DNA of 64,000 nt, taken from contig NZ_JAHCDA010000002.1 of NCBI RefSeq assembly GCF_018413645.1, positions 930,001 to 994,000 on the forward strand, in the 5' to 3' direction. Source of the stretch: Roseococcus pinisoli (lineage in GTDB: Bacteria; Pseudomonadota; Alphaproteobacteria; Acetobacterales; Acetobacteraceae). The notes beneath the pieces were generated by a model. It made no database searches and had not been told where the DNA came from. It saw only the letters and a program-made list of their open reading frames with translations. Both the position numbers and the translations under genes were made by a program. Shown one piece after another: positions 1 through 64,000 of the stretch (its first letter is position 1; each line of letters begins with the position of its first letter).

Positions 1-525
1 AAGGGCCAGGCCGAGCAGGTGAACACGCTGCTGGGCCGCGGGGCGGATCTCGGCATCGCGACAGGGCAGGAACCGCCCTCCAGCCTCGCCTCCCGGGTCT
101 TCGGGCGATCGCGGCTGATGGCCGTGCTGCCGGCGGCCCATCCCCTCGCGGCGCGGGAGGTCGTGGCGCTGGAAGATTATGCGCACCACCCCTGCCTCCT
201 GGCCTCCGACCGCGATCCCCTCGGCGCGCTGGCGATGGAGCTGTTCAATCGCCATAACATCCGCCCGAAGACGAAGCTGACGATCGGATCGCCGCTCTTC
301 TGCTACGACGCGGTGCGGACCTTCGGGCTCATCGCCATCGCGGGCCCGCTGACGACCGCGGCCATGACCAATCGGTCCGATGTCGTCATCCGTCCGCTCG
401 AGCCGGAGGCCGACTATGCCATCTATGCCCTGTGGAACCCCGGCGCCGCCCCCAGCGCGGCGCGGGAGACGCTCCTCAAATGGCTGGCCGAGGACCTCCG
501 GCCCTTGCTGAACGCCACGCCCTAG
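1..525 (+). CDS. LysR-family transcriptional regulator, C-terminal part
   Basis: The reading frame is open from the first base, so the gene starts outside the window and its N-terminal helix-turn-helix is not visible. The 174 visible residues match the second half of a LysR effector-binding domain, including the segments DLGIATGQEP, MAVLPAAHPLA and a final RPLEPE region. It would be a cytoplasmic DNA-binding regulator that responds to a small metabolite. It converges on the minus-strand unit ending at 587. It may control that unit, since a LysR-type palindrome lies upstream of the amidohydrolase (5351-5367). The ligand is unknown. Confidence 0.8.
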   Translation, partial: KGQAEQVNTLLGRGADLGIATGQEPPSSLASRVFGRSRLMAVLPAAHPLAAREVVALEDYAHHPCLLASDRDPLGALAMELFNRHNIRPKTKLTIGSPLFCYDAVRTFGLIAIAGPLTTAAMTNRSDVVIRPLEPEADYAIYALWNPGAAPSAARETLLKWLAEDLRPLLNATP

Positions 526-586
526 GCTGGCCCCGTGGGAGGCACTGGGCAAGTTCCCGCAGGCGGCGCCGATCAGCACGCGCGCG

Positions 587-2161
587 TCACGCCTTCTCGA
601 CGTTCCAGTAGAAGACGGCGGGCGCGGGGATCAGCCCGCGCAGCCCTTCGCGATAGGCGATCGCGCTGCGGTACTGGCCGAGCGGAATGGTCGTCACATT
701 CCGGATGTGCAGGCGGTTCAGCTCGGTCATCAGCGATCGCCGGCGGGCTTCGTCGGTTTCGAAGGTCCAGGCCTCGGACATGGCGCTGATCTGCCGGTCG
801 CAGGGCCAGCCGAAGCTCGCCTGCTCGCAGTTGCGCACGAAGTTGTTGGTCAGCGGCGTCGCGATGCCGGTCATGGTCGCGTTGGTGGCGTAGAGGTTCC
901 AGCCGCCCTGATCGACCGGCGCGCGGGAGGAACGACGCGCGACGAGCGCGCTCCAATCCATCGCCAGCAGGTTGACGTTCGCGCCGATGTTCCGAAGCGC
1001 CTCCGCCAGAAGAAGCGCGCTGGGATGGAGGGTGGCGAGGTCCGCCGGATCCATGACCAGGACCGGCCGTCCGTCATAGCCCGAGGCCGCGAAGAGGGCG
1101 CGGGCGCGCGCCAGGTCGTAGGGCGGCCAGCCGAGCTCCTCCCGCCGCGCGTCCTCCTGGGCCGCACAGCCGAAGACGGCGGCGCATTCCCGCCAGGGGC
1201 TCTCATCGCCCACCGTGGCCTGCATGAAATCCGCCTGGCGGATCGCCATCATCAGGGCACGCCGCGCCTCGACCTTGTCGAAGGGCGGATGCAGGTGGTT
1301 CAGCACCGCGAAGAGGCCGTAGCCGAGAGGATCGTTGGCGCCCACCTTCACGCCGCGCGCCCGGCGCAGCATGCCCAGGAGATCCGGTGCCGGGGATTCA
1401 ACGATATCGAACTCGCCCGTCACCAGCCCGCTCGCGGCCGTCGCGGCGTCGGGCGTGTAGGACATCTCCACCCGGTCGACCTTGGCGACCTTGCCGCCGG
1501 CCGCGCCGCTGGCGGGCTCCGCGCGGGGCACATATCGATCGAAGCGCTCGTAGACGACCTTCGCGCCCGGCATCCATTCATCGGCCAGGAAGCGGAAGGG
1601 GCCGGAGCCGATCATCTCGCGGATCGCCGTATTGGGCGACGTCTGCGCCAGGCGCTCGGGCATCATGAAGGGGACGTTGCTGTCGATCTTGCCCAGGGCC
1701 TCGAGAACGAAGGCCACGGGGCGGCTGAGTACGAGGCGGAAGCTCCGCTCGTCCAGGGCCTCCAGCGAGTGCGTGACGGACATCAGCGCCTGGCCCATCC
1801 CGTCGCGCGCGCCCCAGCGGCGAATGGAGGCAACGCAGTCGGCGGCGCGTACCGGCCCGCCATCATGCCAGAGCATCCCGGGGCGGAGGGTGAAGTTCCA
1901 GGTCAGCCGGTCGGGGCTGACCTCGAAGCTATCCACCATCTGGGGGCGGGGCACGCCTTGCTCGTCCAGGGCGAAGAGCGTGTCCCAGACGAGGTAACCG
2001 TGGTTGCGGGTGATGTAGGCCGTGGTCCAGATCGGATCGAGGATGCGCAGATCCCCGATCGGCACGGCGCGGATCACCCGCCTCCCCTGCGCCTGCGATC
2101 GTGCGGATAGCAGCGCCGGGCCCGCCAGGGCGCCGAGAACGATGTCACGTCTTGCGATCAT
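587..2161 (-). CDS. ABC transporter substrate-binding protein, family 5 (peptide/nickel type)
   Basis: A periplasmic binding protein of about 524 residues of the SBP_bac_5 (DppA/OppA) family, which delivers peptides or other small solutes to an ABC importer. The N-terminus MIARRDIVLGALAGPALLSA has twin arginines followed by a hydrophobic stretch, suggesting Tat or Sec export. The family pattern LRPGMLWHDGGPVRAADCV lies near residue 95. The ATG at 2161, preceded by GGAACGG, fits the signal peptide better than in-frame starts farther upstream. A second family-5 binding protein lies 66 bp upstream. No permease or ATPase gene is adjacent. Confidence 0.85.
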   Translation of the reverse strand: MIARRDIVLGALAGPALLSARSQAQGRRVIRAVPIGDLRILDPIWTTAYITRNHGYLVWDTLFALDEQGVPRPQMVDSFEVSPDRLTWNFTLRPGMLWHDGGPVRAADCVASIRRWGARDGMGQALMSVTHSLEALDERSFRLVLSRPVAFVLEALGKIDSNVPFMMPERLAQTSPNTAIREMIGSGPFRFLADEWMPGAKVVYERFDRYVPRAEPASGAAGGKVAKVDRVEMSYTPDAATAASGLVTGEFDIVESPAPDLLGMLRRARGVKVGANDPLGYGLFAVLNHLHPPFDKVEARRALMMAIRQADFMQATVGDESPWRECAAVFGCAAQEDARREELGWPPYDLARARALFAASGYDGRPVLVMDPADLATLHPSALLLAEALRNIGANVNLLAMDWSALVARRSSRAPVDQGGWNLYATNATMTGIATPLTNNFVRNCEQASFGWPCDRQISAMSEAWTFETDEARRRSLMTELNRLHIRNVTTIPLGQYRSAIAYREGLRGLIPAPAVFYWNVEKA

Positions 2162-2227
2162 TTTCCGTTCCCTTCTCTTCATTTGGCCGGGGGCGTTATC
2201 GGCACCCCCGGCAAGCACGGCACTCCG

Positions 2228-3817
2228 TCAGCGGGCGCCGCGCCGCAGGGACATCGCCATTGTCCGCTCGTCGCTGCGACCCTCGTAGACCAGGCCCGAT
2301 CGCGCGGCCCACAGATTGACCTGATGGTGCAGCGGCAGGATGGCACGATCACCGATCGCGATCCGGGTGGCCTGGCGGTAGAGATCCTCCCGCGCCGCGG
2401 CATCCAGGGTCGACAGCGCCCGGTCCAGCAGCTGGTCCACGGCCGCATTGCTGTAGCCGGAGCGGTTGGACGCCCCACGGCCGCGGGCGGCATCGCGCGT
2501 CGCGACCAGCGAGGAGAGCGGACTGTCGGCCTCGCCGGTGCCCGTCCCCCAGCCGAGGAGGCCGATGCTGAACTCGTCGCGGGCCGAGCGGGTAAAGTAG
2601 GTGCTGGAGGGCAGTGCCTCCACCCGCGTCCGCACCCCGATGCGCGTCCACATCTGCGCGACGGCCTGCAGGATCTGCGCATCGTTCACATAGCGGTCGT
2701 TCGGCCCGTGAAGCGTGACGGAGAAGCCTTCGGGATAGCCTGCCTCGGCCAGCAACCGCCGGGCGGCAGCCATGTCATAGGCATCCGGCGTCAGGCCCGG
2801 ATCGCTACCCATCGCGCCCTGCGGCAGGAACTGGCCAGAGGGCGAGGCGTAGCCATCCATCACCTGCGCGACGATCCCGGCGCGGTTGATCGCCATGGAA
2901 AGCGCCTGCCGCACCCGGGGATCGCGCAGCGGGTTGCTGGCGAGGCGGTTGCCGCGGGCATCGGTGACGAAGGGCGTCTCTTCCCGCAGCAGGTCGAGAT
3001 GCAGGTAGATGTTCCGCACGCCAGCCTTGCTGAACACTACCAGCCGCGGCTCGGCGGCGAGGCTGCGGGCGTCCCGCGTGGGCACCTGGTCGATCAGGTC
3101 GGCGTCGCCGGCCTTCAGCGCCGCGATCCGCGCGCTGTCATTGGCGATGAGGCGGACGGTGACGCGGTTCCACGGCTGCGCGCCGCCCCACCACTGCTCA
3201 TTGCGCTGGAAGACCGCGCGATCCCCCGCCGTGTAGGAGACGAGGCGATAGGGCCCCGTGCCGATCGCGGCCTGGCCGCTATTGTAGTCGGAGGTCGCGG
3301 CCCCTTCCCCATGGCGCCGGCCGATCATCGGCAGCGCGGCCATGAAGGCCGGAATGAGCGGCGCCGGCGCGGCCGTGACCAGCCGCACCGTCTGCGGATT
3401 GACCACCACCACCTCCTGCACGGGGCGGGTGTAGATGGCATAGCCGCCCGGCCCGCTCCGCAGTGCCGAGACCCTGGCGAGGGTGAAGGCCACGTCATCG
3501 GCCGTGAACGGCGTGCCGTCATGGAAGCGGGCATCGTCGCGCAGGCGGAATTCCCAGACATTCGGCTCCACCGCCGTCCAGGAGGTCGCCAGCGCGGCCT
3601 CCGGACGCAGATCCGGGTCGGGATTCACCAGCCGGTCGAAGAGATGCTGGGTCAGCGCGCTATTGGGCGTCAGGTTATGAAAATGCGGATCGAGCGACGT
3701 GAAGGCGCCGCCGACCGCGATGGTGACATTGTCGCCCTGGGCGGCGGCCGGCAGGGCCCAGAGGCCCGCCGAGAGCACGACGGCGAGACGGATCGCGGAG
3801 CGCGGCATCCTGGCCAT
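2228..3817 (-). CDS. ABC transporter substrate-binding protein, family 5
   Basis: A second SBP_bac_5 binding protein of 529 residues. The signal peptide (RLAVVLSAGLWALPAAAQ) is cleaved near residue 26. The segments LDPHFHNLTPNSALTQHLFD and FRLRDDARFHDGTPFTADDV are typical of the dipeptide/oligopeptide-binding family. It begins 5 bp after the amidohydrolase stop codon, so the two genes are probably co-transcribed. The ATG at 3817 has a GAGG close upstream; the ATG at 3808 is an alternative. The substrate is unknown; the neighbouring hydrolase suggests an amide- or amine-containing compound, which is inference. Confidence 0.85.
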   Translation of the reverse strand: MARMPRSAIRLAVVLSAGLWALPAAAQGDNVTIAVGGAFTSLDPHFHNLTPNSALTQHLFDRLVNPDPDLRPEAALATSWTAVEPNVWEFRLRDDARFHDGTPFTADDVAFTLARVSALRSGPGGYAIYTRPVQEVVVVNPQTVRLVTAAPAPLIPAFMAALPMIGRRHGEGAATSDYNSGQAAIGTGPYRLVSYTAGDRAVFQRNEQWWGGAQPWNRVTVRLIANDSARIAALKAGDADLIDQVPTRDARSLAAEPRLVVFSKAGVRNIYLHLDLLREETPFVTDARGNRLASNPLRDPRVRQALSMAINRAGIVAQVMDGYASPSGQFLPQGAMGSDPGLTPDAYDMAAARRLLAEAGYPEGFSVTLHGPNDRYVNDAQILQAVAQMWTRIGVRTRVEALPSSTYFTRSARDEFSIGLLGWGTGTGEADSPLSSLVATRDAARGRGASNRSGYSNAAVDQLLDRALSTLDAAAREDLYRQATRIAIGDRAILPLHHQVNLWAARSGLVYEGRSDERTMAMSLRRGAR

Positions 3818-3822
3818 CCGCC

Positions 3823-5217
3823 TCAGACATCCAGCCAGGTGATGCCGCCCGGCGGCGGCGGGATATCGGCGTTCTTGGCCATCATCCGCTTCCAGACGCG
3901 CTCGGTGACCTTCTGCGATTCCTTCAGCAGCATCGCCTCGTCGAGGCAGAGCACCTTGCGGTCGCGCATCAGGAAGTTGCCGTCGGTCATCACCGAATGG
4001 ACGATGCCCGGATGCCCGTAATGGACGATGTTCGAGACGAGCCGGATGACCGGCCGCATCGCGGGCACGTTGAGGTCGATGATGGTCAGGTCGGCCTTCT
4101 TGCCGACCTCGATCGTCCCGATCTCGGCCGAGGCGCCCACGGACTGCGCGGCATTGCGGGTCACGCCGTCCAGCAGCGCCTGCGGCTGCGGATTGACGCC
4201 GCCCTCCTTGTCCCGGCCGCGGCCGCCGCGGTGCAGGATCAGGCCGATCTTCAGCGCATGGAACATGTCCTCGGTCATGTTGTCCGTGCCGATGGCGACG
4301 TTGATGCCGGCATCGCGGATCAGGCCGATGGGCGTCGTATGCGGGCCACGGCGCGAGGAATTCGCCGGGCAATGCACCATCTGCGTCCCCCGCGAGGCCA
4401 GCAGCTCGACGTCGGAGGCGGTGCAATAGGTCCAATGCGCGCCGACCAGATCCGGCCCCAGGAAGCCCTCGCGGTCCAGGTATTCGGCCGGCGTCAGGCC
4501 GTAGGCCGCCTTGACCGCATGGATCTCCTCGATGCTCTGCGCGAGGTGCACCGTCCGCGTCAGGTCGTGCTTGCGGGCCAGCTGCATCAGCTGGTCGAGC
4601 ATCCAGGGCGAGCAGTTGTCCGGCGCATGGGCCGCGATCTGGATGCGCAGCCGGTCGTTATGCGTGCCGTGATAGGCCTCGATCCCCTCGATCGTGCGGT
4701 CCAGGAAGACCTGGCCGAAGGCGCGGTCGACCGAGTAGTCGCCCTGGCGGATCTTCAGCGTGTTGATGTCCGCACAGTTCTCGGAGACCCAGAGCCGCAG
4801 GCCCGTCGCGGCCATGGCGTCCACATAGGTCGGCACGTGGCGGAAGGGATCGACGAGCGTCGCGCAGCCGGCGCGGATGGCCTCGAGGCAGCCCAGCTGC
4901 ACCATGATCGTCCGTTCCTCGGGCGACATCTCGTAGGAGACGGGCGACATGTAGCCGTAGACGGCATTGCCGTCCCAATCCTCGACGGTCCCGCGCAGGA
5001 CGGTCAGGGCGGTGTGGGTATGAGCGTTGATGAAGCCCGGCAGCACAGCAAGGCCGCGGGCGGAGAAGCGCTCCAGGTCCGGATAGGCGCGCTCAAGCTC
5101 ATCCGTAGAGCCGACCGCCGTGATGCGGTTGCCCGTGATGGCGATGGCCCCATGCTCAATGACGCGCCGTTCGTCATCGCAGGTCAGCACCACTGCGTCG
5201 GTGATAAGGAGATTCAT
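3823..5217 (-). CDS. Amidohydrolase (TRZ/ATZ, cytosine-deaminase-like)
   Basis: A 464-residue metal-dependent hydrolase of the amidohydrolase superfamily, in the branch that includes chlorohydrolases, guanine deaminase and SsnA. The metal site is visible: H66 and H68 in NAHTHT, a His in the RTVHLAQS region, a His in GAHWTYC, and an Asp in GTDN near residue 311. It would hydrolyse or deaminate a small cyclic or amide substrate in the cytoplasm. It is the first gene of a unit with two binding proteins downstream, which may supply its substrate. A perfect palindrome lies 134 bp upstream. The exact substrate cannot be read from sequence. Confidence 0.87.
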   Translation of the reverse strand: MNLLITDAVVLTCDDERRVIEHGAIAITGNRITAVGSTDELERAYPDLERFSARGLAVLPGFINAHTHTALTVLRGTVEDWDGNAVYGYMSPVSYEMSPEERTIMVQLGCLEAIRAGCATLVDPFRHVPTYVDAMAATGLRLWVSENCADINTLKIRQGDYSVDRAFGQVFLDRTIEGIEAYHGTHNDRLRIQIAAHAPDNCSPWMLDQLMQLARKHDLTRTVHLAQSIEEIHAVKAAYGLTPAEYLDREGFLGPDLVGAHWTYCTASDVELLASRGTQMVHCPANSSRRGPHTTPIGLIRDAGINVAIGTDNMTEDMFHALKIGLILHRGGRGRDKEGGVNPQPQALLDGVTRNAAQSVGASAEIGTIEVGKKADLTIIDLNVPAMRPVIRLVSNIVHYGHPGIVHSVMTDGNFLMRDRKVLCLDEAMLLKESQKVTERVWKRMMAKNADIPPPPGGITWLDV

Positions 5218-5350
5218 CGCTGCCGCCGTCCTCTTGATCCAGGCCGTTTCGCGGGCGGCAGCCCATCGGTTTCAGTGCATCGGGTCGCCGCCCCTGCCCT
5301 TTCACTGTGCCGTGGGCGGCCATTCGTCCAATACGAAGTTGAGGGAGGGT

Positions 5351-5367
5351 CATAGCAAAAAGCTATG
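5351..5367. promoter_or_regulatory. Palindrome, candidate LysR-type operator
   Basis: A perfect inverted repeat CATAGC-AAAAA-GCTATG lies in the 221-bp gap between groEL and the amidohydrolase, 134 bp before the amidohydrolase start. Its form (ATAGC, five bases, GCTAT) matches the T-N11-A dyads bound by LysR regulators. The LysR gene at the left edge is a possible partner. As RNA it could also form a small hairpin. Confidence 0.4.
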
Positions 5368-5386
5368 CATAGGCGGGGGAATGAGC

Positions 5387-5414
5387 CCGCGGCCTGACCA
5401 GTGCCAGGCCGCGG
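5387..5414 (-). terminator. Stem-loop after groEL
   Basis: A 10-bp perfect stem (CCGCGGCCTG with CAGGCCGCGG) with an 8-base loop lies 25 bp beyond the groEL stop codon. No T run follows on the minus strand, so it is a terminator candidate only by position and stem strength. Confidence 0.4.
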
Positions 5415-5438
5415 TGGAGATCCGACTGGAATCAGCCC

Positions 5439-7088
<1,650 letters not shown>

Positions 7089-7103
7089 TCAGTGTCGTGT
7101 GGA

Positions 7104-7424
7104 TCAGGCGGCCTGCTTCGACGGCGCGGCGGCGCCCTCGATCACGCCCAGGATGTCGGCTTCCTTCACGATGAGCAGGTCCTGCCCCTCGATCTTCACC
7201 TCGGTGCCGGACCACTTGCCGAAGAGCACGCGGTCGCCCGGCTTCACGTTCAGCGCCGTCACGCGGCCCTGATCGTCCACCGTGCCGGGGCCGACGGCGA
7301 TCACCTCGGCCTCGCTCGGCTTCTCCTGCGCCGTGTCGGGAATGATGATGCCGCCGGCGGTCTTCTCCTCCGGGGTCAGGCGGCGCAGCAGCACGCGGTC
7401 ATGCAGGGGGCGGAACTTCGACAT
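7104..7424 (-). CDS. groES: Co-chaperonin GroES
   Basis: A 106-residue 10-kDa chaperonin that caps the GroEL ring. It shows [12 protein letters not shown], the mobile-loop segment [12 protein letters not shown], and [16 protein letters not shown]. The C-terminus carries about ten extra residues ([11 protein letters not shown]) after the usual DILGVI end. A good AGGAG ribosome-binding site precedes the start. The gap to the upstream hydrolase gene is only 71 bp and holds a GC hairpin rather than a recognisable heat-shock operator. Confidence 0.97.
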
Positions 7425-7444
7425 GTCAGTCTCTCCTGGAAATC

Positions 7445-7463
7445 TCCCGGCCCGGGGCCGGGA
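7445..7463 (-). terminator. GC hairpin between hydrolase and groES
   Basis: A perfect 8-bp inverted repeat TCCCGGCC / GGCCGGGA with a 3-base loop sits between the hydrolase stop codon (7496) and the groES ribosome-binding site. It could end the hydrolase transcript or influence groES translation. No T run follows. Confidence 0.35.
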
Positions 7464-7495
7464 TGGTCTGTCGGCATGGAGGCCGAAAGGCGGGG

Positions 7496-8512
7496 TCAGT
7501 CCTGCTCGAGGAAGCTCTGCACCTCACGATGGAGGGCATCGCGGCCGGTCTCGACCAGGACGAAGTGGCTGGCGCGGGGCAGCTCCACGAGGCGGCGCAC
7601 CGGCGCGTTGCGCAGCCGGCTGAACAGCGCCTGCGCCTGGCGCAGCGGCGCGAGGCCATCCCATTCGCCGAGGATGATCAGCGTGGGCGCGGTAATGCGC
7701 GCCGGATCGTGGAAATCACGGCCCGCGCGCCAATAGGCGGGGCCGTCGGCCAGCACGCCGGCGGGCGAGCGGAAGCGCGGCGGGTTGCTGGCCGCGGCCT
7801 CTGGAATGCTTTCCAGCAGCGCGGCCTCCCAGGCGGCACGGGTGGCGGCGGGGAAGATGCGCTCGGCCTCGCCGGCGGGAACGCCCTGCTGCAGGCGGCG
7901 CAGCCCGATCTCGGCGGTCCATTCCTGCCAGACGCCGACGGGGGCCGCCGGCGAGGCGGCCGGGGTGCCCTGCTCCGTCCAGGGCGGACCGATCAGCACC
8001 AGGCTGGCGACCCGGCCGGGATTTTCCCCGGCATAGGCGCCGGTGATGATCGTGCCCCAGGACCAGCCGATCAGGCTGAGCCTTTCGATGCCGCGGCGGC
8101 TGCGGATGAAATCGACCGCCGTGCCGAGATCCCGCACGGCCTCGGCCGTGGTGCCGAAGGGCGCGCCATTGGCCGCCGGCTCGCGGAAGGAGGCCGGGCG
8201 CGTGGAGCGGCCATAGCCGCGCACGTCGACGAGCCAGACGTCGAAGCCCCGCGCGGCGATGCGATCGGCCCAGGATTCCCCTTCGATCGGGAGGTCGAAG
8301 ACGGTCTCGGAAGGCTGGGTGGAGCCGTGGATGTAGAGCACCGTCCGCTCGGGCCGGAAGCTCGTCAGGGTCGCCGGCCGCTTGTTGCGGAGGAAGAGCT
8401 CGATGCCGGGGGTGTCGGAGGGGATGCGCAGATCCTCGGCGACGATCCGGGGCGGCTCGGCAGCCAGCGCTGGAGAGACCATGAGCCCGAGCGCAAGCAG
8501 GAAGCGTTTCAT
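7496..8512 (-). CDS. Exported alpha/beta hydrolase
   Basis: A 338-residue alpha/beta-hydrolase-fold enzyme with a signal peptide ([21 protein letters not shown]). The nucleophile elbow GWSWGT places Ser near residue 152. The likely Asp is in LGEWDGLAP (about 284) and the His in RASHFVLVE (about 313). The oxyanion region reads LYIHGST. It would act in the periplasm on an ester or amide; the substrate is unknown. AAGGA precedes the ATG. It lies upstream of groES and may be co-transcribed with it. Confidence 0.83.
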
Positions 8513-8957
8513 TCGCTGTATTCCTTGGTGCGGAAAAAGGGATGCGGATGGACGTGACGGCGCGCGACCGGCTCGAGCGCCGGTGGTGTTCCGGGCTCGG
8601 GCTTCGCGTGTCAGATCTGGAAGGCAGCCCGCCGGTCAGGCCGATGGAGCGGTGCCTGGCGGGGCATAACGCGTGTCATGCCTGCCGCCGACGCATCCAA
8701 GGGCTGTCCGGCTCGGCGCCGGCTAGTTGCCGGCCCGACAGCGGCCCAGGCGGGCGCCGGTACAGTCGAAGGCGCTGCTTGCGCAGCGCGGGGCGGTGAA
8801 CGGGGTCGGCCACATGCGGACACGATAGGCATGCCTTGCACCGACCATCAACGTGTTTTTCATATTGAACGAAAATTTATGTATTTATGACCCGCTGGCC
8901 CAGGACAGGCTTCTGCCTCGGCCAACGGAGGATAGGCTCAGCCTTCAGCAAACTCCC
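8513..8957. other. Gene-free stretch with stem-loop and AT-rich island
   Basis: No convincing gene is seen in these 445 bases; short frames here have no family resemblance and no good ribosome-binding site. Two items stand out. One is an imperfect GC stem around 8703-8742 (outer arms GCTGTC and GACAGC). The other is an AT-rich island at about 8851-8893, sharply different from its surroundings, which contains TTTTC-ATATTGAAC-GAAAA. That inverted repeat resembles operators of IclR-type regulators. Neither drives a gene I can identify. Confidence 0.4.
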
Positions 8958-9683
8958 TCAATTTCCGAAATACGTCCGCTCCAGCCGCGCATGCAGGTCG
9001 GGCTCCTGCGCCTGTGCTTCCAGCGCGATCTTCCCCTGCACCATGGCGTAGACGCGGTCGGAAACGGCCAGGGATTTCTCCACCAGCTGCTCCACCAGAA
9101 GGATGGCCGTGCCCTTCCGCCGCAGGCTCGCGACCACTTCCAGCACGCGGTCCACCAGCACGGGTGAAAGCCCGGCGGAAGGCTCGTCCAGCATCAGCAG
9201 GCGCGGCCGCCGCACCAGCCCCTGCGCGACGGCGAGCATCTGCTGCTGGCCGCCGCTCAGCGCCCCGCCGCGATCCTGACGCTTGGCCGCGATCTCGGGG
9301 AAGAAGGCCAGCGCTTCATCCACGCGCGCGGCACGCTCGCCGCGCGGCAGGTCGTAGCCGGCGAGCAGCAAATTGTCGTGCACCGAGATCTGCGTGAAGA
9401 TCCGGTGCCCCTCGACGACATGCACCAGCCCTTCCCGCGCCGCCTCGCGGGGCGAGATGCCGCGCAGGTCCTTGTCGGCAAAACGGGCCTCGCCGCCCGT
9501 GATGCCGAGAAGCCCGGAGAGGGAGCGCAGCAGCGTGGTCTTGCCGGCGCCGTTCGGCCCCAGCAGGGCGACGACCTCGCCCGGGTTGATCGTCAGAGTC
9601 ACGCCATGCAGGACGGCGATCTTGCCATAGCCCGCTTCCAGGCCGCGGACGTCGAGCAAAGCCTCAGGCGCCGAGATAGGCAC
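8958..9683 (-). CDS. Branched-chain-amino-acid-type ABC transporter ATPase, LivF-like
   Basis: A 241-residue cytoplasmic ATPase of the LivF subgroup, one of two ATP-binding domains of a HAAT-family importer. Walker A GPNGAGKTT is at residues 42-50, the signature LSGGQQQ near 142, and Walker B LLMLDEPS near 162. The start is GTG at 9683 with AGGAGG six bases upstream. It overlaps the end of the upstream fused permease-ATPase gene by 20 bp. It is the last gene of the 15783-8958 unit. Confidence 0.92.
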   Translation of the reverse strand: MPISAPEALLDVRGLEAGYGKIAVLHGVTLTINPGEVVALLGPNGAGKTTLLRSLSGLLGITGGEARFADKDLRGISPREAAREGLVHVVEGHRIFTQISVHDNLLLAGYDLPRGERAARVDEALAFFPEIAAKRQDRGGALSGGQQQMLAVAQGLVRRPRLLMLDEPSAGLSPVLVDRVLEVVASLRRKGTAILLVEQLVEKSLAVSDRVYAMVQGKIALEAQAQEPDLHARLERTYFGN

Positions 9684-11448
9684 TGACCACCTCCTTGTGC
9701 GCGCGCACCTCGCCCGGCGTTCCGGCGGCGAGGATGGCGCCCAGATTCAGCACCGTGACGTGCTCGCAGATGTCGAAGATGAGATCGGCATGGTGCTCCA
9801 CGAGCAGGACGCCCGTGCCGCCTTCGCGGATCGCCCGGACGAGGGTGGCGAGGTGCCGGATCTCCTCCGCGGAAAGGCCCGCGGCCGGTTCGTCTAGCAG
9901 CAGGAAGGCCGGCCGCTGCATGAGGGCGCGGGCGATCTCCATGAAACGGAGCTCGCTGTGCTGCAGCCGGTCGGCCCGCACCTCCGCCAGGCCGACGAGG
10001 CCCACGGCACGCAGGGCCAGCTGCGCGCGCTCGGCCAGTTCGCGCTCCTCGGCGCAATGCCGCGGCAGGCGGAACAGCGCCTCCGCGAAGGTGGAATGGC
10101 AATGCGCCGTCCCGCCGATCATGACGTTCTCCAGCACGCTCGCCTCGCCGATCAGGCGCGGCGTCTGGAAGGTGCGGGCGATGCCCCGCGAGGCGCGGTC
10201 GGTGGAAACGCCCGCGGGCAGCGGCGCGCCGTCGAGCGCCATGGTGCCCTGCTCCGGCCGGTAGTAGCCGGAGATGACGTTGAGCGTCGTCGTCTTGCCG
10301 CTGCCATTGGGGCCGATCAGCCCATGGATCTCCCCTGAGCGGACATCGAGGTCGAGGCCATTGATGGCGCGCACCCCGCCGAAGGACAGCACGATCCCGC
10401 GCAGCGACAGCGTGGTCGGCGGATGCGCCTGGTCGCCCAGGCGCCGCACCAGATCGACCTGCGGGGCGATGGTACGGCCCGCCGCCAGCGGCTTGCGGTT
10501 CCGGAAATCCAGCAGCGAGGCGATGCCGCCCGGAATGGCCAGCACGATGAGCAGCAGCAGCGCCGCGTAGAGGAAGGTGGACCAAGCCGCGAGCGGCGCC
10601 GCGATCTCCGGCAGCACCGTCAGGATGATGGTGCCGATCAGCGGGCCGAGGATGGAGCCGCGCCCGCCGATCAGCACGGCGATGAAGAACAGCAGCGACA
10701 GCTCGAAGTTGAAGGCCTCGGGCGTGATGTAGGTCTGCAGCGCGGCGAAGAGGCCGCCGGCCATCGCGGCCAGGGCGCCCGCCAGGATGAAGACCATCAC
10801 GAGCAGGCGGGGCTTGGAGATGCCGGTCGCCTCCGCCGCCACATCGGCATCGCGCACGGCAACGAGCGCGCGGCCGAAGCGGCTCCTGGCGATATTGGCC
10901 GTGATCCAGGTCGCCAGGGCGGCGAAGCCCAGGCAGAAATAGAGCAGCCCCCATTCCGTATCGAAGGGCGCCGGCAGCATCGGGCCGGTCACCCCCATGC
11001 CGCCGCCCGTCACATCCTGCCAGGCCAGCGCGATCTGCGTGACGATGGTGGCGAAGCCCAGCGTGGTGATGGCGAAGTAGAAGGTGCGCAGGCGCAGCGC
11101 CGGCAGGCCGACCACCACGCCGAACACCGCGCCCACCACCCCGGCGATGGCCAGCGCGGCGAAGGCCGGCACCGGCGGCGTGGCATTGCCCGCCGCCAGC
11201 ACACTGGTGGTGTAGGCACCGAGCGTGAACAGCGCGACGTAGCCGATGGCGAGCTGCCCAGCATAGCCGACGATGAGGTTCAGCCCTGCGATCAGGATCC
11301 AGTAGACCGCGATGCGGGTGACGATGAGGCCCCAGTATTCATTGCCCGTCAGCGGCACCGCGGCCGCGAGGGCCAGGATGACGAGGAACGGCAACACCCG
11401 CCCGAAGGAGGACGCAGCTGCCCCCTGAGTATCAGTGGCGGCCATCAC
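9664..11448 (-). CDS. Fused LivM permease and LivG ATPase
   Basis: A 594-residue protein joining a LivM-type membrane permease (about residues 1-325, with many hydrophobic segments and the family motif around GYAGQLAIGYVALFTLGAY) to a LivG-type ATPase (about 345-594). The ATPase half has Walker A GPNGSGKTTT near 378, LQHSELRFMEIARALMQ in the signature region and LLLDEPAAGLS as Walker B. Its signature reads HSELR rather than LSGGQ, a common LivG feature. The start overlaps the stop codon of livH as ATGA. Such fusions are known in the family. Confidence 0.92.
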   Translation of the reverse strand: MMAATDTQGAAASSFGRVLPFLVILALAAAVPLTGNEYWGLIVTRIAVYWILIAGLNLIVGYAGQLAIGYVALFTLGAYTTSVLAAGNATPPVPAFAALAIAGVVGAVFGVVVGLPALRLRTFYFAITTLGFATIVTQIALAWQDVTGGGMGVTGPMLPAPFDTEWGLLYFCLGFAALATWITANIARSRFGRALVAVRDADVAAEATGISKPRLLVMVFILAGALAAMAGGLFAALQTYITPEAFNFELSLLFFIAVLIGGRGSILGPLIGTIILTVLPEIAAPLAAWSTFLYAALLLLIVLAIPGGIASLLDFRNRKPLAAGRTIAPQVDLVRRLGDQAHPPTTLSLRGIVLSFGGVRAINGLDLDVRSGEIHGLIGPNGSGKTTTLNVISGYYRPEQGTMALDGAPLPAGVSTDRASRGIARTFQTPRLIGEASVLENVMIGGTAHCHSTFAEALFRLPRHCAEERELAERAQLALRAVGLVGLAEVRADRLQHSELRFMEIARALMQRPAFLLLDEPAAGLSAEEIRHLATLVRAIREGGTGVLLVEHHADLIFDICEHVTVLNLGAILAAGTPGEVRAHKEVVSAYLGA

Positions 11449-12302
11449 ACCCTCCGCGACGCGGTGGAACCGAACAGGCCTTGCGGCGCCGCCAGCAGCA
11501 CGATGATGAACAGGGTGAAGACCGCGACGGAGGAGAAGATGCCGCCCACCAGGAAGTTCGCCGCCTGCTGGAAGAGGCCGAGCGCGATGCCGCCGATGAC
11601 CGCGCCCCGGTTGTTGCCGAGCCCGCCGAGCGCCACGGGAATGAAGCCGTAGAAGTTCAGCAGCGGTCCATTGGCGAAGAAGGCGAGCAGGAGCTGCCCG
11701 CCGGCGAAGCCCGCCAGGCCGCCGATGGCGCCGGCCAGCGCGTAGCTGGCCATGCGCAGGTCCCGCTCCGGCAGGCCGAGGGCGCGCGCCGCGAAGTTAT
11801 CCTCAGCGATGGCCACGAAGGCCCGGCCCACCAGGGTGCGGCGATAGAGATATTCGAGCCCGACGATGGTGGCCGCGCAGACGACCACCGGCAGCCAGTA
11901 CTTCTCGTCCCATATGCCGCTGCCGAGACCCAATAGCCGCGGGAAAGGCTGCGGCTCCGTGCCCCATTGGATGGCGGTGAACTGCTGGATCAGCAGCGCG
12001 GCCGCGAGCGTCGTCAGCACGTAGAGGTGCTGGTCGAGGCTCTTCAGCACGGGCCGGACCGCGACGATCTCGGTGATGACCCCGATGACGCCGCAGCCGG
12101 CGAGGACCAGGAGCAGCGCCACCGGCCAGGGCAGTCCCAGCTTCAGCGTGAAGAGGGAGCCGAGCACGCCACCCAGCATGCCCAGCTGCCCCGCCGTGAA
12201 GCTCATGACGCGGGAGGTGGCGAACATCGTGTTGTAGGTGATGCCGATCAACGCATAGATCGCGCCTACCGCCAGACCCGAGGCCAGTATCGAGGCGAGC
12301 AT
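11445..12302 (-). CDS. Branched-chain-amino-acid-type ABC permease, LivH-like
   Basis: A 285-residue inner-membrane permease, partner of the LivM domain encoded next. It has about eight hydrophobic segments, the N-terminal ALIGITYNTMFATSRVMSFT pattern and the GLGNNRGAVIGGIALGL cytoplasmic loop of the LivH family. GAGAGGAAAAAGG precedes the ATG. It is 28 bp downstream of the binding-protein gene and coupled to the next gene by a 4-bp overlap. Confidence 0.92.
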   Translation of the reverse strand: MLASILASGLAVGAIYALIGITYNTMFATSRVMSFTAGQLGMLGGVLGSLFTLKLGLPWPVALLLVLAGCGVIGVITEIVAVRPVLKSLDQHLYVLTTLAAALLIQQFTAIQWGTEPQPFPRLLGLGSGIWDEKYWLPVVVCAATIVGLEYLYRRTLVGRAFVAIAEDNFAARALGLPERDLRMASYALAGAIGGLAGFAGGQLLLAFFANGPLLNFYGFIPVALGGLGNNRGAVIGGIALGLFQQAANFLVGGIFSSVAVFTLFIIVLLAAPQGLFGSTASRRV

Positions 12303-12330
12303 CCTTTTTCCTCTCGTGCCGCTCGTCGGT

Positions 12331-13518
12331 TCAGTAGCCGGGGGCGAGCGCGAAGGCGCCGTCGCGCGCGGAATTAGCGGCGGACATCACCACATCCTCG
12401 GTCGGGTAGCCGTTATGTTCGGTCGCGCTGAATGTGTACTCGCCGAAATAGCCCGGATACTTGGTCAGCGTGTTCCAGTGCCGGATGATGGCAGCCTTGT
12501 CGCTGCTGCCCGTGGCCTCGACGGCCTTGGCCACCAGATCCACCGCATCGATGCCGTTCGCCACCCACCACAGCAGCGTGTCGCGCAGGTCGACCTTGCC
12601 GCGCAGCCGGCCGAGCAGCTCGGTCGTGCGCGGCGGCAGGGCGTCGGAGGCATCGCGGCTGCAGCTGCGATAGCCGACGGCATAGACCTTCTCCCAGTTG
12701 GCCGGCCGCTCGATCAGCGTGCCGACCTCGCCCGAGGAGAGCGAGGGATGGCCGACGAAGGGCACATCCCAACCCATGCTGGCACGGGTGTTGAGCATGC
12801 GCGCGATCATGCCGGTCGAGACGCTCCAGACCACGATGGCCTGCGCGCCGGCATTGCGGGCGCGCAGCATGTCCGGCGTCATGTCCGGCTGCGTGGCGTC
12901 GATATTCGCCTTGTAGACGACCTCGGCGCCGGCGCGCTGGAAGCCCTGGGCCGAGGCATTGGTCGCCGCCACGCCGTAGCCGGTAGTGTCGCCGATCACC
13001 GCCACCTTGCGGGCGTTGACCCGGTCCAGGCAGTAGCCGCGCACCGCATCGTCCCACTGCGTGTTGGACGGCGCCATGCGGAAGGCGTTGGGATAGCGGC
13101 GCACGTCGATCAGGCTGTCCACCACGCAGGGATGGATGTTCGGCATGCCGGCGCGGGCCATGATGGCGGTGACCGCCAGGGATTCGCCCGAGTTGGTCGG
13201 CCCCCAGATGGCGTGGACGCGCGCCTGGCTGATCATCTCCTGCGTGGCGTTCACCGCCTTGGTCGGGTCGCCCTGCGTGTCGCGGGTGACGATCTCGATG
13301 CGCCGCCCCCGCACACCGCCCTCCGCGTTGATCGCCTCGGCCGCGAAGACGACGCCGCGGTTGAAGCCGATCGCGGGCGCCGAGCTCGGCCCGGTCATGG
13401 CGGCGAGCCAGCCGATGCGGATCGCCTCGTTCTGCGCCAGCGCGGGGCGGGCCAGCCCCGTGGCCGCTGCGACAGCGCCAGCGCCACCGAGGGCGATGTT
13501 TCGACGGGTGATGTTCAT
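12331..13518 (-). CDS. ABC transporter substrate-binding protein, leucine-binding (type I) family
   Basis: A 395-residue periplasmic binding protein of the LivJ/LivK-like family. Its N-terminus MNITRRNIALGGAGAVAAAT has twin arginines and a hydrophobic core with an ALAQ cleavage site, suggesting Tat export. The mature part starts IRIGWLAAMTGPSS, and AAEAINAEGGVRGRRIEIVTRD is the classic family segment. The start at 13518 is chosen for the signal peptide and the GGGAAG before it. The ligand is unknown; two enolase-superfamily enzymes upstream suggest an acid sugar or similar carboxylate rather than an amino acid (inference). Confidence 0.9.
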   Translation of the reverse strand: MNITRRNIALGGAGAVAAATGLARPALAQNEAIRIGWLAAMTGPSSAPAIGFNRGVVFAAEAINAEGGVRGRRIEIVTRDTQGDPTKAVNATQEMISQARVHAIWGPTNSGESLAVTAIMARAGMPNIHPCVVDSLIDVRRYPNAFRMAPSNTQWDDAVRGYCLDRVNARKVAVIGDTTGYGVAATNASAQGFQRAGAEVVYKANIDATQPDMTPDMLRARNAGAQAIVVWSVSTGMIARMLNTRASMGWDVPFVGHPSLSSGEVGTLIERPANWEKVYAVGYRSCSRDASDALPPRTTELLGRLRGKVDLRDTLLWWVANGIDAVDLVAKAVEATGSSDKAAIIRHWNTLTKYPGYFGEYTFSATEHNGYPTEDVVMSAANSARDGAFALAPGY

Positions 13519-13573
13519 GTTTCTTCCCTTTCTCGTTGTTTCCCCGGTCTGGATGCCGGGTTGATGCAGATCG

Positions 13574-14656
13574 TCAGAGGCTGAGATGGGCGATCCGGTC
13601 CCGATCGAAGGTGAAGCCCCATCCCGGCCTTTCCGGGACCAGGGCCTCGCCATTCTCGAAAGCCATCGTTTCGCGATAGAGTTGCGAGAACCACGGCATG
13701 TATTCGAGGTAGATCGCGTTCGAGAGCGCACCGAGCGCCTGGATGCTCATCTCCGGGAAGAGGTGGCTCGAGACGGGCAGGTCGTGACTCTCGGCCAGGC
13801 GGCCGATGCGCATGAACTCGCTCAGGCCGCCGGCCCGCTGCAGGTCGGGCATCAGCACGTCGGCCGAGCGCAGCTCGATCATCCGGCGGAAGCCGTAGCG
13901 GGTGTATTCGGTCTCGCCGCTGGCGATCGGGGTATCGAGCGCGGCGGCGACCCGCGCGAGCCCCTCCACGTCCCAGGCGGGCAGCGGCTCCTCGAACCAG
14001 GCGAGCCCGCAATCCTCGATCATGCGGCCGAAGCGGATGGCGTCCGTTTCCGTCATGCCCTGGTTGGCATCCGCCATCAGCACGATGTCGGGACCGACCG
14101 CTTCGCGCAGCGCGCGGACGCGGGCGGCATCCTCCCGCGGGTCAGGCTTGCCGAGGCGCATCTTCATCGCCCGGAAGCCCTGGGCGATGAAGTCCTGCGC
14201 CTGGGCCGCGAGCTCCTCGACCGAGAGCGAAAGCCAGAGCCCCCCGCTGTGATAGGCGGGCACGCGGCTGCGGACGCCACCCAGCATGCGGTAGAGCGGC
14301 AGCCCGGCCGCCTTGCCCAGCGCATCCCACAGGGCGCCGTCGATGGCCGAGATGCCCATCACGGTGAGGCCCTTGTGGCCGAAGAAGTTGATGTCCTTCC
14401 AGGCGCGCTGCCAGAAGCCGCCGATCAGCCCGGCATCCTGGCCGACGATGAGATCGGCGAGCTCATCCACCATCTGGCGCAGCAGCCGCAGACGGCGCCC
14501 GTTCAACGTGAAGACCAGGTTCTCGCCGACGATGCCGTCCTCGGTGCGGAGGCTGACCAGGATGCAGCCCAGCTCGTGGATGGCGCCGAGCGCGCTGCCC
14601 AGCGGCGGGTCGATCGGCAGGCGCAGCGGCGTGGTTTCGACGGAGACGACCTTCAT
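13574..14656 (-). CDS. Enolase-superfamily enzyme (mandelate racemase / muconate lactonizing type)
   Basis: A 360-residue member of the enolase superfamily, which abstracts a proton alpha to a carboxylate. The metal ligands are visible as D196 (MADANQG), E222 (FEEPL) and E248 (SGETEYT). A catalytic Lys is K165 in AMKMRLG, where the second position is Arg (K-x-R), and a C-terminal His is H298 in SSHLF. It may be a sugar-acid dehydratase, racemase or cycloisomerase; the substrate cannot be fixed from sequence. It overlaps the preceding, different enolase-superfamily gene by 4 bp. Confidence 0.9.
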   Translation of the reverse strand: MKVVSVETTPLRLPIDPPLGSALGAIHELGCILVSLRTEDGIVGENLVFTLNGRRLRLLRQMVDELADLIVGQDAGLIGGFWQRAWKDINFFGHKGLTVMGISAIDGALWDALGKAAGLPLYRMLGGVRSRVPAYHSGGLWLSLSVEELAAQAQDFIAQGFRAMKMRLGKPDPREDAARVRALREAVGPDIVLMADANQGMTETDAIRFGRMIEDCGLAWFEEPLPAWDVEGLARVAAALDTPIASGETEYTRYGFRRMIELRSADVLMPDLQRAGGLSEFMRIGRLAESHDLPVSSHLFPEMSIQALGALSNAIYLEYMPWFSQLYRETMAFENGEALVPERPGWGFTFDRDRIAHLSL

Positions 14657-15783
14657 GGAGCCGCTCCCAGCGTCAGGCGCGTCGGCGCGTCCTTCGTATA
14701 TCGTTCGAGCAACGCCGGATCCGGCTCCGCGCCAAGGCCCGGCCCCTGGGGGATGCGCATCCGGCCGTTCTCAGCCCGCGTCCAGGGATCGAAGGGGTTC
14801 GCCTCCATCTCCAGCCAGAGGACCTCGACCAGCGGGCGCTCGATCCGGGCGGCGGCGATGTGGAGCGTGGCGACCAGTCCCGGCCCGAAATAGGGGCTGT
14901 GCGGCGCGACCTCGACGCCATGGGCCTCGCATAGGTCGATCACGCGCAGCATCTCGCCGATGCCGCCGACCTTGGTCACGCTGGGCTGGGCAATGTCGAT
15001 GGCGCCGGCCTCGATGAGCGTCTTGAAGCCGAACAGCCCTGCCGTGTTCTCGCCGGCCGAAAGCGGGATGCCGTGGCGGCGCAGGCTGGCGAGGCCATGG
15101 GCATCCTCCGGCGGCCAGACCGGCTCCTCGAGCCAGAAGAGCCCATCCCCCGCGAGGGAGGCGGCCATCTCGCGCGCCACGGGCGGCGACCAGGCGCAGT
15201 TCACGTCGAGCATGATCCGGGCCTGTTCCGCGCCCGGTGGGCCCTGCGCGACGAGCACCGCCTCGCGCGTCAGCTCATGCAGCTTGATGTGGCGATAGCC
15301 GGCGGCACAGGCGGCGGCGGTGTTTTTCCGGACCAGATCGAGGTCGCCGCCATAGCTGAGCAGGCTGGCATAGGCGTCCAGGCTCTCCCGGCGGCTGCCG
15401 CCGAGAAGCTGCCAGATGGGCTGCCCGGCCCGCTTGCCGAGCAGATCCCACAAGGCGATCTCGATGCCGGAGAAGCCATAGACGAAGGAGCCGTTCCGCC
15501 CCAGCAGATGGGTGCTGTGCAGGACCTGCCGCGTCAGATTGGCGATGTCGCCCTCGTCGCGCCCCAGGACGAGCGGTGCCAGCACCGTGTCGATGGCGGC
15601 GCGGGTGGCGGGGATCGCGGCGTGGCCGAAGGCCTCGCCCCAGCCGACGCGCCCGTCATCGGTCTCCAGCCTGACGAGCAGCATCTCCATCAGGTCCCAG
15701 GCCTGGCCGGCGAAGGTGGGATGCGGGCCGCCCATGTCGAAGGGCACGGCCAGGACGCGGGTCTCGACCGCGGTGATGGTCAT
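14653..15783 (-). CDS. Enolase-superfamily enzyme (mandelate racemase-like)
   Basis: A 376-residue enolase-superfamily enzyme clearly distinct from its downstream neighbour. It carries K167-x-H169 (HIKLHE), metal ligands D193 (LDVNCAW), E219 (WLEEP) and E245 (SAGENT), and H295 (VAPHSPY). The K-x-H form differs from the K-x-R of the neighbour, so the two probably catalyse different steps or act on epimers. The start at 15783 (MTITAVETRV) is the family-type start; farther-upstream in-frame starts would extend into the promoter region. It is the first gene of the unit that includes the Liv-type transporter. Confidence 0.9.
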   Translation of the reverse strand: MTITAVETRVLAVPFDMGGPHPTFAGQAWDLMEMLLVRLETDDGRVGWGEAFGHAAIPATRAAIDTVLAPLVLGRDEGDIANLTRQVLHSTHLLGRNGSFVYGFSGIEIALWDLLGKRAGQPIWQLLGGSRRESLDAYASLLSYGGDLDLVRKNTAAACAAGYRHIKLHELTREAVLVAQGPPGAEQARIMLDVNCAWSPPVAREMAASLAGDGLFWLEEPVWPPEDAHGLASLRRHGIPLSAGENTAGLFGFKTLIEAGAIDIAQPSVTKVGGIGEMLRVIDLCEAHGVEVAPHSPYFGPGLVATLHIAAARIERPLVEVLWLEMEANPFDPWTRAENGRMRIPQGPGLGAEPDPALLERYTKDAPTRLTLGAAP

Positions 15784-15862
15784 ACGGCGTTGTGCAGCGG
15801 CATGTGCGGCGACCGGCTCTTCGTTGTGACGTTTCCCTGCCGTAAGGGTGCCCGCCCATAAA

Positions 15863-15908
15863 ATAAGTTCAATCACTATGTTCTTAATTTTATATAAACT
15901 GAACTTAT
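15863..15908. promoter_or_regulatory. Divergent promoter region with 9-bp inverted repeat
   Basis: An AT-rich segment between the enolase unit and the LysR gene holds a perfect inverted repeat, ATAAGTTCA at 15863-15871 and TGAACTTAT at 15900-15908. The second arm overlaps the LysR start codon at 15907. A possible rightward promoter is TTCAAT (15868-15873), 17 bp, TATATA (15891-15896). Binding by the LysR protein here could both repress itself and control the divergent catabolic unit. Confidence 0.6.
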
Positions 15909-16878
15909 GGACCTGACGTTTCGACAGTTGGAGATCGTGCGCGCGGTTTGCCGGGAAGGCTCGGTCACCCAGGCCGCGGCCCTTCTCGGCATCTCCCAGC
16001 CGGCGGTCAGCATGACGCTGCGCGAAGCATCCTCGATCACGGGCTTCCCCCTGTTCCTGCGCTTCCAGGGGCGGCTGCGTCCGACCGCCGAGATGCGCCT
16101 GCTATTGGCCGAGCTCGACCGCCTTTTCGACGGGGTGGGCCGGGTCAATCGCCTGGTCGAGGACATGCGGCATACCGGGGTCGGCACCGTGCATCTCGCC
16201 TCGACGCCCGCTCTGGCCGACAGCCTGGTGCCGGCGGCCATGGTGCGCTTCCGCGAGCTACGCCCGCGCGTGCGTGTCTCCGTCCAGGCGATGGACAATC
16301 TCGGCGTGCTGGACGCCGTCACGCGCGAGCGGGTGAATCTGGGCCTCGTGCTGACGCCGATCGAGACTCGTGACCTCCGACGCATGGAGCTGTGCCGCAG
16401 CGAACTGATCTGCGTGGTCCGCCCGGATCATCCGCTGGCGGAGCGCGGGCAGGTCAGCCTCGAGGAGATCGACCCATGGCCATTGATTTCCTTCGACGAC
16501 AACCTGCCGCTGGGTCATCTCGTGAAGCAGCACCATCGCGCCACGGGACGGCCACGCCGGATTGCCCTGGAGGTGAACCAGTCCTCCGTCGCTTGCGCCA
16601 TGGTAAGGGCGGGCCTCGGCGTGGCGATCATCGATCCCTTTGCCCTGTCGGATGGCGAAGGCCGTGGCGTGGTGGCGCTGCGGCTGACACCGAGCATGCC
16701 GATCGGCGTCCTGGCGGTGATGGTCGGCGACGCGCCCCCTTCCCGTCTCACGCTTCTGTTCCTGGCCCATCTGCGGCGCGCGGCGGAAGCCTTCATGTCG
16801 CCCCGTGGCGAGAGCGAGACCACCCTTCCTTCCTTGGCCGCAGGTCTTCAGTTGAGCGAAAAGGGCGGCTTGCGGTGA
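15907..16878 (+). CDS. LysR-family transcriptional regulator
   Basis: A 323-residue regulator with an N-terminal winged helix-turn-helix (residues about 4-63; EGSVTQAAALLGISQPAVSM) and a C-terminal effector-binding domain. It is divergent from the enolase/Liv-type transporter unit and very probably controls it. No Shine-Dalgarno sequence is seen before the ATG, and the best -10 box ends only ten bases upstream, so the mRNA may be leaderless. A 9-bp inverted repeat spans the start codon. The inducer is unknown, presumably the transported acid. Confidence 0.92.
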   Translation: MDLTFRQLEIVRAVCREGSVTQAAALLGISQPAVSMTLREASSITGFPLFLRFQGRLRPTAEMRLLLAELDRLFDGVGRVNRLVEDMRHTGVGTVHLASTPALADSLVPAAMVRFRELRPRVRVSVQAMDNLGVLDAVTRERVNLGLVLTPIETRDLRRMELCRSELICVVRPDHPLAERGQVSLEEIDPWPLISFDDNLPLGHLVKQHHRATGRPRRIALEVNQSSVACAMVRAGLGVAIIDPFALSDGEGRGVVALRLTPSMPIGVLAVMVGDAPPSRLTLLFLAHLRRAAEAFMSPRGESETTLPSLAAGLQLSEKGGLR

Positions 16879-16914
16879 GGGTGCCATGCTTAAGCTGCTT
16901 CAAATGCGTAGTGC

Positions 16915-16944
16915 CGCCTTCCGAAAGGCGACTCTGAATCAGAG
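16915..16944. terminator. Two adjacent hairpins between convergent genes
   Basis: CGCCTT-CCGA-AAGGCG (16915-16930) is followed directly by CTCTGA-A-TCAGAG (16932-16944). They lie in the 87-bp gap between the convergent LysR and radC genes, where a bidirectional terminator is expected. No T run follows either stem. Confidence 0.4.
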
Positions 16945-16965
16945 CCCACCACCGGTATTTGGAAC

Positions 16966-17811
16966 CTAGAGCAGCCCCTCGCGCCGGAAGCTGACATGCC
17001 GGCCGTGGCCCATGATAAGGTGGTCATGCACCACGATATCCAGCGCTGACGCGGCCTGCCTGATCTGCTGCGTCATCTCGATGTCCGCGCGGCTGGGCGT
17101 CGGGTCGCCCGACGGGTGATTGTGCACGAGGATCAGCGCCGTGGAGTGCAGCTCCAGCGCCCGCTTCACGACCTCGCGGGGATAGACCGGCGTGTGGTTC
17201 ACCGTGCCTCGCGCCTGCGCCTCGTCCGCGATCAGCCGGTTCTTTGAATCGAGGAAAAGCACGCGGAACTGCTCGACGCCCTCATTCGCCAGGGCGACGT
17301 GGAGGTAGTCGAGCAACGCCGTCCAGCTGTTCAGGATGCTTCCGGTTTCAGCGACCTCGGCCTTCATCATCCGTAGCGCCGCCGCCCGCACCAGCTTCAG
17401 CGTCGAGACGGCATGCGGCCCGACCTTCGGTACCTTGAGCAGTTCATGCTCAGGCGCCGCCAGCACCTTCGGGAAGCTGCCGAACCGGTTGATGAGCTCC
17501 TTCGCGATGGGCTTGGTGTCGCCGTTCCTGGCGCTGAGGAAGAGCAGCATCTCCAGCAACTCGTAATCGGCCAGGATATCGGTACCGCGCGCCAATACCT
17601 TCTCGCGCATCCTGTCGCGATGGCCTTCCGGGCCCGTGGATTTGAAAGGCTTTCCTTTCCGCGGCGGCGCTTTGCCTCCCTCCGAGAGAAGGCTGACGAG
17701 GTCGCCCTGATGCATGCCCGGGAAGAGACCAGTGCTTTCGCCGAAACCCTGGGCGCCGTAACGGGATGCCCCCTCCTCGGATGATCTCCGGCGCTTCGCT
17801 GGACGGTCCAC
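16966..17811 (-). CDS. radC: RadC / JAB (MPN) domain protein
   Basis: A 281-residue RadC-family protein. Residues about 60-130 form the helix-hairpin-helix-like N-terminal part ([19 protein letters not shown]). The JAB metalloprotease-like core has the zinc motif H230-x-H232-P-S234-x-x-D236 ([11 protein letters not shown]). The name comes from an old repair phenotype; the true role is uncertain. A positively charged, low-complexity N-terminus of about 55 residues precedes the domain. The start is GTG at 17811 with GGGAGGG upstream. It stands alone, without mobile-element genes nearby. Confidence 0.92.
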
Positions 17812-17898
17812 GAGCCCTCCCCACGCTTCTTATTCCGGGAAGGTTATCAGCGCCCAATTGGCTGACCAAGAACGGTTTTACATAAAATAGAATGGTTC

Positions 17899-20157
17899 TT
17901 AGCCCTGCACCTCACGCCGCCGCAGCGCGCGCCAGACCTTCTCCGGCGTCGCGGGCATGGTGATCTCGGCACCGGCCGCATCGCGCAGGGCCGCCATGAT
18001 CGCCTGGGGGGCAGCGATGCAGCCGGCCTGGCCCGTTCCCTTCACGCCCAGGCCGTTCGCCTCGGTGGGTGTGTCCTCGCGCAGATGGATCTGCAGGTCC
18101 GGCAGGTCGGAGGCGCGTGGCATCGCGTAGTCCATGAAGCCGGCCGAGAGGAGCTGCGCACTCTCCGGGTCGTAGGCGATGCGCTCCATCATCGCCTGGC
18201 CGATACCCTGCGCCACACCGCCCTGCACCTGCCCGCGCGCCAGCATCGGATTCAGCAGCCGGCCGTAATCATCCACCGCGATGTAGGAGAGCAGCCGCGC
18301 CTCGCCAGTCTCGGGATCGAGCTCCACTTCTGCGGCATGGGCGCCGTTGGGGAAGGTGACGAGGTCGAGCCCATGGGTCACCTCGCCTTCCAGCGGCCCT
18401 TCCTCAGAGGCAAGCTCAGCCAAGGTCAGCCCTCGCCCGTCACCCAGGCCGAAGCGGCCCTCGGCGTAATGCAGTGCTTCCGGCGTGGCCTGCAGCAGCC
18501 GCGCCGCGATACTGCGGGCCTGGGCCAGCAGCGCACCGGCCGCCAGGCGCATGGCCTCGCCGCCCATGTGCAGACTGCGCGCGCCGCCATGGCCGTTGCC
18601 GCGCAAAATGCGGCCGGTATCCGCCTGGACGTAGCGGATGGTCTCCATCGGGATGTCGAGCAGATGGGCGATGTATTGGGGGAAGCTGGTCTCGTGCCCC
18701 TGCCCGTTCGACTGCGTGCCGATGGCGAGCTCGATCATCCCGTCGGCCGTGGCGCGCAGCCGCGCCCATTCGCCCGGCGCGCCCCGCGCGGTCTCGAGGA
18801 AGCAGGTCAGGCCGAAGCCGCGGCGGCGGCCACGGGCGGCGCTTTCCGCACGCCGGGCCGCGAAGCCCGCGCGGTCGGCCAGGCGCGCGCATTCGTCGAG
18901 GCGGGCGGAGAAATCGCCGTCGCGGATCTCCATGCCGAAGGCCGTCCGATGGGGCAGCGCATGGATGAGATTCCGCGTGCGCAGCAGCTGGGCGTCGATG
19001 CCCGTCCGTTCCGCCGCCACCTCGATCAGCGTCTCGATGATGAAATTGGCCTCAGGCTTGCCGGCCCCGCGATAGGCCTCCATCGGCGCGGTGTTGCTGA
19101 AGGCCCCGCGCACGGTGAAATGGATCGCGGGGATGTCATAGCAGCCGCCCATTGCCGTCGCCGCCGCATTTGTGGGGCAATGCGGCCCAAGGGAGGACAG
19201 ATAGGCGCCGAGCTCGGCCACGGAATCCACCTCCAGCGCCAGGAAGCGGCCTTCGGCGTCGAGCGCCAGTCGCGCCTCGGCATGAAGGCCACGACCATGC
19301 GCGGAGGCCGAGAAATCCTCGGTCATCGCCGCCATCCAGCGGACCGGCCGGCCCACCACGCGCGCGGCCTGCACCAGCGCCAGATGCTCCGGGAAGGAGA
19401 CGTTCTTCACGCCGAAGCCACCGCCGATATCGGGCGCGACGAGGCGCAGCGCGTCCGGCTCCAGGCCCATGGCGGCGCAGATCTGGTCGCGGATCGCGTG
19501 GAGGTTCTGGCCGTTGCAATGGAGCGTGAGCTGGCCGTCCTCCACCAGCGCCAGGGCCGCGCGCGTTTCGATCGGCGCGCAGGTCACGCGCTGGTTGGGG
19601 ATGGTGGCCGCCACCACCGTCGCGGCGGCAGCGAAGGCCGCCTTCACGGCCGCCGCATCGCCCTTGTGCCAGAGGAATCCTAGGTTTCCGGGTGCCTCCT
19701 CATGCAGTTGCGGCGCTGCCGGGCGCAGCGCCGCATGCGGGCAGCTCACCGCATCCAGCGCCTCATAGGTCACCTCGACAAGCTCCGCGGCGTCCTGCGC
19801 CTGGAGGAAGGTCTCGGCCAGGATGCAGGCCACCGGCTGGCCGACATGCCGCACCGCATCCGTCGCGAGGCCCGGCCGCGGCGGGACGACGAGCGGCCTC
19901 TCCGCCGCCAGCACCGCGTTGCAGGGCATGTTGCCGATGCCCGCCGCCGCAAGATCGGCGCCGGTCAGGACGAGATGCACGCCAGGTGCGGCACGCGCCG
20001 CCGTCGTGTCGATCGCGAGAAGCCGCGCATGCGCATGGGGGCTGCGCAGGAAGACGGCCTGAAGCGTATCGGCCGGCACGTCGCGATCCTCCATGTAGCG
20101 GCCGCGGCCGGTCAGAAACCGCTCATCCTCGAAACGCCTGATGGATTGCCCGAACAT
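17899..20157 (-). CDS. Molybdenum hydroxylase large subunit (xanthine dehydrogenase / CoxL family)
   Basis: A 752-residue molybdopterin-binding large subunit. An N-terminal hammerhead domain (ERFLTGRGRYMEDRDVP, residues about 10-140) is followed by the Mo-binding part with GGGFGVKN and the form II type loop AYRGAGKPE near residue 360. The normal catalytic Glu near the C-terminus (KGxGE) is Gln710 here (VKGTGQAGC). No iron-sulphur or FAD subunit gene is adjacent, so the electron-transfer partners are elsewhere or missing. CGGAGACGG precedes the ATG at 20157. It would hydroxylate an aldehyde or aromatic heterocycle if active. Confidence 0.9.
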   Translation of the reverse strand: MFGQSIRRFEDERFLTGRGRYMEDRDVPADTLQAVFLRSPHAHARLLAIDTTAARAAPGVHLVLTGADLAAAGIGNMPCNAVLAAERPLVVPPRPGLATDAVRHVGQPVACILAETFLQAQDAAELVEVTYEALDAVSCPHAALRPAAPQLHEEAPGNLGFLWHKGDAAAVKAAFAAAATVVAATIPNQRVTCAPIETRAALALVEDGQLTLHCNGQNLHAIRDQICAAMGLEPDALRLVAPDIGGGFGVKNVSFPEHLALVQAARVVGRPVRWMAAMTEDFSASAHGRGLHAEARLALDAEGRFLALEVDSVAELGAYLSSLGPHCPTNAAATAMGGCYDIPAIHFTVRGAFSNTAPMEAYRGAGKPEANFIIETLIEVAAERTGIDAQLLRTRNLIHALPHRTAFGMEIRDGDFSARLDECARLADRAGFAARRAESAARGRRRGFGLTCFLETARGAPGEWARLRATADGMIELAIGTQSNGQGHETSFPQYIAHLLDIPMETIRYVQADTGRILRGNGHGGARSLHMGGEAMRLAAGALLAQARSIAARLLQATPEALHYAEGRFGLGDGRGLTLAELASEEGPLEGEVTHGLDLVTFPNGAHAAEVELDPETGEARLLSYIAVDDYGRLLNPMLARGQVQGGVAQGIGQAMMERIAYDPESAQLLSAGFMDYAMPRASDLPDLQIHLREDTPTEANGLGVKGTGQAGCIAAPQAIMAALRDAAGAEITMPATPEKVWRALRRREVQG

Positions 20158-20322
20158 TGCCGTCTCCGAAGTCCGCCACGAGGTTAGGCGCGCCCAGGCC
20201 CACCCGCCAGCAGCATGGCACCGCGCGCAGGCTTGCCTGGGGAGCGCAAATGCCCTGCGATCCCCACCGGAAGCACCAAGCGGGGTTCGAGGGGTGATCA
20301 AACTGGCTTCAGCGGCAGGCGC

Positions 20323-21786
20323 GTGACGTATCTTCTTTGGGCCTCGCCCCTGGCCCTCGTGGTGGCGGTCCTGGCGAGCCGGCGAGGCACCTCCCTGACG
20401 GCGGGGCTGGCGGGATTGCTGCTGGCCTGCCTGGTCGCCTGGACCGCCGCGCCCACCCTGCTGAGCAGCCTGGGGCTGGTGCACGCGCTCGGAAAGGGGC
20501 TCTGGCTCTCCTGGCTCATCGGAGCCGTGATCCTGGGCGGGCTGTTCTTCCGGACGGCCGTCTCGCGGCCCGGCACCGAAGCAGATCCCGATTCCGGCTC
20601 GGTCACCGATGAGCGGCTCCGGCGACAGCGGGCCTTCGCGGCCTGCTTCCTCATCGGGCCCTTCTCCGAGACGGCGACCGGCTTCGGCGTCGGGCAGATG
20701 ACGACCATCGCCATCCTCATGCATCTGGGCCTGGGCCCGCTGCATGTCGCGACCCTCGGCCTCTTCAGCCAGATCCTTGTCCCCTGGGGCGCCATGGCAA
20801 ATGGCACCATGGTGGGCGCGGTGTTCTCCGGGCTGACCCCGCAGGCGCTCGGCGTCTGGAGCGCCGTGGTAAGCGTGCCGCTGGTGCTCGGCTGGCTCGC
20901 CCTCTTCTGGTGGTTCGCCGGGCGGGCCGGCCTCGAGGGCGGAAGAAAGCATCAGCTGACGGAGCTCGGCTGGATCGCCGCCATGCTCGCGGCCCTCATC
21001 CTGGCCAATCAGGGGCTGGGGCCGGAGACGGCCGCCCTCGCCGCGCTCGGCCCCCTCATCGTCCTCCAGTTCTGGCGCGACGAGCGCCCGAGCCGCGGGC
21101 ACTGGCTCTCGCTGCTGCCGGTGGCCCTGCCCTATGCCTTCCTGATCCTGGCCCTCGCCCTGACGCGCGCGGTCCCGGCGCTGAACGATGTCCTGCGCGA
21201 GGCGATCGAGCTACGGCCCATCGACGGGATGATCGGCTGGTTCCCGCTGCTGCATCCCGGATCCTGGCTCCTGGCCGTGGGCCTGCTCTACCTCCTGCTC
21301 CTGCGGCGGGCCGGGGCGGTGCCGCGGATCGCCGCCACGACCTGGCGGCAGGGCTGGCGGGCCATTGTGACGATCGGCTCGTTCCTCGTGATGGCGCAGG
21401 TCATGGCGGATTCCGGCACGGCGCAATCGCTGGCCGATGGGCTGGTGCTCGCGCTCGGCGCCGGTGCCCTCGTCGCGACCCCGCTGCTGGCCGGCGTCTT
21501 CGGCTTCGTCACGGGCAGCAGCAATGCCACCAACGCCCTGCTGATGACGTCCCAGGTCAATCTTTCCGCGCAGCACGGTGTATCGCCGCTCTGGATCGCG
21601 GCCATCCAGAACGTGGCGGCGGCGGCGCTCACCATGCTCTCGCCCGCCCGCGTCTCCATGGGATGCGCGCTCACCGGGGAGAAGAAGCTGGAGGGCCAGA
21701 TCTATGCGCGGGCCTGGAGCCTGGGGATCGTCCCTATTCTCCTCCTGATGTTGCTCTGCGGGGCGCTGCTCCTGCAGCGTCCCTAG
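20323..21786 (+). CDS. L-lactate permease family carrier
   Basis: A 487-residue inner-membrane carrier of the LctP (lactate permease) family, with about 12 or more hydrophobic segments. Family landmarks are GPFSETATGFGVGQMTTIAI and GVFGFVTGSSNATNALL. It imports a hydroxy-monocarboxylate such as lactate or glycolate, probably with protons. The GTG at 20323 is chosen because the preceding in-frame residues are not hydrophobic or conserved-looking; the ribosome-binding site is weak. It is divergent from the molybdenum hydroxylase gene, with a 165-bp gap in which I see no clear operator. Confidence 0.85.
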   Translation: MTYLLWASPLALVVAVLASRRGTSLTAGLAGLLLACLVAWTAAPTLLSSLGLVHALGKGLWLSWLIGAVILGGLFFRTAVSRPGTEADPDSGSVTDERLRRQRAFAACFLIGPFSETATGFGVGQMTTIAILMHLGLGPLHVATLGLFSQILVPWGAMANGTMVGAVFSGLTPQALGVWSAVVSVPLVLGWLALFWWFAGRAGLEGGRKHQLTELGWIAAMLAALILANQGLGPETAALAALGPLIVLQFWRDERPSRGHWLSLLPVALPYAFLILALALTRAVPALNDVLREAIELRPIDGMIGWFPLLHPGSWLLAVGLLYLLLLRRAGAVPRIAATTWRQGWRAIVTIGSFLVMAQVMADSGTAQSLADGLVLALGAGALVATPLLAGVFGFVTGSSNATNALLMTSQVNLSAQHGVSPLWIAAIQNVAAAALTMLSPARVSMGCALTGEKKLEGQIYARAWSLGIVPILLLMLLCGALLLQRP

Positions 21787-21804
21787 GCCAAACCCCGGGT
21801 CCGA

Positions 21805-24800
21805 CTATCGCGGCGGGCGGGAGCCCTCGGTCAGGCCGAAGAGGCCGCGCAGGAAGCCGGGCGTGAGCGCCGCCAGCGGATTGACGGAGACCTCGGCCGT
21901 CTCCGCCGGCCCGCGGGCGCGGAAGGTCGCCGCGAAGACCCCGCCGCCCTGCTCGGGGCTGAAAAGGCGCCCCACCAGGGGCAGGTTGCCCAGCAGCGTG
22001 TTGAAGAAATAGGCCGGCACGATCGTGCCCTCGATGTCCAGGACCGATCGCTCGCGCAGGATCTGGCCGCGCGCCGTCAGCCCGAGCGAGGCCGAGAAGG
22101 CGCGCGCGCCCTCGATGCGCAGGGCCTCGGGCGTCAGGACGAAGGGCACCACCGCCCGGCTGAACACCAGACCGCGCTGCATGGCCTCCACCACGCCAAA
22201 GAGCGTCATGGCCTGGAGCACCTTGCCCAGCACCGGCGCGTCCCGGACGGTGAAGTTGTCGAGCTCCGCCGTGCCCGCCAGCGGCGCGCCGGGCGTGGAA
22301 CGCTCATACTGGCCATTCAGCGTGAGGCGCCCGCCCTGGATGGTCTCGACGATGCCGAAGGCCCGCAGCAGCCCGCCGCCATCCTCGGCCGTGCCGCGCA
22401 GCTGGCGCGCCTCCCCGTGAGGGGTCACCGCCAGCTCGAAGGGCCCGCCCTCCCGCGAGGTACGGCCCTGCAGATTGACCTCGCGTGGCACGCTGGCGCT
22501 GTCGACGCGCGCGCGGATGCGGGCGGCGAAGAGTTCCCGTGCCGGGCCGAGGAGCACCTGGTCGAAGCGCAGGTCCAGCACCATCGGCGCCTGGCTTTCC
22601 TCCGGTTCCGACGCGCCACGCCCCCGCGCCGAGCCCGGGCCTAGGACGGCCCGCAGATCCAGGACCGGGCCACGCATGTTGATGTTCCAGGCCTGGCCGG
22701 TGGCCGCGGGCGTGATGGCTTCGCCCGTGAACCGGCTTCCGCCCAGGCTCGTCTCCTGAAATTCCAGCCGGTCGATGCGGCCGGCGCGGGTCGTCGCGCG
22801 CCCGCGCAGCGCGAGTTCGGGCGCGGAAATGCGGATATTGTCGATGGCCGCCAGCCGCTCGCCCTGCAGGCGGAAGACGGCCGAGGCGTTGCCCGGAATG
22901 CCCGGTGCCTTCGTGAATCCGAGGGGCGAGAAGGCGAGCACGGCGTCGCGCAGGTCGCCCTGCAGGTTCACGACGCCCTGGCCGTTGCGCCGGCGCTCCG
23001 TGCGGACCTCGAAGGCGACCGGTCCGCGCAGCAGGTTGCCCGTGTCGAAGCCGATCATCGCCAGCCGCTCGGCATCGCCGCGCGCCGTCACCGTCTCGCG
23101 GCTCACGACCTGCGAGCCCGCGCCGGGGCGGAAATCCATCTCCACCCCGATGCGGAGCGGAATGCCGATCATGCTCGCCGTGCCCTGGAGGCGAAGCTGC
23201 TCGCCATCGGTGGTGAGGTCGAGGCTGGCTTCCTCCAGGTCCCGATCGAAGAGCAGGCGCGTGAAGCGCGTATTGGTCGCCCTCGCCTCGGCGCGGATCC
23301 GCACCTGTTCCATGTGCAGGTCCGCGACCAGCGGGAAGCCGATGTTGAGCCTCCCCTCGAAGGCGCCGGAGGCGATGGTCACGGGAAAGGGACGCCGGTC
23401 GAAAAGATGCAGGCGCGGGTGCTTTAGCACGTTCACGATTTCCGTGACCGGGCCCGCCAGACCGAAGGACATCTCCGTGCTTTCCTGGCCGCCCGGCGGC
23501 AGCAGGAAGCGGAGGCTGCCGGTGCGGATCTCGAGTGCGCTCGGCTGACCCGCGGCATTTTCCTGCCGCGCGCCGGCCACACGGACCTCGATCGCGTCCA
23601 GCCCGAAGAGGGCATGGCCGGAGGCGTTCCGGACGGGCGGCATGGGGCGGAGCCAATGCACCGTGGCGTCCGAAACATCGACGCGGCCGGTCAGCCCCGT
23701 CACCTTCGGGTCCGAATAATCCTCGGCCACCTCGCCGGTCACCTGCCAGTTCCCGGCGGTCGCCTCGCCGGCTGTGACATTCTCGGTGATCCAGTGCCGC
23801 GCGCCGGGGACGAGGCCCTCCGGCCAAAGCATGCGCAGATCGGCGAAGCGGGCGCGGTCCAGCCCGAGGTCCAGCGTGCCGCGCCAGCGGCCTTCCGACA
23901 GCGTCGCCTGTCCCTCCGCCCGCAACGTGCTGGGATAGGCGCCCTCGCCGGGGGGCGTGGGCCAGCGCAGCACCAGATGCTCCACCCGCAGCGCGCCGGG
24001 CCGCAACTCGGCCGCGACCTCGGCACTCCCGACGGCGAGGCGCGGGCCACCCGGCGCGACCAGGACCGCATCGGCCAGCAAGGCGTCGACGCGCACGCTC
24101 GGCAGCCGCCATTGCGCGAGATCGGCGTCGGCCGCGATTTCCAGCCGAAGGGCGGCGTCGCGCACGGCGCCGCGCGGAGCCGCCTGCAGCAGGATGGTGC
24201 GGAATTCGGGGGCGAGGCCTTCGGGCCAGAGCTCCGGTATCTCGGTCAGGTCCAGCTGCGCGACGCCGGCGCGCAGTTCCCCCGCCCAGCCCGCCTCCCC
24301 CAGCGCCGCGCCGCCCGTGACCTCCAGCGTCGTGCGCCCCCGTCCCGGAAGCTCCAGCTGCGCGAGCTCCAGGGAGATCCGCTGCCGGTTGCCCTCGAGG
24401 CTGGCGGAAAGCCGGGCGAAGGGCAGCCCAGTGGCGCCGTCGAGCCTGAGATGGCCGCCCTCCGTCGCCTGGATGTCCAGCCCCCCGCGCAGGGGCCGCC
24501 CCTCCCCGTCGAACTCCGCCCGCGCCTGGATCGCGACCGGCGCGTCGAGCATGGCCAGCGGCGCGAGGGGCGGCAGCACCCTGGCGAGCTCGGCGGGGCG
24601 CAGCACCGGCAGGTCGAGCCGTACCGAGAAGCGCGTGGGATCGCCCTGGGCACGTCCGCGGAGGTGCACGGGTAGTTCCACCTCGCCCATGCGCATGCGC
24701 GCCTCGCCGTCGCCCTCGATGCCGCCTTGCGGCAGGCGCTGCAGCTCGATCTGCATGTCGTTCAGCGACCAGTCACGCTCGAGCGTGAGATCGCGCACGG

Positions 24801-25401
24801 TCACGGTGCCGTCCACGAGGCGGATGCGGCGCAGCGCGGTGTGCATCGCGCGGTCCTCGGCCGGCGCCATCAGATCCGCGAGGATATGGTCGACCGAGGT
24901 CGCGGGCGCCGCCGGGGCCTGGCCCTCGGCGGGCGCCGGGGGGCCGTCGCGGTCCAGCGAGATGCTGCCGTCGGCGGCGCGCAGCAGCATCAGCTTCGCG
25001 CCGCGCAGCTCGATCGTCGAGGGCGCGAGCGTGCCCTCCAGGAGGGAGGCGATGGAGAGGGTCACCGCCGCCTCGGGAAGCCGCGCCCGCTCCTGGCCCG
25101 TCGCATCGCGGACCGTCACGTCCCGGAGGCGGATGTCCAGCGGCGCCCCCCGGCCGCTCCAGCCCTCCCAGGCGACGGCCGCACTGGCGATGCCGATCCG
25201 CAGCGAGGCGTCGGCGCCATTGGCCGCATTTTCGATCTGTCGGGCGAGGAAGGTCGATTCGAGGGGGCTGTGCGCGAGCCGGGCGATCAGCGCACCGATC
25301 GCGAGTCCGCCCAGCAAGGGGATCGCCAAGGTCAGCCCGCAGACCCATCCCGCAAGGCGCGGCAGATGCCGCCGCGGCGACGGGGGTTGACCCTGGCTCA
25401 C
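21805..25401 (-). CDS. AsmA/YhdP-like large membrane-anchored protein
   Basis: A 1198-residue protein with one N-terminal membrane anchor (about residues 16-38) and a very long periplasmic part rich in beta-strand-like repeats, ending in an AsmA-like C-terminal region (ILRERSVLDIEGTIVPAYFFNTLLGNLPLVG). This is the DUF3971/YhdP group. Such proteins are thought to bridge the inner and outer membranes and carry phospholipids. The start is GTG at 25401 with GGAAAG upstream. It is divergent from glnE with only 20 bp between start codons. Confidence 0.85.
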   Translation of the reverse strand: MSQGQPPSPRRHLPRLAGWVCGLTLAIPLLGGLAIGALIARLAHSPLESTFLARQIENAANGADASLRIGIASAAVAWEGWSGRGAPLDIRLRDVTVRDATGQERARLPEAAVTLSIASLLEGTLAPSTIELRGAKLMLLRAADGSISLDRDGPPAPAEGQAPAAPATSVDHILADLMAPAEDRAMHTALRRIRLVDGTVTVRDLTLERDWSLNDMQIELQRLPQGGIEGDGEARMRMGEVELPVHLRGRAQGDPTRFSVRLDLPVLRPAELARVLPPLAPLAMLDAPVAIQARAEFDGEGRPLRGGLDIQATEGGHLRLDGATGLPFARLSASLEGNRQRISLELAQLELPGRGRTTLEVTGGAALGEAGWAGELRAGVAQLDLTEIPELWPEGLAPEFRTILLQAAPRGAVRDAALRLEIAADADLAQWRLPSVRVDALLADAVLVAPGGPRLAVGSAEVAAELRPGALRVEHLVLRWPTPPGEGAYPSTLRAEGQATLSEGRWRGTLDLGLDRARFADLRMLWPEGLVPGARHWITENVTAGEATAGNWQVTGEVAEDYSDPKVTGLTGRVDVSDATVHWLRPMPPVRNASGHALFGLDAIEVRVAGARQENAAGQPSALEIRTGSLRFLLPPGGQESTEMSFGLAGPVTEIVNVLKHPRLHLFDRRPFPVTIASGAFEGRLNIGFPLVADLHMEQVRIRAEARATNTRFTRLLFDRDLEEASLDLTTDGEQLRLQGTASMIGIPLRIGVEMDFRPGAGSQVVSRETVTARGDAERLAMIGFDTGNLLRGPVAFEVRTERRRNGQGVVNLQGDLRDAVLAFSPLGFTKAPGIPGNASAVFRLQGERLAAIDNIRISAPELALRGRATTRAGRIDRLEFQETSLGGSRFTGEAITPAATGQAWNINMRGPVLDLRAVLGPGSARGRGASEPEESQAPMVLDLRFDQVLLGPARELFAARIRARVDSASVPREVNLQGRTSREGGPFELAVTPHGEARQLRGTAEDGGGLLRAFGIVETIQGGRLTLNGQYERSTPGAPLAGTAELDNFTVRDAPVLGKVLQAMTLFGVVEAMQRGLVFSRAVVPFVLTPEALRIEGARAFSASLGLTARGQILRERSVLDIEGTIVPAYFFNTLLGNLPLVGRLFSPEQGGGVFAATFRARGPAETAEVSVNPLAALTPGFLRGLFGLTEGSRPPR

Positions 25402-25421
25402 CTCGGGCTTTCCAGTGCGGC

Positions 25422-28346
25422 ATGAAGCCGCTCCATGATGCCGATGCCGTCCAGCGCCTGCGGGACCGTCTCGCCGCGGGCAATGCCGCCCAGCAGTCCC
25501 TCGTCGCGCGCCCCGATGCGGCGCCGCTGCTGGAGGTGATGGCGGCGCACAGCCCCTTCCTCGGGGATCTCTGCTGGTCCGAGGCGCCGAGTCTCGTCCG
25601 CCTGCTGGACCGCGGGCCGGAGGAGGCGATGCAATGCGCGCTCGACCCGCTGACCAAGGCCGATCCCGCCGCGACGCGCGATGCGGTGGCGAGCCTGCTT
25701 CGCCGGGCGAAGCGCCAGGGCGCGCTGGTGGTCGCCGCGGCCGACCTCTCGGGCGCCTGGACGCTGGACCGGGTGACGCAGGCGCTGAGCGAGCTGGCGG
25801 ACCTGTCCATCGACTTCGCCTGCGCCCATCTGCTGCTCGACGCCGCGCGGCGCGGCCAGATCCGCCTGGCGCGCACCAAGGGTGAGCCCCGGCAGATCAC
25901 GAAGGGCTCCGGCCTCATCGTGCTGGGCATGGGGAAACTCGGCGGTCGGGAGCTGAACTACTCCTCGGATGTTGATCTGCTGCTGCTTCATGATCCCGAT
26001 TCGCCTTCTTATCACGAAGAGCACGGTGCGGCGCCTTATGTCCGTCTTGCCCGCGACCTGGTCCGCCTGATGGAGGAACGCACGGCGGAGGGCTACGTCT
26101 TCCGGACGGATCTTCGCCTGCGCCCCGACCCGGCGGCGACACCGCTCTGCGTGAGCGTTCCCATGGCGCTCTCCTATTATGAGAGCCTCGGTCAGAACTG
26201 GGAGCGGGCGGCCATGATCAAGGCCCGGCCCGTGGCGGGCGACCGCGCGGCCGGCGAGGCCTTCCTGCGCGAGCTGCGGCCCTTCGTCTGGCGCCGGCAC
26301 CTCGACTTCGCGGCGGTCGCGGACATCCATTCGATCAAGCGCCAGATCAACCGCCACAAGGCCGATCACGGCGCGGGCGCGGAGATCGGCGTCGCCGGCC
26401 ATGACGTGAAGCTGGGTGCCGGCGGCATCCGCGAGATCGAGTTCACCGTGCAGGTGCTGCAGCTCATCTGGGGTGGACGCGACCCGGCCCTGCGCGACCC
26501 GACCACGCTGGGCGCGCTGGCGGCCCTGGCCGCAGCGGGCAAGCTGGACCGCCGCGCCGCCGCCGACCTCGCGGACGCCTATGTCTTCCTGCGGACCACC
26601 GAGCACCGCATCCAGATGGTGGCCGACCGCCAGACCCATCGCCTGCCCGAAGCCCCGGAGGAACTGGCCCGCATCGCCAGCTTCATGGGCTATCCCAGCA
26701 CGGAGGCCTTCGCCGAGGCGCTGACCGCCTATCAGCGCCGGGTGCAGGGGCATTATGCGAAGCTCTTCGAGGCGGCGCCGCAGCTGAGCTCCTCCGAAAG
26801 CTCCGGTAGCCTCGTCTTCACGGGCGTGGACGACGACCCGGAGACCATGGCCACCCTGCGGCAGATGGGCTTCCGCGACCCCGGCTCCGTCGCCGCCATG
26901 GTGCGCAGCTGGCATCACGGCCGCCCGCGCGCCATGCGCAGCGAGCGGGCGCGCGAGCTCATGACCGAGCTGATGCCGGCCCTGCTCGCCGCCTTCGCCC
27001 GGCAGCGGGAGCCGGATGCCGCGCTGGCCCGCTTCGATGTCCTGCTCCAGCGCATGGCCGCCGGCGTGCAGTGGCTGTCGCTGCTGCACCGGAACCCGCG
27101 GCTGCTCATCCGCCTTACGGGCCTGCTCGGTGCCGCGCCGCAGCTCGCCGACCATATCGCCCGCCGGCCCGAGGCGCTGGAGGGGCTGCTGGCCGGCAGC
27201 TACGCCGCGCCGGGCGAGAAGCCGCTGGCCGCCCTGCCCGCCCTGGTGCGCGAGGCGAGCCACCTGGAGGAGGCGCTGGACGCCACCCGCCGCCTCGTGG
27301 GCGAAAACCTCGTCGAGATCGACGCGGCGGAGCTGGAAGGCCGGCTGGACCCCGATTCCTCGGGCGAGGCGCGCAGCGCGGTGGCCGAAGCCGCCATCGC
27401 CGCCCTTCTCCCCGCCATGCAGTCCGACTTCGCCCGGCGCTTCGGCCAGGTCGCCGACGGCGGCCTTGCGGTGCTGGCGCTGGGCAAGCTCGGCGGGCGG
27501 GAAATGCTGCCGGGTTCGGACCTCGACCTCATCTTCATCTACAGCCACGACCCCGAGGTCGAGGCGAGCGAGGGCGGCCCCCGGTCGCTCGCGCCGTCCG
27601 AGTACTTCATCCGCCTGTCGCATCAGGTGGTGGCGGCGCTGACCACGCCCGGCCACCATGGCAGCGCCTTCGAGGTGGACATGCGGCTCCGCCCCTCGGG
27701 CAACAAGGGCCCGGTAGCGACGCGCCTCACCTCCTTCGAGCGCTATCACCTCGAGGAGGCCTGGACCTGGGAGCACATGGCCCTCACCCGGGCCCGCGTG
27801 GTCGCGGGGCCGCCGGCTCTGACCAAGCAGATCACCTCGGCGGTGGAGGCGGCCTTGGCCGCCCCGCGCGACCCGGCCAAGGTCCTGGCCGACGCCGTGG
27901 CCATGCGCACGCGGATGCTGAAGGACCTGCCGGCGGACGGGCCCTGGGACCTGAAGGCCATGCCCGGCGGCCTCGTGGAGGTGGAGTTCATCGCCCAGGC
28001 CATGACCGTCGCCCATGCCGCGCAGAATCCCCGGCTGCTGCGGCGCACGACCCGCCATGTGCTGGCCGAGCTCGGCAGCCAGGGGCTGATCGACGAGAGG
28101 GAAGCCGCGACGCTGATCCAGGCCGAGCGCCTCTGGCGCTCCCTGCTCGGCCTCATGCGCCTAACGGTGGGCAAGTGGCGCGAGCCGGGCCTGCCGGTCA
28201 CCGTCGAGGAAGCGCTGCGCCGCGGCGCCGGGGCGCTGGTGCACCAGGAAGTCCCGGATCTCGCGGCCCTGCGCCAGCTGATGCAGGCCCATGCGGGGGC
28301 CGTGCGGGCGGCTTTCGAACGCCACCTGGGCAAGCTATCCGGCTGA
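25422..28346 (+). CDS. glnE: Bifunctional glutamine synthetase adenylyltransferase/deadenylase
   Basis: A 974-residue GlnE that adds and removes AMP on glutamine synthetase in response to PII and glutamine. Two nucleotidyltransferase halves are visible: GKLGGRELNYSSDVDLL near residue 170 (removing domain) and GKLGGREMLPGSDLDLIF near 690 (adding domain), separated by a helical regulatory part. Length matches the family. The gene is divergent from the AsmA-like gene, and the short gap means the two promoters must lie in or overlap the coding starts. A small hairpin follows the stop codon. Confidence 0.97.
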   Translation: MKPLHDADAVQRLRDRLAAGNAAQQSLVARPDAAPLLEVMAAHSPFLGDLCWSEAPSLVRLLDRGPEEAMQCALDPLTKADPAATRDAVASLLRRAKRQGALVVAAADLSGAWTLDRVTQALSELADLSIDFACAHLLLDAARRGQIRLARTKGEPRQITKGSGLIVLGMGKLGGRELNYSSDVDLLLLHDPDSPSYHEEHGAAPYVRLARDLVRLMEERTAEGYVFRTDLRLRPDPAATPLCVSVPMALSYYESLGQNWERAAMIKARPVAGDRAAGEAFLRELRPFVWRRHLDFAAVADIHSIKRQINRHKADHGAGAEIGVAGHDVKLGAGGIREIEFTVQVLQLIWGGRDPALRDPTTLGALAALAAAGKLDRRAAADLADAYVFLRTTEHRIQMVADRQTHRLPEAPEELARIASFMGYPSTEAFAEALTAYQRRVQGHYAKLFEAAPQLSSSESSGSLVFTGVDDDPETMATLRQMGFRDPGSVAAMVRSWHHGRPRAMRSERARELMTELMPALLAAFARQREPDAALARFDVLLQRMAAGVQWLSLLHRNPRLLIRLTGLLGAAPQLADHIARRPEALEGLLAGSYAAPGEKPLAALPALVREASHLEEALDATRRLVGENLVEIDAAELEGRLDPDSSGEARSAVAEAAIAALLPAMQSDFARRFGQVADGGLAVLALGKLGGREMLPGSDLDLIFIYSHDPEVEASEGGPRSLAPSEYFIRLSHQVVAALTTPGHHGSAFEVDMRLRPSGNKGPVATRLTSFERYHLEEAWTWEHMALTRARVVAGPPALTKQITSAVEAALAAPRDPAKVLADAVAMRTRMLKDLPADGPWDLKAMPGGLVEVEFIAQAMTVAHAAQNPRLLRRTTRHVLAELGSQGLIDEREAATLIQAERLWRSLLGLMRLTVGKWREPGLPVTVEEALRRGAGALVHQEVPDLAALRQLMQAHAGAVRAAFERHLGKLSG

Positions 28347-28375
28347 TCCGGTTTGATTTCGGAACGACTTGCCCT

Positions 28376-28392
28376 GGAATGGTGACAATTCC
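28376..28392 (+). terminator. Weak hairpin after glnE
   Basis: GGAAT and ATTCC flank a 7-base loop, 30 bp beyond the glnE stop codon. The stem is short and has no T run, so it is only a weak candidate. Confidence 0.2.
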
Positions 28393-28400
28393 GCCCGGAT

Positions 28401-28414
28401 CATGTCCCGACATG
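28401..28414. promoter_or_regulatory. Palindrome upstream of His-rich peptide gene
   Basis: A perfect inverted repeat CATGTC-CC-GACATG lies 42 bp before the start codon at 28457. It could be an operator for a dimeric repressor. A possible promoter just upstream is TTGATT (28353-28358), 16 bp, TGGAAT (28375-28380), which would place the palindrome close after the transcription start. Confidence 0.35.
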
Positions 28415-28456
28415 GAACTCCTATGAGGCCATGGAAATCGCATTGAGGACAACAAG

Positions 28457-28735
28457 ATGCGTCGGATTCTGATAGCGGCCGCGCTCGGCCTGGGACTGAT
28501 GACGGCCGGTGCAGAGGCCGCGCCCGTCATCGGCGCCGCGCCGGTCGTGGCCGGCGAGGGCATCACGACGGTGCAGTACCACCCGCATTACCGGCCGCAC
28601 CACCACCGCCCGCACTACCGGCCGCCGCCGCCGCGGCCGCATTACGGCTACCGGCACCCGCCACCGCATTGGCGGCACCACCGCCACCCGCCGCGGCACT
28701 ACGGCTATCGCCCGCCGCCGCGGCACTGGCGCTGA
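28457..28735 (+). CDS. Secreted His/Pro/Tyr/Arg-rich small protein
   Basis: A 92-residue protein with a clear signal peptide (MRRILIAAALGLGLMTAGAEA). After residue about 40 it is almost entirely His, Pro, Arg and Tyr in irregular units of the type RPHY, RPPPP, PHYGYR and HPPPHWR. About 14 His residues suggest binding of divalent metal in the periplasm or envelope, but no function is established by sequence. GAGGA precedes the ATG. Similar low-complexity exported proteins are common in related bacteria and usually stay unnamed. A palindrome lies upstream. Confidence 0.75.
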   Translation: MRRILIAAALGLGLMTAGAEAAPVIGAAPVVAGEGITTVQYHPHYRPHHHRPHYRPPPPRPHYGYRHPPPHWRHHRHPPRHYGYRPPPRHWR

Positions 28736-28745
28736 CGCCATGACC

Positions 28746-29573
28746 CTAGCGCCGGCGGGCTACGCCGTCGGCGACCAGGTTGCAGCCCAATACGGTGAGC
28801 AGGATCGCGAGGCCGGGCCATAGCGCGGCCAGCGGCGCCTGGAAGATCAGCTCCTGCGCATTGGCCAGCATATTGCCCCAGGAGGGCGCGGGCGGCGCGA
28901 TGCCCAGGCCGAGAAAGCTCAGCACGCTCTCCGCCAGCACCGCGCCACCCACGGCCAGCGCCGTCGCGATGGCGATCGGCGCCGCAAGCTGCGGCAGGAC
29001 GTGGCGCAGCAGGATGCGCCCCTCGCCCACACCCATCGCCCGGGCTGCCCGCACGAAGTCCTGGGCGAGGACGGAAAGCGCCGTGGCGCGGACCAAGCGG
29101 GCCACGCCCACCCAGCCGAAGGCGGCCAGCAGCGCCGCGATGCGCAGGATATCGGCCGCAGCCTCGCCGCGCGGCAGGCCCACCACCGCCGGATCGAGCG
29201 CCGCCAGGATCACCAGCAGCGGCAGGGCCGGCAAGGCGAGCAGGCCGTCGGCAAGCCGCATCAGCGCCGCATCGATCCATCCGCCGCGCCACGCCGCGAG
29301 CAGGCCCACGACCGTGCCGATGAGCGTCGCCGCAAGGGCCGCCATCAGCCCCACGACCAGCGAGACCCGGGCCCCGTAGAGCAGCCGCAGCAGCAGGTCC
29401 CGCCCGAGATCGTCGGTGCCGAGCGGATGGGCGGCCGAAAGAGGTTCGAAGCGGTTGAAGAGATCCGGCAGGAAAGGATCGTGCCCCAGCCAATCCGCGG
29501 CCAGCGGTGCCGCGATCGCCGCCAGCCCCAGCGCCGCGAGAAGCAGAAGGCCGGCCCGCATGCCGCCGGTCAT
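28746..29573 (-). CDS. Peptide-type ABC transporter permease, DppC-like
   Basis: A 275-residue inner-membrane permease of the DppC/OppC group. It has the family N-terminal segment HPLGTDDLGRDLLLRLLYGARVSL, several membrane segments and the EAA-type loop RAARAMGVGEGRILLRHVLPQ. It pairs with the DppB-like permease just upstream, with which it overlaps by 4 bp (ATGA at 29570-29573). It ends the unit that begins with the binding protein at 32522. No ATPase gene follows. Confidence 0.92.
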   Translation of the reverse strand: MTGGMRAGLLLLAALGLAAIAAPLAADWLGHDPFLPDLFNRFEPLSAAHPLGTDDLGRDLLLRLLYGARVSLVVGLMAALAATLIGTVVGLLAAWRGGWIDAALMRLADGLLALPALPLLVILAALDPAVVGLPRGEAAADILRIAALLAAFGWVGVARLVRATALSVLAQDFVRAARAMGVGEGRILLRHVLPQLAAPIAIATALAVGGAVLAESVLSFLGLGIAPPAPSWGNMLANAQELIFQAPLAALWPGLAILLTVLGCNLVADGVARRR

Positions 29574-30487
29574 CGGCTGAGCCTCGGATCCAGCCAGCGC
29601 TGGGCGAGATCGGCGGCCAGGGTCGCCAGCATGGTCATGATCGCGACCACCAGCAGCGCCAGCAGCGCCAGGTTGAAGTCGTTGCCCATCACGGCGTCGT
29701 AGATCAGCTTCCCCATGCCCGGCCGCGCGAAGATGGTCTCGGTGATCAGCGCGCCGGAGACCAGCGCCCCCGCATCCAGCGCGGCGATGGTGAGCAGGGG
29801 CACGCCGGCATTCGGCAGCGCATGCCGCCACAGCAACCGGCCCTCGCCGGCCCCATGCGCGCGCGCCGTGCGGATGTGCGGTTCACCCATGGCGGCCGTC
29901 AGCGCGGAGGCGGCGTGGCGCGCGTAGCTCGCGAGATGGGCGAAGGCCAGCGTCGCGACGGGGAGGACGAGGAAGCTCAAACCGCCGTCGCCTCCCGCCG
30001 GCAGCCAGCCCAGCTGCACGGCGAAGAGGATGATGAGCAGCAGGCCCAGCCAGAAGGACGGCACCGCCTGCGCGAAGAGCGCCAGGCCCTGCACCGCCGG
30101 CGCCAGCCGGGGCTTCAGCGCCGCCAGCCCGCCCAGCCCCACGCCGACCGTGATGGCGATGGCCAGCGCCAGTCCCAGCAATTTCACCGAGCTCAGCAGC
30201 GCCGGGCCCAGCAGTTGCGCCACCGGCTGCGCGAAGAGCCGCGAATGGCCGAAATTGCCCTGCAGCACGGCCCCGGCCCAGGCGAGATAGCGGGCCATCA
30301 GCGGCTGATCGAGCCCGTGCAGCGCGCGCAACCGCGCCGCGTCCTCGGTGGTGAGGCGCGGGTCGCCCGCGATGGCCAGGTCGATCGGGTCTCCCGGCAT
30401 CAGCGCGATCAGCAGGAAGGCGCAAAGCGATAGAATCGCCGCCGTCACCGCGATCTGCGCCAGGCGCGAGAGGATGAGGCGCGTCAC
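29570..30487 (-). CDS. Peptide-type ABC transporter permease, DppB-like
   Basis: A 305-residue inner-membrane permease of the DppB/OppB group: N-terminal membrane anchor (LILSRLAQIAVTAAILSLCAFLLIALMPGD begins the protein), the LHGLDQPLMARYLAW segment, and the EAA loop TARAHGAGEGRLLWRHALPN. The start is GTG at 30487, which overlaps the stop codon of the VOC gene (GTGA). It should form the channel together with the DppC-like partner. Confidence 0.92.
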   Translation of the reverse strand: MTRLILSRLAQIAVTAAILSLCAFLLIALMPGDPIDLAIAGDPRLTTEDAARLRALHGLDQPLMARYLAWAGAVLQGNFGHSRLFAQPVAQLLGPALLSSVKLLGLALAIAITVGVGLGGLAALKPRLAPAVQGLALFAQAVPSFWLGLLLIILFAVQLGWLPAGGDGGLSFLVLPVATLAFAHLASYARHAASALTAAMGEPHIRTARAHGAGEGRLLWRHALPNAGVPLLTIAALDAGALVSGALITETIFARPGMGKLIYDAVMGNDFNLALLALLVVAIMTMLATLAADLAQRWLDPRLSR

Positions 30488-30873
30488 GCCTCCGCCCGAT
30501 GGCAGGCGGCCTCGACACGGTTGCCGTCGGGGTCGAGCAGGAAGGCGGCGTAGTATTGCTCGTGATAGTCGGGGCGCAGACCCGGTGGTCCATCGTCCCG
30601 ACCGCCATGGGCGAGGCCCGCCGCGTGGAAGGCCCGCACGGCGGCGCGATCGGGCGCGCGGAAGCACCAGTGCCGGCGATCGGCCACCACCCCCGGGCGC
30701 ACATAGATGGCGAGATAGGTGTGGCCATCGTCATCGGGCGTACTGCGAAGGCCGTAGCCGATGCCCTCCGCCGTCACCCAGACGCGCGGCACGCCGAGCG
30801 CCTGCATGATGGCGTCGTAGAAGCGCCGCGCCGGCTCCAGCGCATTCACCGTGATGGAGACGTGATCCAGCAT
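30484..30873 (-). CDS. VOC-family (glyoxalase-like) protein
   Basis: A 129-residue protein of the vicinal-oxygen-chelate fold with paired beta-alpha-beta-beta-beta modules: LDHVSITVNALEPARRFYDAIMQ at the start and YYAAFLLDPDGNRVEAACH at the end. His in the first strand and Glu near the end are the usual metal ligands. Members include lyases, dioxygenases and resistance proteins; the reaction here is not known. Its ATG overlaps the binding-protein stop codon (TGATG), and its own stop overlaps the permease start, so it is firmly inside the transporter unit. A GTG at 30888 is an alternative start. Confidence 0.85.
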   Translation of the reverse strand: MLDHVSITVNALEPARRFYDAIMQALGVPRVWVTAEGIGYGLRSTPDDDGHTYLAIYVRPGVVADRRHWCFRAPDRAAVRAFHAAGLAHGGRDDGPPGLRPDYHEQYYAAFLLDPDGNRVEAACHRAEA

Positions 30874-32522
30874 CAGCGCACCCGCCACTGCTCCGCCCAG
30901 AGGCTGGAATAATTCAGGTGGCCGGTGGGCCGCACGCCCTCGAGCCAGGTCGGCCAGACATGGGCATCCTGGCGGAACCAGAGCGGGAGGGAGGGCAGTT
31001 CCTCGGCAAAGATCGCCTGCAGCCGGTGCCAGAGCAGGCGCCGCTTCTCGCGATCAAGCTCGATGGGCAGGGCCTCCAACAGCGCATCCATCTCCACGTT
31101 ACGGAAGCCCGGATAATTCTGGCCGGACCAGTTCCGCGCCGCCGTCGGAATCTCCCCGGAATGGAGCGTCGTGCGCGGCACGTTCTCGGGCGAGGAGATC
31201 CAGGCGTAGAGGGCCGCCCCCTGGAAACGCCGGCGGGACATGGTCTCGCCGAAGAAGACGCGCGGCGGCTCGTTGCGGATGCGCGCTTCCACGCCGATCC
31301 GCCGCCACTGCGCCTGGATCACCTGCTGCGTCGCCTCGCGCGAGCGGTTGCCGGCGGTGGTCATGAGCTCGAAGGACAGGCGCTCACCGGCCGCATTGCG
31401 GCGGATGCCGTCGGGGCCCGGACGCCAGCCGGCCTCCTCGAGCAGCGCCGCCGCGCGCTGCGCGTCGTGCGGCCAGGCGCGGACCGACGGATCGCTCGGC
31501 CAGTCCAACGGGTTCACGCTGGAATTGGCCACGGTCTGCCGGCCCTCGAAGAGGCGCGCGACGATCTGCGCACGGTCGAGCGCCAGCAATAGCGCCTGCC
31601 GCACGCGCCGGTCGGCGAAGATCGGCATGTCGAGGTTCAGGTCCATGTGCTCGTAGCTGAGGCCCGGCCGGTACTCCACGCGAAAGCGCGTGCCGGTGCG
31701 CCGGGCCAGGGCCGTCGCCTGCTCCACGGGAAGGCCGAGCTCGCCCGCGATCATGTCCAGCTGACCGGCCAGGAGCTGGGCCTCCAGCGCCGGCGTGCTC
31801 TCCACCGCGCGGATCACGATGCGCCGGAAGGCGGGCGCCTCGCCGCTCCATTCGGGATTGCGCTCCAGCGTGATGGTCGAGCCCGTCTGCACCTCGGCGA
31901 TGCGATAGGGGCCGTTCCAGAGGCCGCGCGTGGTGGGCTGGGTGTCGTAGAGCGTGCGCGAGCGATAGGCGCGCGGGTCCGCCCGCCAAAGCTCGCGCTC
32001 CAGATGCGCGGGCAGCGGCGCGAAGTCACCCAGGCTCGCGAATTCGAAGGTCACGCGGTCGAAGCGCAGCGTGAAGGTCCGCGCATCCTCGGCGATGAAC
32101 TCATAGGCCGAGCGGTAGAACTCGGCCGGGCCAATGCCGGTGGCGGGCTCCCGGCCTGCCTCATAGGCAAAGCGGAGATCCTCGGTCGTGATGGGCGTGC
32201 CGTCGCCCCAGCGCAGCCCCTCGCGCAGGCGCCAGGTGACGCGCAGTCCCGGCTTGCCGTCGGGCGTGGTTTCCAGCCGGGCCTGGCCGTTCTCCAGCGT
32301 CGGCAGCGCCTCGCACAGCAGGCAGACGAGCTTCCAGTCGGCGTCGTAGGCGGTGACGGGGCGTCGGACGAAGCCCAGCACGTAGGATTTCGCCGCCATC
32401 GTGTCGATGTTCGGGTGCAGCGTGGACGGGTACTGCGTGATGCCGATGGCCAGCGTCTCGCGCGGCTGGGCCGCGGCGGGAAACGCCCAGATCAGGAAAA
32501 GAAGCACGAACCGGAAAGCCAT
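30873..32522 (-). CDS. ABC transporter substrate-binding protein, family 5
   Basis: A 549-residue periplasmic binding protein of the SBP_bac_5 family with a signal peptide MAFRFVLLFLIWAFPAAAQ. ITQYPSTLHPNIDTMAAKSYVLG and LREGLRWGDGTPITTEDLRF are family segments. The ATG at 32522 is preferred to one nine codons upstream because of the signal peptide and the GGAG seven bases before it. It starts a four-gene coupled unit (binding protein, VOC protein, DppB-like, DppC-like). The ligand is unknown. Confidence 0.88.
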   Translation of the reverse strand: MAFRFVLLFLIWAFPAAAQPRETLAIGITQYPSTLHPNIDTMAAKSYVLGFVRRPVTAYDADWKLVCLLCEALPTLENGQARLETTPDGKPGLRVTWRLREGLRWGDGTPITTEDLRFAYEAGREPATGIGPAEFYRSAYEFIAEDARTFTLRFDRVTFEFASLGDFAPLPAHLERELWRADPRAYRSRTLYDTQPTTRGLWNGPYRIAEVQTGSTITLERNPEWSGEAPAFRRIVIRAVESTPALEAQLLAGQLDMIAGELGLPVEQATALARRTGTRFRVEYRPGLSYEHMDLNLDMPIFADRRVRQALLLALDRAQIVARLFEGRQTVANSSVNPLDWPSDPSVRAWPHDAQRAAALLEEAGWRPGPDGIRRNAAGERLSFELMTTAGNRSREATQQVIQAQWRRIGVEARIRNEPPRVFFGETMSRRRFQGAALYAWISSPENVPRTTLHSGEIPTAARNWSGQNYPGFRNVEMDALLEALPIELDREKRRLLWHRLQAIFAEELPSLPLWFRQDAHVWPTWLEGVRPTGHLNYSSLWAEQWRVR

Positions 32523-32555
32523 CCAGGACTCCAAGCCAGGAAGCCCCATGGTGGC

Positions 32556-32571
32556 CCGGCGCGGGCGCCGG
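32556..32571 (-). terminator. Hairpin after the PPC-domain gene
   Basis: CCGGCG-CGGG-CGCCGG, a 6-bp stem with a 4-base loop, lies 11 bp beyond the stop codon of the PPC gene. It has no T run. Confidence 0.3.
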
Positions 32572-32582
32572 TAGCAACCGAG

Positions 32583-33026
32583 CTAGGCGCCGGGATCGAT
32601 CAGGGCGAGGCCGAGCTCGGGCCGCTTCTTCCGCCGCAGGTGGCTCGGCGCCTCGATCACCGTGACTTCCAGCGTGGGGCGGACGATCGCTTCCATCAGG
32701 TGACCGCCGCGCGTGGTGCCGTCGCGCAACCCCAGGACGACATGGGCGTGCAGGCTGGGCTTGCCCTCGTCGTCGATCGCGATGTCGCCGATCAGGCTCA
32801 GCACCTCGACCTGCTCCGTGATGGGAATCTTCACGTAGTCCTGGGTGGCGAGGTCGAACCAGGCGACCGTCGTCCGCTCGAAGGCGCCGAGCGCCGTCAG
32901 CGACGCGGCGCCGATCTTCTCGGCCTTCGCGAAGTCCGTGATGGCGGAAAAGGCTTCCTCGCCCGGCGCGAGAACAAGAAGGAAGGTCTTCTGGCCCGCG
33001 GCCTCGGCGATCATCTTCGATTTCAT
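32583..33026 (-). CDS. PPC (DUF296) domain protein
   Basis: A 147-residue single-domain protein of the PPC/DUF296 family, a trimeric fold also found in plant AT-hook proteins. The hallmark is the metal-site region LHAHVVLGLRDGTTRGGHL with two His and a GGHL motif; APGEEAFSAITDFAKAEKIGAASLTALGA is the usual N-terminal part. The biological role in bacteria is not settled. Its ribosome-binding site is locked in a long hairpin (33029-33072), a strong sign of control at translation. It lies downstream of pyrE. Confidence 0.85.
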   Translation of the reverse strand: MKSKMIAEAAGQKTFLLVLAPGEEAFSAITDFAKAEKIGAASLTALGAFERTTVAWFDLATQDYVKIPITEQVEVLSLIGDIAIDDEGKPSLHAHVVLGLRDGTTRGGHLMEAIVRPTLEVTVIEAPSHLRRKKRPELGLALIDPGA

Positions 33027-33028
33027 GT

Positions 33029-33072
33029 CGGCTCCGTCGCGTGATGAACAGGATCAACGCGCGACGGAGCCG
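33029..33072 (-). promoter_or_regulatory. Leader hairpin hiding the PPC ribosome-binding site
   Basis: On the minus strand a 13-bp perfect stem (CGGCTCCGTCGCG with CGCGACGGAGCCG, 18-base loop) ends two bases before the ATG at 33026. The GGAG that would be the Shine-Dalgarno sequence, five bases from the ATG, is inside the 3' arm. The hairpin may also end the pyrE transcript (stop at 33107). Confidence 0.6.
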
Positions 33073-33106
33073 GAAGTTCTTCCCGGCCTTCCGGCCTCGA
33101 CTTCGC

Positions 33107-33832
33107 TCAGCCGGTCTTGAGCTTGTAGGCCAGGGCCTCTTCCGGGGTGCCGACGCCGCCATGCGCGCGGCTCCAGGCCATCGGATCCTCGAGGAACTTG
33201 CGCACGCCGGTCAGCGAGGCCTCGGGGAAGTAGCTCTTCTCGCGGCAGACCTCGAGGACGTCCCACCAGGTGGCGAGGTGATGCAGGGAGAGGTCCATCG
33301 CCTTCATCTGCTCGAAGCTGCCGGGGAAGACGCCGTAGTAGAAGACGACGAAGGTGTGCGAGCACTTCGCGCCCGCCTCGCGCAGCGACTGCGCGAACCG
33401 GATCTTGCTGCCGCCGTCGGTGGTGAGGTCCTCGACGAGGAGCGTCTCCTTGCCCACGGGCACGTCGCCCTCGATCAGCGCATTGCGGCCGAAGCCCTTG
33501 GGCTTCTTGCGCACATAGGCCATCGGCAGGTTCATGCGATCCGCGATCCAGGACGCGAAGGGAATGCCCGCCGTCTCGCCGCCGGCGATGCTCTCGATCG
33601 TCTCGAAGCCCACGGCGCGGTTGATCTTCTCGACACCCAGATCGCTGATCCGGGTGCGGGCGCGCGGATAGGAGATGATCTTGCGGCAGTCGATATAGAC
33701 GGGGCTCTTCCAGCCGGAAGTCAGGGTATAGGGTTCATCAGGGCGGAAATTGACCGCCTTGATCTCCAGGAGGATGCGCGCCGTGGTCAGGGCGGCGTCC
33801 TGATCCCAATCCGAGGCGTGATGGCCACTCAT
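33107..33832 (-). CDS. pyrE: Orotate phosphoribosyltransferase
   Basis: A 241-residue PyrE that makes orotidine 5'-phosphate from orotate and PRPP in pyrimidine synthesis. The PRPP-binding motif is LLVEDLTTDGGSK (about residues 131-143). YTLTSGWKSPVYIDCRKIISYP binds orotate and YVRKKPKGFGRNALIEG is the flexible loop with the catalytic Lys. The start at 33832 gives a normal N-terminus; longer frames run into the divergent gene. Its stop is followed by the hairpin that overlaps the PPC gene leader. Confidence 0.93.
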   Translation of the reverse strand: MSGHHASDWDQDAALTTARILLEIKAVNFRPDEPYTLTSGWKSPVYIDCRKIISYPRARTRISDLGVEKINRAVGFETIESIAGGETAGIPFASWIADRMNLPMAYVRKKPKGFGRNALIEGDVPVGKETLLVEDLTTDGGSKIRFAQSLREAGAKCSHTFVVFYYGVFPGSFEQMKAMDLSLHHLATWWDVLEVCREKSYFPEASLTGVRKFLEDPMAWSRAHGGVGTPEEALAYKLKTG

Positions 33833-33919
33833 TCTGCTTCTGCTGCTCCGGCTCAAACGCCGTTTCCTAACGTCCGGCGGCTTTTCCGTCCATGAGGGTT
33901 TGGCCATGAGGCTGTCGCT

Positions 33920-34837
33920 GTGAGGGTCTGGGTCCTGGAAGATCCGCGGGCCGGCACGGCGGCCCAGGCGCTGGGCATCGCTGAACGGCTGGGCGAGCCC
34001 TTCCGGCGCATCCCGCTGCGCTTCGGCCCCTGGGCGAAGGTGCCCTGGCCCTGGCCCAGCCTCGCCGGGCAGGCCGATCGGGGGGAGTTCGTCCCGCCCT
34101 GGCCGGAGCTGGTGATCTCGGCCGGCCGCCGCGCCGCGCCTGTCGCCCGATGGCTGCGCGCGCGCGGGGCACGCACCGTCCATGCCATGCGGCCGGGCCT
34201 CGGCGCCCGGGATTTCGACCTGCTGGTCATCGGCGCGCATGACGCGCCCCGGCCGGCGCCCAACCTCCTGGTCATTCAGGGGGCGGCGCACCGGCTGACG
34301 CCCGAGGCGCTCGCCGCCGCGCCGGCGGGCTTCCCGGAGCTGGCCGCCCTGCCCTCGCCCCGGGTGGCGCTGGTGCTGGGCGGGCCCGTCCGGGCGGAAA
34401 ACATGACGCCCGAGGCCGCGGCCGCGATCGCCCGGCAGGCGGCCGGCCTCGGCGCCAGCGTGATGGCCACGACCTCGCGCCGGACGGGCGTAACCGCGGC
34501 CGAGGCGGTGGCGAAAAGCCTTACCGAGACGCCCCATCACCTCCATCGCTGGGGCGGCACTCGCGCCAACCCCTATCTGGCGATGCTCGCCCTGGCCGAC
34601 CGCCTCGTGGTCACGGGCGATTCCATCTCCATGCTGTCCGAGGCCCTGATGACGACGGCCCCTCTCCTGATCGCCGATCCCGGTGGCCTCGGCCCCCGGC
34701 ACCGCGCCATGGCCGACAGCCTGATCGAGGCCGGCCTGGCCGCGCGGCTGGGCGAGCCGCTGCCCCCGCCCCGCGCGGCGCTGGACGAGACGGGACGCGT
34801 GGTGGCGGAAATCAGCGCGCGCGGCCTGCTCCGATGA
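33920..34837 (+). CDS. ELM1/GtrOC1-like protein (DUF1022)
   Basis: A 305-residue protein resembling bacterial relatives of the plant mitochondrial-fission protein ELM1. It has the N-terminal VWVLEDPRAGTAAQALGIAERLG segment, GGPVRAENMTPEAAA in the middle and VVTGDSISMLSEAL near the end, the last typical of glycosyltransferase-B-like folds. A role in nucleoside-diphosphate-sugar or envelope metabolism is possible but unproven. The start is GTG at 33920 with GAGG eight bases upstream. Its stop overlaps the start of the MsrQ-like gene. Confidence 0.8.
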   Translation: MRVWVLEDPRAGTAAQALGIAERLGEPFRRIPLRFGPWAKVPWPWPSLAGQADRGEFVPPWPELVISAGRRAAPVARWLRARGARTVHAMRPGLGARDFDLLVIGAHDAPRPAPNLLVIQGAAHRLTPEALAAAPAGFPELAALPSPRVALVLGGPVRAENMTPEAAAAIARQAAGLGASVMATTSRRTGVTAAEAVAKSLTETPHHLHRWGGTRANPYLAMLALADRLVVTGDSISMLSEALMTTAPLLIADPGGLGPRHRAMADSLIEAGLAARLGEPLPPPRAALDETGRVVAEISARGLLR

Positions 34838-35706
34838 GGCCTCCGCGCCCCGACCGGGCGCCGGCCAAGCCGGTTCCCGACTGGGTGCTCTGGCGGGAGC
34901 GCAACGGGAAGCTCTCGCCGCTGCGGATCGCGGCGCTGGCGATCCTGGTGCTGCCCCTGTTCTTCATCCTCGCCGACTGGTGGCAGTCCAATCTCGGCGC
35001 CGAGCCGCTCAATGCCGTGATGCACGAGACCGGGCGCTGGTCGATCCGCTTCCTGATCGCGAGCCTCGCCATCACGCCGGCGGGCCGCATCCTGGCCTGG
35101 CCACGGCTCTACCAGATCCGCCGCATGGTCGGGCTGGGCGCGCTGGCCTGGGTGCTGCTGCACCTGACGCTCTATCTCGCCGACCAGAACTGGGTGGTGA
35201 CGACCGCCCTCTTCGAGATCGTGAAACGCTTCTATCTCACCATCGGCTTCGTCGCGGTCCTCGGCCTCTGCGCGCTCGGCTGGACCTCGACCGACGGCTG
35301 GATGCGCAGCCTCGGCCGCCGCTGGAAGAAGCTGCACCGGCTGATCTTCCCGATCATCGTGCTGGCCATGCTGCATGCCTTCATCCAGGCGAAGTCCGAC
35401 GTCAGCCAGGAGAGCCTGCTCACCGGCATCCTGCTCTGGCTGCTGCTGTGGCGGCTGATCCCGGCGCGCCTGCAGTCCAACCTGCTGGCACTGGCGGCGC
35501 TCACCCTCCTCGCCTTCCTTGCGACGGTCGCGACGGAATACGCCTGGTACGCGCTGGCCACGAACCTTCCCGCCTCGCGCGTTGCGGCCGCCAATTTCGA
35601 CCTGACTTTCGGCCCGAGACCGGCCGCCTGGGCCGCGATCGGGATGGCGTGCTTCGTCCTGCTAACCGCCGCCCGGCAACTTGTCCAAAGGCTGCGCCGG
35701 GCGTAA
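34834..35706 (+). CDS. msrQ: MsrQ-like haem-binding membrane subunit
   Basis: A 290-residue membrane protein of the ferric-reductase-like transmembrane family, close to MsrQ, which passes electrons from the quinone pool to the periplasmic methionine sulfoxide reductase MsrP. Six or so membrane helices are visible, with haem-ligand His residues in LAWVLLHLTLYLA, KKLHRLIFPIIVLAMLHAF. The segment YQIRRMVGLGALAW is characteristic. An atypical C-terminal extension with one or two further hydrophobic segments follows. It overlaps the ELM1-like gene by 4 bp. No msrP is present in the window. Confidence 0.82.
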   Translation: MRPPRPDRAPAKPVPDWVLWRERNGKLSPLRIAALAILVLPLFFILADWWQSNLGAEPLNAVMHETGRWSIRFLIASLAITPAGRILAWPRLYQIRRMVGLGALAWVLLHLTLYLADQNWVVTTALFEIVKRFYLTIGFVAVLGLCALGWTSTDGWMRSLGRRWKKLHRLIFPIIVLAMLHAFIQAKSDVSQESLLTGILLWLLLWRLIPARLQSNLLALAALTLLAFLATVATEYAWYALATNLPASRVAAANFDLTFGPRPAAWAAIGMACFVLLTAARQLVQRLRRA

Positions 35707-35736
35707 CTCGGATGCCATCTGAGGATGGGACGCATC

Positions 35737-36807
35737 ATGGCACGAACGCACCGCATCGCCGTCATTCCGGGCGATGGAATCGGCAAGGAAACCACCCCCG
35801 AGGGCCTGCGCGTCCTCGACGCCGCCGCCCGGCGCTTCGGCTTCGATCTCAAGCTGACCCATTACGACTGGTCCTGCGAGACCTACACCAAGACCGGCCG
35901 GATGATGCCCGAGGACGGCCTTGACCAGCTGAAAGACAGCGACAGCGTCTTCCTCGGCGCCGTGGGCTGGCCCGGCGTGCCGGACCACACCTCGCTCTGG
36001 GGCCTGCTGATCCCCATCCGCCGCGGCTTCGACCAGTATGTCTCGCTGCGCCCCTGCAAGCTGCTGCCGGGCGTCTCCACCCCGCTCGCCAACCGCACCC
36101 CCGCCGAGATCGACTTCTACGTCGTCCGCGAGAACACCGAGGGCGAGTATTCCTCCATCGGCGGCACGATGTTCCCGGGCACGGACCGCGAATTCGTCTC
36201 GCAGCAGAGCGTGCTGACGCGCACCGGCACCGACCGCATCATCAAGTACGCCTTCGAGTTGGCCATGAAGCGCCCGCGCAAGAAGGTGACCAGCGCCACC
36301 AAGTCCAATGGCATCACCTTCACCATGCCCTATTGGGATGACCGCTTCGCCGAGATGGCGAAGAACTATCCCGAGGTGAAGACCGACCAGTTCCACATCG
36401 ACATCCTCTGCGCGCATTTCGTGCAGCATCCCGACTGGTTCGACGTGGTGGTGGGCTCCAACCTGTTCGGCGACATCCTCTCCGACCTGGGCCCGGCCGT
36501 GGCCGGCTCCATCGGCGTGGCGGCGAGTGCGAACATCAACCCGGAGAAGGAATTCCCCTCGATGTTCGAGCCGGTGCACGGCTCGGCGCCCGACATCGCG
36601 GGCCGCTTCGTCGCCAACCCGATCGGCCAGATCTGGTCGGGCGCGATGATGCTGGACCATCTCGGCGAGGCCGAGGCGGCCAAGGCCATCACCACGGCCA
36701 TCGAGAAGCTTCTGGCCGAAGGCGGCCCGCGCACGCGTGACCTCGGCGGCCAGGCCGGCACGCTCGACGTGGGCAAGGCCATCGCGGAAGCCGTCGCCGC
36801 GTCCTGA
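35737..36807 (+). CDS. Tartrate dehydrogenase-type isocitrate/isopropylmalate dehydrogenase
   Basis: A 356-residue NAD-dependent beta-decarboxylating dehydrogenase. The N-terminus RIAVIPGDGIGKET, the active-site region RENTEGEYSSIGG, K in TSATKSNG and the metal-binding DILCAHFV and GSNLFGDILSDLG are all present. The segment HTSLWGLLIPIRRGFDQYVSLRPCKLLPG is typical of the tartrate dehydrogenase/decarboxylase (TtuC-like) subgroup, which uses tartrate or malate. The ATG at 35737 has GGGA six bases upstream; an ATG at 35725 is possible but lies directly on the GAGG. Isopropylmalate use is less likely. Confidence 0.88.
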   Translation: MARTHRIAVIPGDGIGKETTPEGLRVLDAAARRFGFDLKLTHYDWSCETYTKTGRMMPEDGLDQLKDSDSVFLGAVGWPGVPDHTSLWGLLIPIRRGFDQYVSLRPCKLLPGVSTPLANRTPAEIDFYVVRENTEGEYSSIGGTMFPGTDREFVSQQSVLTRTGTDRIIKYAFELAMKRPRKKVTSATKSNGITFTMPYWDDRFAEMAKNYPEVKTDQFHIDILCAHFVQHPDWFDVVVGSNLFGDILSDLGPAVAGSIGVAASANINPEKEFPSMFEPVHGSAPDIAGRFVANPIGQIWSGAMMLDHLGEAEAAKAITTAIEKLLAEGGPRTRDLGGQAGTLDVGKAIAEAVAAS

Positions 36808-36815
36808 TACGACGC

Positions 36816-36857
36816 CCCGGGAAGCGTGCCGCGCCTCGGCCCGGCACGCTTCCCGGG
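36816..36857 (+). terminator. Long GC stem-loop after the dehydrogenase gene
   Basis: A 16-bp perfect stem (36816-36831 with 36842-36857, arm CCCGGGAAGCGTGCCG) and a 10-base loop begin 8 bp after the stop codon. No T run follows. It is a strong terminator or RNA-stabilising structure by position. Confidence 0.6.
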
Positions 36858-37006
36858 CCTCGAAACGCCGCGTGATCGCGCGGCGCCGCCGGTGATCAAA
36901 ACGCCTCTTCTGGCGCCGCGATCCCGACCCTATATTATACGGATGCGGGGTGGTGATGCAGCGGCCACACACCCCTTCCCTTTCCGCCGCACAGCCTGAC
37001 GCACAC

Positions 37007-37062
37007 TTGAACGACCGTTCAGATGTGGCTATTGTGACGTGACATTGCGAATGATTCGCAAT
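37007..37062 (+). promoter_or_regulatory. Compact promoter with two palindromic operators
   Basis: TTGAAC (37007-37012), a 17-bp spacer and TATTGT (37030-37035) form a good promoter. A palindrome TGAACG-AC-CGTTCA (37008-37021) overlaps the -35 box; its form recalls TetR-type operators. A second palindrome ATTGCGAA-TGA-TTCGCAAT (37044-37062) covers the likely transcription start and ends just before the ribosome-binding site; it recalls Fur-family operators. Both would block expression of the 80-residue protein. Confidence 0.6.
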
Positions 37063-37072
37063 TGGAGTGAGA

Positions 37073-37315
37073 ATGATGGGTCGAGACTTCAGCCATATCG
37101 CCCGCCGCTGCGAGCGGGCCGTCGTCACCGCCTATCGCGAGCTGCGCGATGTGGGCACGCCGGACCTGTCCGCCTTCCAGGCCTGCACGACGCTGTATCG
37201 CGTCCACCATCCGGAATCCTCCGTGGCCGAAGCGCGCCGCCTGGTCGCCGAATGGGTGGACCATCACATCATGCGCGAGAGCCTGGCGCCGACCCCCGGC
37301 TGCGAGTGCGACTGA
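37073..37315 (+). CDS. Small Cys/His-containing protein of unknown function
   Basis: An 80-residue soluble, mostly helical protein that I do not recognise. It has Cys at 13, 38, 77 and 79, the last two in a C-terminal CEC, and His pairs at 45-46 and 64-65 (YRVHHPES, VDHHIM), a pattern compatible with metal binding. It lacks a signal peptide. The ATG at 37073 has GGAG five bases upstream; GTG at 37067 is too close to that site. The codon use fits its neighbours. The gene stands alone behind a promoter with two operator-like palindromes, and a terminator follows. Confidence 0.72.
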   Translation: MMGRDFSHIARRCERAVVTAYRELRDVGTPDLSAFQACTTLYRVHHPESSVAEARRLVAEWVDHHIMRESLAPTPGCECD

Positions 37316-37367
37316 TCGCCTCGCGCGGCGCCCTCGCCCCGCATTTCTCCAGACAGGACTGAATGTG

Positions 37368-37390
37368 TCGCCGGCGGCCTCCGCCGGCGA
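37368..37390 (+). terminator. Terminator between the small protein and the aminotransferase
   Basis: TCGCCGGCGG-CCT-CCGCCGGCGA is a perfect 10-bp stem followed by TTT on the plus strand. It lies between two convergent genes and can serve both. Confidence 0.65.
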
Positions 37391-37414
37391 TTTCGTATGT
37401 GACGGCCGGGGCGC

Positions 37415-38578
37415 TCAGCTGATCGCCAGGCCGGCCAGCCGCACCGGCAGTTCCGCCAGCCTCTCCGCTTCCGCATTGGCGAAGGCGAGCCGCAAGTGCC
37501 GCTCCTGCCCCGGCCCGAAGAACGAGCCCGGCAGGCAGAGCAGCCCCTTCTCGACAGCCAGGATCTCCGCCGCCCGCTCCGCCTCCGGCGCGCCGTCGGG
37601 CAGCCGCACATAGGCGAAGTAGCTGCCCATCGCATCGATGGAGCCGTCATCGAGAGCGGCCCGGCAGGCAGCCGCGCGCTCGGCCATGATCGCGCGATTG
37701 CCGGCGCGCCAGTCGCGAAGCGCCTCGACCGCCCAGGCCACGGCCTGCTGGCCGGCCCGCGCCGGGCAGATCTGCAACGAGTCGATCGCCTTGGCGAGCT
37801 GCCGCTGGAAAGCCTCGCCCGCGATGACGGCGCCCAGGCGGTGGCCCGGTACGCAATAGGCCTTCGAGAAGCTGTAGAGATGCACGAGCCCGTCCCGCCA
37901 GGCCGGGTCGCTGAACAGGGCATGGGGCGGGCTTTCCGCCTCGGTCAGGAAGTCGCGATAGGTCTCGTCCAGGATGAGCCAGATGCCCCGCCTGCGCGCC
38001 AGCTCCGCAAAGGCGCGGATCACCTCGGCAGAATAGACGGCGCCCGTGGGATTGTTCGGCGTCACCAGCAGGATGGCGCGCGTCCGCCCGTCGATCAGCG
38101 CGGCGGCACGCGCGGGATCCGGCACGAAGCCTTCCTCCGCGCGGCAGGGCAGCGGCCGTGCCTCGATGCCCGCCATGTTCAGCGTCATCTGGTGGTTGAA
38201 GTACCAGGGCGTGGGAACGAGCATGTTGTCGCCCGGCGCGGCGACGACCTTCGCGGCCATGGCGAAGGCCAGGTTGCAGCCGGCCGTGATGGCGACCTCG
38301 CCCGCCGAGATATCGCCCCCGTAGAACCGCACCGCATCGCCGGCCAGCGCCTCGCGCAGCACCGGGTCGCCGGCGATGGGGCCATAGCCGGCCGCGTCGC
38401 GCGATCCCGCTGCCTCGGCCAGGCGCGACAGCAGCTCGGGATGCGGCGGATAGCCCGGCACGGCCTGCGTCAGGTCCAGCGCCGGCCCGTTCCTGCCGTG
38501 GTAGCGCGCAGCCCAGGCACGCACGGTCGGAATGGCGGGGTCGGGCGTGTCGAGGATGGTGGGCGCGAAGGACGGCAT
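37415..38578 (-). CDS. Class I/II pyridoxal-phosphate aminotransferase
   Basis: A 387-residue fold-type I aminotransferase. The PLP lysine is in SFSKAYCVPGHRLG (about residue 233). NNPTGAVYSAEVI and LILDETYRDF, with the Asp that binds the pyridine nitrogen, and a C-terminal Arg region (RHLRLAF) are in place. It transfers an amino group between an amino acid and a 2-oxo acid; specificity is not evident. The ATG at 38578 gives a normal N-terminus. It is the last of three minus-strand genes after the porin and the DNA glycosylase, with a 56-bp gap. Confidence 0.87.
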   Translation of the reverse strand: MPSFAPTILDTPDPAIPTVRAWAARYHGRNGPALDLTQAVPGYPPHPELLSRLAEAAGSRDAAGYGPIAGDPVLREALAGDAVRFYGGDISAGEVAITAGCNLAFAMAAKVVAAPGDNMLVPTPWYFNHQMTLNMAGIEARPLPCRAEEGFVPDPARAAALIDGRTRAILLVTPNNPTGAVYSAEVIRAFAELARRRGIWLILDETYRDFLTEAESPPHALFSDPAWRDGLVHLYSFSKAYCVPGHRLGAVIAGEAFQRQLAKAIDSLQICPARAGQQAVAWAVEALRDWRAGNRAIMAERAAACRAALDDGSIDAMGSYFAYVRLPDGAPEAERAAEILAVEKGLLCLPGSFFGPGQERHLRLAFANAEAERLAELPVRLAGLAIS

Positions 38579-38634
38579 GGCCAGCAAACTGGCACCGCGC
38601 GCCGTGCCGTGGAAGCCGGCGGGCGCCCCCGCTT

Positions 38635-39300
38635 TCAGGGATCCTCGATCAGCGTCCGGCCCGTCACATGGCGCCAGTGGTGCCACAGCAGCCGCGCCGC
38701 CAGCGACCGCTGGGGCGACCAGGCGCGCGCGAGCTCGGCCAGCGCCTTGGGCTTGGGACGAGCCTCCAGCTCGAGCAGGTGCTGCGCGGAATTGGCGAGG
38801 GCAATGTCGCCCGAGGGGAAGATGTCCGTCCTTCCCTCCGCAAAGACGAGATGCACCTCGGAGGTCCAGGGGCCGAGCCCCTTCACCGCGCTCATCATCG
38901 CCACGGCCTCGGCATCCGGCAGCGTCGGCAGGTGCTCGAAGTCCAGCCGGCCGTCGAGGCAGGCCGCGGCCAGGGAACGCGCATGCGCGGCCTTGGGGCG
39001 GGACAGCCCGGCCGTGCCGCACAGCGCGGCATCGTCCAGTGCGAGCAGCCCTTCCGGCGTCAGCGCGCCGGGCAGCGCGGAGAGACGCCGCCAGATGGCG
39101 CCCGCCGCCTGGTTGCTGATCTGCTGGCCGCAGATGGTCCGCAGGATGCCGGCGAAACCGCGCGGCCGGGTGCGCCAGGGCAAGGGGCCCGCGCGTTCCT
39201 CGATAGCAGCGAAGCGGGGCTCGGCCGCGAAGAGGACCTCGCGGTCAGAAAGCGGTGCGGAGGCGGAGGGAGAAGATGGAGACGGGGCCACGATCGGCAT
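38635..39300 (-). CDS. DNA-3-methyladenine glycosylase II (AlkA-type, HhH-GPD)
   Basis: A 221-residue base-excision repair enzyme that removes alkylated purines. The helix-hairpin-helix reads VKGLGPWTSEVHL (about 139-151) and the catalytic Asp is D165 in DIFPSGDIAL. TICGQQISNQAA is the usual N-terminal helix of the HhH-GPD fold. The first 16 residues are Ser/Pro/Ala-rich and overlap the end of the porin gene by 56 bp; no good ribosome-binding site marks the ATG at 39300, so the true start may be later, near residue 17. Confidence 0.85.
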   Translation of the reverse strand: MPIVAPSPSSPSASAPLSDREVLFAAEPRFAAIEERAGPLPWRTRPRGFAGILRTICGQQISNQAAGAIWRRLSALPGALTPEGLLALDDAALCGTAGLSRPKAAHARSLAAACLDGRLDFEHLPTLPDAEAVAMMSAVKGLGPWTSEVHLVFAEGRTDIFPSGDIALANSAQHLLELEARPKPKALAELARAWSPQRSLAARLLWHHWRHVTGRTLIEDP

Positions 39301-40621
39301 TGTAGGCCGGGTTCACCACCAGCTGATAGCCGAGTGCCGCGTTCACGCCGGGCGCGAGCCGCGCATCGTAATAGGCCTCGCCGATCCACTCCGGCCGGTA
39401 GTTCAGCCGGCCGTCGCCGGTGATGAAGCCGATGCCGCCCGCCTCCAGGTAGCGCCGGCGGCCGGCGCTGATCCAGCCGACATTCCCGCCGAGGCCGACC
39501 GTGTCGCCCGGCCGGTTCCAGCGCTGCCCGGTCAGCACGCCGCCCACGGCGATGGCGCGGTCCATCTCGGTGAACATCCAGTTCTGCGTCTGGCCGTCAT
39601 TCCAGGACAGGCGGCCGAAGACGCCGAAATCCTCGGTGATCTGCTGGTCGGCGGAAATCGTGAGGTTGTTCTTGAAGCGATAGGCGCGCGGGTTCTGCTC
39701 GAAGGTCGAGGGATCGGTGGGGTCGATCTCGTTCCAGCGCGATTGCCGGGCGCGGGAGGCGCCGTAGATGACGCGCACGGCGCCCTCGCGCTCGCCAATA
39801 CGCCAGAAGCGCTCGACCGAGGCCAGCGCCTGGAAGCCGCGGGTCACCGAAGGATCGAGGAAGAGGCCGTTGGCCCGGCGCGCCACCTGGAAGGCGCCGC
39901 CACGCACCGCCCAATGGCCGTTCTCCCACTCGACGGCGATGCCGTTGGTGAAGCCGCGCGCATCGGCCGCGTAGTCGAAGCCGCCGCCGCCGACGAGCGC
40001 CCAGTTCATGAACTGCGTGCGCGCATCATGCGCGTAGCGGTTGTCGTCGAAGATGTCCCAGACCGCGAACTTGCCGACGGTGATGGTGATGCGCTCGCGC
40101 GGCATGGGCGCGCTGAAGCGCAGCGGATCGTCATCGGTGTCGACCGTGTCGCCCGACAGGCCGATCGTCTGCCGGAAGAAGGCGCGGGGCACGAAGAAAT
40201 TGGGCTCCGTGGTTCCCAGGCGGAAAGCCTCCCCGTTCGGGAAGGCCGCGACGCCCGTGGAGTTCGACAGGCCGAAGCCGCGGGTCACGGAGGGGTTCAC
40301 GATGAACTCCGCACCCTCCCACAGCCGCCGCCCGACGATCAGGTCGGTCGAGAGCGTGTTGCGCGCCTGGGCGGCCGGCGTGAGGCTGCCCGCGGCGCGA
40401 TAGGGCGAGCGGAAGCCCGCCTGGCCCTGCAGGATGAAGGTCGCCTGGCCGCGGATCATCCAGCCCTGCTCCTCCAGCCGGTCCTGCATCGCGGCCAGCG
40501 AGGGGAAGAGCGCTTCCTCGGGATGCCCGATATTGGGCGTGCCTGCGGAGTTGAAGCGTCCGGTCTGCGCCGCGGCGAGGCCGGGCAGGAGCAACAGGGC
40601 GAGGACCAGGGACAAGCGCAT
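39245..40621 (-). CDS. OprB-type carbohydrate porin
   Basis: A 458-residue outer-membrane beta-barrel of the carbohydrate-selective porin family. It has a signal peptide (MRLSLVLALLLLPGLAAAQ), alternating strand patterns (FIVNPSVTRGFGLSN, GRLSWNDGQTQNWMFTE, YYDARLAPGVNAALGYQLV) and ends in Phe (LRLRTAF), the aromatic end residue needed for barrel assembly. It would let sugars cross the outer membrane. It is divergent from the RraA-like gene with a 151-bp gap. Confidence 0.87.
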   Translation of the reverse strand: MRLSLVLALLLLPGLAAAQTGRFNSAGTPNIGHPEEALFPSLAAMQDRLEEQGWMIRGQATFILQGQAGFRSPYRAAGSLTPAAQARNTLSTDLIVGRRLWEGAEFIVNPSVTRGFGLSNSTGVAAFPNGEAFRLGTTEPNFFVPRAFFRQTIGLSGDTVDTDDDPLRFSAPMPRERITITVGKFAVWDIFDDNRYAHDARTQFMNWALVGGGGFDYAADARGFTNGIAVEWENGHWAVRGGAFQVARRANGLFLDPSVTRGFQALASVERFWRIGEREGAVRVIYGASRARQSRWNEIDPTDPSTFEQNPRAYRFKNNLTISADQQITEDFGVFGRLSWNDGQTQNWMFTEMDRAIAVGGVLTGQRWNRPGDTVGLGGNVGWISAGRRRYLEAGGIGFITGDGRLNYRPEWIGEAYYDARLAPGVNAALGYQLVVNPAYNADRGPVSIFSLRLRTAF

Positions 40622-40772
40622 GTCGCGCCCGCTAGACCGCCCTAGCCGGAACAGCAAGCGCGACTCAATTCTGTCATGTTGCAGGTCACTTATGAGTAAT
40701 GTTCGGGCGCCGGGGGTTTGACGCATTGCCCGCCTGCGATGAAGGTGCGGCCTCCATCCGGAGGACATCCAA

Positions 40773-41477
40773 ATGACCCAGCGCCCCTATACCCAGGCAG
40801 ATCTCGACGCCCTGTGCGAATGGGACACGCCCACCATCTGCAACGCGCTCGAGGTCGTCGTGCCGGCGCGCCGCGGCTACGGCTTCACGGTCCGCACCTT
40901 CGACTGCGCGCATCCCGGCCTGAAGCCGATCTGCGGCCCGGCGCGCGTCGGCACGATCCGCGCGGCCCATCCGCATGGCCGCACGCCCGAGGCCGACCGC
41001 GCCGCGCGCATCGGCTGGTACGAGTACGTCGCCAACACCGACATGCCGACCGTCGTCGTCCTGCAGGACCTCGATGACGTTCCCGGCACCGGCGCCTTCT
41101 GGGGCGAGGTGAACACGGCGGTGCACAAGGGCCTGAAGTCCCTCGGCTGCGTCACCAACGGTTCGATTCGCGACCTCGACATGGTGGCGCCGGGCTTCCA
41201 GCTCCTCGGCATCATCAACCCGAGCCATGCCTTCGTGCATGTCGTCGACTGGGGCCGCCCCGTCACCGTTCATGGCATGGCCGTGAACCACGACGAGGTC
41301 GTGCACGCGGATCGTCACGGCGCTGTCGTGATCCCCGCCGAGGCCGTGAAGGCGATTCCCGCCGCGATCGACCTGCTGACCCGCAAGGAAGCCGTGATCC
41401 TCGAGATGACGAAGCGCCCGGACTTCGACATCGCGAAGCTGCGCGAGGCCCTGGCCAAGTCGTCCGAGATCCATTGA
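40773..41477 (+). CDS. RraA-family protein (aldolase/decarboxylase-like)
   Basis: A 234-residue protein of the RraA/HMG-aldolase superfamily. Members are either 4-hydroxy-4-methyl-2-oxoglutarate aldolase / oxaloacetate decarboxylase or, in enteric bacteria, the RNase E inhibitor RraA. The GCVTNGSIRDLD segment with R133 and D134 is the substrate- and metal-binding signature, favouring a lyase. GGAGGA precedes the ATG. It lies 3 bp before the thioesterase gene, so the two are co-transcribed. Confidence 0.87.
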   Translation: MTQRPYTQADLDALCEWDTPTICNALEVVVPARRGYGFTVRTFDCAHPGLKPICGPARVGTIRAAHPHGRTPEADRAARIGWYEYVANTDMPTVVVLQDLDDVPGTGAFWGEVNTAVHKGLKSLGCVTNGSIRDLDMVAPGFQLLGIINPSHAFVHVVDWGRPVTVHGMAVNHDEVVHADRHGAVVIPAEAVKAIPAAIDLLTRKEAVILEMTKRPDFDIAKLREALAKSSEIH

Positions 41478-41480
41478 GGC

Positions 41481-41972
41481 ATGCCCCCCGTCGAGAACGG
41501 CCCGTCCCCTCGAATCGACGGGGGGTGGTTTCACTGGGATCAGCCGCTGACCTCCGTTCGCCCCGAATGGGTGGACAGCTACAAGCACATGAACATGGGC
41601 AACTACCTGGTTGCCTATGACCTGCAGACGGATCGCCTCTGGCCGCATATCGGCCTGGGGTCTCCGCTGCGGGAACTGGGCCTCGGCACCTTCGCGGCCG
41701 AGGCCTGGCTCGACTATCAGCGCGAGATGCTGGAAGGCATGCCCATCGGCGGGTCGAGCATGGTGCTCGCCTTCGACGAGAAGCGCCTGCTGTGCCGGCA
41801 CCGCATGTTCCACTTCACCGAAGGCTGGACCTCGTCCGAGCACGAGGTGCTCTACCTCTGCGTCGACCTGACCAAGCGGAAGGTCGCGACCTGGCCCGAG
41901 GCCGTGCTCGCCGCCTTCGCACGCGCGGCCACCGGCGAGGCGCCCAAGCGGCTGGCACTCAAGCGCCGCTGA
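41481..41972 (+). CDS. Hot-dog fold thioesterase
   Basis: A 163-residue thioesterase-like protein with the hot-dog fold. The segment VRPEWVDSYKHMNMGNYLVAYD resembles the 4-hydroxybenzoyl-CoA thioesterase group, with the conserved region around the first helix, and TFAAEAWLDYQREMLEG the following strand. It would hydrolyse an acyl-CoA. Its start follows the RraA-like stop by 3 bp. Similar domains occur fused to carnitine dehydrogenases, but nothing here shows that link. A stem-loop follows. Confidence 0.8.
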   Translation: MPPVENGPSPRIDGGWFHWDQPLTSVRPEWVDSYKHMNMGNYLVAYDLQTDRLWPHIGLGSPLRELGLGTFAAEAWLDYQREMLEGMPIGGSSMVLAFDEKRLLCRHRMFHFTEGWTSSEHEVLYLCVDLTKRKVATWPEAVLAAFARAATGEAPKRLALKRR

Positions 41973-41980
41973 TCCCCGAC

Positions 41981-42014
41981 GCGGCGCGCCCTTCGCTCGA
42001 ACGGGCCGCGCCGC
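41981..42014. terminator. Stem-loop between thioesterase and cupin genes
   Basis: GCGGCGCG (41981-41988) and CGCGCCGC (42007-42014) form a GC stem with an additional CCC/GGG pairing inside. It lies 8 bp after the thioesterase stop codon and between convergent genes. Confidence 0.5.
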
Positions 42015-42070
42015 GATCGGAGCGGCCTCAGGTGTTGGGCGGCCGCCGGACGGATCGGCGCGCGTCGGCG

Positions 42071-42445
42071 TCAGGTCGCGGAGGCGAATCCCTTGCCTTC
42101 CCGGCGATAGGCCTCGCGCGGCGGGGCGAAGATGTCGAGGACCCGGCAGCCCTCGGGGCCCGCGCGCATCGTGTGCTCGATGCCGCCAGGGGTGCGCCAG
42201 AAGTCGCCCTTCTTCACCGAAATTTCCTCGCCGCCCTGGATCCGCACGGCGCTGCCTTCGAGCAGCATGCCCCACTGCTCCTCCGGATGGCTGTGCATGG
42301 TGCCCGCGCCGTTGGGCGCGATGGTGACGACGGAGAGCATCGCGTGCTCGCCGGGGAAGATGCGCGTCGTCACGCCGGGGGCGAGCTCCCGCGCCAGCCC
42401 CTGGCCCTCATCGTCGATGTGGTGGAATTCCTGCGCCTGGCTCAT
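42071..42445 (-). CDS. Cupin-domain protein
   Basis: A 124-residue single-cupin protein. The first metal motif is MHSHPEEQWGMLLEG (H51, H53, Glu, with the Gly at the end) and the second includes PGGIEHTMRAG. Small cupins of this kind bind metal and act as isomerases, dioxygenases or ligand sensors; none can be chosen here. A strong AGGAGG precedes the ATG at 42445. It is the last gene of the TauE-like, racemase, cupin unit. Confidence 0.87.
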   Translation of the reverse strand: MSQAQEFHHIDDEGQGLARELAPGVTTRIFPGEHAMLSVVTIAPNGAGTMHSHPEEQWGMLLEGSAVRIQGGEEISVKKGDFWRTPGGIEHTMRAGPEGCRVLDIFAPPREAYRREGKGFASAT

Positions 42446-42482
42446 TGGTCGATCCTCCTGTTTCAGGAAATCTAGCCGCGCT

Positions 42483-43166
42483 TCATTCCCTCGCCCATAG
42501 GATGGCCGCGCGCGCGAGCGCGGCGATGGTGTCGATGACCGGAAAATCGAGCGTCGGCCCCGCCGCGATGCCGAGCGGAATCTCCGTGCAGCCCAGAACC
42601 ACCGCCTTCGCACCTCGCGCGCGCAGGCCCTGCGCGACCTCGGCGAGCGGCGCATAGGCCTCGGCGATGCGATTGGCCTTCACGAGGCCCACGCACGGCA
42701 TGACGAGGCGTTCCTGCGTCTCCGCATCCGGGGTGAGGCATTCAATCCCGAGACGGTCCTGATAAAGACGCATGGCCAGCGTCCCCGTCGTGCCCATCAG
42801 GCCGATGGGCCCTTCCGTCACGCCCTGCCGCCGCAGCTCGGCCGCCGCGGCGTCCACAATGTGCAGGATGGGAAGGTCGGTCGCCGCGCGCATGCCCTCG
42901 TACCAGCCGTGCGCGGTGTTGCAGGGGATCACGATGGCGCCGCAGCCCGCGGCCTCCAGCCCGCGGATGCCGCGGACCAGCGCGGGCAGCGGATCCTCGC
43001 CACCACTCACGCGCGCCGCGGTACGATCCGGCACGCGCGGGTCGGACCAGAGGATCGTCGGGATGTGATCCTGGTCCCGCTCGGCGGGCGTGAGCAGCGT
43101 CAGCTGCCGCATGAACTCGGCGGAGGCGAGCGGTCCCATGCCGCCCAGGACACCCAGCATCTTCAT
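42483..43166 (-). CDS. Aspartate/glutamate racemase family protein
   Basis: A 227-residue cofactor-independent racemase-like enzyme with the two catalytic cysteines in place: PCNTAH near residue 81 and GCTEIPL near 193. MLGVLGGMGPLASAEFM is the usual N-terminus. It probably racemises Asp or a related acid; hydantoin or maleate isomerase relatives have a similar fold. Its start overlaps the stop codon of the TauE/SafE-like gene by 4 bp. Confidence 0.9.
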   Translation of the reverse strand: MKMLGVLGGMGPLASAEFMRQLTLLTPAERDQDHIPTILWSDPRVPDRTAARVSGGEDPLPALVRGIRGLEAAGCGAIVIPCNTAHGWYEGMRAATDLPILHIVDAAAAELRRQGVTEGPIGLMGTTGTLAMRLYQDRLGIECLTPDAETQERLVMPCVGLVKANRIAEAYAPLAEVAQGLRARGAKAVVLGCTEIPLGIAAGPTLDFPVIDTIAALARAAILWARE

Positions 43167-43921
43167 CGGAACAGCCCCTCATAGACCAGCTCCACGCCCG
43201 TCACGGCCAGGAGCACGTAGATGATGCGATAGAAAACCCGGTCGCTCATGCGGCCCTGCAGCCAGACGCCCAACCGAATGCCGATCGGCGCCAGCGGCAG
43301 CAGCACGAGGCTCGTCAGCACATTCTGCAGGGAAAGCGCGCCGAGGAAGAAGTAGGGCACGAGCTTGAGGTAGTTCACCGTCGCGAAGAGCGCCACGGTC
43401 GTGGCCGTGAGCCGCGCGCGGTCCAGCTTCAGCGGATAGAGATAGACGGCGGCAGGCGGCCCACCGGCATGGGCGATGAAGCTCGTGAAGCCGGCGCAGG
43501 CGCCCCAGAACCGCCCCTTGATCTTCGAGGCCACCGCGGCCGGCACGACACGGTTGCCGCGCTCCAGCCACAGGCTGCGCGCCAGGAAGACCAGCGTGAT
43601 GGTGCCGATGAAGATCTTCACCACGGCATCCGAAAGCGCGCCGAAGACCAGCGTGCCCAGCCCGATCCCGATCACCGCGCCCGGCAGCAGGATGCGCAGC
43701 TGCTCGCGGTCCCACTTGCCCCACCAGGCGCGGAGTGCCGCGATATCCATGGCGCAGAGCACCGGCAGCGCGATGCCCGCGGCCTGCGAGGCCGGCATCA
43801 CCAGCGACATCATGGGAACGCCCGTATTGCCCGCGCCCGAGGCGAAGCCGCCCTTGCTGATGCCCGTGATGAGAAAGGCCGGGATGGCCAGCGCGTAGAA
43901 CCAGGGATCGGTGATGAGCAA
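43163..43921 (-). CDS. TauE/SafE-family membrane transporter
   Basis: A 252-residue membrane protein with about eight hydrophobic helices of the TauE/SafE (sulfite/organosulfonate exporter) family. GISKGGFASGAGNTGVPMMSL is the first repeat signature and AHAGGPPAAVYLYPLKL the second. It would export or import a small anion. It is coupled to the racemase gene and divergent from another TauE/SafE gene; the two proteins differ strongly and are not recent copies. Confidence 0.88.
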   Translation of the reverse strand: MLITDPWFYALAIPAFLITGISKGGFASGAGNTGVPMMSLVMPASQAAGIALPVLCAMDIAALRAWWGKWDREQLRILLPGAVIGIGLGTLVFGALSDAVVKIFIGTITLVFLARSLWLERGNRVVPAAVASKIKGRFWGACAGFTSFIAHAGGPPAAVYLYPLKLDRARLTATTVALFATVNYLKLVPYFFLGALSLQNVLTSLVLLPLAPIGIRLGVWLQGRMSDRVFYRIIYVLLAVTGVELVYEGLFR

Positions 43922-44014
43922 GCGGCCTCGCGGGGATGACAGTGGGGCGTTGCGAAGCTATGGCAATGGAGGCGGAACGACCACTGCCGGGAACGTCTGA
44001 AAGGCCTGTTTTCT

Positions 44015-44833
44015 ATGGATGATCTGGTGTGGCTCGGCCTGTTGGCCGCGGCGATGGGCGCCACTGGCCTGTTCTCCGGCCTGCTGGCGGGACTCTTCGG
44101 CGTCGGCGGCGGCATCGTGATCGTGCCGGTTCTCTTCTACGTCCTGCCGCTTTTCGACGTGCCGACCGCCACGCAGATGAAGGTCGCGGTCGCGACCTCG
44201 CTGGCCACCATCATCCCGACCTCGATCGTCTCCGCCCGCAAGCATTGGGCGAAAGGCGCGATCGACATGCCGCTGCTGAAGAGCCTCACGCCGTCGATGT
44301 TCGTGGGCGTGATCGTCGGCACCTATCTCGCGGCGGTGCTCAAGGGCCCGGGCATGACCTTCGTCTTCGCCTGCGTCGCGCTGCTGGTGGCGGCCAATAT
44401 GGGCCTGACCAGCGTGGCCTTCCGGCTTCGGGACAGCATGCCCTTCGGCTGGGCGCGGCAGGTGATCGGCTCGGGCATTGGCGCGATCAGCGCCATCATG
44501 GGTATCGGCGGCGGTACGGTTGGCGTGCCGGTGCTGACCATGTTCGGCACGCCCATCCGTTCCGCCGTCGCGACGGCCTCCACCTTTGGCATCGTGATCT
44601 CGATCCCGGCCACCATCGGCCTGATCCTGGCCGGGCTCGGCGCGGAGGGGCGTCCCCCCTTCTCCCTCGGCTGGGTAAACCTGGTGGGCTTCGCGCTGAT
44701 CGTGCCCGGCTCCATCATCGCGACGCCCTGGGGCGTCTCGCTGGCCCATAGCATCCGGCCGGAGTTGCTGAAGAAGGCCTTCGCCATCTTCCTCGCCTTC
44801 ACGAGCGTGCGGATGTTCTACTCGCTGCTGTGA
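44015..44833 (+). CDS. TauE/SafE-family membrane transporter
   Basis: A 272-residue membrane protein of the same family as its divergent neighbour. GLFGVGGGIVIVPVLFYVLP and GIGGGTVGVPVLTMFGTP are the two internal repeat signatures of the family; the first is preserved better than in the neighbour. GAAAGG lies ahead of the ATG. The substrate could be sulfite, a sulfonate or another small organic anion. Confidence 0.9.
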   Translation: MDDLVWLGLLAAAMGATGLFSGLLAGLFGVGGGIVIVPVLFYVLPLFDVPTATQMKVAVATSLATIIPTSIVSARKHWAKGAIDMPLLKSLTPSMFVGVIVGTYLAAVLKGPGMTFVFACVALLVAANMGLTSVAFRLRDSMPFGWARQVIGSGIGAISAIMGIGGGTVGVPVLTMFGTPIRSAVATASTFGIVISIPATIGLILAGLGAEGRPPFSLGWVNLVGFALIVPGSIIATPWGVSLAHSIRPELLKKAFAIFLAFTSVRMFYSLL

Positions 44834-44870
44834 TCCTGGCCGCGTAGCCCGGCCGGGTCATCAAGAAGGC

Positions 44871-46634
44871 CTAATGCCGGGCCGCGTCGGTCACGAAGAA
44901 GCCGACGCTGGTCTGCTCGTTCCAGACCTCGGCGCGCAGATGCCCCGTCAGCAGCAAGGGCGCGCCGCCCTGGGCGAGCAGCGCTTCTGCGAGCGGCCCT
45001 TCCTTGGCGCGGAAGCAGATCGCCTTGAGCCGCCCGCCATCCTCGCCCTCCAGGAAGGCGCGGATCGTCGCCCCCTCCTTCCCCACGCGCCCGGCCTTCA
45101 CGACACGGGCCCGCGAGATGGCGAAGCAGGGCTCTTCGTTGCCGGCGCCGAAGGGCGCAAGGCGCGCGACGCTCTGCGCCAGCTCCGTCGTGGCACCGCG
45201 CACGCTGATGGCGCCCTCGATCACGAGCTCCGCTGCCCCGGGCAATTCGCGCGCCAGCGCCAGGCGCTCGTCGAGATGCGCGTGCAGGGCTGGGATCTTG
45301 TCGGCCTCGATGGTGAAGCCCGCCGCCATGACGTGACCGCCGCCCGCGATCAGCAGACCCGATTGTCGCGCCGCGATGATGGCCGCGCCCAGGTCCAGTC
45401 CCGGCACCGAGCGACCGGAGCCTTTGCCCAATCCCGCCTCGAAACCCGCCACGCAGGCCGGGCGGTTGAACCGCTCGCGCACACGGCCGGCCACGATGCC
45501 CACGACGCCGGGGTGCCAGCCTTCGTCCCGCAGCAGCAGCACCGCATGCCCCGCCTCGATCTGTGCCTCCGCCTGTCGCATGGCGGAGGTGAGGACGGCG
45601 GCCTCCACCTCCTGCCGCTTGCGGTTCACCGCATCCAGGCGCTCCGCGATGGCGCGGGCCTCGACGGCGTCCTCCTCCAGCAGCAGGCGCAGCCCGAGGT
45701 CAGGTGCGGCGATACGCCCGCCGGCGTTGATGCGCGGCCCCAGCACGAAGCCGAGGGTATGCGCGGAAGGCTCGTCGCGCAGGGCGGAGAGCTCCATCAG
45801 CGCCGCCAGGCCGACGCGCGACCGCCGGGCCAGGACGCGCAGGCCCTGGGTCACCATCGCCCGGTTCACACCGATCAGCGGCACCACGTCGCAGACGGTC
45901 GCCAGAGCGACGAGATCGAGCAATTCCCGCAGATCCGGCTCCGGCCGACCGGCAAAGAAGCCGCGGCGGCGCAGTTCGCGCTGCAGGGCGATGGCCGCCA
46001 GGAAGGCCACCCCGGCCGCGCAGAGCTGGCGCAAGCCGGAGGTGCAGTCGAGCCGGTTGGGATTGACCGCGGCGACGACGCGCGGCGGCGGCCCTTCGGA
46101 CTTGTGGTGATCGAGAATGACGACGTCCGCGAGGCCCGCCGCGGCCGCCAACGCCTCATGCGCCGAGATGCCGCAATCCACGCAGACGATGAGCGTGGCG
46201 CCCCGGCCGATCAGCGAGGAAATTGCCGGCGCGTTCGGCCCATAGCCCTCGGCCAGGCGGTCCGGCACGTAGGGGATGACCTGGCAGCCCAGAACGCACA
46301 GCACCTGCGACATGAGCGCGCCCGAGCAGGCGCCGTCGACATCGTAATCGGCGAAGACCGCCACCGTCTCGGAACGCTGCACCGCATCGGCCAGCCGCGC
46401 GGCCGCACCATCCATGTCCAGCAGCAGCGAAGGGTCGGGCAGCAACGCCCGGAGTGTCGGCTCCAGGAAATGCGCGGCCGCCTCCACCTCGACGCCACGC
46501 GCGGCGAGCAGGCGGCCCACGACTTCGGGAAGATCGAGTTGCTGCGACAGCGCCGCGGCCCGCCGGGGATCGGCCGGGCGCCAGACCCAGCGGCGACCCG
46601 TGAGGCTGCGCTCGACGCCGAGCGCAGTGTCCAT
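44871..46634 (-). CDS. recJ: Single-stranded-DNA exonuclease RecJ
   Basis: A 587-residue 5'-3' single-strand DNA exonuclease used in recombination and repair. The DHH phosphoesterase motifs are visible: FADYDVDGACSGAL, VDCGISAHEAL, and VVILDHHKSEGPP near residue 173. The DHHA1 domain follows with GGGHVMAAGFTI, and the C-terminal OB-fold has KAICFRAKEGPL. The ATG at 46634 is preferred to an adjacent GTG. It lies 13 bp after glpX. Confidence 0.94.
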   Translation of the reverse strand: MDTALGVERSLTGRRWVWRPADPRRAAALSQQLDLPEVVGRLLAARGVEVEAAAHFLEPTLRALLPDPSLLLDMDGAAARLADAVQRSETVAVFADYDVDGACSGALMSQVLCVLGCQVIPYVPDRLAEGYGPNAPAISSLIGRGATLIVCVDCGISAHEALAAAAGLADVVILDHHKSEGPPPRVVAAVNPNRLDCTSGLRQLCAAGVAFLAAIALQRELRRRGFFAGRPEPDLRELLDLVALATVCDVVPLIGVNRAMVTQGLRVLARRSRVGLAALMELSALRDEPSAHTLGFVLGPRINAGGRIAAPDLGLRLLLEEDAVEARAIAERLDAVNRKRQEVEAAVLTSAMRQAEAQIEAGHAVLLLRDEGWHPGVVGIVAGRVRERFNRPACVAGFEAGLGKGSGRSVPGLDLGAAIIAARQSGLLIAGGGHVMAAGFTIEADKIPALHAHLDERLALARELPGAAELVIEGAISVRGATTELAQSVARLAPFGAGNEEPCFAISRARVVKAGRVGKEGATIRAFLEGEDGGRLKAICFRAKEGPLAEALLAQGGAPLLLTGHLRAEVWNEQTSVGFFVTDAARH

Positions 46635-46647
46635 CACGGAGTCCCCG

Positions 46648-47643
46648 TCAAATGGGCTTCACCTTGAAGTTGTGGTGACCCTCGACATAGCGGACCGTGC
46701 CGGACTTGCTTCGCATCACGATGGAATGCGTGATCGCCCCGCCCGGGATGAGCCGGACGCCGCGCAGCATGGGGCCGGTGGTGACGCCGGTGGCGGCGAA
46801 CATCACATCGCCGCTCGCCATGTCCTCCATGTCGTACTTCTTGCCGGGATCGTCGATGCCCATCTCCTTGGCGCGGACGATCTGCGCGTCATCCTCGAAC
46901 ATCAGGCGGCCCTGCATCTGGCCGCCGATGCAGCGCAGCGCCGCCGCCGCCAGCACGCCCTCGGGCGCGCCGCCGGAGCCGAGATAGAGGTCGACGCCCG
47001 TCTCGGGCTGAGCGCAGGCGACCACGCCGAAGACGTCGCCGTCCGGGATGAGCATGAGGCGCGCGCCGGCCGCGCGGCAATCGCGGATCACGTCGCGGTG
47101 GCGGTCACGGTCCAGCATGCAGACCGTCAGCTCGCCGATCGAGACGCCCTTGGCCTTCGCCATGGCGGCAAGATTCTCGGCCGGGCTGCGGTCGAGGTCG
47201 ATCACCCCCGGCGGATAGCCCGGGCCGACCGCGATCTTGTCCATGTACACGTCAGGCGCATGGAGGAAGCCGCCGCGATTGGCGAGCGCGACCACCGCCA
47301 TGGCGTTCGGCCCGCCCTTCGCGGTCAGCGTGGTGCCCTCGAGCGGATCCACGGCGATATCGGCCAGCATGCCGCCGCCGGTCTTGGCGTAGAGGCCGAC
47401 CTTCTCGCCGATGAAGAGCATCGGCGCCTCGTCCATCTCGCCCTCGCCGATGACGACGGTGCCGTGGATGGCGACCGAGTCGAAGGCGCGGCGCATGGCC
47501 TCGACGGCCGCGCCATCGGCCGCGTTCTTGTCACCCTTGCCGACCCAGGAGCTCGCAGCCAGGGCGGCAGCCTCCGTCACGCGCACCAGCTCCAGGGCCA
47601 GGTTGCGGTCCACATTGCGGGCCTTGTTCTCGGTCTCGCTCAT
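46648..47643 (-). CDS. glpX: Class II fructose-1,6-bisphosphatase
   Basis: A 331-residue GlpX that dephosphorylates fructose-1,6-bisphosphate in gluconeogenesis. GTVVIGEGEMDEAPML holds the metal ligands, DPLEGTTLTAKGGPNAMAVVAL the catalytic segment and LYLGSGGAPEGVLAAAAL the sugar-phosphate loop. The ATG at 47643 is chosen because the upstream GTG sits directly against the AGAAGG, leaving no spacing. It lies between the SIMPL-domain gene and recJ, all on the minus strand. Confidence 0.95.
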   Translation of the reverse strand: MSETENKARNVDRNLALELVRVTEAAALAASSWVGKGDKNAADGAAVEAMRRAFDSVAIHGTVVIGEGEMDEAPMLFIGEKVGLYAKTGGGMLADIAVDPLEGTTLTAKGGPNAMAVVALANRGGFLHAPDVYMDKIAVGPGYPPGVIDLDRSPAENLAAMAKAKGVSIGELTVCMLDRDRHRDVIRDCRAAGARLMLIPDGDVFGVVACAQPETGVDLYLGSGGAPEGVLAAAALRCIGGQMQGRLMFEDDAQIVRAKEMGIDDPGKKYDMEDMASGDVMFAATGVTTGPMLRGVRLIPGGAITHSIVMRSKSGTVRYVEGHHNFKVKPI

Positions 47644-47665
47644 GGTTTCGGACACCCTTCTTTGA

Positions 47666-48337
47666 TTAGCGGCTGAGCTGGAAATCGGCCGAGACGCGGG
47701 CCGTCGTGGTGACCTCTTCCGCGGTGACGGTGGGCGCCGTCGGACCGGAAGCGGAGGCCGAGAAGCTGCCGGCGCGCGCGGCCATCATCGGACGCACCAT
47801 CGGCGACACCTCGACCGCCAGCTCGCGCATCTCCTCCACGCGCTGGCCGATCTCGGCGGCGATGGCCTCGGCGCGCGCCTGGACGGCGCGGATGGCCTCG
47901 CGCGTGGCGGCGTCCCGCGCGGTGCGCGCGGCGGCATCGCTCAGCGTCCAGCCCACCTGGTCGAGCTGCAGGCCGTCGGCCTGCAGGCGCGCAACCAGGC
48001 CCAGCACGGCCTCGCCGCCGCGCAACGACAGCGATTGCTGGGCCACGAACTGGCGCCGGGCCGTGTCGTTCGACGTGCCATAGGCGCCGGTCTCGGTCCG
48101 CGTGCCGGACACCGCGCGGGCGGCGGTGACGGCGGCGGCCATGCGCCGGTTGAGCTGCTCCTGGGCCTGCTCAGCCGTGGCCGCGCGGACCTCGACGCGC
48201 AGCGCGGCGCGCAGCTCGTCCGGGGCGGTCTTCACGCTGCCTTCCTCGGAGAGGCGCAGACGCGTGCCGGTGGCGGGCTGCGCGGCCGCGGCGAACGGCG
48301 CGAGCAGGACGGCAGCAACGAGGGCGCGGCGGATCAA
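47666..48337 (-). CDS. SIMPL (DUF541) domain exported protein
   Basis: A 223-residue periplasmic protein with a signal peptide (IRRALVAAVLLAPFAAAAQ) and a SIMPL/DUF541 domain (LRLSEEGSVKTAPDELRAALRVEV at the start, VSADFQLSR at the end). The function of the family is unclear; some members affect outer-membrane stress or surface properties. The apparent start is TTG at 48337, whose bases overlap the hom stop codon (TTGA), implying translation coupled to hom. Confidence 0.82.
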   Translation of the reverse strand: MIRRALVAAVLLAPFAAAAQPATGTRLRLSEEGSVKTAPDELRAALRVEVRAATAEQAQEQLNRRMAAAVTAARAVSGTRTETGAYGTSNDTARRQFVAQQSLSLRGGEAVLGLVARLQADGLQLDQVGWTLSDAAARTARDAATREAIRAVQARAEAIAAEIGQRVEEMRELAVEVSPMVRPMMAARAGSFSASASGPTAPTVTAEEVTTTARVSADFQLSR

Positions 48338-49626
48338 AGCGTTTCGATCCGGATGAGGGCGGGCTGTTCCACCACGCTCGACAGTTCGGCGATCCGCTTC
48401 AGGGCTGCTTGCATCTGGGCCTCCTCACATTCGTGGGTCACCATTACCACAGGAACCGCTTCGCCGGGCGCGCGGCCGCGCTGGAGCATGGATTCGAGGC
48501 TGATGCTCATGTCGCGCAGCACGCCGGTCACGTCGGCGATCACGCCGGGCTGGTCCAGCACCATCAGGCGCAGGTAGTAGGCCCCGCGATGCCGCTCCAT
48601 CGGCACGGGGGTGGAAGGCGCGAGCGCCTCCGTCCCCACGCCCCAGACCGGCGACTGGCAGCCGCGCGCGATATCCACGAGGTCGGCGACGACGGCGCTG
48701 GCCGTTGGCCCCGCGCCCGCGCCGCGTCCCTGCAGGACGATGCGGCCCACCGCGTCGCCCTCGGCCAGCACGGCGTTGAACACGCCGTCCACGCTGGCGA
48801 CCGGGCTCGAGACCGGCACCATGCAGGGATGGACACGGGCGGTGACGCCCCCCTCCTCCCGGCTCGCGATGCCCAGCAGCTTGATGCGGTAGCCGAGCTC
48901 GCCGGCCAGCGCGATGTCGAGCGCAGAGATGTTGGTGATGCCCTCGATGTGCAGCGCCGCGAGGTCGACCTGCTGGCCGAAGGCCAGCGCCGCCAGGATG
49001 GCGAGCTTGTGCGCGGCGTCCACGCCCTCGATGTCGAAGGCCGGATCGGCCTCGGCGTAGCCCAGGCGCTGCGCCTCGGCGAGCACCTCGGCGAAGGGCA
49101 GACCCTTCAGCCGCATCTCGGTGAGGATGTAGTTGCAGGTGCCGTTCAGGATACCGGCCACGCGGCTGATGCGGTTGCCCGCCAGACCCTCGCGCAGCGC
49201 CTTGATGGCCGGGATGCCGCCGGCCACCGCCGCCTCGTAGGCGAGCGCCACGCCCTTGGCCTCGGCCAGCTTCGCCAGCGCACCGCCATGGGTCGCAAGC
49301 AGCGCCTTATTGGCCGTGACCACCGGCTTGCCGGCGGCCAGCGCCGCCTCGACCAGCTGGCGGGCCGGCCCCTCGGAGCCGCCCATCAGCTCGACCACGA
49401 CCTCGACCTCGGGATCGGCGGCCAGGGCCACCGCATCCTCGTGCCAGCGCAGGCCGGAGAGATCGACGCCACGGTCCCGCGTACGGTCGCGCGCGGAGAC
49501 GGCGACGACCTCGAAGGAGCGCCCAGCCCGGGCGGTAATCAGCGACGCATTGTCACGCAGCAGGCTCAGCACGCCGGCGCCGACCGTTCCGAGGCCGGCG
49601 ACACCAAGTTTCAAAGGCTTGTTCAT
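48334..49626 (-). CDS. hom: Homoserine dehydrogenase
   Basis: A 430-residue homoserine dehydrogenase that reduces aspartate semialdehyde to homoserine for threonine, methionine and isoleucine. The NAD(P) site is LGVAGLGTVGAGV (about 7-19). The segments TANKALLATHG, GGIPAIKALREGLAGNRI, GILNGTCNYILTEM and EADPAFDIEGVDAAHKLAILA are family hallmarks. A C-terminal ACT domain (LRLMVLDQPGVIADVTGVLRD) gives feedback control. The start overlaps the aminotransferase stop by 4 bp. Confidence 0.96.
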   Translation of the reverse strand: MNKPLKLGVAGLGTVGAGVLSLLRDNASLITARAGRSFEVVAVSARDRTRDRGVDLSGLRWHEDAVALAADPEVEVVVELMGGSEGPARQLVEAALAAGKPVVTANKALLATHGGALAKLAEAKGVALAYEAAVAGGIPAIKALREGLAGNRISRVAGILNGTCNYILTEMRLKGLPFAEVLAEAQRLGYAEADPAFDIEGVDAAHKLAILAALAFGQQVDLAALHIEGITNISALDIALAGELGYRIKLLGIASREEGGVTARVHPCMVPVSSPVASVDGVFNAVLAEGDAVGRIVLQGRGAGAGPTASAVVADLVDIARGCQSPVWGVGTEALAPSTPVPMERHRGAYYLRLMVLDQPGVIADVTGVLRDMSISLESMLQRGRAPGEAVPVVMVTHECEEAQMQAALKRIAELSSVVEQPALIRIETL

Positions 49627-50834
49627 ACGGGGTGAAGTTCCTCGACGGGTGCCACGTTGTCGCCCTGCAGGAAGCCGCGGATACCGCGCAGCGCCTGGCG
49701 GATGCGATGATTGTTCTCGACCATGGCGATGCGGACATGCCCGTCGCCATGCTCGCCGAAGCCGATGCCGGGCGCGACGGCGACCTTCGCCTTCGCCAGC
49801 AGTAGCTTGGAGAATTCGACCGAGCCGAGGTGCCGGAACTTCTCCGGGATCGGCGCCCAGAGGAACATGGAGGCCTCGGGCATCGGCACGTCCCAGCCGG
49901 CCTGCTGCAGGCCCTTCACCAGCACCTCGCGCCGGTCGCGATAGAGCTCCCGCATCTCGGCCACGCAGTCCTGCGGACCGTTGAGCGCGGCGGCGGCGGC
50001 CACCTGGATCGGCGTGAAGGCGCCGTAGTCGAGGTAGGACTTCACCCGCGCGAGCGCCGAGATCAGGCGCGGATTGCCGGCCGCGAAGCCCATGCGCCAG
50101 CCCGGCATGTTGTAGGTCTTGGAAAGGCTGGTGAACTCCACCGTGCAATCCATCGCGCCCGGGATCTCCAGCACGGAGGGTGGCGGCGTCGCGCCGAAAT
50201 AGAGCTCGGCATAGGCGAGGTCGCTGAGGATGAAGAGCTCGTGCTGGAGCGCGATCTTCACCAGCTCCTTGTAGAATTCGCGGCTCGCCAGCAGCGCCGT
50301 CGGATTCGACGGGAAGTTCACGATCAGCGCGGTCGGCTTCGGCACGGAGTGCTTCACCGCGCGCACGATCGCCTCCAGCATCGCGTCATCCGGCGTGTAG
50401 GGGATGAAGCGCGCCGAGGCGCCGGCGATGATGAAGCCGAACTGATGGATCGGGTAGGACGGGTTAGGCACCAGGATGGTGTCGCCCGGGCTGCTGATGG
50501 CCTGGGCGAGGTTCGCCAGCCCTTCCTTGGAGCCCAGCGTCGCGACCACCTCGGTCTCGGGGTCGAGCTTCACGCCGAAGCGGTTGGCGTAATAGCCCGC
50601 GAGCGCGCGGCGAAGGCCAGGAATGCCCTTGGACATCGAATAGCGATGCGTCCGCGGGTCCTGCACGGCCTCGATCATCTTGGCGACGATGTGCGGCGGC
50701 GTCGGGCTGTCGGGATTGCCCATGCCGAGATCCACGATGTCCTCGGCGGCTGCGCGGGCCTTAGCCTTAGCCGAGTTCACCTCGGCGAAGACATAGGGCG
50801 GCAGGCGACGGATGCGGTGGAATTCTTCGGCCAT
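49623..50834 (-). CDS. AlaC-type aminotransferase
   Basis: A 403-residue class I aminotransferase. The PLP lysine is in SLSKTYNMPGWRMG near residue 241. GNPDSPTP, KEGLANLAQAISSPGDTILVPNP and NFPSNPTALL match the AlaC / LL-diaminopimelate-aminotransferase-like group, as does its position before hom. It probably acts in alanine or branched-chain/aspartate-family amino acid synthesis. Coupled to hom by ATGA overlap. The exact substrate is inference. Confidence 0.9.
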   Translation of the reverse strand: MAEEFHRIRRLPPYVFAEVNSAKAKARAAAEDIVDLGMGNPDSPTPPHIVAKMIEAVQDPRTHRYSMSKGIPGLRRALAGYYANRFGVKLDPETEVVATLGSKEGLANLAQAISSPGDTILVPNPSYPIHQFGFIIAGASARFIPYTPDDAMLEAIVRAVKHSVPKPTALIVNFPSNPTALLASREFYKELVKIALQHELFILSDLAYAELYFGATPPPSVLEIPGAMDCTVEFTSLSKTYNMPGWRMGFAAGNPRLISALARVKSYLDYGAFTPIQVAAAAALNGPQDCVAEMRELYRDRREVLVKGLQQAGWDVPMPEASMFLWAPIPEKFRHLGSVEFSKLLLAKAKVAVAPGIGFGEHGDGHVRIAMVENNHRIRQALRGIRGFLQGDNVAPVEELHPV

Positions 50835-50938
50835 GATGGCCCTCCCGGACGAAACGAAAGTGCCGCCTTTTAGAACGCTTCGTCGCTGCGGCGCAAAGCG
50901 CGGCTGCGCGGGTCAGCCATGGCGGGAAAATGCCGGGC

Positions 50939-51604
50939 TCAGCGGGCCGGAGGCGCAAGAAGGTCGGGCGACGGCGGTGGCGGCACCGCCGAGGGGGCCG
51001 GCGGCTCGGCGCTGCCGCCGGGCGCCGGCGCGACGGGCGCCAGAAGCTCCGGCGTCGGAAGCGCGGGAACGTCGCCGGGCGTCAGGCGATCCGGCGCCAA
51101 CAGCTCGGGCGGACGCGCGGCCGGCCCGCCGGTGGCAGGCACGGGCTGGGCGGGACGCGGCGCCACCCAGGGGATGGCCGGCGCACCCGCGAGCCGCGGG
51201 GGCTCCGGCGGGCGCGCGGGGATCGGCGGCTGGCCCGGCGCATCGGGCTCGGTCAGCGGGGCCGCGGCGCGGCCGACCGGGACCTCGTCATGAGAAGCGC
51301 CGCGCTCGGCCTCCAGCCGGCGGGTCAGCGCCTCGCGGGCCGCGAGGTCCGGACGCTCCGGGATGGGAGGCACGCTGGCGAGGTTGGGCGTTGGCCGGTC
51401 CATCCCCGGCGGCGGCAGCCGTGAATCCATGGCTGCCCCGGAAATGTCACGGCCCAGCGCCCGGGGGTTGATCTGAACGGGAGTCGCGCAGCCCGCCAGG
51501 GCGAGCAGCGGCAGGCCGGCCAGGAGCAGCCGGCCGCCAACCCGTGGCCGCGCTTGATCCGTGGCGGGGCGGTCACTACCCTTCTCCATGCTGGTTCGGG
51601 CCAT
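50939..51604 (-). CDS. Proline-rich lipoprotein
   Basis: A 221-residue lipoprotein of unknown function. The lipobox is LLALAGC (Cys near 38) after a basic N-terminal region. The mature part is rich in Pro, Ala and Arg, with recurring elements such as PELLAPDRLTPGDVPALP, PTPELLAPVAPAPG and SPDLLAPPAR, and no recognisable fold; it may be a disordered envelope spacer. The ATG at 51604 with AGGGAC upstream is preferred to one five codons later. It is divergent from phaC. Confidence 0.72.
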   Translation of the reverse strand: MARTSMEKGSDRPATDQARPRVGGRLLLAGLPLLALAGCATPVQINPRALGRDISGAAMDSRLPPPGMDRPTPNLASVPPIPERPDLAAREALTRRLEAERGASHDEVPVGRAAAPLTEPDAPGQPPIPARPPEPPRLAGAPAIPWVAPRPAQPVPATGGPAARPPELLAPDRLTPGDVPALPTPELLAPVAPAPGGSAEPPAPSAVPPPPSPDLLAPPAR

Positions 51605-51714
51605 GTCCCTGGTGTGAAGCGTCACGCGGCGTCCTCGAGGCGTCAGATGATTGATAGCGCCGCTGGACGTGAGCGCGAAAGGGCGCAAGGTCGTCTAAGG
51701 TCGGGAAGCAACAT

Positions 51715-53520
51715 ATGACGCAGTCGCCGGGCGGGAAACCGCCGGAGTACCAGGTACCCGACCCAGCGCTGGTTTCGCGCACCATGGCGGAGGTGGCGGA
51801 GCGCGGGCAGCGCATCGTCCAGGATTTCCTGAAGCGCCAGTCGACGACGGACGGGTTTTCCGCGCCGCTCAACATCGGCTCCGCCTTCATGGAAATGACG
51901 GCCAAGCTCATGACCAACCCGGCCGCGCTCATGCAGGCGCAGCTCGGCTTCTGGCAGGACTATCTGACCCTCTGGTCGAACACCACGCGCCGCATGTTGG
52001 GCGACCCGAATGTCGATGCGGTGATCGAGGAGGCCAAGGGGGACAAGCGCTTCAAGGATGAGGCCTGGCGCGAGAACGAGGTCTTCGACTTCATTCGCCA
52101 GTCCTACCTGCTCTCGGCCCGTTACTTCACCAATGCCGTGCATTCGGCCGACGGGCTTGATCCGAAGACTGCCCAGAAGGTGGATTTCTACACGCGGCAG
52201 TTCGTCGATGCGATGAGCCCCGCGAACTTCGTGATGACCAATCCCGAGGTCCTGCGGCGCACCGCGGAGACGGGTGGGACCAATCTCCTCAAGGGCCTGT
52301 CGAACCTGCTGGCCGACCTGGAGCGCGGCAAGGGCAAGCTGCGCATCCGCATGACGGACGACAGCAAGTTCAAGGTGGGCGAGAATATCGCGGTCACCCC
52401 GGGCAAGGTGGTGTTCCAGACGCCGCTGATGCAGCTCATCCAGTACAACCCGACCACCGAGAAGGTGCTGAAGCGCCCGCTGGTGATCTTCCCGCCCTGG
52501 ATCAACAAGTTCTACATCCTGGACCTGCGGCCCAAGAACAGCTTCATCCGCTGGGCGGTCGAGCAGGGCCACACGGTCTTCGTCGCCTCCTGGGTGAACC
52601 CGGACGAGGCGCTCGCCGAGAAGGGCTTCGACGACTACATGAAGGAGGGCGTGCTGGCCGCGCTCGACGCCATCGAAGCCGCGACCGGTGAGCGCGAGGT
52701 GAATGCCATCGGCTACTGCCTGGGCGGCACGCTGCTCGCCACCACCCTCGCCTACATGGCCACCAAGCGCGACAACCGCATCAAGTCGGCCACCTATTTC
52801 GTGACCATGACCGACTTCGAGGAAGCGGGCGAGCTTGGCGTCTTCATCGACGAGGAGCAGCTGAAGGCCCTGGAGGAGCGCATGGACAAGCGCGGCTTCC
52901 TCGATGGGCGCGAGATGGCGACGACCTTCAACATGCTGCGCGCGAACGACCTCATCTGGTCCTTCGTCGTGAACAACTATCTCCTCGGGCAGGACCCCTT
53001 CCCCTTCGACCTGCTCTACTGGAACGACGACAGCACACGCATGCCGGCGAAGATGCACAGCTTCTACCTGCGCCGCATGTACCAGGAGAACGACTTGGTG
53101 AAGCCGGGCTCGATCGAGCTCCTGGACACCAAGATCGACCTGCGGAAGGTGAAGGTTCCCACCTACATGATCTCGACGCGCGAGGATCACATCGCGCCGT
53201 GGAAGAGCACCTATCGCGGCACGCAGATCTTCTCGGGCCCGGTGCGCTTCGTGCTCGCAGCCTCTGGCCATATCGCGGGCGTCGTCAATCCACCGGATTC
53301 CGGGAAGTACAGCCACTGGGTGAACGAAGACCTGCCGCCCACCCCCGATGACTGGTTCGCCTCCGCGACGGAACTCGCAGGCAGCTGGTGGCCGGATTGG
53401 CAGCGCTGGGTCACCGGCCTCAACCGTGCCGAGGTCCCTGCCCGCCATCCCGGCGACGGCAAGCTCAAGGTCATCGAGGACGCGCCGGGCAGCTACGTCC
53501 GCGTGATGGCGATGGATTGA
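51715..53520 (+). CDS. phaC: Class I poly(3-hydroxyalkanoate) synthase
   Basis: A 601-residue PHA synthase that polymerises 3-hydroxyacyl-CoA into storage granules. The lipase-like box GYCLGGT holds the catalytic Cys near residue 334; the catalytic Asp is in TREDHIAPW (about 491) and the His in ASGHIAGVVNPP (about 521). ILDLRPKNSFIRWAVEQGHTVF and an N-terminal PhaC_N domain complete it. Length fits class I, which needs no PhaE partner. phaA, phaB and phasin genes are not adjacent. A strong stem-loop follows. Confidence 0.97.
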   Translation: MTQSPGGKPPEYQVPDPALVSRTMAEVAERGQRIVQDFLKRQSTTDGFSAPLNIGSAFMEMTAKLMTNPAALMQAQLGFWQDYLTLWSNTTRRMLGDPNVDAVIEEAKGDKRFKDEAWRENEVFDFIRQSYLLSARYFTNAVHSADGLDPKTAQKVDFYTRQFVDAMSPANFVMTNPEVLRRTAETGGTNLLKGLSNLLADLERGKGKLRIRMTDDSKFKVGENIAVTPGKVVFQTPLMQLIQYNPTTEKVLKRPLVIFPPWINKFYILDLRPKNSFIRWAVEQGHTVFVASWVNPDEALAEKGFDDYMKEGVLAALDAIEAATGEREVNAIGYCLGGTLLATTLAYMATKRDNRIKSATYFVTMTDFEEAGELGVFIDEEQLKALEERMDKRGFLDGREMATTFNMLRANDLIWSFVVNNYLLGQDPFPFDLLYWNDDSTRMPAKMHSFYLRRMYQENDLVKPGSIELLDTKIDLRKVKVPTYMISTREDHIAPWKSTYRGTQIFSGPVRFVLAASGHIAGVVNPPDSGKYSHWVNEDLPPTPDDWFASATELAGSWWPDWQRWVTGLNRAEVPARHPGDGKLKVIEDAPGSYVRVMAMD

Positions 53521-53528
53521 AAGAGGGA

Positions 53529-53558
53529 GTTCCCACTGGCCTCCGGGCCGGTGGGAAC
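53529..53558. terminator. Bidirectional terminator between phaC and the lipoprotein cluster
   Basis: GTTCCCACTGGC and GCCGGTGGGAAC form a 12-bp stem with one T-G wobble and a 6-base loop. It lies 8 bp after the phaC stop and 4 bp from the stop of the convergent lipoprotein gene. Confidence 0.7.
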
Positions 53559-53562
53559 GATC

Positions 53563-54192
53563 TCAGCGGTCCGTGCGGCCGCCCATGCCGGAGGTGGTGA
53601 CCCCGGAATCCATGAATTCGGAGGATACGCGCTGGTTGATCCGCCCGTCGGACTGCCGCCGCACGACCTCGTCGCGCAGGGCCGGCAGGGTCAGGGCCGT
53701 ATCCGGGAACGGACCCGGCTCGCGCAGGCGGCTCATCGCCGGCCGGTCGGTGTCGCGGAAGTCAGGCCCGGTCAGCGCCCGGCTGGCGGCCGGCACATCC
53801 CCATTGGTCAGCGCACGCGACGCGGCGAGGAGTGCCGGCACGGTGGTGTCGGGCGAGGCGTCCGGCGCGATGGCCAGGGCCTGCCTCCCCTCCTGCACGC
53901 CGCGCCGCAGGCCGAAGAGGAAGGAATCGGGGATATTCTCCAGGCGGTGGCCCGGACGCGTCTCACCACCCAGCCACTCCAGCCGCGCGATGGCGAGGGC
54001 CGTGTGCTCGGGATGGCCTTCGAGGCCGGCACCGGCGCGATCGAAGTCGGACACCGCATGGTTCAGGACGGACAGCAGCGGCTGCGCGACCAGACCACCC
54101 GCCAGTTCGACGGGCGGTTCAGGCGGCGGCGGCCGCGTCATCTCCGCACAGGCGGCGAGAAGCAGCGCCGCTGCGAGCGGCAGGACCCTCAT
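53563..54192 (-). CDS. Lipoprotein, fourth and most diverged member of tandem cluster
   Basis: A 209-residue lipoprotein with lipobox LLLAACAE (Cys near 15). I do not recognise a named family. Its middle aligns by eye with the two genes upstream: ALAIARLEWL corresponds to their RAIAxMEFLA, ALAIAPDASPDTTVPALLAASRALTNGDVPAAS to their ALGI.PGA.PQAV.DSLY..SRAL..G..DAA. The C-terminus is longer and ends in Gly/Ser/Met-rich residues. The start overlaps the upstream stop codon as ATGA. Confidence 0.75.
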   Translation of the reverse strand: MRVLPLAAALLLAACAEMTRPPPPEPPVELAGGLVAQPLLSVLNHAVSDFDRAGAGLEGHPEHTALAIARLEWLGGETRPGHRLENIPDSFLFGLRRGVQEGRQALAIAPDASPDTTVPALLAASRALTNGDVPAASRALTGPDFRDTDRPAMSRLREPGPFPDTALTLPALRDEVVRRQSDGRINQRVSSEFMDSGVTTSGMGGRTDR

Positions 54193-54755
54193 ATTCTCGG
54201 GCGGCCGGTGAAGGGGAAATTGGACTCGGACTGAACGCGCGATGCGGCATCGGCGGCGAGCGCCGTCTGCGGCAAGGGCGGCAGTGCGGCCAGGCGAGCC
54301 AGCACGGCCGCGCCGCCCGGCGGAATGAGCGTCGGCGAAAGCGCAGCGGCGGCTGCGGCCTGATCGCCGGCGCGCATCGCCCGCCAGACGGTATAGAGGC
54401 CATCGACGACCGGCTGTGCCGGTTGCCCTTCGGGAATGCCCAGCGCCCGCCGCCATTCGGCGCGGGCCTGCTGGAGACGCACCGGCAACAGAGGATCGCG
54501 CTGCTGGAAGCGCGGGTCGGTCGGCAGTGACACCGCGAGGAATTCCATATCCGCGATGGCGCGGGCGGCCTCGCCGGGCCGTCCCTGGAGCCCGGCCTGG
54601 TTGGCGAAGGCGAAGGCGGCACGGGAGACGGCGGCGCGGGTGGGGTCCCCCGCGCCTTCGATCGAATCACGCGGCAACCGCGCTGATTCGGAGGTGGCGA
54701 ACCCCTCCGCGCAACCTGCGAGGAGCAACGTCAGGAGGAGGGGACGCCGCTTCAT
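54189..54755 (-). CDS. Lipoprotein, tandem cluster member
   Basis: A 188-residue lipoprotein with lipobox LLLAGCAE (Cys near 15). After it come LPRDSIEGAGDPTRAAVSRAAFAF, RAIADMEFLAVSLP, EWRRALGIPEGQPAQPVVDGLY, and RLAALPPLPQT, all shared with the next gene upstream. It is probably a helical periplasmic protein tethered to a membrane; no function is known to me. It starts one base after the upstream gene ends. Confidence 0.78.
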   Translation of the reverse strand: MKRRPLLLTLLLAGCAEGFATSESARLPRDSIEGAGDPTRAAVSRAAFAFANQAGLQGRPGEAARAIADMEFLAVSLPTDPRFQQRDPLLPVRLQQARAEWRRALGIPEGQPAQPVVDGLYTVWRAMRAGDQAAAAAALSPTLIPPGGAAVLARLAALPPLPQTALAADAASRVQSESNFPFTGRPRI

Positions 54756-54756
54756 C

Positions 54757-55320
54757 TCAGAGCGTCCGCTGCGGCGTGGTGGTGCGCAGCGCTTCCTGGG
54801 CCGTGGCTGCCGCGGCGGCCGTCTGCGGAAGACGCGGCAGCGCGGCGAGGCGGGTCAAGGTGGCAGCGCCACCCTGCGGGAACAGGCCATTCGGCAGCGA
54901 GGAGGCTGCCGCGTCCCGCTGGCCGGCCTCGAGCGCGCGGCTCGCCTGGTAGAGCGAGTCGATGACCGCCTGCGGGTCGGCCCCCGGCGCGATGCCGAGC
55001 GCGCCGCGCCATTCCTGGCGGGCCGTGAGGAGCTGTGGCCCCAGCGTCGGCGAGGCATTGGAGAAGTTGCTGGCGCGCGGCAGCGTCGCGGCAAGGAACT
55101 CCATCTGCGCGATGGCGCGCGCGCCCGAGGCAGGCTGGCCGGCGGCCGGGGTGCGCTCGCTGAAGACAGCATTCGTGGTCAGGATGGCGGACCGCGTCGG
55201 GTCACCGGCGCCGACCACGGCGTCGCGAGGCAGGACCGCCGATTCGCCCGCAGGAGCGGTAAGAAGAGGTCCCGAGCAGGCCGCCAACAAAGGCAGAGCC
55301 AGGAGAAGCGCACGGTTCAT
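54757..55320 (-). CDS. Lipoprotein, tandem cluster member
   Basis: A 187-residue lipoprotein with lipobox LPLLAACSG (Cys near 15). Segments VLPRDAVVGAGDPTRSAILT, RAIAQMEFLAATLP, EWRGALGIAPGADPQAVIDSLY and RLAALPRLPQT match the downstream neighbour closely, and the whole proteins are almost the same length. The match makes an ancient tandem duplication the simplest explanation. Function unknown. Confidence 0.78.
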   Translation of the reverse strand: MNRALLLALPLLAACSGPLLTAPAGESAVLPRDAVVGAGDPTRSAILTTNAVFSERTPAAGQPASGARAIAQMEFLAATLPRASNFSNASPTLGPQLLTARQEWRGALGIAPGADPQAVIDSLYQASRALEAGQRDAAASSLPNGLFPQGGAATLTRLAALPRLPQTAAAAATAQEALRTTTPQRTL

Positions 55321-55416
55321 CAAGTCGTCCCTATGTAAAGACCGGCAGATCACGCGCCGATCATCTCATGAATATTTAGAGCAATTGGCCCGGAAAGTCA
55401 CCCAGCACCGCAAGGT

Positions 55417-56004
55417 TCAGGGATGCGCGCCGCCGCCGCCTCCGCTACCGCCTCCGCCGCTACCGCCGCCGATGCCGTTCATCCTCTCCGTGTCGATACG
55501 GAGAAGCTCCCTCTCCATCAGCGCGCTGGCATTGCGCGTCGCGGGCAGATCGATCGGGCCGGAGAGGCGTGCCAGCGTCAGCGTCGGCTGGGTGAAGACC
55601 GCGGGCGAAAGCACCGGCGTCGCCTGGGCCTCGAAGGCGCGGGAGGCGCCGACAAACCCGTCCACGACCGCCTGGGGCGTGGCGCCCGGCGCAACGCCGA
55701 AAGCCGCGTGAAGTTCCCGCCGCGAGGCCTCCAACGCCGAGGCGGTGATGGGCGTGTATTCCGCCCATCGCACGTCCCATCGATAATCCGCCGCCAGATA
55801 TTCCATCAGCGCCGCCGCCCTGGCTCGGTCGGCCGGCAGGCTCTGATGGTTGAAGGTAAAGGCGGTGGTCAGGATGGCCGAGCGCATCGGGTCCGCCGCG
55901 ATGGGCGTGACGTCGGCGGGAAGCCGCGCGCTCGGCGGGAGGGGCCCGGTGGCGCAGGCCGCCAGGGGCACCATCAGCAAGACGGTTCGTACGGCGTTCC
56001 TCAT
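55417..56004 (-). CDS. Lipoprotein with Gly-rich tail, tandem cluster member
   Basis: A 195-residue lipoprotein with lipobox VPLAACAT (Cys near 17). It shares the family pattern: RLPADVTPIAADPMRSAILTTAF, RAAALMEYLAADY, HAAFGVAPGATPQAVVDGF and ARLSGPIDLPAT. The last 20 residues are a Gly/Ser tail (GGGSGGGGSGGGGG then AHP) not found in the other three. It is first in the run of four, 38 bp after the carbonic anhydrase gene, and 96 bp ahead of the next member. Confidence 0.77.
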   Translation of the reverse strand: MRNAVRTVLLMVPLAACATGPLPPSARLPADVTPIAADPMRSAILTTAFTFNHQSLPADRARAAALMEYLAADYRWDVRWAEYTPITASALEASRRELHAAFGVAPGATPQAVVDGFVGASRAFEAQATPVLSPAVFTQPTLTLARLSGPIDLPATRNASALMERELLRIDTERMNGIGGGSGGGGSGGGGGAHP

Positions 56005-56042
56005 GGCCGGAAAATTAACGCCGAACGATCCGCGATCTCAAG

Positions 56043-56576
56043 TTACGAAGTGGAACGCAACGAAGCGCGATGCCGTCCCGACAGCTCCACGTAATGTGGC
56101 GCGGTCGTGTCGAAGTTCGCCCGCTGCTCCACCGTGAGGACGCGGACCAGCTTCGCAGGGTTGCCCATCCAGAGCTCGAGCGAGCCCACGCGCTTGCCCG
56201 GCGGCAATACGGAACCGGCGGCAAGGACGCCGCCTTCCTCGATCACGGCGCCGTCCAGCACGGTCGCGCCCATGCCGACGAAGGCGCGATTGGCCAGCGT
56301 ACAGGCGTGGATGATCGCCGCGTGACCGACTGTAACATCGTCGCCGATGACGGTGGGGAAGCTGCCCGAATTCACGTGGATGATCGTGCCGTCCTGGATG
56401 TTCGTCCGGGCGCCGATGCGGATGAAGTTGGAATCACCGCGCAGCACGCAGTGATACCAGATGTTCGACTTCTCGCCGATCTCCACGTCGCCGATGACGG
56501 CAGCCGTCGGCGCTACCCAGGCACGCTCGTCGACCTTCGGCAGCTTGCCCTCGAAGGGATAGAAAGGTCCGTTCAT
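56043..56576 (-). CDS. Gamma-carbonic anhydrase family protein
   Basis: A 177-residue left-handed beta-helix protein of the gamma-carbonic anhydrase (YrdA/PaaY) group. The metal-binding His residues are in TIIHVNSG and [12 protein letters not shown], and hexapeptide-repeat turns run through [22 protein letters not shown]. It binds zinc or iron; whether it hydrates CO2 or acts otherwise is not evident. Its start overlaps the argC stop codon by 4 bp. Confidence 0.92.
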
Positions 56577-57535
56577 TCCGCAGCGATCCCCAGCGGCAGC
56601 GCCGCATCCACGTCGATACCCAGCATCAGGCCGAGATTCTGCACGGCCGCGCCCGAGGCACCCTTCCCCAGATTATCCAGCTTCGCCACCAGCACCGCCT
56701 GGTTGTGCGCGGCATTCCCGTAGACCCGCAGTTCCAGCATGTTGGAGCCGTTCAGCGAGAGGGGCTCCAGGCGCTGGCCGCCATCGGCCGGCATCACCTT
56801 CACCCAGCCGGACTTCGCGTAGCGGGCAGCGAGGACGGCTTCGAGGTCCGCCGCCTTCGGGTTGCCGGGCAGAGCATCGAGATGCAGCGGGATGCTCACC
56901 AGCATGCCCTGCGCGAAGTTGCCGACGCTCGGCACGAAGATCGGGCGGACGGACAGCCCGCTGTAGAGCTGCAGCTCGGGGACGTGCTTGTGCTCGAGAC
57001 CCAGGCCGTAGAGGAAGAAGGGCGGCGCCGACTTCGTCTCCTCGAATTCCGCGATCATCGACTTGCCGCCGCCGGAATAGCCGGAGACTGCATTGACCGT
57101 GATCGGGGCGTCCTGCGGGATGATGCCCGCATCCACCAGCGGCCGCAGCAGGGCGATGCCACCCGTGGGATAGCAGCCCGGATTCGCCACGCGCTTGGCG
57201 GCAGCGATCTTGGCCGCATGCCCGTCGGTCAGCTCCGGGAAACCGAAGACCCAGTCGGGGTCGACCCGGTGCGCCGTGCTGGCGTCGAGCAGCTTCGGAG
57301 CCTTGTCGCCCATCTCGGCCGCGATGGCCGCGACCTCCTTCGCGCCGGTATCCGGCAGGCAGAGCACCACGGCGTCCACCTGCTCCATCAACCGGCGCTT
57401 GGCGGCCGGGTCCTTGCGGTCGGCGTCCGCGATCGAACGGATCTCGACCTGGGGATGGTTCGCAAGGCGCGCGCGGATCTGCAGCCCCGTCGTCCCGCTT
57501 TCGCCGTCGATGAAGATGCTCGGTTTCCTGGCCAT
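56573..57535 (-). CDS. argC: N-acetyl-gamma-glutamyl-phosphate reductase, short type
   Basis: A 320-residue ArgC of the shorter (type 2) group, which makes N-acetylglutamate semialdehyde in arginine synthesis. The nucleotide-binding start is [14 protein letters not shown], the catalytic Cys is in NPGCYPTGG near residue 120, and [16 protein letters not shown] follows. GGAGGG precedes the ATG. The leader holds two copies of a 9-base repeat. It is coupled to the carbonic anhydrase gene. Confidence 0.95.
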
Positions 57536-57551
57536 GGGGGCCCTCCTGTTG

Positions 57552-57570
57552 GAACGAGTCTGAACGAGTC
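57552..57570. repeat. Direct repeat in the argC leader
   Basis: GAACGAGTC occurs at 57552-57560 and 57562-57570, one helical turn apart, 17 bp before the argC start codon and close to the S9 terminator. It may be a binding site for a regulator in tandem, or chance. Confidence 0.4.
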
Positions 57571-57576
57571 GGTCGG

Positions 57577-57616
57577 AAAAAACAAAAGGGGCGGATCCTT
57601 TCGGACCCGCCCCTTT
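57577..57616 (-). terminator. Intrinsic terminator of rplM-rpsI
   Basis: On the minus strand a 14-bp stem (with one G-T wobble) closes on a GAAA tetraloop (57585-57616) and is followed by TGTTTTTT. It lies 47 bp after the rpsI stop codon. This is a textbook Rho-independent terminator, the only one in the window with a full T run. Confidence 0.93.
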
Positions 57617-57663
57617 CGGATAGCCGGCATGCAGGCCGGGCGTGACGCCCGGTCCGCAGGGCG

Positions 57664-58167
57664 TCAGCGCTTGGAGAACTGGAAGGAACGTCGCGCCTTC
57701 GCCTTACCGTACTTCTTACGCTCGACCGCACGCGGGTCGCGCGTCAGGAAGCCGGCCTTCTTCAGGATGCTGCGCAGCTCCGGCTCGTAGTTCACGAGCG
57801 CGCGGCTGATGCCGTGGCGCACCGCACCGGCCTGGCCCGAGAGACCACCACCGGCGACCGTCGCGACGACGTCGAAGGTCTGGTAGCGGTCGGCCACCAG
57901 GAAGGGCTGCGCGATCAGCATGCGCAGCACCGGGCGTGCGAAGTACTGCGAGGCCGGCTTGTCGTTGATGGTGAAGACGCCCTTGCCGGGCTTCACCCAC
58001 ACGCGCGCAACGGACTCCTTGCGGCCGCCCGTGGCATAGGCGCGGCCCTGCGCGTCACGCTTCGGCGCGACGGGGGCGGCAGCGGCTTCGGACCCGGAGG
58101 CGATGGTCGTGCCCTGAACCAGGTTCTTGAGGTCGGCGAGGGAGTTCGCCGTGGTCTGCTCGCTCAT
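57664..58167 (-). CDS. rpsI: 30S ribosomal protein S9
   Basis: A 167-residue S9 of the small ribosomal subunit, contacting tRNA at the P site by its C-terminal tail ([17 protein letters not shown]). [10 protein letters not shown]-type segment [17 protein letters not shown], and [20 protein letters not shown] are hallmarks. An N-terminal extension of about 35 residues precedes the core, as in many alphaproteobacteria. The ATG at 58167 follows rplM by 4 bp. Confidence 0.97.
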
Positions 58168-58171
58168 GGAT

Positions 58172-58666
58172 TCAGGCCGCCTTCGACTGGGCGCCGCCGT
58201 TGGCGACATTCTTGCGGTTCATCGCGGCGACATCGAGCGCCACCGGGCTCTGGCCGTCATGCGGATGCTCCGTGCCGGCATAGACGTGCAGGTTCTTCAT
58301 CTGCTTCCGGCCGAGCGGGCCGCGCGTGATCATGCGCTCCACCGCCTTGGTGATGACCCGCTCCGGGTAACGGCCGTCGAGAAGGTCCTTCGCCGAACGG
58401 CCCTTGATGCCGCCCGCATAGCCCGTGTGCCAGTAGAAGATGGACTGCTCGGCCTTGTTGCCGGTCAGCCGCACCTTGCCCGCGTTCACGATGACGACGT
58501 GATCGCCGCAGTCGACGTGCGGGGTGAAGGTCGGCTTGTGCTTGCCGCGGAGGCGGTTGGCGACAATGGTGGCGAGCCGGCCGAGCACGAGGCCCTCGGC
58601 ATCGATCACCCACCAGTTCTTCTGGACCTCCGCCGGCTTCACCGAGCGGGTCTGTGTGCTGAGCAT
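58172..58666 (-). CDS. rplM: 50S ribosomal protein L13
   Basis: A 164-residue L13 of the large ribosomal subunit. [27 protein letters not shown] at the start and [24 protein letters not shown] at the end are diagnostic. The ATG at 58666 (MLSTQT) is preferred to one six codons upstream on the basis of AAGG spacing and family N-termini. It forms an operon with rpsI. A good promoter lies upstream at 58701-58729. Confidence 0.97.
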
Positions 58667-58700
58667 CTTAACCTTCGAGATCAACTAGGATTGCGACCGC

Positions 58701-58729
58701 TATTTGCCGGCTCGGCCCCGCAAGGTCAA
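58701..58729 (-). promoter_or_regulatory. Promoter of rplM-rpsI
   Basis: On the minus strand TTGACC (58729-58724), a 17-bp spacer and CAAATA (58706-58701) lie 35 bp before the rplM start. The -35 box is strong; the -10 box is weak. Confidence 0.5.
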
Positions 58730-58752
58730 GCGGAAAGCGGCATTTTTCAATG

Positions 58753-58768
58753 AGGTATCAAGATACCT
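58753..58768. promoter_or_regulatory. Palindrome upstream of the dehydratase gene
   Basis: AGGTATC-AA-GATACCT is a perfect 16-bp palindrome 82 bp before the dehydratase start and behind the rplM promoter. Its form suits a small dimeric regulator such as a MarR- or GntR-family protein. Confidence 0.45.
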
Positions 58769-58850
58769 ACATCTTTGCGCCCCGGGAACTGGCGCTGAAG
58801 CGCGAGATGGGGCAGCGTACACGCCTCAACACGTGACGAAGTGATACCAC

Positions 58851-60566
58851 ATGAGCGACGAGAAGAAGGGGCCTGAGCCCAAGGGCCTGGCGCGCAACGC
58901 GGCGAACTACGGCGACAAGGAGTTCGCCCTCTACCTGCGCCGCTCCTTCGCGAAGTCCATGGGCTATTCGGCCGAGGCGCTGAAGCGCCCGGTGGTCGGC
59001 ATCGTGGACACCGGCAGCGACCTCAACAACTGCCACCGCACCGCGCCCGAGCTGATCGAGGCCGTGAAGCGCGGCGTACTGATGGCCGGCGGCCTGCCCC
59101 TGGCCTTCCCGACGATCAGCCTCTGCGAGCCCTACCTGACCCCCTGCTCCATGCACTACCGCAACCTCATGGCGCTCGACACCGAGGCGATGATCGCGGC
59201 GCAGCCCATGGATTCGGTCGTGCTGATCGGCGGCTGCGACAAGACCGTCCCTGCCCAGCTCATGGCCGCCGCCAGCGCCGGCACGCCCGCCGTGCAGCTC
59301 GTGGTCGGCCCGATGAGCGCCAACCGCTACCAGGGTGAGCGGCTCGCCGCCTGCACCGACTGCCGCCGCTACTGGGCGCGCTACCGCGCCGGCGAGGTCT
59401 CGGGCGAGCGCATCCAGGAGATCGAGGGCTCGCTGGCCGTCACCGCCGGCACCTGCGGCGTGATGGGCACCGCCAGCACCATGGCCTGCCTGACCAGCAC
59501 CCTCGGCTTCATGCCGCTGGACGCCGCCAGCATCCCCGCCGTGCATTCCGACCGCCTCCGTGCGGCCGAAGAGGCCGGTGCCCAGGCGGTCCGCCTCATC
59601 CACAAGCCCGTCCGCCCGGACGAGATCATCACCGAGAAGAGCGTCGAGAACGCCCTGCGCGTGCTGCTCGCCCTCGGCGGTTCGACCAATGCGCTGGTGC
59701 ATCTCGCCGCCATCGCCGGCCGCGTCGGCATCAAGATCGACTACCACCGCCTGAACGAGCTCTCCGACACGACGCCGGTGCTGGTCGACCTGAAGCCCAC
59801 CGGCGAAGGCTACATGGAGGACTTCCACACGGCCGGCGGCATGGTCGCCCTGCTGCATGAACTGCGGGACCTCCTGCACCTCGACACGAAGGACCTGGAC
59901 GGCGTCACCCTGGCCGACCGCATCGGCGCCGGGCCGGCTTTCGTCGACCGCACCTATATCAAGGCCCGCAACGAGCCGGTCTCGCCGGTCGGCGGCATCG
60001 TCTCGCTTTTCGGCTCGCTGGCGCCAGACGGCGCGATCCTCAAGCGCAGCGCCGCCACGCCCAGCCTCTTCGAGAAGGAGGCCCGCTGCCTGGTGTTCGA
60101 CGGCGTCGAGGATCTGGCCGCCCGCATCGACAGCGACGACCTGGACGTGACCGCGGACGATATCACCATCCTCAAGGGCGCCGGCCCGCTGAGCACCGCC
60201 GGTTTCCCCGAGGCCGGATACCTGCCGATCCCGCGCAAGCTGGCCCGCCAGGGCGTGAAGGACATGGTGCGGATGAGCGACTGCCGCATGTCCGGCACCG
60301 CCTTCGGCACGGTCGTGCTGCACATCTCGCCCGAGGCCGAGGCCGGCGGGCCGCTGGGCCTGGTGAAGACGGGCGACCGCATCCGGCTCTCCGTGGAGAA
60401 TCGCAGCCTCGACCTGCTGGTGGACGAGGCGGAGCTGGCCAAGCGCCGTGCCGAGTGGAAGGCCAAGAGCGAGCCCAAGCGCGGCTGGGACGCGCTGGTG
60501 CATCGCGAGGTTCTCCAGGCGCCGCAGGGCGCGGATCTGCGCTTCCTCCTGCCCGAAGGCCGGTAA
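58851..60566 (+). CDS. IlvD/Edd-family dehydratase
   Basis: A 571-residue iron-sulphur dehydratase of the IlvD/Edd family. The likely cluster Cys residues are in SDLNNCHR, GGCDKTVP and TAGTCGVMGTAST. The SDLNNCHR form and the length are closer to sugar-acid dehydratases (arabinonate/xylonate type) than to the IlvD of isoleucine-valine synthesis, so a role in sugar-acid breakdown is likely but not certain. MSDCRMSGTAFGTVVLHISPEA is the C-terminal hallmark. A palindrome lies upstream. The ribosome-binding site is weak. Confidence 0.88.
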   Translation: MSDEKKGPEPKGLARNAANYGDKEFALYLRRSFAKSMGYSAEALKRPVVGIVDTGSDLNNCHRTAPELIEAVKRGVLMAGGLPLAFPTISLCEPYLTPCSMHYRNLMALDTEAMIAAQPMDSVVLIGGCDKTVPAQLMAAASAGTPAVQLVVGPMSANRYQGERLAACTDCRRYWARYRAGEVSGERIQEIEGSLAVTAGTCGVMGTASTMACLTSTLGFMPLDAASIPAVHSDRLRAAEEAGAQAVRLIHKPVRPDEIITEKSVENALRVLLALGGSTNALVHLAAIAGRVGIKIDYHRLNELSDTTPVLVDLKPTGEGYMEDFHTAGGMVALLHELRDLLHLDTKDLDGVTLADRIGAGPAFVDRTYIKARNEPVSPVGGIVSLFGSLAPDGAILKRSAATPSLFEKEARCLVFDGVEDLAARIDSDDLDVTADDITILKGAGPLSTAGFPEAGYLPIPRKLARQGVKDMVRMSDCRMSGTAFGTVVLHISPEAEAGGPLGLVKTGDRIRLSVENRSLDLLVDEAELAKRRAEWKAKSEPKRGWDALVHREVLQAPQGADLRFLLPEGR

Positions 60567-60844
60567 AAGGCTTGGAGCCAGACCGGGACCGTGCGAACTG
60601 GCTCCTCGACGAACCCGTTCGCTTCTACCGACGCGGTGAGCGGGTGGCCAACGGGCCACTCCGTGCGGAGGGCTTCTATGTCGATCCCTATTGCGACCCT
60701 GGCTGCTGCCGCCCCTCAGGCCCCTTCCCCACGCCCGAGGCCGCGCGGGAATGGGCGGGGTGCATAGGCAGGGCTGTCCTGATCGGTGACAAAGCGGCCT
60801 ATTCCGCACTCGATGCCGAGGCAAAGCAGCTGGCCCAGACCAAC

Positions 60845-61675
60845 ATGATCGCGGTGATCGGCGCCTCCGGGAGATCGGGCTCGGCGCTGTGCCGCGCGCT
60901 GCGCGAACCCTTCCGCGCGGTCGTGCGCAGCACGGCCAAATGGCAGGCCCTGGGTATCGACGCCCCGGCTGCGCTGGCCGATCTGCAGGATCCCGCCTCG
61001 CTGCGGGCGGCGCTGGCCGGCGTGTCGGTCGTCATCTCCTGCGCTCATGCCCGCAATATCCCCGCGATCCTGGCCGCCGCGCCCGAGGACGCGACCTTCG
61101 TCTTCATGGGCAGCACGCGGCGCTATTCCCGCTGGCCCGACGATCATGGCGACGGGGTGCGCGCGGGCGAGGCCGCCTTCCTGGCGAGCGGCCGCTCCGG
61201 CTGGATGCTGCACCCCACCATGATCTACGGCGCCGAGGGCGAGGACAACGTCCAGCGCCTGGCTGCGCTGATGCGCCGCCTGCCGGTCCTGCCGCTGCCC
61301 GGCGGCGGGAGGAACCTGGTGCAGCCCATCCATCAGGACGATGTGACCGCCTGCCTGATCGCGGCCGCGTCTCTGGAAGCGGCGGGCCCGCAAGTCGTCA
61401 CCATCGCCGGCCCCGAGGCCGTGACCTATCGCGACTTCTGCGCCGAGGTGGCGCGGGCGGCGGGCCTTCCGCCCCGGCCCGTGCTGGCGCTGCCTGCCGG
61501 CCTTCTCATCGCGGCAAGCCCGATCACCCGCCTCCTGCCGTTCCTGCCCCGCATCGGCGCCGAGGAGATCCGCCGGCTGACCGAGGACAAGGACTTCGGC
61601 GTCGGCCCGATGCGTGAAATTCTCGGCATCGCCCCCCGCCCTCTTGCCGAAGGTCTGCGTCGGACGTTTGCTTGA
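60845..61675 (+). CDS. NAD(P)-binding protein, NmrA/SDR-like
   Basis: A 276-residue atypical short-chain-dehydrogenase-like protein. The Rossmann start MIAVIGASGRSGSALCRAL carries the GxxGxxG-type motif; VVISCAHARN, LHPTMIYGAEGEDN and QPIHQDDVTACLIAA resemble NmrA/complex-I-NDUFA9-like proteins. It could be a redox sensor or a sugar epimerase. The frame stays open for about 90 further codons upstream (from a TTG at 60572 or GTG at 60644), encoding a Cys-rich stretch YCDPGCCRPSG, and the ATG at 60845 has no clear ribosome-binding site; the true start is uncertain. Confidence 0.75.
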   Translation: MIAVIGASGRSGSALCRALREPFRAVVRSTAKWQALGIDAPAALADLQDPASLRAALAGVSVVISCAHARNIPAILAAAPEDATFVFMGSTRRYSRWPDDHGDGVRAGEAAFLASGRSGWMLHPTMIYGAEGEDNVQRLAALMRRLPVLPLPGGGRNLVQPIHQDDVTACLIAAASLEAAGPQVVTIAGPEAVTYRDFCAEVARAAGLPPRPVLALPAGLLIAASPITRLLPFLPRIGAEEIRRLTEDKDFGVGPMREILGIAPRPLAEGLRRTFA

Positions 61676-61698
61676 GGCAAACGAGGAGTCGTCGCCCC

Positions 61699-62874
61699 AT
61701 GCCCATCATCAACCGCGTCGCGGAATTCCAGCCCGAGATGACGGAGTGGCGCCGCGACTTCCACATGCACCCGGAACTCGGCTTCGAGGAGTTCCGTACC
61801 GCGGGCATCGTCGCCGACAAGCTGCGCGAGTTCGGCTGCGACGAGGTGGTGACGGGCCTGGCCAAGACCGGCGTGGTCGGCGTCATCCATGGCACCAACG
61901 GCAAGACCGGCCGCGCCATCGGCCTGCGCGCGGACATGGACGCCCTGCCCATCCTGGAGGCCACCGGCCTGCCGCACGCCTCCACCATTCCGGGCAAGAT
62001 GCACGCCTGCGGGCATGACGGGCACACGACCATGCTGCTCGGCGCAGCCAAGTACCTGGCCGAGACGCGCAACTTCGACGGCACCGTCTACGTGATCTTC
62101 CAGCCGGCCGAGGAGAACCTGGCCGGCGGTGGCGTGATGGTCGCCGAGGGCCTGTTCGACCGCTTCCCGATGGAGCGCGTCTTCGGCCTGCACAACTGGC
62201 CGACCGCGCCGGCGGGCACCTTCGTCTGGCGCGAGGGGCCGGTGATGGCCGCCGTCGCCAACCTCGAGGTCACGATCACCGGAAAGGGCGCGCATGGCGC
62301 CCTGCCCTTCCAGGGCAACGATCCGATCGTGATCGCCGCCGCCATCGTGCAGGCACTGCAGACGGTGGTGGCGCGCAACCTCGACGCCTCGGATGCGGGC
62401 GTCATCACCATCGGCCATATCAATGGCGGCCACACCTACAACGTGATCCCCGAGACGGTGACCATGCTCGGCACCGCGCGCTGGTTCCTGCCCGAGGTGG
62501 GAGACCTGCTCGAGCAGAAGTTCAAGTCGCTCGTCACCGGGATCGCCGCCAGCTTCGGCGCCTCGGCCACGGCCGAGTTCAAACGCGCCTATCCGGCCAC
62601 GATCAACGAGGCGGAAAGCACGCAGCTCGCGCGCAAGGCCGCCCAGTCGGTCGCCGGTGAGCGCGTGCAGCAGATGGCCAAGCCCACGATGGGCGCCGAG
62701 GACTTCTCCTTCATGCTGAACGAGCGGCCCGGGGCTTACCTCATGCTCGGCGGCGGGAAGACCGACAGCGATCCCAGCGTCCACCATCCGCTCTACGACT
62801 TCAACGACGAGATCCTGCCCGTGGGCGCGAGCTATTGGGTGACGCTGACGGAGCAGCTCCTGCCCCGTGGCTGA
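61699..62874 (+). CDS. M20-family amidohydrolase (hippurate hydrolase-like)
   Basis: A 391-residue metal-dependent aminoacylase/amidohydrolase of peptidase family M20D. Metal ligands are in ACGHDGHT (about 102-109), PAEENLAGG, GLHNWP and MGAEDFSFML. It removes an acyl group from an N-acyl amino acid in the cytoplasm; hippurate, indole-acetyl or N-acetyl conjugates are possible. GAGGAG lies ten bases before the ATG at 61699. Its last codons overlap the start of the chromate transporter gene. Confidence 0.92.
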   Translation: MPIINRVAEFQPEMTEWRRDFHMHPELGFEEFRTAGIVADKLREFGCDEVVTGLAKTGVVGVIHGTNGKTGRAIGLRADMDALPILEATGLPHASTIPGKMHACGHDGHTTMLLGAAKYLAETRNFDGTVYVIFQPAEENLAGGGVMVAEGLFDRFPMERVFGLHNWPTAPAGTFVWREGPVMAAVANLEVTITGKGAHGALPFQGNDPIVIAAAIVQALQTVVARNLDASDAGVITIGHINGGHTYNVIPETVTMLGTARWFLPEVGDLLEQKFKSLVTGIAASFGASATAEFKRAYPATINEAESTQLARKAAQSVAGERVQQMAKPTMGAEDFSFMLNERPGAYLMLGGGKTDSDPSVHHPLYDFNDEILPVGASYWVTLTEQLLPRG

Positions 62875-63523
62875 GAGCCTCTCCCAGCAGGCCGCAGGGC
62901 CGGGGCAGCAGGCCCCTTCCCCTTCCGGCGTCAAGGCCGGAAGGCTCCCCGCGGACCAGCCCCAGCCAGCGGCGACCACCAAGGTTCCAGGCAGGCTCGA
63001 ACTCTTCCTCGGCTTCGCGAAGATCGGCGCGCTGGGCTTCGGAGGCGTCGGCCCCTGGGCGCGGCATGTGATCGTCGAGGAACGCCAGTGGCTCACCGAG
63101 CGCGAATACGCCGAGGTGCTTGGGATGGGACAGATCCTGCCCGGCCCCAATGTGGGCAATGCGGCGGTGATGATCGGGCGGGGCTTCCACGGCCTGCCCG
63201 GCGCCCTGCTGGCTTCGGCGGGCCTCTATATCGGTCCGCTCTGCATCCTGATCGTCCTCGCGATGCTCTATGACGCCTATGGCGCCCTGCCGCGCGTCGC
63301 GCCCTTCATGACGGGCGTGGCCGCCGCGGCGGCCGGCATGGTCATCGGCATGGCGCTGAAGATGGGCTTCAACCTGAAGCCACCCGTGCAGCTTGTGGCC
63401 GTCGGCCTCCTCGCCATGGGGGCGGCCGCCTGGCTGCGCCTGCCCCTGCCGCTGATCGTGGTGATCCTGGCGCCGCTCGGCATCTGGATCTCGCTCCGGC
63501 TCGCGCGGAAGCCCCAGCCGTGA
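62867..63523 (+). CDS. Chromate transporter, first half-size subunit
   Basis: A 218-residue membrane protein of the CHR family. LFLGFAKIGALGFGGVGPWARHVIVEE and GMGQILPGPNVGNAAVMIG are the CHR domain signatures. A hydrophilic, Pro/Ala-rich N-terminus of about 40 residues precedes the first helix. The start is GTG at 62867, overlapping the M20 gene by 8 bp. Half-size CHR proteins work as pairs; the partner follows. They export chromate, or another oxyanion, by proton exchange. Confidence 0.9.
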   Translation: MAESLSQQAAGPGQQAPSPSGVKAGRLPADQPQPAATTKVPGRLELFLGFAKIGALGFGGVGPWARHVIVEERQWLTEREYAEVLGMGQILPGPNVGNAAVMIGRGFHGLPGALLASAGLYIGPLCILIVLAMLYDAYGALPRVAPFMTGVAAAAAGMVIGMALKMGFNLKPPVQLVAVGLLAMGAAAWLRLPLPLIVVILAPLGIWISLRLARKPQP

Positions 63524-64000
63524 TCCTGCTCGGACAGATCCTCATCGCCTTCGCCACCCTGTCGCTCCTGGCGATCGGCGGCGCCAATGCCGTTCTGCCC
63601 GAGATGCACCGGCTGCTCGTCGACGTGCATCACTGGATGGACGACGCGACCTTCACGCAGCTCTTCGCACTGGCCCAGGCTGCCCCGGGGCCGAACATCC
63701 TCGCCGCCTCGGTGATGGGCTGGCACATCGCGGGGCCCGCCGGGATGATGGTGGCCACGCTCGGCATGCTGGTTCCAGCCGCCTGCCTCGCCTGGATCAT
63801 GGCGGGGCTGACCATCCGCCTGCGTGGCAATACCTGGATGAAGCCGGCGCAGTTCGGGCTGGTGCCGATCGCCGTCGGGCTGATCGCGGCCTCCGGCCTC
63901 ATCATGGCGCAGGCGACGGTGACGGGCTGGGCGGCGCTGGTCATCGTCATCGCCGCGACACTCTTCGTCTGGCGCACCAAATACTCGCCGCTCTGGGTTC
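63520..64000 (+). CDS. Chromate transporter, second half-size subunit (cut by window edge)
   Basis: Starts at GTG 63520, overlapping the previous stop codon as GTGA, and stays open to the end of the window (160 codons seen). The protein begins with a hydrophobic helix around ILLGQILIAFATLSLLAIGG, and LFALAQAAPGPNILAASVMGW carries the CHR signature APGPN. Several further membrane helices follow. The 3' end is missing. With the preceding gene it makes a short-chain chromate transporter pair. Confidence 0.88.
   Translation, partial: MILLGQILIAFATLSLLAIGGANAVLPEMHRLLVDVHHWMDDATFTQLFALAQAAPGPNILAASVMGWHIAGPAGMMVATLGMLVPAACLAWIMAGLTIRLRGNTWMKPAQFGLVPIAVGLIAASGLIMAQATVTGWAALVIVIAATLFVWRTKYSPLWV

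Follow-up and report, generated by a model that had tools for sequence, protein, structure and literature searches.

Four lipoprotein genes in tandem between argC and phaC

Does a run of consecutive lipoprotein genes between argC and phaC reflect repeated duplication of a single envelope protein, and if so, do the copies have the same or different functions? This question is raised by the window, the entire stretch of 64,000 nucleotides of Roseococcus pinisoli DNA analyzed here, in which the initial annotation had noted four such genes. Four consecutive open reading frames (ORFs) encoding lipoproteins of 187-209 residues are indeed present on the minus strand at 53563-56004, and we refer to them as A, B, C, and D, by the order of transcription (Table 1). 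For B, the mechanical ORF list runs further than the ATG start adopted here, to a GTG at 55353. Genes A and B are separated by 96 nt, the start of C follows the stop of B after 1 nt, and the stop of C overlaps the start of D by 4 nt, so that translation of B, C, and D could be coupled.

Both named neighbors of the array, argC and phaC, were identified correctly, with phaC located 42 nt from D. The carbonic anhydrase gene that had been placed next to the array encodes a gamma-carbonic-anhydrase-like hexapeptide protein, but its NF050158 score is below the cut-off of 250, so that the identity of the enzyme is uncertain; genes for such proteins accompany argC in several genera. The inverted repeat between D and phaC is a possible shared transcription end of these two genes, and it is absent from the list produced by the terminator scan, which requires a T run. 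The hairpin between rpsI and argC that was detected by the scan possibly marks the upstream limit of a transcription unit extending from argC to D, although the number of terminator-like sites in the region (2, versus a mean of 2.2 in shuffled sequences) is not significant by itself.

Table 1. Features of the lipoprotein array and its flanks, with positions in the window
Feature	Position	Strand	Description
phaC, class I PHA synthase	51715..53520	+	TIGR01838 above cut-off; convergent with D
Inverted repeat, 12 + 12 bases, between D and phaC	53529..53558	.	Found by eye
Lipoprotein D	53563..54192	-	209 aa; most diverged; Pro-rich segment behind the lipobox Cys
Lipoprotein C	54189..54755	-	188 aa
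Lipoprotein B	54757..55320	-	187 aa; ATG start
Lipoprotein A	55417..56004	-	195 aa; first gene of the array; ORF and translation; Gly/Ser-rich C-terminal tail, last residues AHP
Gamma-carbonic-anhydrase-like hexapeptide protein	56043..56576	-	Upstream neighbor; Pfam Hexapep; NF050158 170.7 bits
argC (TIGR01851 type)	56573..57535	-	Upstream neighbor; TIGR01851 above cut-off
Terminator-like hairpin, 16 pairs and T run, between rpsI and argC	57583..57618	-	Terminator scan

A single, diverged, and unnamed lipoprotein family

The four proteins had been assigned by eye to one diverged family, with D as the most divergent member, and this assignment held in both pairwise and profile alignments. With D as the BLASTP query, A, B, and C were matched with E-values of 7e-07, 2e-09, and 3e-04, respectively, A matched B at 6e-22, and C searched against its own genome retrieved B at 3.5e-37 and A at 5.8e-15. 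When profiles of seven orthologous sequences each were compared using hhalign for the pairs D-A, D-B, D-C, and A-C, the respective E-values were 2e-12, 2.3e-15, 2.1e-12, and 1.2e-22. Furthermore, a profile built from the mature A, B, and C proteins (n=21) recovered 7 of 7 D proteins with scores of 45-64 bits, whereas the best score among the 2,314 reported out of 2,400 sequences with shuffled residues (2,100 derived from D and 300 from a fifth copy described below), which served as a control for the Ala/Leu-rich composition and signal peptides, was 8.1 bits. The control sequences were trimmed at the first Cys; the D row from locus L063, which kept part of its signal peptide, scored lowest, at 45.1 bits. 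Chance resemblance among GC-rich, Ala-rich lipoproteins, for which one could cite the Ala- and Leu-rich composition of all four proteins and the mere 25-28% identity of D to A, B, and C, is ruled out by this control and further contradicted by the hhalign E-values of about 2e-12 or better and by the common predicted helix order of C and D, leaving it a negligible probability. A, B, C, and D are homologous and constitute a single lipoprotein family. The fifth copy (76.6 bits with the same profile) is unlinked to the array and adjoins hisZ (G000:C7:147589-148098), bringing the total in this genome to five.

The family is unnamed, as originally stated: searches of Pfam, NCBIfam, PHROGs, and PDB sequences with the family members tried yielded nothing above cut-off. 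The members resemble type II signal-peptide lipoproteins in possessing a signal peptide and a lipobox Cys, but differ from them in that no Pfam or NCBIfam lipoprotein family matches above cut-off. By reading, the signal peptide ends in LAAC in A, B, and D and in LAGC in C, and the lipobox Cys (Cys15 in the numbering of C) is found in 71 of the 72 rows of the family alignment, from which exact duplicates and two locus-end fragments were left out; the remaining row has a gap at this position. The same 72 rows delineate a conserved core (C numbering, number of rows in parentheses) that includes P38 (71), E71 (70), L155 (70), E100 (69), P60 (68), R102 (68, with His in 4 rows), P162 (68), and R125 (55). 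The residue following the lipobox Cys is Ala in A, C, and D and Ser in B, and is Asp in none of the four. In Escherichia coli, Asp behind the lipobox Cys bears on outer-membrane sorting (the +2 rule), and, because Asp is missing at this position, A-D would by this rule probably be sorted to the outer membrane.

The three sequence elements that had been proposed to unite the four proteins fared unequally. The A.A.ME(F/Y)LA or AIARLEWL element is common to all four, in the form of ME(F/Y)LA or LEWLG. The DP(T/M)R(S/A)A element is shared by A (DPMRSA), B (DPTRSA), and C (DPTRAA), but D has AQPLLSV in its place. The ALGI/AFGV-x-PGA.PQAV element is clear in A and B but degenerate in C (PAQPV) and D (PDTTV). 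The Gly/Ser tail that had been pointed out in A is real and conserved, being retained in six orthologs that are 57-72% identical; 11 of the 16 A-type rows from the genus finish with Ala/Ser-His-Pro, and 1 of the other 5 is truncated at the locus boundary. The initially suggested role of this tail as a linker or for surface display is conjectural.

Among known domains, weak matches were obtained for FCD (PF07729), the all-helical domain of GntR regulators, in 3 of the 10 proteins scanned (E 0.0039-0.21), all of them D-type proteins from Siccirubricoccus, and 4 of 49 rows matched at E up to 1. The scores of the three proteins (18.1, 16.9, and 12.4 bits) are all below the curated Pfam gathering cut-off of 24.3, and membership in this domain family was rejected; A-D of the window have no match to FCD.

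Distribution of the family in Acetobacteraceae

Matches to C with E-values of 0.001 or better were found in 25 of 60 genomes, its own included. When a sample of the order was searched with a 29-row profile, matches were obtained in 109 of its 299 genomes (again including the genome of the window), representing 26 of 65 genera, all with one family code; the positive genomes carry 1-9 copies each, 347 matches in all, and the other 190 genomes have none. Given this range of copy numbers and the many genomes without a match, bacteria of the wider lineage can do without these proteins. Samples of the class (385 genomes) and of the phylum (398 genomes) each yielded, apart from the genome of the window, a single match that was judged false: one is crossed by other, longer ORFs, and the other covers little beyond the signal peptide. 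Among the genomes sampled, the family was found only in Acetobacteraceae, broadly defined. When named genomes were scanned using a 9-row profile plus one short pattern, at least 15 loci were identified, from Roseococcus, Rubritepida, Siccirubricoccus, and other Acetobacteraceae or Rhodospirillales. Two genomes of the same genus as the window encode proteins identical to those in the Roseococcus and Rubritepida records, which places the window in this group.

In three Siccirubricoccus species, family members with a shortened C-terminal half form a far-diverged branch (L069:6223-6705, L070:6187-6708, and L072:5404-5934), and in L069 and L072, this copy lies directly behind a panE-like gene. In the order sample, genes for the photosynthetic reaction center are present in eight genomes of the same genus and absent from that of the window and three others of the genus.

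Old paralogs maintained in a fixed order

In a quick phylogenetic tree of 88 rows, in which 28 forks are open among 85 inner branches, A, C, and D of the window are placed in starred groups that also contain orthologs from numerous same-genus genomes; the group of B has a support of 91 and is not starred. The tree took in only fetched loci, so that family matches without a fetched locus are absent; the second-set rows of L063-L068, L071, and L075-L077 were left out, most of these rows being duplicates of loci that it already contained, although neither L076 nor L077 had a duplicate in the tree. When members were assigned using group profiles, the order A>B>C>D was found in all 11 same-genus loci with four members, in one of which A is cut by a contig end, and D was the last gene in all 5 other same-genus loci where it was seen; A, B, or C is missing from some loci of the genus. 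B is strongly diverged in two of the 11 four-member loci (104-105 bits, versus 303-333 bits). The B position is occupied in two genomes of the genus (L017:971-1498 and L018:983-1498) by a copy whose branch is very long, its length of 1.04 exceeding that of every other inner branch among the genus copies at the array locus.

A-D are old paralogs, each forming its own group in the genus, in the order A>B>C>D. The separation of the four groups across the genus indicates that the duplications are old, and D-like as well as B/C-like members also occur in Siccirubricoccus and uncultured relatives, so that some of the duplications predate the genus. Within the genus, the genes are under whole-gene purifying selection: each of the 144 pairs compared within groups of nine sequences (simple Nei-Gojobori estimates) had a dN/dS of 0.66 or lower, with medians of 0.30 for A, 0.32 for B, 0.29 for C, and 0.46 for D (overall, 0.29-0.46), and no sign of gene-wide diversifying selection was seen in these pairwise values. 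The retention of old duplicates in a fixed order implies that each probably has its own job.

Predicted all-helical structure and group-specific positions in helix 2

The AlphaFold2 models of C (pLDDT 90.7, pTM 0.85) and D (pLDDT 87.6, pTM 0.80) are both all-alpha, and the two proteins are confidently predicted to have one and the same helix order, as judged from models that were not superposed and from input alignments that shared rows. A common fold for the family is therefore indicated for C and D, the two members that were modeled, and different folds were not seen. Low model confidence at the N-terminus is confined to residues 1 to about 20 in both proteins, so that a long flexible tether is not indicated. 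Foldseek searches with the two models identified no significant solved relative at E 0.001 or better, including up-and-down four-helix bundles of the FAT domain and cytochrome b562 types, the resemblance to which may reflect a common arrangement only.

Comparison of four groups of seven sequences showed that group-specific columns are most common in helix 2, where 8 of the 20 columns are group-specific and 4 are shared, compared to 1-4 group-specific columns among the 9-17 columns of each of the other helices; these are counts of sequence columns, with neither coordinates nor a significance test involved, and R102 misses the "shared" mark. Position 69 is an example: A, B, C, and D have Leu, Gln, Asp, and Arg there, respectively, with 6-7 of the 7 rows of each group agreeing. 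Such fixed group-specific positions, most frequent in helix 2, fit different roles for the four proteins. Accordingly, the earlier proposal that duplication was selected for variants with different partners or surfaces stands in part: the old separate groups and the fixed group-specific positions are in its favor, and the dN/dS values are against it. Different partners for A-D are plausible.

Possible roles in the cell envelope

We tentatively propose that A-D are envelope-anchored helical modules, probably attached to the outer membrane and facing the periplasm, that may have separate conserved roles. Each lipid-anchored protein would hold a helical bundle near the membrane surface, and the four bundles would be non-interchangeable, acting either as subunits of one envelope assembly or as adaptors that work in parallel on different client proteins. 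Partners would probably be recognized through helix 2, which has the most shared as well as the most group-specific columns, the near-invariant charges of E71, E100, R102, and R125 (C numbering) could form a common structural or binding core, and the tight packing of B, C, and D would help hold the proteins in ratio. Against this proposal stand the dispensability of the proteins in the wider lineage and the same-genus loci without A, B, or C. A more specific version, in which A-B-C-D are the four non-interchangeable subunits of a new outer-membrane-anchored periplasmic assembly of this branch of Acetobacteraceae, built from this one helical-bundle family and with the identity of each subunit set by helix 2, is rather unlikely, and the copies that adjoin hisZ or a panE-like gene make it doubtful that every host has a strict four-subunit complex. 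Unnamed, lineage-restricted families are common in envelope biology. Given its conserved paralog array, the present one merits both a family model, which would name all 347 matches in the 109 of 299 genomes of the order, and a deletion study; the fixed order of the four genes and the group-specific residues make it testable whether the proteins together make up a single envelope machine or act as four adaptors.

The envelope-module reading has two main rivals: the copies may be interchangeable and matter through dosage, or the proteins may be exposed at the surface as OspC/Vsp are. According to the first, the array would have arisen by lineage-specific birth and death among copies of a dosage-type lipoprotein, with all four doing largely the same thing. 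The variation of the copy number between 1 and 9 across the positive genomes, and the existence of single-copy genomes (L029, L031, and L087), whose one gene adjoins argC and the carbonic-anhydrase-like gene, are compatible with this scenario, but recent tandem duplicates would cluster by genome, whereas A, B, C, and D are kept as separate groups in a fixed order across the genus, with fixed group-specific residues; we consider this scenario unlikely, albeit worth serious attention. The second rival, by analogy, would cast A-D as surface-exposed helical-bundle lipoproteins that work in the manner of Borrelia OspC/Vsp, as adhesins or as decoys for phages or grazers. Borrelia OspC and Vsp, which are helical surface lipoproteins, are antigenic variants, in contrast to the conserved orthologs of the A-D family; they have no sequence match to the family, and the structural Z falls in the uninformative range. 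Such a surface role appears quite improbable.

Genomic neighborhoods and the link to phaC

The gene order argC, carbonic anhydrase, lipoproteins, phaC, a search for which had been suggested, occurs in other genera, and also without the lipoproteins. In 7 of the 27 loci checked, one of the 27 being the hisZ copy of the window's own genome, argC and the carbonic-anhydrase-like gene both adjoin a family lipoprotein, and two of these 7 (L087 and L102) include phaC as well; in the other loci, the neighbor was argC alone (1), phaC alone (1), hisZ (5), a panE-like gene (3), or none of these (10). Of the 15 named loci, which extend 0.6 to 7 kb further per side and are in some cases cut by contig ends, 6 contain argC, 9 the carbonic-anhydrase-like gene, and 9 phaC. 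The single-copy members in L029, L031, and L087 come from other genera.

These associations could mean that the lipoproteins serve the pathway of their neighbors: phaC would point to PHA granules, and argC together with the carbonic-anhydrase-like gene to arginine/bicarbonate metabolism. The recurrence of the neighborhood across genera is in line with this possibility, as is the detection of a PhaC_N match in 109 of 109 family-positive but 49 of 190 family-negative genomes of the order sample, a co-occurrence to which we give little weight because it is uncorrected for kinship and genome size. However, other copies adjoin hisZ or a panE-like gene, and one family-negative locus (L115) combines rpsI, argC, the carbonic-anhydrase-like gene, and phaC without a family lipoprotein, which implies that the argC/carbonic-anhydrase-like/phaC block exists both with and without the lipoproteins. 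In the other 11 of the 12 phaC loci from family-negative genomes, argC is not near phaC, and none of the 12 was found to contain a hidden diverged member at E 1 or better. Moreover, a lipoprotein that is exported does not come into contact with granules or enzymes of the cytosol. A role in these pathways is very unlikely.

On the far side of phaC, and divergent from it, the minus-strand gene at 50939-51607 encodes a Pro-rich lipoprotein-like product with a signal peptide that ends in ALAGC. Neither Pfam nor NCBIfam matched this product at E 1e-5. In 8 of the 15 named loci, ORFs related to it are present, with 48-73% identity, and the gene is conserved far less than the flanking phaC and aminotransferase genes.
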